64,000 nucleotides of DNA. It comes from Antennarius striatus (lineage: Eukaryota > Chordata > Actinopteri > Lophiiformes > Antennariidae). A program made the translations under genes and the position numbers. Shown here in pieces: positions 1 through 64,000 of this stretch. Under the pieces are notes generated by a model that saw only the letters and a list, made by a program, of their open reading frames with translations, made no database searches and was not told the origin of the DNA. The DNA lies in NCBI RefSeq assembly GCF_040054535.1, contig NC_090796.1:9257001-9321000 (forward strand). Direction: 5' to 3'. Positions within the stretch are counted from its first letter, which is position 1, and every line of letters begins with the position of its first letter.

Positions 1-130
1 GTTGGCTGACAGTCATGAACGTTTGTGTCACAGACAGTAATATTGTGTTAAATATTTACATAATCATCTCATGCGATCAACCATTTACATTCAGGTATAC
101 GGCAGTGTCTGACTTTCCGTCGGCCACGGG

Positions 131-3100
131 ATGAGTGCTGGAAGACCTTCGGAGGGCCTGGGTTCCATCACGTGGTGGGGCCTCAGTCCTGCGCGCAACC
201 TGCTCAGAATGGGTGAGAGCCAGGGTCCACACCTCACTGAACACATGAGTTCAAACAATGATGGAAATTATAGAAGTACATTTACTGTATTTCATGTTTT
301 ATTAATTCTATTCCATGTAAATTGGTTATATCTTTATTTCTCTATAATTAAATATTGTGTTGTTGGTTTACTACCTTCATTCTATAGCAATAGCCAATCT
401 CAGATTAAACATTTGTGTTTTCAAACTATAATACTTACTTAAACTGTACTAAGTAACAACAGGCTAAATCAATCAGTTAAAATTAGCTTTACCTCAACCA
501 ACTGCACCTTAACATGGGACAATATTTACATGAAATCTAAAATTATGAATTAAACACCAACATTATGAGTGACTACTTTCACTTTTGACATTTGATGTAC
601 ATTTTTTAACACCTTAATCTATATTGATTTAAATGTAAGTTTGAATGCAACAAGTTTTGTTGTGATGGAATGTTTTGTAGAAAGCATGAGCTTTGTGTTA
701 TGCTGTTGGACATATTAAAGCAACAGAACAAAGAGGATGATGGGTTTTACTGACTCAATGTACACTGACCCAAACAAATTACTTTTGAACACTAAAACAC
801 TCAGTATACTGTGAACAAGATATATAGATGAGTTATATTCACTTAAACAAATAAGTTGGCTATAACTTCCCACTCAAAACAACACCAAGAGTCAGCAGTA
901 ATATCCTTTCGAGTGTCAAGGTTGATGTATAGAATATTAAAGTACCTATCATTTTGTGCATTGAATTTTATGTAAATATAAAATTGATTCCATTTTTCTT
1001 TCTGTTTTCTGTTTGTCCTGTTATATAACAGAAGTAATTTATGCTCTCTTACTTTGCTCAGGTCCTGTGAGACCTGAAGGAGAGGTTAATGTTTTGCTAG
1101 TTGGCAGTGGCGACCCACGACATATTTTGAAGACCATCGCCAGTTTGCAGATAGAAGAGAGGCTCCATGTGAGTCTCCATTACATAAATTGCTTTGTGAC
1201 CACTAACAACAAATTGGTGCACTTAAACCCATCTTTCCTGTGCTTTAGGTGTGGGTGATTGAAAGCAGCATGGAGGTCATGGCTAGACAGCTGCTGCTCC
1301 TCTACTTAGCACTGATGCCCCCGGAAATCATCGGAAACAATGGTGCGTGGGATTTTTTGAAAGTACCAAATTTGGATGTTTTCAAAAAGGAATCATGAAT
1401 AAAGCTAAATATTTGGGCTATCTTGTCATGGTTTCCATTTTCAGAGAAAACAGAGATTTTTCTGGATGTGTTTGGAAACAGTGAAATCCGTAGTCAAACA
1501 GAAGAGACTCTGAGACATGCAGCATCACAGCTCTCCCTGATGGTGACTGAAGCACTGGAAACACCTGCGCACTCTTGTCTGAACACAACTCTTCTCAAGG
1601 TACAATCATTTGTGAACCTGTCATTTGTGCCTCTTCATGACCATATTATCATACCATTTTTATTCAAACCTGATGTTGAGACCTGCTCAATCAAACTGCA
1701 TGTGGTCATCAGTACATTATAGCTTTGCTAGCGTGCTGTGAGTTTTGTAGAAGTCTACTCATTTCGTACTCCATTCACTCATTTTTTCAGTTCAAGGAGC
1801 GAGATGAGCTGTACAGGATATTCAAGTTATGGATCCAGCCTGAGCCTTCATCGCCCATCGTAATGTCCAAAATCTGGGATTATCGGGTCAGGCAGCACCT
1901 TGGAACGCGGTATAACTCCAAAATTGGCTGTTTTGATTGGGACCTCACAATGAAACTGCATGAGAAGGGGGTACTGGAATATTTTACAGTCCGTTGTGCA
2001 TAATTGAACTGTAGACTAAGCACTTTTCATGCTTACACTGTATATAGCGTTGACTGATGGTCATTTTATACCAACTCTAATGACGACAGAGTGGTGTCAT
2101 CAACAAACAACAATACGTGCGATGGAGGGAGCGGGGTTTGGCTTTTGAAATGAGGGAAGGTGTCTACCAAATAACCAATCAAAGTCTTCTGTCTTCAAGA
2201 GTGTTCAATCGGGTCAGTGTTTGTCTGCTTTTTTAATCAGGTTGTTTTTTTCCCCATTTTTAATGGAATACAGCAATAGGAAGGAACTTGTCTTGTGTTT
2301 GTGTACAGAAAGGTGACAAAGTGGCTTTCCGGGGCTACTGGGGAGACATCGTGTCCAGTCCTTACCTCGCCTTTGGTATTGAAACTGATGACAAGAGCCT
2401 ACTGAAGACACAGAATGGGCAACACATCAATGTAAAATACACAGTCATGACATCCTTAAAGTGCCACAAGTGTTAACTTGAGTATACTCAGGAACATACA
2501 GTATATATGTACAGTATACAGTATACGTGTGTGTGTGTTTGCGTGTGTGTGTGTGTGTGTCATATGTCATAAGTCTTGTACGTCATCTCTTCTTTTCCTC
2601 TCATCCACAGACAGCTCAGGATATCTCCTTTTCAAACGTTCAGGTGTTACTGCAGTCTTTTTCCAGCAGACGAAGCTACCCCACGTCTTCTCAGTCAAAT
2701 ACAGAGACGGACGAATCGTCCCAACAGACTGACCGTAAATCCTTCACCATTAATGGTAACACAGTATTAACATTAGCAGACCTGTAGCTTCAGATGATTG
2801 TCACTTGTCACTGTGCTGTTTAGTGCCCATAAGAATCCACTGGTGAATTAAACTCAATAGTTGTCATAGTTGTATTTTTTTTATTTATTATTCCTCATCA
2901 GATTTGATGCATCTGAAGGGAATCTCGGTCACCTTCCTGCCTTTGGATTCACTTCAAAAATTGCCAGAAAAGCAGACGTACTCCAAACTTTTCAATGCCA
3001 TCTACTTCTCTGCCAGGTGAGAGTTTTTCTTTACATAAATATACATGTAAGTATGTATGTTAAAACCACATCCCACTGTCATCCAGCCACCTCAACAGTA

Positions 3101-3537
3101 GACAGCTGTGATGACTGCAGACCATGTTTAATTTCTGTCATTTTGCATCCTTCTTTACCATTGCTGTGAAGCTGTGTGCATCAGTTGGTCCCCAAGATGA
3201 AGCAGATTGCAGCTCCAGACGCTGTGCTCATTGTGGAGTTGGTCAAGTGAGGATTTTTATAGTGATAGGCCTTGTTAACATGGTGACAGTACAGTCACTA
3301 AAACTACAACATTCCTTTGTATATATGATGCTTTATGTTTGCTCCAAATCTGAGTTGACTGGTAAACCATTCAGGTTGTGTGTCATTTCGCTCCTCAGGT
3401 ACATTCTGGATCTAAGCAAAGAGCAAGAAGCAGGCTTTTCAAAGAAAGTGATGAGCATTGCTCTTGAGGCTGAATTTGAGCCGTATAACGAGACGAGTGA
3501 CAACACCCATGCTGTTTTCATACCACAGAAGAAGTAA
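131..3537 (+). CDS. dnaaf3: Dynein axonemal assembly factor 3 (11 coding exons)
   Basis: DNAAF3 is a cytoplasmic factor needed to pre-assemble axonemal dynein arms for motile cilia; loss causes primary ciliary dyskinesia in human. Exons read from splice sites: 131-212, 1062-1168, 1249-1342, 1445-1599, 1791-1970, 2090-2212, 2309-2431, 2611-2755, 2902-3016, 3172-3246, 3399-3537. All phases agree and give 445 residues, somewhat shorter than the human protein (about 540), mainly at the C-terminus. Diagnostic stretches are the N-terminal [25 protein letters not shown], the [20 protein letters not shown] segment and [19 protein letters not shown], all matching DNAAF3 (DUF4470/DUF4471 family). The start at 131 is the first ATG before the WWGLSPA motif. 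The gene converges on tnnt1, the same neighbour as in human 19q13.42. Exon boundaries are inferred, not transcript-supported. Confidence 0.93.
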
Positions 3538-3644
3538 AGGTGATTAGAGAACGTACTCCGATCTCACTGACAGTAGAATTAACCTGACGATATGCATCAG
3601 CGTATGATTGGCCTAAAATAGTCATGTAAAGTTTGAATTTTGTT

Positions 3645-3900
3645 AAAATCCACCCATCCATCCATCCATCCATCTTCGTCCACTCATCTGTAGTCGGGTC
3701 GTGGGGGCAGCAGCTTCAATCGGGAACCCCAAACTTCGCTTTCCCCCGGTCACATCAGCCGCAAGACGTTCTCAAGCGAGCATTGAGATATAATCCCTCC
3801 ACCTGGTCCTGGGTCTGCCCCGAGGTCTCCCCCCAGCTGGACGTGCCAGGAACACCTCCCTAGGGAGGCGCCCTGAAAGCATCCGCACCAGATTTCTCGA
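3645..3900. repeat. Teleost interspersed repeat beginning with a TCCA run
   Basis: A CCATCCATCC run is followed by a sequence containing GTCGGGTCGTGGGGGCAGCAGC and CCCCGAGGTCTCCCCCCAGCTGG-like text. A second, shorter copy with the same head occurs at about 28337-28425. This arrangement is common across fish genomes and resembles the 3' region of a non-LTR retroelement. It lies between the convergent dnaaf3 and tnnt1 genes and may be part of the dnaaf3 3' UTR. Family naming is uncertain. Confidence 0.6.
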
Positions 3901-4016
3901 AATATTAATCAGATTTAATTTCCAAATTAAATTACACTAATTAAAGTTGTCCATTTTATGTACACGTGCATTTAAAAAATAACAGATGCAATTGCAAGTG
4001 TATTGTACTCTATTTC

Positions 4017-4022
4017 AATAAA
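4017..4022 (+). terminator. Candidate polyadenylation signal AATAAA, possibly for dnaaf3
   Basis: An AATAAA hexamer on the + strand lies about 480 bases after the dnaaf3 stop codon. If used, the dnaaf3 3' UTR would contain the 3645-3900 repeat and almost reach the tnnt1 stop codon on the other strand. No transcript evidence is available, and chance occurrence in AT-rich sequence is possible. Confidence 0.3.
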
Positions 4023-4108
4023 TGCCACACACAAACATCAGTCTTTCTTGACGAATACAGTATAGCACAATTTCTACAAGTTTGTCCTGATATCATTGTT
4101 TTTCCTTT

Positions 4109-6570
4109 TCACTTCCAACGTCCTCCAACTTTGCCTTTACCGTGGACCTTTTTGCTGCATTGACACAAGAGAGAATAGTGAAGTTGATTATTGAGAGAGA
4201 GCATCTATACAGAAATAACAAACTTTAAATTATCTTGCAGACAGGAAAGTAGTCACATTTTTCTTTCTGTTTCCTCTGTTCATATTCTAGACGTGTGCAC
4301 CCTGTTTTGGTAAATGTTTCAGAGCTGTAAGTTTGGTGTTTCCTATATGTTTCCTGTATGTCTATTTGTGACTGTGTCTGTTGTCGATGTTTGCACTGTC
4401 GACACAGAGTTACAAAGATCAATGCAGGTTGACTCACAATTTCTGAGCGTGTTGGATTCTGTTCAGGAGGACGTTGATCTGGAAAAAAGAGATCCTAATA
4501 TCACAAAACAACATTTTTGAAAAACCATTCCGTTGGCTCTCACCTTAATGGCTCACCTCATATTTCTGCCTCTTCATCTTCTCAGTTAAGTCAAATTTCT
4601 CAGACTCCAACTCATAGATGCATTCCCATATCTCTTTTGCTCTCTCTCTAGAATCGGACAGCATTTAAAAACTTCAAATGTACTTTGCAGAAGCTTTAGA
4701 TGTCATGCGTCTGACATGATATTCACAACAAATGATCAAATAATCAAACACTCAAAAATTTAGCTCAAATTGTTTGATAATGACTGACCTCAGTGCTTCC
4801 TCTCTCAGATTCTCAATTGCCAGTGGCTTACGTCTCTCTGCCAGAGTCTTCTTTTTGATCTCCCTTGCAGTTTGCCTTTTGCCTCGTCGCTGCTCTACCT
4901 GCAGGAAACAAACTCAACTCAGGATGAAACACAAGAACCTTCAGGGGGACATGGGAAATGAAATGCTCCCCTGTTTCTGAATGCATTATACTGACTTTTG
5001 CCAGGAAACCTCCAAAATGAGCCCCCATATTGGAGAGCACTTTCTTCTTCTTGGCCTCATCATCAGCCCTTTTCTTGGCCTCTTCATCCTCCTTTCTCTG
5101 TCTTTCCTCCTGTAGAAATAATTTTTTGCAAATTAGTACCCTATACTTCAAATTACTCTTTTACTGTTAATAAGGGGTCTGAACAGATAACAGACATATA
5201 CAGATTACAAAACAGATGTTTACATAATGTCAAACATTAATTACTGCAATACGTGTCTGACGGTCTCGCTCTTTTTCAGCTCTCACACGCTGCTGCTCGG
5301 CTCTCTCTGCCCGACGATTCTCCTATAACAGAAAGCCAGCTGGTCTTAAAAACATGGCTGTTTAATCACTATTATTCTGAATAATTAAAGGATCTCCCTA
5401 TCAGGCAAATAACTAGCATTACAATCCTATCTTTGAGTCCAATCAGCTCTTCTTCCTCTTTTTTCCTGTGCTCGAAGTGGACATCGATCAGAGTCTGCAG
5501 CTCCAGAAGATCCTTTTCCATCCTTTTTCTGTGGATATCCTGACAGGAGCCAGTGGATACACAGATTTAGATTATTAAATGCTGTGTCCCATGATGTAAT
5601 TGTGTAAATTTTCCACTAACAACAATCTTGAAGGATCATACGTCAAAGTCGACTCGTTCCCCCTCAGGGATTTTAGGGGCAGAAAGCTGTGAGACCATTG
5701 GCCTGTAAAAAAACATTCAGAAATTTCAACCTAGATTTTATTTATTTATTTTTTTAACTGAATATATTATACAGTATTATATAAATGAAGTACTTTTGGA
5801 TGTTGCATATTCATGTGTAATCTTACTTGTATTTGGGGCGCTCTTCTTCAACATGACAGCAGGACCAGCAATGAAAAGGTGATCAGCTCATTTTTTTTAA
5901 AGACAATTAGATTTGAAAATAAGCTAAAATATATTTTTAATCAACATAGAGAATATTTTAATTCGGTCTTATCTCCTGGAAAAAATAACCATTTATTCCC
6001 ATGACCTGTGTAACACATATAAATAATCAACAGCTTGTTATACCCTTAATGCGCTCAAAGGCAATTTAACCTTAAATTTATCCTACTCATTTTGAATTTA
6101 TTTAAACTAGATGTTGTGTTTTACAGTCCTACTGATTGAAAATATGCAAAACATTATCTGGTAGCTCAAAGGTACAAATAAATACCGGATGGATTACAGT
6201 ATGTAAATCAATATTTACATTTTGAAGGTTATCCTGTGGATTTGCTTCCAGACTGGTTGCCTCTGTCACTTGTGTCAAAATGTGCTTAGAAAGGTCAATA
6301 AAATCACCACAGTAGAGCAGAAGAGTCTCACCTCCTTCTCCCTGCTCTTCATCTTCTTCTGGAGGAACAAAGATCACTGAGTTTGGAAAAATTCGACTGC
6401 TGTTTTATTTTGTTAGTGATAAATGGTTTTGCTTACCCTCGTGATGTCCTCTAAGTACAAAAAAAGAAAGGAAAATATTCATACCACATACTACAAACCT
6501 CCTGTATTATGAAAATGGCAAGATTTATGAACAAGACGAGAGCTCACCGATGATCATCCAAATCAGACAT
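4109..6570 (-). CDS. tnnt1: Troponin T, slow skeletal type (12 coding exons)
   Basis: Troponin T anchors the troponin complex to tropomyosin on the thin filament and passes the calcium signal to it. Coding exons, 5' to 3': 6570-6548, 6450-6437, 6358-6332, 5845-5827, 5702-5642, 5539-5423, 5322-5245, 5109-4996, 4898-4789, 4647-4557, 4478-4438, 4154-4109. Phases close to give 246 residues. The short acidic N-terminus (MSDLDDH, then EEDEEQGEG) is followed by the tropomyosin-binding helix ([19 protein letters not shown]), the [15 protein letters not shown] signature, the TnI/TnC-binding coiled coil ([20 protein letters not shown]) and the terminal [10 protein letters not shown]. The first exons are microexons of 14 to 27 bases, typical of the alternatively spliced troponin T N-terminus. 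Assignment to tnnt1 rather than tnnt2 or tnnt3 rests on the short N-terminus and on the DNAAF3 neighbour. Confidence 0.93.
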
Positions 6571-6861
6571 GGTGGCTCTATAGAGAAAATCAAATAGAAC
6601 AATCCTTTCATATCTACGTCACATCAAATTGTGCATGTAAGCAGCTTCAGGCCACTATTTAAAACATCTCACATTATTTACATTTTTTCATGATGTTTAC
6701 ATCTACCAGTAAGAGCTGGAGTAATTTAAGAGATTGGTGTCATTTGTTTGCTTGTCTGTGTGTGATCTGGATATAAAAATTCTTGTTACGCCCTGGTCAA
6801 GAGCTGCACGCACATCTACTGTAAGCCTGTGTAAAATTGTGTACACGCACACACACACGCA

Positions 6862-6895
<34 letters not shown>

Positions 6896-8878
6896 TATAT
6901 TTGAATGCCAAAAAGGCTCTTTTATCCTCACAGCCACTGTATCTCCATTTCACATTCAGTGCAGGTCAGTACTGTCGTTCAAAGAATAAGATTAAGAGGA
7001 AGGCCATTGGTTACTAATGATCTAGGAATAGACGAGGCTCGAGGGACTCTAGCCCAGAGCAGTGTCCTGTTACCCAGGATAAGAATAAGGTATCAGATGT
7101 CCAATCCTCCTTGATTAATTTCATTTACATGAGAGAATGCGGGATGGAGAGATTAGGTGGGCCGGCTAGCAGCTATTAACACCAACACGCCAAGACCTCA
7201 TTTCATTTACTTGTATTCTCACTAAACCGAAGTGGAATTTTAAAAATGCATGGAGCCCCTAAATATTTTTGCATTCCTGACCACAGCAGTTTATGCTTTC
7301 CAGTGTGAGTACAAACGGGTGATTCAATCAGACAGGCCTGCATTGGACAACATTTCAAAACTTTATATTTAGTTCCGATAACTGGAGCTCCTCCCAGACT
7401 GTCTGTCTTTGAGTGTATTAACATGGTAGATCAAGCACAGAGACCACCAAAGTCCCTCAGATCCCTGCACAGTCAAGGATCTCAAAGCATCAGTATGGGA
7501 ATCTGAACAAACAGGGACACACGCAGACAAGAGCAGATGAGGGATTGGGGGAGGAATTCATCACATCGTTTCCCCGTTGAATGTTTCTGGCAAAACTGAC
7601 CAACAGGCTCAAAGGCTGTCGAGGAGGTCAAGTGTACCAAGAATAACTTGTCATGGGGGGACATAATGTCAGGGATACAGTACATCTTTATTAACACCCA
7701 CCAAGTCACTAGGGGGGTCCGACATTTAAACGTATTTATGATGTTATGTTTCGTTTAAGATCAGACTATTAAGTTTTATTGGAATTTAGTGGAAATCCCA
7801 GCATTTTAAAATATATTTGATTCATAACATGTCCAAAATTTAAAAATGACACACACGATATTTGGATGTTTTCTGTTTGGAAACTTTTTCACATTTTCAT
7901 ATATGTTTATACTATACATTACAGTCAAATAAGAAAATGTAGGATTTTTTTTTTTCTTTTTTGGCTTTTGATAATGTCTGGGTTAAAAAAAAAGTCAGCC
8001 ATGCATTGGTAATTTGAACCTTTGGTTTCATCACTAATATCTCATTTATATGTGTATATTTTATGGCCCCCTATGGATTGAAGAAACAAGCTATTAGTGC
8101 AACATTGTCAGATACTGCATTTATGTATATATGTCAATTGGCATATCTGTCAGTTTTATATTTCTATTGGTTTTACTCAAAAACAATTTCCCGCTGTGAG
8201 AGCAATGAGAATAAATGAAAACATACAGTAGTTGAACCTGGGAAACCAAAACAATGAACTCAAGTGCTACGATGAATGGTCGATTTGGTGATAATTCTCT
8301 ACGGGTCGATCACTATGAGAAATAATTTTGCTTTCAATTGTATTCATAGTTATGTTAACAAATATCTAATAAAGTTTTCTTTAAAAACAAAATAATTCAT
8401 GCAAATGTTTTCACAGCCCTGAAATTCATACATTCTTTGAAACTCATTCAATTGAAATGAATAGTAATGTTCGTGAAGGTTAGCATGTTGACAAATCATT
8501 GTGCCACAAAAAAAAGGGACCCCCCCCCCCACACACACACACACAGTCAATCTGAAGGTTTTAATGTTAAAAAAGACTGAAAGACTGAAACTAATGCTTG
8601 CAGGTGGTTGTATTTCGCAGCAGTATAAAGTAAGTTTAATAAAAGATCCATGTAGGGAAAAGTCAAAGCAACCTACCTGAACAGCAAGAGAGCAGGCTGG
8701 CCACTGAGAGTAAAATATAGGGGCTCAACAACTAGAGGGGAGGTAAAGCTTTATATTTAGGGGTCCTCTTGGGTCACAGAAAAGTGACTTGAACTGAAAC
8801 GTGAACTGAAGGGGGCGGGGCATGTGTGGATTATTGGACACTTTTGAGTGCATAAGCTGAAGTCTGGCAGGAAGCATT
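6571..8878. other. Upstream region of tnnt1, no gene recognised
   Basis: The exon carrying the tnnt1 start has an acceptor immediately upstream (exon edge about 6577), so a noncoding first exon and the muscle promoter should lie further to the right; I could not locate them. The stretch holds a CA microsatellite at about 6847-6892 and AT-rich sequence. Short open frames here have no recognisable domains. Confidence 0.5.
6847..6892. repeat. CA microsatellite
   Basis: An imperfect then pure CA dinucleotide run is seen directly. It lies upstream of tnnt1. Confidence 0.9.
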
Positions 8879-9581
8879 ATGAGTGAAGGGTTCATTGCTG
8901 ACCTCACAGCTAAAGAGGAGACAAAAGGACAGGTGGCAAAAGACAGAGACAGACAACAGAGAATAACAAGGCAGAAACATGGCAATTTCTTTCAAAGAGA
9001 CAAAGAGATCCAAAGAAGAGCACCTGATAAACATGGTAACATCACCGGCTACTTTAGGTTTAGCTATAAAAACTTGAAATGTGGTGATTAAAATTAGAAA
9101 TGTCATATTATTGGGAGATGACTAAATAAAAAAACAATTGTGTTCTCAAAAAAAAGTAGCAGGTCTGTGTGAACAGAAGTCACAATTCTAAGTAGGTGAG
9201 TTTAAATCAGTATTTTGATATTATTCTTGTAGTTGAAATGGTTTTGCAGTTTCTTCATAGATATTCAGTAAAGACCAAGAAAACAAAATACAGTACTCAA
9301 TAATTAATTCCTTTAAAGGAGATCAACAAAAATCAATCCGGCGCATGATACATTAGACAACAACAAATTTATGTAACCATATTGCAATGATATTTAAAGA
9401 TTCCTAAAGACATTGGGAAGTACACGGACGCCCTTGTGAATGGCGTATGCAAACATATGAATTTTCTTAAGCCTCTTGGGGAACGGCTAAAACAGGGCAT
9501 ATATGAAGAGTGATGACAGAGAGAAACAACTTGTTGAAGCCTATGAAGCTTTCAAGAAGAAATATCTATGGATCAGGTAAG
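8879..9581 (+). other. Unresolved candidate exons (possible degraded or novel gene)
   Basis: An ATG at 8879 opens a charged Lys/Arg/Glu/Gln-rich frame ending at a plausible donor after 9034 (AACATG then GTAACA). Downstream, around 9410-9581, two overlapping frames look protein-like: one includes DIGKYTDALVNGVCKHM and stops, and the next, shifted by one base, includes DREKQLVEAYEAFKKKYLW and ends at a strong donor (CAG then GTAAGA, about 9582). The acceptor before the second block (CTAAAG) is weak. I recognise no family. It could be a decayed gene with a one-base frameshift, a 5' noncoding exon of the lectin gene, or chance. Confidence 0.25.
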
Positions 9582-9714
9582 AATAAATAGTTATTTAATT
9601 ACAAAGTGTATTTATTGATATACTGTTAATTACTTCAGTATACAGTACATGAAACATGATGTTAAGAGCTACAGCTAACAATGAGGGCATCGAACAGTAA
9701 TCTCTAAGAAATTC

Positions 9715-9716
<2 letters not shown>

Positions 9717-9795
<79 letters not shown>
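9717..9795. repeat. Long GT/CA microsatellite
   Basis: About 79 bases of uninterrupted TG dinucleotides are seen directly in the gap between tnnt1 and the lectin gene. Confidence 0.98.
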
Positions 9796-9797
<2 letters not shown>

Positions 9798-10261
9798 TGC
9801 ATTGGAGGATAACAGACAGTTGAAGTACGTGCGTCTGGATTGATAGTGTTACATGTGTCAAAAGAAAAGAAATATTAGAGCTGTAAAGAAAACAGGAACA
9901 TGTTATTTTAATTGTTGATGAATCCACAAACTGTTATTTTAACCAATAGTATTTAAAATTTTGGTGGACGGGTCTGGCATGAACAAATGCAGAACACATT
10001 TCACTGCGGATCTGGATTGTTGGTCTGGATCCCGGAATGCTTTTTCATGTGGGATGCATTCCAGACCAACGTTGCTAACGCTTCCAGGATTGTTTAGTCT
10101 TAGTCGAGGTATCTGCTGCATTGTGTGCTATTCTAGTAGTTTGTCATTCAATTTATTAAATATTGAGATTTCTTTTCCCCCTAAAATAAAAATAAAGAGT
10201 GCAAGTGAAAATTAGCAGGAGGCCCACATGAGGGATAAGGTTCATCCTTCTTACAGTGTAA

Positions 10262-10430
10262 GGCGTCACTATCTAATATCTATCTAATATCTATCTAATA
10301 TCTATCTAATGTCTATCTAATATCTATCTAATATCTATCTAATATCTATCTAATATCTATCTAATATCTATCTAATATCTATCTAATATCACACACACAC
10401 ACACACAAACACACACACAAACACACAGGT
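10262..10430. repeat. 11-base minisatellite (CTATCTAATAT unit) plus CA run
   Basis: About eleven tandem copies of an 11-base unit, CTATCTAATAT with one GT variant, run from roughly 10270 to 10390 and continue into a CA-rich tract. Read on the minus strand the units are ATATTAGATAG, sitting where the simple-repeat tail of the adjacent minus-strand SINE is expected. The array therefore probably arose by expansion of that tail. Confidence 0.9.
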
Positions 10431-10672
10431 GGCCTGTACGCATGCAGAGCAGGTAGAGTGGCGGGCAGCTCCTTTATTGGTGCGCCCCAAATGAGCAACT
10501 TGTAAGGGGGATGGCGCCTTGCTCAAGGGCGCCTTGGTGAGCTGACACCTCCCACTGTCAGCTCACCTCCGGGTGTTCTTTTTGGGCGGGAGCGGGAATC
10601 GAACCGCCGATCAATGAAACATTGGACGACCCGCTCTACCTCACGCTCTACCACTGAGCCACTGCTGCCCCT
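10430..10672 (-). mobile_element. tRNA-derived SINE
   Basis: On the minus strand the element starts near 10672 with a tRNA-like head: an A-box-like TGGCTCAGTGGTAGAGC and a B-box GGTTCGATTCC, the internal RNA polymerase III promoter elements. The body contains CCCTTGAGCAAGGCGCC followed by ACAAGTTGCTCAT, which recurs in a related copy at about 60116-60165. The tail runs into the simple repeats at 10262-10430. The head directly abuts the LINE fragment at 10680-11210. Confidence 0.7.
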
Positions 10673-10679
10673 GTTCAAG

Positions 10680-11210
10680 ATAGACTTAACTTTAGACGTG
10701 GTCCTGCTCTCCAGAACTGTCTCCACAGAGTCCAGGCTCAGCCCGACCACTGACCCCGCTCTGCGGATGAGTCTGTTCAGACGGTCCATATCTCTTTTCC
10801 TGGCCCCACCACCCCAACACACAATGGCGTATGACAGCACACTGGAGACTACGGACTGATAGAACATGAGAAGGAGCTTAGGACAGATGTTGAAGGAGGC
10901 CAGCCTCCTCAGGAAGTACATCCTGCTCTGCCCCTTCTTGTACACACAGTCCGAGTTGAGTGACCAGTCCAGTCTGCTGTCTAGCTGCAGTCCCAGGTAC
11001 TTATAGTTTCCTACCACCTCCACCTCACTGCCCTTGATGATCACCGGCTGTGGAGAGGGAGGTGCCCGCCGGAAATCCAGCATCATCTCCTTCATCTTGG
11101 AGACGTTGAGCTGGAGTTGGTTCTGTTGGCACCACTCCACGAAATCAGCCACCAATGCCCTGTGCCCCCCCCTCATCACCCTCCCGGATACATGCCACAA
11201 TTGCAGTAGA
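10680..11210 (-). mobile_element. Non-LTR retrotransposon fragment, end of reverse transcriptase
   Basis: On the minus strand a long open frame encodes the C-terminal part of a LINE reverse transcriptase. Recognisable pieces are FVEWCQQNQLQLNVSKMKEM, NYKYLGLQLDSRLDWS, VYKKGQSRMYFLRRL and YAIVCWGGGARKRDMDRLN, which are typical of fish L2/Rex1/CR1-like elements. The endonuclease and catalytic palm are missing, so the copy is 5'-truncated and inactive. It abuts the tRNA-derived SINE on its 3' side, suggesting a composite or nested insertion. Confidence 0.85.
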
Positions 11211-11359
11211 AGAAGGTAGAAGGGTAATATTTTAATTCCATAACTAGTACTACATTTTAGACATTAACCCTCTTCCTGTTCCTGTGTAATAACAGATCTA
11301 TTTATTTATCTATTTGTGTCACATCTTACAACATTTATTGGTTTATTTTCTAGAAACAC

Positions 11360-13313
11360 ATGCTCCGTGTGCTGACGTTGCTGCTAGCTTCAGGTAAGTA
11401 TAAGGGTAAAATAATGAAATAATGTAATATTAATCAATAAACTTTTATTTGGTGCATGTCTTCAGTAAATACTAAAAACGGTATCATTAGGGTTTACAGG
11501 TTACATTCTTTGAATGTCACCCGGTGAAATTAAGCTTTACTAAGCAAAGATTGTTGTAACTGGTTTTAAACTTAAAATTATATAATGAATTAAAAGAGGA
11601 GAGTAAAAACATTGCTTATGTGTTTAGCATGTCACACACAGAATTAGAATGCACACTGTTCTTTACTTGATGGTTTGTTTGTGTCCCTCTGCAGGTTGTG
11701 GCACTTGGAGTTCACAATCTCGAGTGTACACAGTGATAAATCGCTATATGTCATGGTCAGCTGCCCGGGAATATTGCAAAAACAACTACAAAGACCTTGC
11801 AGTCATCCACAATCATGATGATATGATGGAGATGACAAAAGCGACACTAAATTTCCCCCTCAGTTTATTCTGGATTGGTCTGAGAAGAGTGGATCAAATT
11901 GTCCATCCCTGGATGTGGTCTGAAGGACTAAGTCAGACCAGTGATGAATCAGCTGAATACACCAACTGGATTAATACCCCCAATTATCTACAAAACTGTG
12001 GAAGCTTCTTGATTGATGGAAAATGGATGGGTGAAGGATGTGAACATAGACTTCCCTTTATCTGTAAGCACAGTAAGCATGACATTCAGATTTTTTTTTT
12101 TGTACAAAAAATTAAATGTAAAAATGAGACATTGAGATTCAAGAGGGGCTCTTGACATCCAGAGTCAAGTTTCCAAGCAACAGACTGGGAGCACACCAAC
12201 CACTCCATGGGAGAAAGTTTCCTGTGTTTCTACTGAATACCTCAGTAAATTTGTTTAATGGTGCACAAAAAGATGGGGGAAAATTATTATAATTTTAGTA
12301 TTTATTTTGATATTATTCACCAAGTGGAAACATGCAATACAAAACCCTACACACACTGAACTTAAAGTTGTGTGGCCTTCACTGTAAAAAGTCCGATCAG
12401 ACACACAGTTCAATGAGTCAACCAGTCAGTTCTATTCCTTGAAGTTGTATTCTGTATGAAATTGCATTATGGGAGCATTATTAATGACAACCCAGGAAAT
12501 AAAACTTAACATTTTTCTAACTTCACAGGCGCAGCGCCCAGTGGGATACAAATTATCCCTGTAACGTTAACCTGGAGGGAAGCCCAAGTCTATTGTCGAT
12601 TGCACTCTATAGACTTAATCACTGTGATGAGTGAAACTGAAAATCAGGCTTTAGAGGAAGCAATTCATCAAATGATGCCTACAATTGTCTCTCCATATTG
12701 GATTGGTTTGTTCAGAGATGATTGGAAATGGACAGACCAGACTGCAAACTCCTTCAGAGACTGGGCGATCTCTGAGCCAGATAAAGTTGATAGATGTGCT
12801 ATAATTACAAACACCATTGTCAAGATGGCTGCCAATTCCTGTGAAGCCGCTCATTATTTCATCTGCTATAATGGTATGTACAACCACTTTTATTTTTGTT
12901 GTTAAGAAAAGAATGCATTCCTTCTGTCATCCTAAGCATGATGAGATCTAACAAAATTGAATCCTAATTAATGCGATGCTGTATTTTTTTCTTTGTAAAG
13001 AAATAGAAGAGAAAAGAGAACAAATTGTGAAGGTGGAAATTGCATCAAATTCAGACTTGGAATTCAGTGACGCCGTTTTGAGTGAAGCCATTTTGACCCA
13101 GGTAAGTATTTGTCTTGTTTAAGCTGTTTTCCTGTTAGTAGGAAGTGAGTGTTGATACACCTGGAGGTCAGGAAGTTTTTTGTCAATAAATGTTTTGCCT
13201 TTCTTTGACAGATCCAAAACAAATTTGAAGGGGTCAACATTCAGTGGAGAATTCATCCCGATGGGAAAATTTTCCACAAGAAGGAAAATAAGAAAATCAA
13301 GGAAGAGTGCTAG
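11360..13313 (+). CDS. C-type lectin-like protein with two CTLDs (5 coding exons)
   Basis: Exons 11360-11393, 11695-12072, 12529-12873, 13001-13101 and 13212-13313 join in phase to 319 residues. Exon 1 encodes a short hydrophobic leader (MLRVLTLLLAS), suggesting secretion. Exons 2 and 3 each encode one C-type lectin-like domain. CTLD1 has MSWSAAREYC, FWIGLRR and the last Cys at LPFIC; CTLD2 has LTWREAQVYC, YWIGLF, WKWTD and HYFIC. Neither domain keeps the full calcium/mannose motif: CTLD1 lacks WND, and CTLD2 has EPD in place of EPN and no WND. The C-terminal ~67 residues are charged and have no membrane segment. This looks like a lineage-expanded fish lectin, probably a soluble recognition protein with no predicted calcium-dependent sugar binding. 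I give no gene symbol. Confidence 0.85.
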
Positions 13314-13638
13314 AAGGTGACAAATTGTGACCACTAGGGAATTACCTGTTGCACTAAACTATACATTTAATTACTCCTGACCGTCTGTATGGTGTGTGCA
13401 TGTGTGTGTGTGTGTATAAAACTTCTCAGCAAATGCAGGTATTGTGTTTTGAGGATGTTGAGTTATACTTTTTCCTTGCTGTCTTCAATGTTTTATCTGG
13501 TGTCTTTTTTCAGGATTAATGGTTGTTGTGGATATATTACTGCATGTCAGAAATTAGATGCATTTAGACTTTTGTGGCCATACGAGTTGCATTTTGTGAA
13601 GTTCCAGCATATAGTTTTTCAAAATAGGCAAAATGTGG

Positions 13639-13644
13639 AATAAA
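13639..13644 (+). terminator. Polyadenylation signal AATAAA for the lectin gene
   Basis: An AATAAA lies about 325 bases after the lectin stop codon, a normal 3' UTR length. No transcript support is available. Confidence 0.5.
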
Positions 13645-14887
13645 CCAGAACATCATGAATTATCTCTGGGTCATCTGCAATCATTTTGATCCTTTTGTAA
13701 ATTCTGAGCCAGATGTATGAGCCAGTATGAGTACTGTTTAACAAAAAACCACACCAAGGATTTTTTTTCTTTTTCGATTTACTCTGTTAGTTGTGCATTA
13801 AGAATAGCAATACAATGAGAGAAACTGAACTCATCTATAGTGAAAACAAAAGTCAATAATCTGTGGAGAACAAGAGAACTCTGAATCAAAGGTAACACAA
13901 CATCCTCCGAGACAGAAAGCTTTGACTGACAAACGTCACTTTACTTGTAATCCACATCCGACCTGCAGCACAGCTTCTAAAGTTACTGTTGACTTATGCA
14001 ATGATGACAAAGAACCATCCAACAGCAATATAAATGGCAGTGAAATCAGTGCATTTCCTTACATTATTTTTATCCTGGTTAAAAATGAAATGCATGATGA
14101 CCATTGGACAAAATTTAGCCTAATTTATATGTATGTACAGTCTGAATATGTTTGAAAAGCAAACAGCTGACACTGAACATAAGGCCTGTTGAATAGTAAT
14201 GCAACCCTTGAGCTCAATAAAACACTGTTACTTCACTAAGTGTATAAACAGTGTGCTTCTCTAAGAATAGCATAACAATCATTGATTTCTATAGAAAATC
14301 ACATCTAAACATAATGAATACAAAGAAGTCACAGACTTCCACAATTATAAAATCACTTCACTGTTGCCTTCAGATGGTAGAAACTGAAATCACCACCACA
14401 CCACGCTTCCAGACTCAGGAAGTATCCCAAACCTCCAATACATTTTTTACATATAAATACAGAAAACAAAAAAGTAATGGGCATAAAAATGTGTGTCATA
14501 CTTCATGGTATCAAAACATACTGAACTTAGCTGTGTGTAAACACCAACTCTGGATAGGACAATTTCTAGTGCCCATTTTTGGAATAATCACAATCATTTT
14601 ATCACTTTGGGTTTTCCAGTGATTTGACTGCTCAAACTAAATACACTGTAATGCGTATGAGTTACACTTATTTTGACCATTTTCTTCTCACACACCTTTC
14701 ACACAGCTAATATACATAGACAAATATATATGCAAATCAAATAAATCCTATTCTGTAAGTGTCTCAATCTCATTGGCTCTAAATTCTTCCAGTGAATGAT
14801 GCAGAAACTCCTGTCGTTCCTCCCTTTGTAGCCTGAGGCGTACGTTTGTGTATTCTGTCTTCATCATCTTTTCTCCAGAGTCAACAA
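13645..14887. other. Convergent interval between the lectin and cpt1 genes
   Basis: AT-rich sequence with no recognised gene. It must contain the 3' UTR of cpt1 on the minus strand. The open frame at 14251-14622 ends in a hydrophobic segment but matches no known family and lacks convincing exon borders. Confidence 0.5.
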
Positions 14888-17800
14888 CTACAAGTCTTTC
14901 TTGACTTCTGGCCGACTCACTTGCGTCTTGCTGGGTTTTTTTTGGTTGGGGCTCAGCAGCTGCATCAGGTCTTGTAGGGCTTTTGTTATCTGTGCACCAA
15001 ACTTATGAGCATCCTATAGCAGGAAAGGAAGAAATGAGATTGTAAATGTTTGTAGGAAAAGCATAATATTCATTTTAGAAATTTGGAATTCAGGTGTTTT
15101 TTTTCAACTTGTAGGTCATCCAATTTTTTATCTGCCTGAGAGTGAATGAATTTCTTGAACAGTTTCAGAGCTTTGTCATAAGTTGACACACCTCTAAAAA
15201 GTACAGATTTATTCAACATCATAAATTAGAGGACATATATACATGATGAAAGAAATAATAATTTTTCCCCATCTCTCTAAATTGAAGCATTTTCAAATAT
15301 GTATAGCGTAACGTGAAAAAAACTAAAATCTGGAGTTAATTTTGTTCATGTTTCTTGTGCTACATAAAATGACTTCTTTTAATAAACTCACAGTCTGTGC
15401 ACACGAGTGCTTGCATGAGATGTGGAAATTAATCACAGTATCTCCCAAAATGGCATAGGACACCCCATAACCATCATCAGACACCTGAAAGAGATATCGA
15501 AAATATTTGTACAAATGGATGGTCAATGAATATCACAGCATGGATATGTGCAACATTTTAGTAAGTTTAAACTGAAAAAAATTAATAAAAGTTTTTTCCA
15601 CTGGGAGATAAAACCTGAAAGTGTTAGGGTTAGGATTAATTCATAGAACTATTAGAATTTAATTTGTTTATTTGTGGTTTTTCCCTGACTTGAACAGTTA
15701 AACGACTAGTGTGGATTCAAATAATGAGAGCTGCACTGACAGGTCCAAATCCTCCTCCACAGGACAGGTACTCTAGGTGGTTGACCATGTCGTACAGCTC
15801 CAGCAGCTGGAATGGAGTCTGGCTGGTGGACAGGTGCCACTGCTCAGACAGTACCTGTAATAACAAGAAATTATTGAATCACTTTCCTTAAGAATCTCTG
15901 TGAAAAACACTCATTCTGAACTGGACACTGTCACACAAATAAATGACAAAGGAAGGAAATAAACCTCTTTCAAAAAAGGCGATTCCACTCCAAGGTATTT
16001 CGATATCACATAAAGGCAGAAGAGGTGTCTGTCGATACCAGCTCCAGTCATAGCAGTGCGGTATAGATGCTGGTGCTTTTCTGCTGCTGTGTGGAACAAA
16101 CGCCTACACACATCTGCCACCTAGTGGAGAATGACGTGAACTGCATGAGAGCTTGAAAACCACACATCGAAGGAATTTATGCTTGAAATAGTGAAAACTG
16201 GAATCAGACATTTGCAATGTGGAGTTATTTTGATGAGAACATCTTCAAGCATTCTCTTCTGGCATGCTATATATTTACTTAAATATATGATAAATACTAT
16301 GTAGTATATACTATATAATATATACAATATGATTGAAAATAGGAGACAAGTTCCCTGGTCTTACATCTCCACCCTCCAGCGCTCGGATGAAGGCACAGCT
16401 GTCACTGGTACAGGAACGAACAGTCTCGGTCCTGCCCTCCCTGAACAGACGAGTCATGCAGGATTCATAAGTCAGACAGAACTTCCTCTGGTCCTGGATT
16501 GAAACAAAAAACCAACATGGCCCTGATAATATTGACAGCGTATAATTTCAAGATGTCCACATAGTATAGACCAAACAGACAGAGCGCGTGCCCCTTCAGA
16601 GGGAGGCTTACCCTGTAGTAGGCCAACTGAAGAGCCATCTGAATGAAGGCGTTTGGACTGACTCGACACTTCTTGATTTTTCCTTTACCAAAGTCTCGGA
16701 ACACAATAACATGTAAGTCCACGTCATCAGCCAAGGCTTGAGCCACTGTCAGAGACTGAGAGATCTGCTCCTCACACTGAGAAAGACACAGACAAACAGT
16801 TAACACACCAAGACTGACATAACTTTAAGCAAATCTAGAGTCCTAGATAATAAGGAAGAGTAGAGTGATGAGCTGGTGTGTGCACTTTTGGATAGACCTG
16901 GGCTTGATTCTTCTTCCTTCCAGTATTAATGCCATGTTAGGTCAACGACTGATCTTTTCAAATATAAATAAATAAATCAAATAAATTAACAAATCTTAAA
17001 ATATGAATAAATAAAAATATTTTAAAAAATGAATCTACCTAATACATATTAACATATAAACATATTTCAAAACTTTGGATAAAAATAATTAAAATCAACC
17101 TATAATGCTGTCTGTGATTTGGTGAACGACTCAATGTGGCGGTAATAGACGACTCACTTCAGGAGGGATTTCCCATTCAAGCTTCTGTGGTTGTGGTAGG
17201 GATGAATCCACTTCTCCTTTACAGTGACCTTCTGTATTGTAACCCAGCTGGAAACAGTCGATTGCCAAAGTGTACTAGAACACACAACGATAATGTGATC
17301 ACATCTTCTCAGCACCGGACTACAACAGTGAGCAACCAACGTCAGGTTCCTTACCTCCCATAAGTGTGATACCACCGGCACATCCGCCCACGAGTGCTCT
17401 CCATTTATGCCACTCTTTCCATTCTTGTAGTAAATGACTGAGAAGGACTTGTCAAACCACCTGCGTGACAACAAAGTACAGGCAGTACAGACCTACAACA
17501 ATATAACTGAACTACATTTTCATAACTTACACCATATAAGTTGTCCATAAGACAGCAATCAGTTTTGTGTACCTGTCATAACACTTCCCGTGCATCAAAG
17601 ATTTGGCGTAGGAATCTAAACTAGCTGCTGGATCATCCCCTATGATGCCTTGCTCGTCGTCATCTAGAGTCACAAAGAAGGCAGCTTTCTCTATGCAGTC
17701 TAGGGACCCTTTGTTGACCCCACTGCTGAAAAACTTCATCCTGGCTTCAGCCCAAGGAATTCTGGGAAACAATAACGAGTAAGTAATGGCAAAAAATTCA

Positions 17801-20800
17801 GGATGAGCGTGACGTAAACAATGGTGGCTCATCAAACTGACCTGTCTCCAGCGGTCAGAGCCCCCAGATTGGCCTCTCCTTTGGAAGGAGGCGAGGGATC
17901 ATCAAGTATCCTCTGAATCTGGAATTCAATCTCTCTCGGGGAAAGGAGCCTGCCAGCCTGGTAGACCGTCAGATGAAAGTAGCGACCCCTGTGGTACACT
18001 GCAACATAGTCACTATCCTGCCAATGGTGCACAGTGTCTTTGCACACAGAGAAGGGAAAAGAGGAGAAATATGTGACTAATTTGTTAACTAAATCAAACA
18101 CATGAAGACACAAAGCTCAGCCACCAAAATAAAGACTTCAGACTCACATTATTATTTGAACTGCTTTTAAATCTGACAACTTCATACTTAGAAAAAACAG
18201 CCTCAATTTAAGACCCTACTTCAAAAACAGATGAATTGTTCTTTACTAACACTCTTTACACCTGACCTTCTGCAGTGACATCACACACTGGCCACACGCC
18301 AAAGGAAAGATGTCATTTGTATTTTTTACACTGACTAACAGGCTGGCTGTCAAATTTTGGCTCATTAATTTGACGGAAAAGCAACATTTACTGAACATGA
18401 GACAGGGTGTACCAGTGTCTTTAAACATACATTGTAAAACATTATTAATATCTACATTGGTTTGACACTTCTAATTCTCGGATTAGGAATACTGTGTAAA
18501 AACACTAATACTACCTGTAAGTGTTCCAGGGATTCGACAAGTGTCAAACATCCGCTCAAACTGATAGGAACAGCAAGGAACTGCAGACCTCAACAAGCAC
18601 TGAGGAGGATAAAGAAAGGATGGACCGGTGAAAAAATATGAGAAACAAATAGAGGAAGCAGAAAGGGTGATAAAAAAATTAATACAAGACATGAAATAGA
18701 AGGTTAACCAGGGAAGAGAGGTAAGAAATGACCAAATACAATGTGTGATCAGAATAATCAAGGCATTAGTGAGAGATGGACCCTATTCTGAAAATCCTGA
18801 GGTAAGACCAGAATGCTGGAGGAAACACATGAGAAATGACAGGATGGGCTGTACAGCAGACGTATCACGACTCGATGAATCACAGTGGTGTGTTTCTTGA
18901 GACCTTACACACATAAACACACATTACACAGTTTTTCCACAATGTCCTTTCTTGTATTCTAAGTCTTTACGATTTACATCTTCATTTAGCATCATTATCT
19001 CTACAGCAGTGCTGTGCTGGTATTGCTCACTAAGGAGCCAGGAGTTGGTGCAGGTCAGCATAACTGGTCATGTTCAGACAGCGTCATGTATCAAATATCA
19101 GCACTCTGTGAAATGCCATGTATCCACATGTATGTCTAAGTGAGTGTACATAACTGTACATGTCTTTACCGGTCTCCTATCCAGGAGTGCGAGTGGTGCT
19201 GAGCATCCTCTCACAATGAGCTGCATACAAGGGAATTACAGTGCCTGAGGTACGACTCTGGGAAACGAAGGCAAAAGCAAAGGAGAAAAACAGAGGACAG
19301 CAGTGGAGGACACGGAGAGTCAAGCAAAGAGACGAAGAATGTTTTTTATAGAGTGACAGCAAACAAGGAAAGTAATGACGAGAAATCAAGCAAGCAAAAG
19401 GGAGGCCAAAAGAATACAAAAGCAATGAGACAGAGATGAGCTCAGGATGACGACATGAGCGAGTTGTTGTCATATAAGCATGAGATGAATGGATGAATAA
19501 ATGTTCTCTTTTCTACCAGTAAAGACACACAAACATCGATGAAACAAAACACTGATGTAATATCCCAACTGCTCAAAATTTTTGACACAAGAAAATGAAT
19601 GTCTCTAAATGTGTGGAGCAGCGGAGTTTAAGCTGTGGCTGAACTCACAGGTTTAATCTCTTCTTTGTTGAGTTTACAGCGGTAAAGGAAGAATGCATGA
19701 ATGGTGTTGCCTGCTCTGGCTGCCTGGATGGGGGTGGGTGTCACATACAGGAAGTCCTAGAAAGAAACAGTGATGTGAGGTTAGAAGGTAGAACGTGTGT
19801 GTATACATAAATCCATATTATATATCCATATTTTATATACACACACACACACACACAAAACTACCCATCAAATTGATGTAAAGATTTGTATACCATGCCA
19901 TAATAGTTACTGTTAACCATAATTGGGCTGCGTCCACGTAGGTAAACATATTTCTCCCACCAGTCACTAACCTGAAGAAATAAAACACACAATTATCTTC
20001 ATGAGGAACTTCCTTGCATATTCAGACAGGATAAATAATTTAAACCACCAAATGTCTCAGATAAATACATTGATAATAGAATTTTAAATTTTGTTTGGAC
20101 TGCCTTGCTTTGGACATTTCAGTTATGACATGGACATTATGCTTGACCACTCACATAGTTAGTGGCCAAAACAGCTTTGAGTTTGAGGTACCACTGCAGG
20201 CGGTTGCCAAGGCTGCTCTCAAACTCAGCTGCAAGCTTGTTCATGTGTTCATACTGTGTGTCATCCATCAGCGGCCGCACAGACTCCAAGTACTGAACAG
20301 AAGAAATGCAGAACACAAACAGAAAAGGATTAAAAAAGAGGAACTAAAAGGGCTGGTTTTCTAACAGAATAGCAACCTATAATTCTGCAGAAATAATACC
20401 GGATAACTTTTCTATTCCATCTACTGTCATCCATTAAATATCCATTAAATATATATCAATTGTAATATCTAGCACATACCACATAAGAATGTGAGAAAGT
20501 GATTCATGTGCTTCATGTTATCTCACCCTCTTCACTGTGTCCTTGATGGCCGGCACAGGCAGGTTTGGCAGAGAACCCTGGTAGCTATAGAGCTGAGGCT
20601 TTCTGCCAGAGAAGATCCGCACCAGAGCCTGGGATTGAAACATTAAAAAAAATCATTTTGAATCATTTTAGGCAGCAATGCAGGACATGCCATAAAGTAT
20701 TTTTCATATGAAAATATGATTTTTAAATGCGCCCCATGCAGGAAAAAAGTGTGGTAAACTGTTTTTAAGCAGCATAAATATTAAAATTGTGTAATATTTA

Positions 20801-21768
20801 GTAACATGAGAAATATATAACTCCTAAAAACAGACACAACATTAAAATAGATATGAAGAGCTTATATCATAGTGTGATATCTAAATGTGTATGTGAACAG
20901 AATTAAAAAGTCAGGATTCAGGGCAATAAAGTGTCACAGAGACAAAGGCATAATTAGTTAACAGGAAACAAATACAGGAAAACAAACTGACCACCCAGAC
21001 TTTGGTGGTGTTGGACATCTTGCCGTGCTGCTCAAATATCCATCGGTGGTAGGAGAGGAGCTGCTTGAGGCACAGGCGCATGGTGAAGATGAGCAAGAGC
21101 CACAGCATAGTGCTGAAGAGCACTGCTGACACCAGCGCCTGGCACTGGGTACTCATAGACTGGCTGGGAACAGATGGATAAAGTAAGTGTCAGGTGACCA
21201 AATGTCAGCAGAGAACACACACATAAAAGAGAAAGGTTCAACAGGATGGGTGTGTGGTATCTTCAGAATGAATGGAAAAAAGAGAACTGGAAAGTCCAAC
21301 CATCAACTTGAACGATAACAGTGACATGCATTACCTGACTGGGAGGTGCTCCTGTATCTTGGCTATAAGTCCCATGGAGGGGTCAGAGCGAGTGTACATA
21401 GTAGCCAAGATTGCTACAACAACAAAAAGCCAGGAGGAAGGACTTGCAGGATATACACCTGTTATCAAGCTGTTCTGTTCATGTGAGACAGGAGACACAG
21501 TGTTGAAATGCGTTCACATGAAACATTGAATGGTTCTCACTCACATTACTTGTAGAAGTAATGGAAGTGATGATGGAGCAACATGAGGATACCCAGCCAA
21601 CAGGTACACAGGATAGAATATAGATACCTTGAATCGGATGATGTGCTTCTTCCAGGAACGCAGACCAGAGAGGTAGATCTCAGTGAAGGCCTGGTGGGAG
21701 AGCTGCACATCGGGGCCCTCTGGGGTGACGGTGAACTGGAAAGCCACCGCTTGGTGGGCTTCTGCCAT
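14888..21768 (-). CDS. cpt1c: Carnitine O-palmitoyltransferase 1, CPT1C-type (18 coding exons)
   Basis: CPT1 enzymes sit in the outer mitochondrial or ER membrane; CPT1A and CPT1B transfer long-chain acyl groups from CoA to carnitine. Coding exons, 5' to 3': 21768-21628, 21474-21335, 21163-20992, 20628-20527, 20292-20155, 19971-19894, 19756-19649, 18599-18515, 18037-17842, 17761-17573, 17460-17355, 17274-17158, 16776-16612, 16493-16365, 16120-15965, 15854-15741, 15484-15392, 15013-14888; they close to 784 residues. MAEAHQAV keeps the Glu3/His5 malonyl-CoA residues, two membrane segments follow, and GEHSWAD holds the catalytic His. Several stretches fit CPT1C better than 1A/1[41 protein letters not shown], and the extended Lys-rich C-terminus. 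The PRR12/BRSK1 linkage agrees. A duplicate of coding exon 8 with a stop lies at 19170-19257. Identification as CPT1 is very firm; the 1C label is less so. Confidence 0.9.
18515..18599 (-). other. cpt1 exon 8B, intact copy of a duplicated exon
   Basis: This 85-base exon has good sites (CTCAG acceptor, ACAG then GTAGTA donor) and encodes [14 protein letters not shown] then [11 protein letters not shown]. It joins phase 0 from exon 7 (EEIKP) and phase 1 into exon 9 (TVHHW), giving the full-length enzyme. It is one codon shorter than the corresponding human CPT1A/1C exon, with the gap just after the RIPG motif. Confidence 0.85.
19170..19257 (-). pseudogene. cpt1 exon 8A, duplicate exon with in-frame stop
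   Basis: This 88-base block between exons 7 and 8B is a second version of the same exon. It encodes [19 protein letters not shown] then RTPG, homologous to human LLGSTIPLCSAQWERMF...RIPG, and has the ancestral 88-base length. It keeps an acceptor (TTTCCCAG) and a donor (ACCG then GTAAAG). The codon after RTPG is TAG where relatives carry an amino acid, usually acidic or basic. Use of this exon would truncate the protein before the catalytic half. It is either a dead exon or a regulated poison exon. Including both 8A and 8B (173 bases) would break the frame. Confidence 0.8.
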
Positions 21769-21999
21769 AGTTACTGTGTGTGAAAAGAGGGACAGAAGGT
21801 GCGACGTAGATGAGAGAAGGAAAGATTACAAACACCACCCGCTGTCAGCTTATTAGTTAACCAGAAACCTGCAGGCAGGAAGAAATGCCTGTCAGGCATC
21901 AAGTGTCAAACCATTTTCTCCAGCTCAAGTAAAAACGGGTTGCAATTCTCCCTGAGTGATGAGACATCAATGGTGAGGTCAGGAGGTCATTTCCAGAAA

Positions 22000-24000
22000 T
22001 TAAATAAAATTTTTTAGTTCATTCATTTTCTTTTCTGCCACTACTCTATTTATGGTTGAGTTGGAGCCACCTCCAGGGATAGCGGGGGCCACGCATCACT
22101 GGAAACATTATTTTAGGTGGTGGGGAAGAAACTACAAAGAACTCCTGCACTGAAGACTGCATATAAACTGTCCAAACATTCTAAAATATGGTCACATTAT
22201 TTATGATGCATTCAAAGTGATCCTCCTACTAGAAATATTTTTTTTACATTTTAAAAGGACAACCCTGACTGACTATTAATATGACTGAGGCCTCACAATA
22301 GCAGCTTTTCTCTTTTCACAAAGGGAATTGATTTTCCTCTGTAAATAGGCTGTGAATAATGCCCTGGGGTTTAGTCACTGTCACACTGGACTGCACCCCC
22401 ATGGAGACCACGTCTGCCTTTTTAATCTTGTTAAAAAAAGAAACACACACATACCCACAACTCCCTCCACAACCCTCTGCCCCCCTGAGATTCTACTCTG
22501 TAGGTCAGACCTGGCAAAAACAGTCATGAATGTGCCAAAGGCTAACAGCAGTCAACTTTAGCTGTTTGTTGAAACTAACACTCACACAACACACACACTC
22601 AGCTCAGGGCTGACTGTACCCACAACAAAGTGGCCACTACATTTATTTCCTAATTCTTCTTTGTTTTTTATAGGCATACAGTATCTCTGTGATATACATA
22701 ATTTGACAGCACTCGTCCTAAGCATCTCTGCAGTTATGATTCACTATTCACTAAGAGCTTTTGTCATGTTATAAAAAAAACCTGCCAGACAATGAAACAG
22801 CTTATCAGCGATATTTTTGATTAGGCTCCATCCACCATCTATAAATGCTTACCCCTGTTGGATATCAGGGTCAGGGGATGCGAGGTGGAGAGGGGGGAAC
22901 TGGACCCTACCCTGAGGACAGGTCATCAGCTCTGATTAGGCTATGGATACAGAAGAATTTAACAGAATGTTTCCTAAAAGAAACAAACAGCAAACAGGAA
23001 CATCAAAGAAGTTAAGTTTCAAGGTTTTCTACGACTGACTCAGCGCTGTATTTTTGTTAATTTGGTTGTTTATTAAAGTATCAGCGAGAAAAATCTGATT
23101 CAGAGCAGAAAGAGAGGATAGAGGTAAACATGACAGCAAAGCCAATCAAGCATAGTCAGGCTTTTTATTAAGGGCTAAATCCCTGTTCTGTCATGGTGTT
23201 TGTGTTACAAAGCACTGCCTGACACATAAAAATGTCACACTTTATATGGAGCTGCTGTGAAATAATTCATGCTTTTTTTACTTGCGCACCACTGCCTGAT
23301 CTCCCTGGTGAGCTGGCTCAACATAGCCTGAACCCACATAGATAATGAGTTTTACAATGCTGTTTACTTTATAGACATTCATTGTTATACCAGGATTTCC
23401 TCTTAATGATCTGGTATGTTTCCATGAGGACCATTTGTGAGTGACTGTCAGCAGCTTACTTTACAATCCTTATAAATACTCAGATTTGATCCAAATATTT
23501 AGACGGCATATTCACAATGTGCTTTTACAGTAGGTCTTAGCATACATGGCAATCATTTAAATTCAAGAGTAAATCAAATATGAGTTTAATTTATTCATTG
23601 TAAACTATATTTCACAAATAGCATTAGACTATTACCCACCACTATGATATTTTACTGAGTAAAATGCCCAATGGAAGCAGCACAATCAAACATAAAAACA
23701 TCTTGGTTGTCTAAAATCGCTGTGCTTTCATCATTCATTTAAAGTTTTGTAGTATTTCAAGTGTAAATGTTAACAGAAACAAACGAGGAAAAAAATATTT
23801 TCTGCATCACCAACTACAGTAGATTAGTGCTGCTTCAATTGGATGGCTTTGTTCAGTGAACATTGATGTACAGTTATGGCTCAGCTAGCTTAAAATATTG
23901 AATACAACACTCAAATCAGAATCTACTATCACTCCTGAATTAAGAAAAGAATATTGAAAGAGTAACATCATTTGTACACAATTTTGCTGAACATAAATTT
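22000..24000. other. cpt1 5' intron, no gene recognised
   Basis: This lies inside the long intron between the noncoding first exon near 25185 and the coding start at 21768. The coding exon begins with the acceptor CACACAG then TAACTATGG, so the ATG is five bases into the exon. I see no other coding sequence here. Confidence 0.5.
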
Positions 24001-24775
24001 CTTGCACCAAGGTTATCTCCAAAATTGCAGCTGTTGATGGTGTTTGTGGTTAGCAGTGGTCTGCATCCATCAAAAGCGATCTAAGAGACTAAAAGCACCA
24101 GCTACAGGTCAAGCACGGTCAAGAGTCATTTGATGCGCACAGGGAGTGAAAATGAACCAGTGTAGTCTAATCCAATAGATGAGCTACTGTAGCTCAAAAT
24201 GCTGAAGAAGTTAATGCTGTTTCTGATAGAAAATTCTATGAATACACAGTGCATCGCAGTACTTCTCACAAATGGGTCTGCATGTCTGCAGACAAGTTAG
24301 GATGACCTTGCTAACTTCTGTTCACAACCAAGAGTTCCAGCGACACATGTGAGCATCAGACGAATCATGATATCTTTTCCATCACGTGTCTGACTGGTTC
24401 CATCACGTGCTACCAGGATGCACTATGAGAAGGAGGTGTAAGCAGTGTGATGCTTTGGCAATACAGCTTTCTGCAAAGATGTCTTGGGTCCTTTCATCCA
24501 TGTGGATGTTAATTGACATGTGCCACCTATCTAGGCATTGTTGCAGCCCATGTACACCCTTTCACCCAAACAGTAGTCCTTAAGGGAAGTGGACTCTTTC
24601 AGCAGGACAATGTGTCTTGCTACAAAGTAAAAATGGTTCAGAAATGGTTTGAGGAACACAACGTTGACTTTGAGGAGCAGACTTGGCCTCCTGATTCCCC
24701 TGATCTCAATCTAATAGTGAACAATCCAGGGTGAACAATCCAGGTAATCATGATGTTATGGCTGATCGTTGTAGC
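24000..24775 (+). mobile_element. Degenerate Tc1/mariner transposon remnant
   Basis: A decayed transposase reading frame is recognisable near 24505-24715, with LFQQDNVSCYKVKMVQKWF and WPPDSPDLN, the hallmark of the Tc1-type DDE catalytic domain. The 3' end near 24755 matches the terminal GTTATGGCTGATCG of a common fish Tc1-like element. The expected end of the transposase after SPDLN is deleted, and a 14-base direct duplication (24717-24744) sits at the deletion point. Upstream frames are broken. The copy is inactive and lies in the cpt1 first intron. Confidence 0.75.
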
Positions 24776-25184
24776 TTGTGTACAGATCACAGATAACACT
24801 GCATAAAATTAGCTTACTTTTCCATCACTTGTATAACTTAAAAGAAAAAAAAAAAGCATAATTTTGTCACAACTTTTAATTCAAATGCTCAAAAACCTCA
24901 ATCACACCCACAACACTATCACACTGAAAATAATGTGAGGTTATATTACTAACATTTGACTTTTCGACATTTTATTATTATCCCTATATATGAAAATGCT
25001 ATTGCTAGACGTCACACGGTTTAACAGCAGGTGTGAAACGTACCGCTAGCTGTGGCTAACGCTGCTAACCGAGCATCCGCCTGCTAACGTCACACAGATC
25101 GGCGGCTAACAAGCTTCACTGAAAGACGTGACTGTGTATTTCTGTCTTCATTGCATTTATATTGCAAGAATAATATTTGCGTAC

Positions 25185-25415
25185 CTGTTGTTTTTCACGA
25201 GAGGCAGAATATTTCCCGTCAGAAATGGGCTGTTGAATCCAAACGTCCACCCAGTGGACGGTGTTCTCACTGGCGGAGACAGCGAGCGCACACAAACCGC
25301 AGCACTGACTCCGGCACTGAGTTCCGGCATTTCCGGTCGCATCCCACGGATGCGGAGGAGATGCTGGGGATGGAATGTCTGTGGTACCCGGGGGTGAAGC
25401 AAACACATCCCTCAC
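25185..25415 (-). promoter_or_regulatory. Probable noncoding first exon and promoter of cpt1
   Basis: A GC-richer block in an otherwise AT-rich region contains, on the minus strand, a good donor (AACAACAG then GTACGC, exon edge 25185). The cpt1 start exon begins with an acceptor only a few bases before its ATG, so an upstream noncoding exon is required; this is the best candidate. The transcription start cannot be placed exactly. Confidence 0.5.
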
Positions 25416-25729
25416 AGAAAATCACCCTTTAACTTACTGTAGATAGGGAAAATAAACACATAATATATATGTGCGTGCTATCATATGCGATATACAGCAA
25501 CACATTTGTCCACGTTGTTATTATATCATATGGAATTTAAGCAAATACGAAATTTTTGCATCTAGACGAAAAAATAAAGTATCTTCAGTTGTAGTTTTTC
25601 TGGAAATTATACACAGTGAAAGTTACAGCCACATGAAATGGGTAGACAAATTTTTAAGACAGAAACTAAATAGACACGCATGAATTCAGGGTTTATTATT
25701 ATAACCATAACAATAAGGTGGATCTCTCT

Positions 25730-25735
25730 TTATTT
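25730..25735 (-). terminator. Candidate polyadenylation signal for brsk1
   Basis: On the minus strand AATAAA occurs at 25730-25735 and again at 25692-25697. Use of either would give brsk1 a 3' UTR of about 2.3 kb, ending just upstream of the cpt1 promoter on the same strand. Long 3' UTRs are usual for neuronal kinases, but this is inference. Confidence 0.3.
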
Positions 25736-25739
25736 TACC

Positions 25740-27997
25740 ATCACTTCAATCATAATTATTCTTTGATCACAGGCAATAGTTATAATAGTGCACTTTTTAT
25801 ATTTAAATTATGATACAGACATTTCTTCTTTTTTTTAAAACACCTTATTCTACTGACCCTTATGAATCGAGAGTAGTTTACAATCTTAGCCAGAGTTGGG
25901 TCAATGAAAGTGAAGGTGATGTGGTGATAAGAAAGGTGAAAGAGGTGACAGTGACCGATCATAATGTGTGTAGGGACAGTGAGGCTAACAACTTTGTACA
26001 GTTTCTCTTGTGATGATGGCTACACAACAGGTGAAGAGACGGACAGGTCAAAGGATCAAGGCAGAGAAGGGAAGAGATGAGGTGATTTAGCATTCAGTGT
26101 GCGCCAGAGAAATCAGGTGCCTGTTAGGGTTTGGTTATGTTAATTCTTTTAACACTCCTGGGTCAGTCAAAATCTATATACTTAATCAGTTCAAAACACA
26201 AGAGCTGGTTTTCAGCTCATACTTACTCAGCCATTTCACACACACATTCCAGTGACTGCAGTGCGATCAAACATATGAGCGATATAAACAAAGAGCATTG
26301 GAGAAGTACAATGAGAGCAACTTATTGGTACTGCTACCAAAGTTTGCATGGGATAAAACAAAACAAAAAGTGGTAATGACAAATGAAATGGGCTAATTAC
26401 ATGAATTAGCTCTTCATATATATTTTTGTGGGCATAAAATCTCTTTATGCATTACATGAAAACAACGTGATCAAATAACGACACATTTGAAAAAATAAGT
26501 GGACTAATTTGTAAACAGAAATATTACAATTTAAATAAACAGAGCTGTGGCATGTAGATCTGAAAACATTCTGCAAGTTAGTTGCATATAGTGTTGTATG
26601 GAAGACTGGTGACGAACACAGACTAGGCGGATGAGAATGATAGAGTAATAGTGACGATTCAAGTTGCTACGTCTGCTTGTAGAATGCTGTGACTCAATGA
26701 TGAACATGGGTGCAGTGATGGACTACTTGGCTTGTCGATGAACAATGAAGTGATGAGAACAGGGGTTGCATGACTCTCTGCTTCCTTCCCCATTTTGAAG
26801 TCCCCTTCAACAAAGAATTGACATCCATTACGAAACAGTCCATTAATGTGCTCCCTTTGTGGGCGTTTTTTGTTTTTTGTTTTTTTGAGTCACAAAGTGA
26901 ATACTATGGAAACTGAAGACAAGTTGTCTTCGGCTTGATCCACAGGCCAAGGATGCCCTTCTCGTTCAATCTGGGCATGAACAGCTTTGATGAGGTTCAT
27001 GGAACTATTCACACATAGGATTTTTTTTTTAGTAATGTTCATATTTCTGTTCAAATCAAAAATACTCTTCTTCAGAGCAAGAGTCCAATGCAAAATTCTA
27101 AGAAGCATTGTTTGTATTGTCTCTGAATAACAAGAAAATACAAAATAATCAAAACATTTAACGTTAAACAAACACCTGCAGAAAAAAGCAATTTGTCAGT
27201 TCCCCTTCTCTGAACATGTAATGTTTTTAGTTACTCCCTTTCCTGTTATCACTGCATTACTGACATCCTCAAAATAACTATGTAAACATAAATAACAACT
27301 AAATAAAAAAATATGTTTTTTTCACATTCACTTATTAGCTTACTTAGTTGGTTTTCTTTACCTCAGGACAAGACACTGCTGGAATTCCAGGATGTAGTTT
27401 CTCCTGAGAAAATCCGGACCAGTTGTTCATCTCTGCAACCCTAACTCGTGCTTATATATTTCTATCAGTGTGGGCTGGCAAATGCAAGTTGCTTGATAAG
27501 AGCGTACGGGTTAATTTTAAGTGTAATCTTGAGAATTGTCTCAAGATAGGTTTTTTTTTTGCTGTCAGATACTCTATTACAATGCTATGGTGTTCTAGCC
27601 TATCTGATCATGTCAGCATCCTTTAGCAGGCTGATTTGCTAACTGGCATGCACATTAGCACTTCAAAATTCCGAGTTGGATCTGTGAAGCCGTATCTGTG
27701 TTGGATACAAAATCGCTCAGTCACATGTTTTCATCAATAAAGGACAATAAGGTCTCATTCCTCTCTCATTTAATAGAAGGAATCCTTTTGATCGCAACAT
27801 TCAAAAGAATGTTGAATTGGACAAAAAAAAGAAATGCAGGATGGGGCAAAGGGCTCAATCCTTGCTATGGTTAAGCACCTGTAACAACTTAGTCTAGGAA
27901 GAATAGGACTAGCTCATGGCTTGCAGGGATACTTAGAGATGAAATTATACTGTTGTCTGTAGTTCAGACATCCTGTTCTGAGGTCTCACTTTCTGTC
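25740..27997. other. Gene-free stretch, probably brsk1 3' UTR
   Basis: This 2.2 kb lies directly downstream (minus strand) of the brsk1 stop codon. No open frame here shows recognisable domains. The most economical reading is brsk1 3' UTR plus intergenic sequence up to the cpt1 first exon. Confidence 0.4.
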
Positions 27998-39095
<11,098 letters not shown>

Positions 39096-39699
39096 ACTGC
39101 TCTGACTGGAGGCTAATGCACGGTTACTACTACTGCACTGTGGTTATTGCAATTTCTGTGATATTCTACAGCTTATACAGGATTTATTGTGGAATGGATA
39201 ATAAGGCTGAACTTAGATAAACCTTTTTTTTTTTTTAATTTCAGTGATAACACTCTGATGTTATTGGAATGCACAAGTCAAAGTGGAACTGATCTGGATG
39301 ACAAATAAACATTCTTCACCTAAGCAGGGTTAATAAATATACAGTAGCTAAATAGGTTTTGTTCTGAATCACGGTTGGCATGTTTGCATTTAACTAAACA
39401 ACGAGCAACTGGGGCAATGAGTCACAACGCTGTCTTATGCGTTAATACCGATCGCTAACTAACACTAATGTTTACTTTGTATATGTGTCACATCTATGAC
39501 GTGAAATATGAGTCGGTGAAAGATAAAATTAGCTCATGACAGCGTTAAAGTTATCTCCCCCTAAGCAATTACATTTATTGCACTGATTTTTTTTTTACAG
39601 TGAAAGAATGAACCAACCAAAAAAATAACCAAACTGTACCTTAAAGAAAGAAAAAAAACAATTAAATGTTTTCAATCAGGCCTGTTTTAAAGGTGCAAC

Positions 39700-40480
39700 A
39701 ACATGCTATTTTAGCCTCGCCGCCGCTCTCCAACACAGCAGCGAGGCTAGCTTTAGCTTCTTCGCTCGGACCAATGGCCGTGCCGCCTGTCAAAAACACC
39801 TCCTGAAGTTTTCAGTCACCGCCGAACGTCAAGGTTTTAATCAAACTGCCGCCTCATCCGCGCTATATTTCCACAAATAACAACCATCTTTAGCGAAGTC
39901 CGCCTCCTTCCTGTCTCTCCGCGGCTCTCTCCTCTCTACATCCCTGGAAGTAGCGGATCACAGCATCTTCTCCTCTCCTCTCCTTTGGCGTGTCCTCCTC
40001 CCGCACCGGCGGTTACACAGGTGAAATAAACACAGATACCCGCACATCAACCCGCGCTATTATCGACTGCCTTCCTCCCTTCTTCACTTCTGATAATAGT
40101 TCGTGTAGTCTAAAGCCTCTCGGTATTTCGGTTTTCCTGCCGTAAATCGATATTTTCTCTCTCCTCTTCCTTCCTTCGTCTCACTCGCATCAGCATCCGG
40201 GTCTCTCTCCATCCCCTCTCCTGTCCTCCCCCCTCCCTCCCCCCTCCCTCTTCCTCCTCCTCCTCCTCCTCCTCCATCCTCAAAATACGCTTCTCTTTGC
40301 ATTCACCTCAGCACCGGCCACACCGGGCCCCGGACACCTCCTCCTCCTCTCGTTATTACGGTGAAAGACGTCTGCAAACGTCGGCGGAGGCATCGGACGG
40401 GACGGGGCTGCTTAGAGGTGATGCCGGGCGGCTTTGCTCCGGCTCCGGCCCTGGCCCTCCACAATCACCGGGTTCCTTCA
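39700..40480 (-). promoter_or_regulatory. GC-rich promoter/5' UTR region of brsk1
   Basis: This is one of the most GC- and CpG-rich noncoding intervals in the window, with many CCTCC/CTCCTCC runs around 40200-40280. It lies 0.6 to 1.4 kb upstream of the brsk1 start codon on the minus strand. CpG-rich promoters are usual for neuronal kinase genes. The exact transcription start and any untranslated first exon are not resolved. Open frames inside it have no recognisable domains. Confidence 0.55.
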
Positions 40481-40989
40481 TGTGGTATTGTGTTTACAAC
40501 TTGATTTGATGTCAAGTGCAAAATTAGAAATTGTATTCCGGCAAAGTGACGTGTCTAATGTAAAACACATCCCTGATTTCGCAGTTAGTACATTTATAAA
40601 TGTACAAAAATATAGTACTTTTCGTCAGTATTTCAATTTATTTCCTGTGTTTTATACATGCATGCTTAATTTGGGATTTATTTGTTCACTCTAAGTCGTA
40701 GTCTAATTACAGAGCATGTGCAAAATATAGAACCCGAAGCACTGTTACGATTTCTACAAAATTGTGAGTTGGGACAATTGTCAACACTTTTTCTCCCTGA
40801 ATAATGTATGGATCTTCATGGGGGGGGGAAATCCAGATGTATTCAGCTTCAGTGGCTGGCTCTTACAAATCAAGTAAATATTTATTGTACTCACATTCAG
40901 CGTAACTTAATCAAATGGGATTGTTCATCCTTCTGTGCATATGGCTCTTTGCATGACAGTCCAGAAGACACTTTAACTACACTTCAATA

Positions 40990-40998
40990 ATACTAACT

Positions 40999-41043
<45 letters not shown>

Positions 41044-41080
41044 ATAATAATAATAATAATACTACTACTACTACTACTAC

Positions 41081-41115
<35 letters not shown>

Positions 41116-41185
41116 TAATAGTAATAATAATAATTTTAATAATAATAATAGTAATAATAATAATAATGATAATAATAACAATACA
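40990..41185. repeat. Trinucleotide repeats (ACT)n and (AAT)n
   Basis: Alternating runs of ACT and AAT units with a few interruptions are directly visible over about 190 bases. Confidence 0.95.
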
Positions 41186-41189
41186 AGTA

Positions 41190-41525
41190 AAACATATGAA
41201 AACATCATTCTTCAGACGGCTTTCCTTACGGGTTATGGGTGTTGCTGGAGCTTATCCCAGCTGACTACGGGCAAGAGGCAGGGTATACTCCGGACACATC
41301 GCCAGCACATTGCAAGGACACATGAAAGACAGACAACCATCCGCGCACACACTCACATCTACGGTCAACACGGAGTGATTTAATCACCTAAATTACATGT
41401 TTTTGAAGGTAGAAAGAAGCCAGAGAACCCACGCAGATACGAGAAAACATACAATCTCCACACAGAAAGAGACTGCAACCTTCTTGCTGCGAGGTGACAG
41501 CGCTACCCACTGTGCCATCCTAAAA
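41190..41525 (+). mobile_element. Degenerate copy of an abundant teleost interspersed repeat
   Basis: The sequence contains GCTGGAGCTTATCCCAGCTG, then blocks resembling CGCCAGCACATTGCA, ACAGACAACCATCC, ACTCACATCTACGG, AACCCACGCAGA, CTCCACACAGAAAG and CTTCTTGCTGCGAGGTGACAG. This ordered set is a widespread fish retroelement-type repeat. No coding capacity remains. Family assignment would need a repeat library. Confidence 0.65.
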
Positions 41526-44238
41526 CTTAAATCACTACTTAAATTCAAGTATCTTCTTCCACACCATTGATCACAAATACTGTAAAAGTCTTGCATTATA
41601 ACCATTTTAACCCACATGGCAGTACAGATGTGTTCACATAGGAATAACATCAAAATTAGCAGCATTTCTGTGTCAGAATTGCCCCTGTGAGAATTTATTT
41701 TCATCTTCAATGTTATTGTTGTGGTATATTCAGAAGTTTAATATATATAAAAACATGTTGGAAGGTAATAAATAATATGTGTGTACAGTACTATTCAAAA
41801 TAACTTTCTAATCAAAAGTAAAATGGTAAAATACACAATTTTTCCCTCTGAAATGGAAATTTTAGAGGAATAAACCAGAAATAACAATTGAAAGTATTAG
41901 TTTGCCTCATTCAAAACCTTCACCCACTAATTGAAAACACATCCTTTAACTTTTTTAGTAAGATTTTTATTAATAATTTTTCATTTAGTTTGAAAGTTTG
42001 TTAAAGCGGCCATAGTCATGGACGACATTCAGAAAACCCACGTGCAAAAAATGACCAATAAGTGAACAGCTTCTTTAATTTGTTTCAAGTTCTGTGTGTT
42101 ATATTTGCTGGGTCTTATTGTTTATCGAGACATATTAAAGAGCCATTATTACGTTTTTCCTTATACTATAAAATGTGAACATATCTGCTGTGAAAAAGAC
42201 CATTAATAGTTAACGTAATCCCTTCATAAAAATACTGTATATGTTTTGCATCTCTTTATGCTTATATTGTCAGATCTATTTTCCATCTAATTATTGGAAT
42301 TTAACATATGATGATACCATAGGTGTATGTCATGGATCCTGTCAAGTTACTGTGCACATTTCTGTTCTGTACTGTACTTCTAACAATGGCGGCATTATGG
42401 GGGAAAACATTAACTGAAAAGGGCACAATTTTGTGTTTCTTTTTTTCCACATTTAAATTATAGTAACCAACACATCTCCTGAAGAAATTCAAACGACAAG
42501 CAAATGGTGATGAATTAATCAGGCAGGGATTGCATGATGAGTTTTATATTTCTTAAAATGACAAGTAGGCCATTTGAATGTATCATTCGTAAAGTGCCTT
42601 GAAAAATCTCTAAAATCTCAATTTATGTGTGGGTGGATAATTCCTCAAAGCCCATCTTCATCTGTGCCTGGCTGATTGATTTGCACACAGCCAGAAGGAT
42701 CTGTCTCCATGAGCAGAAATAGAACAGAAGAGATACTAATCCCAACATTTCCTTGTTCATTTTGAAAGGACACTCGTGGTCTTTTGAGATCAACATAGTA
42801 ATACTAAATTAGGCATTTTGAATGACACACCCTACAGAAAGGAATTATGTTCCACCTGAACGGAACATAAAAACAAAACATTCAAATCACTTGAAATGTG
42901 CTTTGTCCCATTTAGTTAAGAAAAAAAAAAGAATCGAGTAAACAAGGGATTGAGAACTGGTCAAAGGAAAAGTTACACATAACATCTCAGTCTGCAGATC
43001 CAATCTTTCAAGGTTATACCCTCATTAATAAACCTACAGAGATACAGTGTACACCATATACTGTATATCTGACAGGTAATTTTGCATGGCTACCTGTCAG
43101 ATATATAGGGACATGTCCCCCTAAACCTCTTTTTAAGTTGACAGCATCTGGAATTGCACAGAAATGTTTCTCTGACTGAATGCTTCTGGATTCTTGTTCT
43201 CCTGAGGACAAGAAACTCAGGAGAACCTTCCTTTCCAAGTCAGGTCCATTCTCCAGTCTCAGCACTCAGTGTTGGAACCTTAATGGAAAAGTGAGAGTAG
43301 ACTGCTCAGAGCAGACACTAATGTGAGGATCAAGCAGAGATTATCTCCTTAATTCCATTAGGAGTAACTACTCTCTGCTTGTCCAGTGGAAAAGTTCAAT
43401 AAGCCAGTTCATCTCATTTAGGATCATATATTGCTGCTTTAATGAAATCTCTGATTATAGAAGAAAAACAATATAGTGTCATTTTTAATCGGCAATGTTT
43501 CGTATTTCTTTTTTAATGCACAAAAAAATTCAAGCATTGATCAACATTACAGTAGAGTCCGTAGTGGCAAAGCATTTATTGATTTTTTTTTTACATGAAC
43601 AGAACTATAGACAGCTAGAGAAGCTAATAATCATCATCACACCCCTCCCCAGTTTTTCAGATGGTTCATTCCATTGCAATAAGAAATGAAGGGGATACTA
43701 GCCAGCTGGAAGACTTTCATGAAGTGAATCTGTGATTACAAAAACATGAAATTGAGAAAAGTTATAAAGTTGCAGTATTCATATACTGTATATTATTTGA
43801 CAAAATATCTAAATAAAATTTAATATTATACAATCTGACATCACAGGTATAATCAGACACCCTAGTTAAGGAATATACAGTAAATAATCAATACCGGAAA
43901 AAAATCAGTAAAATACATACATTACATGGTTTGATTTTTAAAAAAATAATTATCAAAATACTCTTTACCAATATTGTGTTGTCATTGAAATACTCAGTCT
44001 TTCTTCAGTTGAACTTCTTTATTTCCTGATTTTTATTAAGTGTACAATATTTGTTCATTTTCCACTTTCTCATTTGATTTGTACCCAATTTTGGATAAAT
44101 TTATTCTCCATAAAGTTAAGTGTTCTTTTTCCAAAAAACTCTCTGATTTAAAAACTAATCAGTTTATGAAATTAGTAAAACATTAAGTGATTAAAAATTT
44201 AAAACAGAAAAGTGCAAACTGATAAATTAATATTAATA
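41526..44238. other. Gene-free AT-rich interval
   Basis: No recognisable coding exons, RNA genes or large repeats were seen. It contains one 15-base perfect hairpin stem at 43064-43105, listed separately. The frame at 43014-43265 (minus) has no recognisable features. Confidence 0.5.
43061..43108. repeat. Inverted repeat (hairpin)
   Basis: TATATCTGACAGGTA at 43064-43078 is the exact reverse complement of 43091-43105, with a 12-base loop. One G:T and two Watson-Crick pairs extend it to 18 pairs. It could be a MITE remnant, a small RNA hairpin or chance. Confidence 0.8.
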
Positions 44239-44272
44239 TTTTAAACATATTAATTAATTAATATGTTTAAAA
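44239..44272. repeat. 34-base perfect AT-rich palindrome
   Basis: The block starting TTTTAAACATATTAAT and ending ATTAATATGTTTAAAA reads identically on both strands. It lies about 75 bases 3' of the small CX9C gene's stop codon. Confidence 0.9.
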
Positions 44273-44346
44273 AGTTAGAATGAATAAAACACCACCGACT
44301 GCAGTTTTTGTGGACTTACATTTTATCAAGATGGTTTCTCTTTGCA

Positions 44347-45388
44347 TTATGATCCTTCAGATAGAGTTTTTATGCAGGCTTGAAACGCATCTATCAGGTC
44401 TTTACAGTCCTCTGCTCTTTTCCCACTGACACTGAAACACAAAACCAGTATTTTACAATTTTATAAATTTTATAAATACTCTATTTGGTATTTAACAAAG
44501 ATTTCAATTAAAATTTAACTTGTGCCAATTACAAAATGTAAATGTACATACAATAGAAGTCACATTGATTGATACTCTGTTCAAGGCATTAAGAAAATCG
44601 TTAGACTTGGTCTGCTTGTACATCAGCAGAATTATCACAGTAAAGCCAGATGATTAAGTATTTCAGCTCAAAGCTCCACAACCGCTTTTTTCTGCATAGG
44701 ATGAAGCACAACAACAAGTAAGTAATCTGTAAAGCAGATCCACCGACACTAATCACTGTTGCACGTGGACCCACGCCAAATGTCCTTTGCTTGTTGCATG
44801 TAACATGAACTAAGAGGAATGTGCAGGTCTTCTCTCAGCTATAGGTCATGCATGTAAAATTCCATTTTAAACCTTGAGTCTATTTATGCTTTGCAAGACA
44901 TTTATGTTACTGTAAATGTCATCTGTAAATGCCACCAAACTCTTATAAGATGAGCATTTATATTTCAATATTGTGGATATAGTTAATTGTGAAAGAATAT
45001 TTTAAATCAACTCAAAGTAGAATTAATAACAATCTAACTGACCCTTTCATAAGTAGAGTCCAGATGAGACTTTCTGAGCACATTGGAAGCTTGTGTAGAG
45101 CTTAATAAGTAATGACTGAGATTGGCAAAAATGATTTTATTGGAAGTGATTTAACTGGAACCCAAGCACATTACTACATCTTTCTTAAGGCAGAAGGTTA
45201 GACTTAGCAAAGGTTATCATCATGAACGGAGAACATGTACTGCTTCATTTTACAATTTTAAATGTAAGTTTGTATGAATAGCTATAATTTCTAGAGTCTA
45301 GGATCATTTAATCTAGGACTCACCATTTGTCAACGTCCACTTTGATAACCTGGCATGATGCCGGCACAGCTTCGACAGACTCCGGCAT
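44347..45388 (-). CDS. Small twin-CX9C (CHCH) protein resembling COX17, two exons
   Basis: Exons 45388-45324 and 44431-44347 join in phase to a 49-residue protein beginning MPESVEAVPASC and ending CIKTLSEGS. The donor (AAATG then GTGAGT) and the acceptor (TTTTGTGTTTCAG) are strong. The four cysteines, at residues 12, 22, 31 and 41, are spaced C-X9-C-X8-C-X9-C, the twin-CX9C pattern of proteins imported into the mitochondrial intermembrane space by the MIA40 pathway. The same spacing is found in COX17, and EDCKDLIDAFQACIKTL aligns with the COX17 C-terminus (EHCGHLIEAHKECMRAL). The double-cysteine copper site before the first CX9C of COX17 is absent. It may be a COX17-derived paralogue or another CHCH protein. 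A missed middle exon in the 892-base intron cannot be excluded. It is too short to be found by ORF length alone. Confidence 0.6.
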
Positions 45389-47340
45389 TTTTGAAAGGAG
45401 AGAGCTGAAGTTGGTGGAGGTGTGCTACTGCATGAGCTGCAGTCAAGTATGGTTACAGATTAGTTAGTGGGATGGAGGGAAAGATGGCAGGAGAGGGAGG
45501 GAACTATGACACTGATTAAGCATGATTTAAAGGCTTTAAAGAGGGAATATATACTGGAAAAAGAAATTCAAAGATATTCCTATAAATTTCAGTTAGAATT
45601 CTAATTTAATGTTTTATTATTCATTTTTGGGTATGCTAAAATTCGTTAATTCTTGTCCTTTGTTTACAGTCTCTCTAATTTACATGTATATAGTTGAGCT
45701 TTTGAGTCAATCATTATGCATTACAAAGACCTAGTAAGGCATCTGAAATTATCACAACAGGGGGAAGGAGATGCTGTATTTGTTTAATTGATATATTGAA
45801 TTAGGATTGAACATATGATTACAAATTATAGTATTAATAATCTGAATATGAGAAACACATTTTTTGTCTTTCAAAGACAATACTCAAATTGGATGTGGCT
45901 AATATTTCAAGATTATTCCCAGGAATACCTATTTATTTCTTATTTGGCACATCCAGTTTGTAGCTTGACTATGTAATGGAATCCATCTACAGCAAATATT
46001 TGAAAGGCATACTGCTTTTGAGCATTTTGAGGATACAGAATGTCATCCTTTTCCATGTCAGTCTATCTTCTATATCCTCTTCTTTAACACCCCCATGTCT
46101 TTCCTCACTATATTCTCTTTGGCCTTTACTAAACTTTTAGTCCTTTTAGTCCTATTGTCAGAAATTTCTTGTGATATCCTACAGTAGTTTGTTTACATGT
46201 GAATGTAAAGGTTTGGGTGGATTTCAAATGCGTTAGTTTGATGAAGTCTTGCATGGATCAGCAATTAGTTCACTTCATTTTGTAAAATCACCACTTGGGA
46301 AATAATAACTTCATCGAGAGATGGTGAAAATCTATCAGGCACTGGATAAATGTGTCCAATGTGTATCTTACATTTATATAAAATACAGAAGGCTCTTTCT
46401 TTTTATGTATTTATGATTCACTACTTGCAAGATGACAGAAATTGTAGGATTTAGCTTCACCGCTAGGGGGCAACAAATACTTTTACACACATACAGTACA
46501 ATAATGCATTTCAGGACAAAGTCGACAGCTCGTGGATGTGCACCAGTTTTACCTGTTAACGAGGTTTCACGTTTCATTTCAAATTATGAAAAACTTTTTC
46601 TAGGCCCCAAGACATGAAAGCCACATAGAACAGTTAATGCAATCATAATACAAACAAGCAGTAGCAGCAGGAAAAGGCAACAAGCAATGCAGTGTAGCAC
46701 AAAAGAAAAATCTATACATTAAAAAAAAAAAAACATCAAACGATATCAACCACATTCCATTGATTTTTTTCAAAAATCGCCCATCCTTGTTGATGTGAAT
46801 AATTTGATGTAATGACACTAAGTCATTGCCGATTACAGCATTTAAAAGATGGTGGTCAAATACCAAAAGATGAAATATCAACCGAATGCACGTCTCTCTC
46901 AGCAGCAAATGATGAGCGATTCTTCCTCCTTTATCATCACTATAAAACCCAGTGCGCCACCTGCTGGCGAGGACATCAAATACACTTAGAGACCGGCAGG
47001 TTTCCCCAAATTCTACAGTAGGACAGAGGAACGCAACGGAAATGTAGAAAATACTTCTTACATTTTAGAATGCACGCATAGGAAAAATTCTACTTCGAGA
47101 ATTAATCACATTCTCAGAGGGAATGAAATCGTCTCTCAATAAGGCCTAACCGATTAACATGTGAATGCTTTTTAAGGCCTGTGTGAATCTGGTTATTACT
47201 GGACTTGTGCTCACGAATGCGTCTCAGCCAATCGCACAATCCAATACTGGCAGCTTCTTTATTTTGCGGGTGTAAAAATATAGTCGCAATTAATTAGCTT
47301 ATCAATAATAGCAATATGTGGGATAAATATGCATGGCTAG
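45389..47340. other. Interval between the CX9C gene and prr12, no gene recognised
   Basis: This must hold the promoter of the minus-strand CX9C gene at its left edge. The rest is AT-rich with no recognisable exons. Frames near 46374-47021 show no conserved motifs. Confidence 0.5.
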
Positions 47341-48333
47341 TTAGGATACCGATGAATGGAGGTCACCGCAGACGGTGTGAGTGAATGAGTCTCGGCGGTG
47401 AGACAGAGAGAGGGGGAGAGGGAGGACGGACAGCGGCCAGCCGCCTTCAAAAATGGCGTCTCCGGAGGAAAATGAGTAAAAAATATTAAAACGCGGCCTG
47501 CTTTCTTTACACTTCCTCGTTCGGTTTTCGTGGGTTTTTTTTTTTTTTGTGTTTGTTTCAAGGCTGTGTAAAAAAAAAAAAAAAAAAAGAACAACTCATC
47601 GTCGCTTTTACTCGAATCGCTGCAAGGAAAAGGGAAAATGGGGAGCGAGCAGTTAGGGAAATAAAAGCAGCCCTGTTTTATTTTGATGCGTCGTTACTGA
47701 CAGCTAGCATCTGCTGCTAGCCCCACAGCTCTGCTCTCAAAGGGGGTGGTGGTGGGGGGGGGGTGGGAACGATTTGCATGCAAAGGCAAGAAAGAAAAAA
47801 AAAGAAAAAGATTTCGAGAATTGAGGATTTCTTTGCTTCCCTGCGAGGACCGATCGGTACCAATGGGCACATCGATTACTATCTTTTTCTGGTGCTAGCG
47901 GTGTAGCACAGACTAGCCTGAAGAAAGGGGAGGAGAGACGGCGAGAAAGGACGCATTCAAATCAAATGTTTATCAGCCTTTCGCTCATCACCGGCCGAAT
48001 CCGCGGCGTCTTCATCATGACCGAGACCGATTTTGGATTAAATCTGAATTCATGGAAATGATAAATGGAAAAGGCGTAGGAAAAAAGAGAACTGGCGTTT
48101 TTGGAGGTGGTTGGATTATAACCCCATAGACCCCCCTCTTTTTTCATCCAGCTTTCTCCTCCTCCCCTCCATTTCTCTTTCAATATGCTGTTTTCCACTC
48201 CTGAATACTTGCTTATGAAACCGGGGAAAATAGCCTAAAACCGAGCACGGTAAAGACTGGATTTTTTCCCGTAATCTTCTCTGCGACGTTGTCGTTGCTT
48301 TCGTCCTCATCGCACACATTGTACACCATATAA
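47340..48333 (+). promoter_or_regulatory. prr12 promoter and 5' UTR region
   Basis: GC content rises from about 47340, with purine-rich tracts (GAGAGAGGGGGAGAGGG-type at about 47405) and G-rich runs near 47740-47765. This is typical of the long 5' UTR of a nuclear housekeeping or developmental gene. The prr12 ATG lies at 48334 and several short upstream frames precede it. The transcription start is not resolved. Confidence 0.5.
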
Positions 48334-62302
<13,969 letters not shown>

Positions 62303-63482
62303 GGCGAACGCAAAAAGAGAATGGAAATAATTAAGGCAAGAGGATTTAAAAAAAAAAAAAAGAAAATACAAAAAACTGAAAGATTGCTCCCACTGTACAG
62401 CCCCCAACCCTCTTCAAATCTCTAAGATCTGAGGATGAATTTTTAAAGCCTTTGTCGAACACAAGGGGGTCTGTTCAAGGAACCTCGGACACTGGCTTCA
62501 ATTCTTTTTCTTGTTGTTGACCAATGACTAAAGAAATGTCTTACTTTTTGAGAAGGAGGGACCCCACTGATTTAGGGGACACTGGTGGGTCAAGAGGGAA
62601 TTGACCTTTGGATAAAAGGGAGAGAAACAAAGTGGAAGGACAAAGAGGACAAGCCGCAACGAAGTTATCGGAGGAGCCACTGACATCTTGCTAACTGTGT
62701 CATAAAGACGATAGTTCAAAGAGAAACTATTACCACTTAGTTTTTACATAAATTATTTTTTGAAGACTAACATCAGTGTTGGCTTTTGACAAGAGTGGAA
62801 GAGGGTGAGAATGCTTTTTAAAAATGCGTGTAGAGTGTGCCGTGAGCAGCACGAACATGAACTTGTCCACGGATAGAAACATGAAATGTGATAATAAACG
62901 CTCTCTCTCTCATCCTGTACTATGTGAAGGGCAGCACCAGTTTGCTGTTTGATAGTATATGAAACACATTTTTATTATTTATATGAGGAGGTTTTTAACT
63001 TAAACTCTTACAAGCACTGGGTTGCTGCCCTGGCATTTTAAATACCTTATTAATTCCCACAGGTTCAGTATACAATCGTAACCCACATATCCAAGCCATC
63101 TTCCCCTCAATGGAAAAGAACATACATCAACGTCGGCTGTAACACAGTGGGTGTAAAATAAAAGAAAAAAGAAAAATGGGAAAGTCTATTTGAAATTTAA
63201 CATTGTTGTGCTTCAGTTCAATCATCAAGTCAAGCAGGTGAAAAGAAAAATAAGTAAACTTTCCATTTCCCACGTGGAAAGAAGGAGTGAGTATAAATAC
63301 GTAATATTTAAAGAGGAAATAGTCATTTCATTTTTATCATTTTGATGTCTGTGCATACTATGACTTATTTTGAAAACGATCTACTTTTCCATAAAAAAGG
63401 AAAAAAAAGGCGTGTAAATATTGTACAGCTCTTGATGAAATTCTTTGTCCTTCTGTACATTAACTCCTGTATTTGAGAAACG

Positions 63483-63488
63483 AATAAA
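63483..63488 (+). terminator. Main candidate polyadenylation signal for prr12
   Basis: AATAAA at 63483-63488 is followed within about 25 bases by T/GT-rich sequence (CGTTTCGTTTTCC), a normal poly(A) site layout, giving a 3' UTR of about 1.2 kb. Another AATAAA lies near 62893 (TGATAATAAACG) and could be an alternative proximal site. Confidence 0.6.
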
Positions 63489-63519
63489 ATCTGCAAAGAA
63501 CAAACAACGTTTCGTTTTC

Positions 63520-64000
63520 CTGCTGTGTGGTGCATCTCCATCCTCTTTTTACTCCAAGCTTTTCACAGGACAATTGGGCCAAAATTTAAATTCTTTATCT
63601 ATTTATAGATCATGATACAGTCGGGTTTCCTACAACCGAAATGTTTGGACAGTCACAGCTTACTATTTATTTTCTTTTTACTTCAAGCATTTATATTGTT
63701 TTTCTTTTCCATGTTTATGCTGGATGGTAGGATAAAAGATTTTATCATAGGTTTTTTTTTATTGCAGAATTTCTCACACACACCCCCCCCCAACCATTAA
63801 TAAAAACGTGGAAAAAAATAATTTTTAAAAAATTGACTAATGAGGATAATAATAATAATCTGGAAAATAATTTTCTAAATAAAACCTTGAACTTTTATGA
63901 TGATAATAAATAATAATAAAGCCGTTTCAATGACGTTCTCCGTCCTGTTGACCCCATCTACCGGCTCCGGCCGGTATGGAAGTTCACATGGAAGAAAACG
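63520..64000. other. Region downstream of prr12, nothing recognised
   Basis: AT-rich sequence with an AAT-rich tract near 63848-63920. No gene features were found up to the end of the window. Confidence 0.5.

Follow-up and report, generated by a model that had tools for sequence, protein, structure and literature searches.

Genes and features of the window

The DNA analyzed here is a stretch of 64,000 nucleotides (64 kb) from Antennarius striatus, referred to as the window, that carries a cpt1 gene on the minus strand. The following features were located in it:

965 to 2000, plus strand: exons with Pfam domains DUF4470 (E 1.9e-25) and DUF4471 (E 2.7e-8), which we take to be domains of DNAAF3
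4831 to 5160, minus strand: troponin exon (Pfam Troponin, E 6.7e-8), resembling, we assume, slow troponin T
10269 to 10390: 11-bp tandem repeat, 11.1 copies, 98% matches
10526 to 11263, minus strand: open stretch of 246 residues with the Pfam label ALKBH8_N, presumably, from the look of its letters, the terminal part of a reverse transcriptase encoded by a retrotransposon
11628 to 12902, plus strand: two C-type lectin domain exons (E 1.9e-13 and 6.8e-14), located between the troponin exon and cpt1, both of which lie on the other strand
14888 to 21768, minus strand: cpt1 coding region of 18 coding exons, with the ATG at 21768 and the stop at 14890 to 14888, encoding 784 amino acids when exon 8B is used
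51281 to 59584, plus strand: proline- and serine-rich open stretch of 1585 residues with exons after it, presumably PRR12-like

One of the exons after the proline/serine-rich stretch gave a weak match to DUF4211 (E 6.5e-4), below the curated cut-off; in human, PRR12 lies near CPT1C. Direct reading and a script agree that every junction of the cpt1 gene is of the GT/AG type and that the frame is open with exon 8B. The spotted handfish Brachionichthys hirsutus has the nearest protein (P0002), which contains the Pfam domains Carn_acyltransf and CPT_N and is identical at 700 of 784 residues, with exon-by-exon identities to the window of 73 to 100%. In a tree built without exon 8 from 20 rows (19 fish and the window), the handfish is sister to the window with a support of 100/100.

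The public records name the relatives' proteins "liver isoform". The neighbours of the gene point elsewhere: Dnaaf3 is found at the zebrafish Cpt1ca locus, and both Tnnt1 and Dnaaf3 at the elephant shark Cpt1c locus (Lopes-Marques et al., PMC4589379, excerpt), and the DUF4470, DUF4471 and Troponin exons of the window reproduce that neighbourhood. Since dnaaf3-like and troponin exons lie beside it as at the published Cpt1c loci, the gene is likely a cpt1c/cpt1a2 paralogue. The gene model P0142 of Liparis tanakae has cpt1 and troponin domains fused.

Two versions of exon 8 lie in tandem

The part of the gene between exons 7 and 9 contains two versions of exon 8, named 8A and 8B in the order of transcription:

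19649 to 19756, minus strand: exon 7, ending at 19649 in phase 0
19170 to 19257, minus strand: exon 8A, A-type, decayed, 88 nt, with AG acceptor and GT donor
19177 to 19179, minus strand: in-frame TAG of exon 8A, when reading on from exon 7
18515 to 18599, minus strand: exon 8B, B-type, intact, 85 nt, AG/GT, open
17842 to 18037, minus strand: exon 9, starting at 18037, with entry in phase 1 from 8A as well as from 8B

From relatives we built an A-type query of 37 residues and ran it against the 64 kb. Its two best matches were 8A (E 8e-11) and 8B (E 2e-5), and the next one had an E value of 0.37. This result indicates that the homology of 8A and 8B is beyond chance, and that the 64 kb contain no further copy of exon 8 beyond chance by this query. 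The two exons are adjacent, share their phase and are flanked by the same exons 7 and 9. Moreover, the coding sequence measures 2358 nt with 8A and 2355 nt with 8B, both divisible by three, versus 2270 nt with neither and 2443 nt with both, which are out of frame. The frame can therefore be kept only by using one of the exons at a time. A sequence-only reading of this DNA had proposed two homologous exon 8 versions in tandem, 88 nt with an in-frame TAG and 85 nt and intact, each fitting the phases alone and shifting the frame when joined; the query, the re-read coordinates and frames and the lengths above bear this out. As the TAG prevents 8A from being protein-coding in A. striatus, the pair appears to be here a former, now one-sided, mutually exclusive pair.

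Both versions of exon 8 are annotated in other ray-finned fishes

We collected 203 proteins of relatives from three overlapping homology searches (the best 120 of 1940 matches, the best 120 of 172 and all 28, respectively) and sorted the segment between exons 7 and 9 by its length, with no residue filter. This segment has 29 residues in 88 proteins and 28 residues in 53. The 62 proteins with neither length, partial or irregular models, were left out of the A/B counts. Four more were set aside for an odd start (one of the 88, which is a B form, and three of the 53, which are A forms), leaving 87 regular A and 50 regular B proteins. Thus, among the matches listed, the A-type segment occurs in at least 87 and the B-type segment in at least 50 annotated ray-finned fish proteins, and at least 24 species have both.

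Outside exon 8, the A and B proteins of four of these 24 species are identical, i.e., over all 755 aligned residues in Eucyclogobius, 756 in Doryrhamphus, 760 in Gadus macrocephalus and 730 in Dunckerocampus, and inside exon 8 they share 13 to 15 of 29 residues. In 18 species, the two proteins are 94 to 99.7% identical outside exon 8, with clustered differences that we provisionally take for gene-model noise, and in the remaining two (Muraenolepis, 67%, and Odontesthes, 75% outside exon 8) A and B come from different genes. These protein records show that the A and B exons are annotated as alternative isoforms in other ray-finned fishes, exactly so, with exon 8 as the sole difference, in four of the 24 species. 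This overturns the earlier statement that no vertebrate example was known.

The B form is also present in the spotted gar (P0093), which lies outside the teleosts; the gar is known by this form alone, its A form not being among the matches listed. The reedfish protein (P0203) has a B-like stretch in a model with an odd insert. A search directed by the gar B form returned 28 matches, 26 of them from teleosts, with many A forms; no cyprinid B form was among these 28, which does not imply its absence. Since A and B segments are common to many ray-finned fishes, with the gar included for the B form, the exon pair is old. The gar and teleost lineages split more than 300 million years ago, and the gar B form would imply a greater age than this for the pair. 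Among anglerfishes, no A-type protein was found in the best 120 of 172 matches of the search with 8A, handfish included; in the B protein of the handfish, the start is altered.

In many public models (P0002, P0029, P0057, P0159 and others) the exon-8 segment begins with VS, as would result from reading through the GTGAGT donor at the end of exon 7. The exon pair seems to be difficult for annotation pipelines: 62 of the 203 models were irregular or partial here. The AlphaFold models of the Eucyclogobius isoforms X2 and X1 have a mean pLDDT of 46.2 and 45.6, respectively, and the entire exon-8 stretch is below 50 in both.

Exon 8B is conserved and exon 8A has changed

The sequence-only reading had also assigned the ancestral length to 8A and described 8B as the more diverged copy; the comparison with relatives reverses both assignments. 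All 50 regular B proteins have, like 8B, a B form of 28 residues, and 8B can be aligned ungapped with carnitine acetyltransferase (1nm8, 1t7n) from the preceding proline through the following aspartate. Exon 8B of the window is one residue off the B consensus, at its first position, where it has a state unseen in the other B proteins; some of these have up to seven unseen states without being broken. In contrast, 8A is seven residues off the percomorph A form, carrying the stop and six missense changes in 29 codons. This rules out that 8B is a diverged, shortened copy: of the two exons, it is 8B that has been conserved and 8A that deviates.

The position of the TAG is a glutamate in 77 of the 87 A-type relatives. 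Six of the seven changed states of 8A are absent from these 87 proteins, two of them at positions that are invariant there, and in a leave-one-out comparison over 47 distinct intact A sequences no sequence had more than four unique states. The seven changes over 65.3 nonsynonymous sites correspond to a divergence of 0.107.

The exon-8 segment is the equivalent of residues 294 to 322 of human CPT1A. We checked this numbering against the fish A isoform P0078 at 18 human CPT1A positions, namely the catalytic histidine and 17 positions of disease changes; at 15 of them, P0078 carries the same residue under the same number. C304, T314 and R316 of human CPT1A map into exon 8, and the exon switch hence falls in the stretch of the CPT1A-deficiency changes C304W, T314I and R316G, of which C304W nearly abolishes the activity (PMC10076611, excerpt). 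At the equivalent of C304, exon 8A of the window has a tyrosine. Since six missense changes, including this one, accompany the stop, the decay of 8A goes further than its stop and cannot be put down to one sequencing error.

Long AG-free pyrimidine tracts precede both exons

Upstream of each exon 8 acceptor there is an unusually long stretch without AG:

19260 to 19440, minus strand: AG-free, pyrimidine-rich tract of 181 nt before the 8A acceptor
18602 to 18782, minus strand: AG-free, pyrimidine-rich tract of 181 nt before the 8B acceptor

The AG-free zones of the other 16 cpt1 introns measure 18 to 128 nt, and none of 2000 dinucleotide shuffles reached 181 nt for either 8A or 8B. On the minus strand of the 64 kb, these two tracts are the longest AG-free stretches, the next one having 152 nt; one of 206 nt occurs on the plus strand. 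Pyrimidines make up 77% (8A) and 76% (8B) of the last 180 nt versus 50 to 65% in the other introns, those shorter than 180 nt being taken whole. The acceptor tract of 8A, with 15 pyrimidines out of 17, is among the strongest in the gene.

The combination of a long AG exclusion zone and a long pyrimidine tract that goes with a distant branch point is thus present at both exons. The intron between 8A and 8B has 570 nt, and its AG-free zone starts about 390 nt from the 8A donor. Since any branch point in this zone would be far from that donor, steric exclusion is not expected: with a 570-nt intron that ends in 181 AG-free nucleotides, no branch point would be predicted near the intervening donor, where it could block the joining of 8A to 8B, and exclusion by a short intervening intron was rejected.

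We also considered whether the survival of the AG-free tract of 8A could be taken as proof of selection on this exon. At a divergence of 0.10, the probability that the tract survives under neutrality is 0.25 without transition bias and 0.35 with a threefold bias, and the argument was rejected.

Proposed fate of the two forms

We consider it probable that the cpt1 gene of the window, likely cpt1c/cpt1a2, carries a predicted mutually exclusive exon pair of which 8A is broken and 8B intact, so that the A form has likely been lost and the B form alone is made. In other ray-finned fishes, both versions of exon 8 would serve as alternative isoforms. The choice between them is likely set at the two long AG-free pyrimidine tracts, through competing polypyrimidine-binding factors and distant branch points, and the frame rule, together with the decay of wrong products, would be a likelier guard than steric exclusion. 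In A. striatus, the 8B mRNA would yield the full-length enzyme. Any residual 8A mRNA, with its stop in exon 8 and ten coding junctions downstream, should be directed by the standard rule to nonsense-mediated decay.

CPT1 acts as the gate of fatty-acid oxidation, with malonyl-CoA tuning its activity. Because the segment corresponds to residues 294 to 322 of human CPT1A, the A and B forms would likely differ in their handling of substrate or of malonyl-CoA. The fish A and B isoforms provide natural enzyme pairs that differ in 29 residues only, which allows a direct test of the role of this stretch, and a lineage in which one form has been lost shows the consequence of a fixed switch.

Some observations count against this reading. 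The A/B isoforms of the relatives are known from annotation, in which 62 of 203 models were irregular here. In addition, 8A has kept its splice sites and its AG-free tract, which is not required of a dead exon, although neutral drift would preserve them with the probability given above. Finally, 8B of the window has one unseen state, at its first residue.

The integrity of the 8A splice signals leads to the main competing explanation, i.e., that 8A is a selected poison exon whose regulated inclusion lowers the output of cpt1 by nonsense-mediated decay, perhaps in the tissues that formerly used the A form. A stop upstream of the last junction, the strong acceptor tract with 15 of 17 pyrimidines and the 181-nt AG-free zone that has been kept are all consistent with such a role. 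However, the 87 intact A forms of other fishes indicate that the exon was formerly coding, and the survival of the tract fits neutral drift (probability of 0.25 to 0.35 at a divergence of 0.10), so we regard a poison exon as unlikely, even if a selected poison exon and a remnant would look alike in one genome alone. The sequence-only reading had left the choice between a poison exon and a decaying remnant; of these, the remnant is the better reading, and the poison exon gained no positive support. A still weaker case can be made for a sequencing error or a rare allele in a species whose A form still works. The TAG is one base away from GAG, presumably the usual codon given the consensus glutamate, but 8A has six more missense changes in its 29 codons, five of them unseen in 87 relatives and one at the equivalent of C304, which makes this explanation very unlikely. 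As for the whole cpt1 gene being a pseudogene, an idea that the stop in 8A alone could suggest, we give it practically no credit: no stop interrupts 8B or any of the other 17 coding exons, and all of them are in phase and bounded by GT/AG sites, which rules it out, and the exons are conserved against the handfish at 73 to 100% identity. A one-sided exon pair, with 8B in use and 8A a remnant, is the reading that we retain below.

Comparison with known exon pairs

Mutually exclusive pairs of homologous exons are well known; what is new here is a vertebrate CPT1 member of this class, with one half broken in one lineage. Splicing of fish cpt1 as such is not new either, since goby CPT I-alpha-1a cDNAs are said to be splice products of another cpt1 gene. 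Several of these cDNAs are cited in PMC5713373 (excerpt). We have found no earlier description of the fish pair in the open-licence literature on fish or insect CPT1 splicing, mostly judged from listings, and a word search of the main text of PMC4589379 gave no occurrence of "exon" or "splic".

The pair resembles the tandem exon substitutions of vertebrates (PMC9741552, excerpt) in that the homologous exons are adjacent, have like phase, are old, would be used one at a time and would fine-tune one stretch of the protein. That survey deals with human events and its main text, when searched, does not name CPT1, whereas the present pair is from fishes and has one member broken in A. striatus.

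Exons 4a and 4b of OGDH (PMC7969005, excerpt) are the closest parallel for the splice signals: they also form a mutually exclusive pair in a gene of mitochondrial metabolism, with a long AG exclusion zone and a long pyrimidine tract. According to the same source, long AG-free zones with distant branch points enforce mutual exclusion in OGDH, and genes with mutually exclusive exons often have giant pyrimidine tracts. The systems differ in that the OGDH branch point is near the donor of the intervening intron, whereas the cpt1 intron has 570 nt and both exons have a tract.

In insects, alternative splicing of the single CPT1 gene (whd in Drosophila) yields two forms, which in the fly differ in kinetics and tissue (PMC7767417, excerpt). 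The fish gene would likewise produce two CPT1 forms by alternative splicing, and the parallel holds if the fish forms differ too.

Possible origin of the exon pair

It is conceivable, although we consider it rather unlikely, that the A/B pair predates the vertebrate Cpt1 duplications, i.e., that an ancestral gene had the exon 8 switch, of which Cpt1a kept A, Cpt1b kept B and fish Cpt1c kept both. Hints in this direction are the gar B form, the B-like stretch of the reedfish and the agreement of the B length with that of carnitine acetyltransferase. A further hint is that human CPT1A presumably has the 29-residue form, and CPT1B and CPT1C the 28-residue form. If this were true, the liver and muscle CPT1 enzymes would owe part of their regulatory difference to a splice switch that became fixed in separate genes, and the switch of insect CPT1 would be either a parallel or a kin of the vertebrate one.

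A second cpt1 copy forms its own clade in the tree (P0132, P0140 and P0141, from Gadus morhua, Muraenolepis and Odontesthes, "liver isoform 1"), and in these three proteins the A-type exon alone was seen.

The last four codons of the cpt1 gene of the window (14891 to 14902, minus strand) encode KKDL, of the di-lysine (KKXX) type, and a KKXX C-terminus is present in 127 of the 131 fetched fish proteins longer than 770 amino acids. The KKXX tail is an endoplasmic reticulum (ER)-retrieval motif. Given these fish tails and the residence of mammalian CPT1C in the ER (PMC4589379, excerpt), the ER location of cpt1c may predate mammals.
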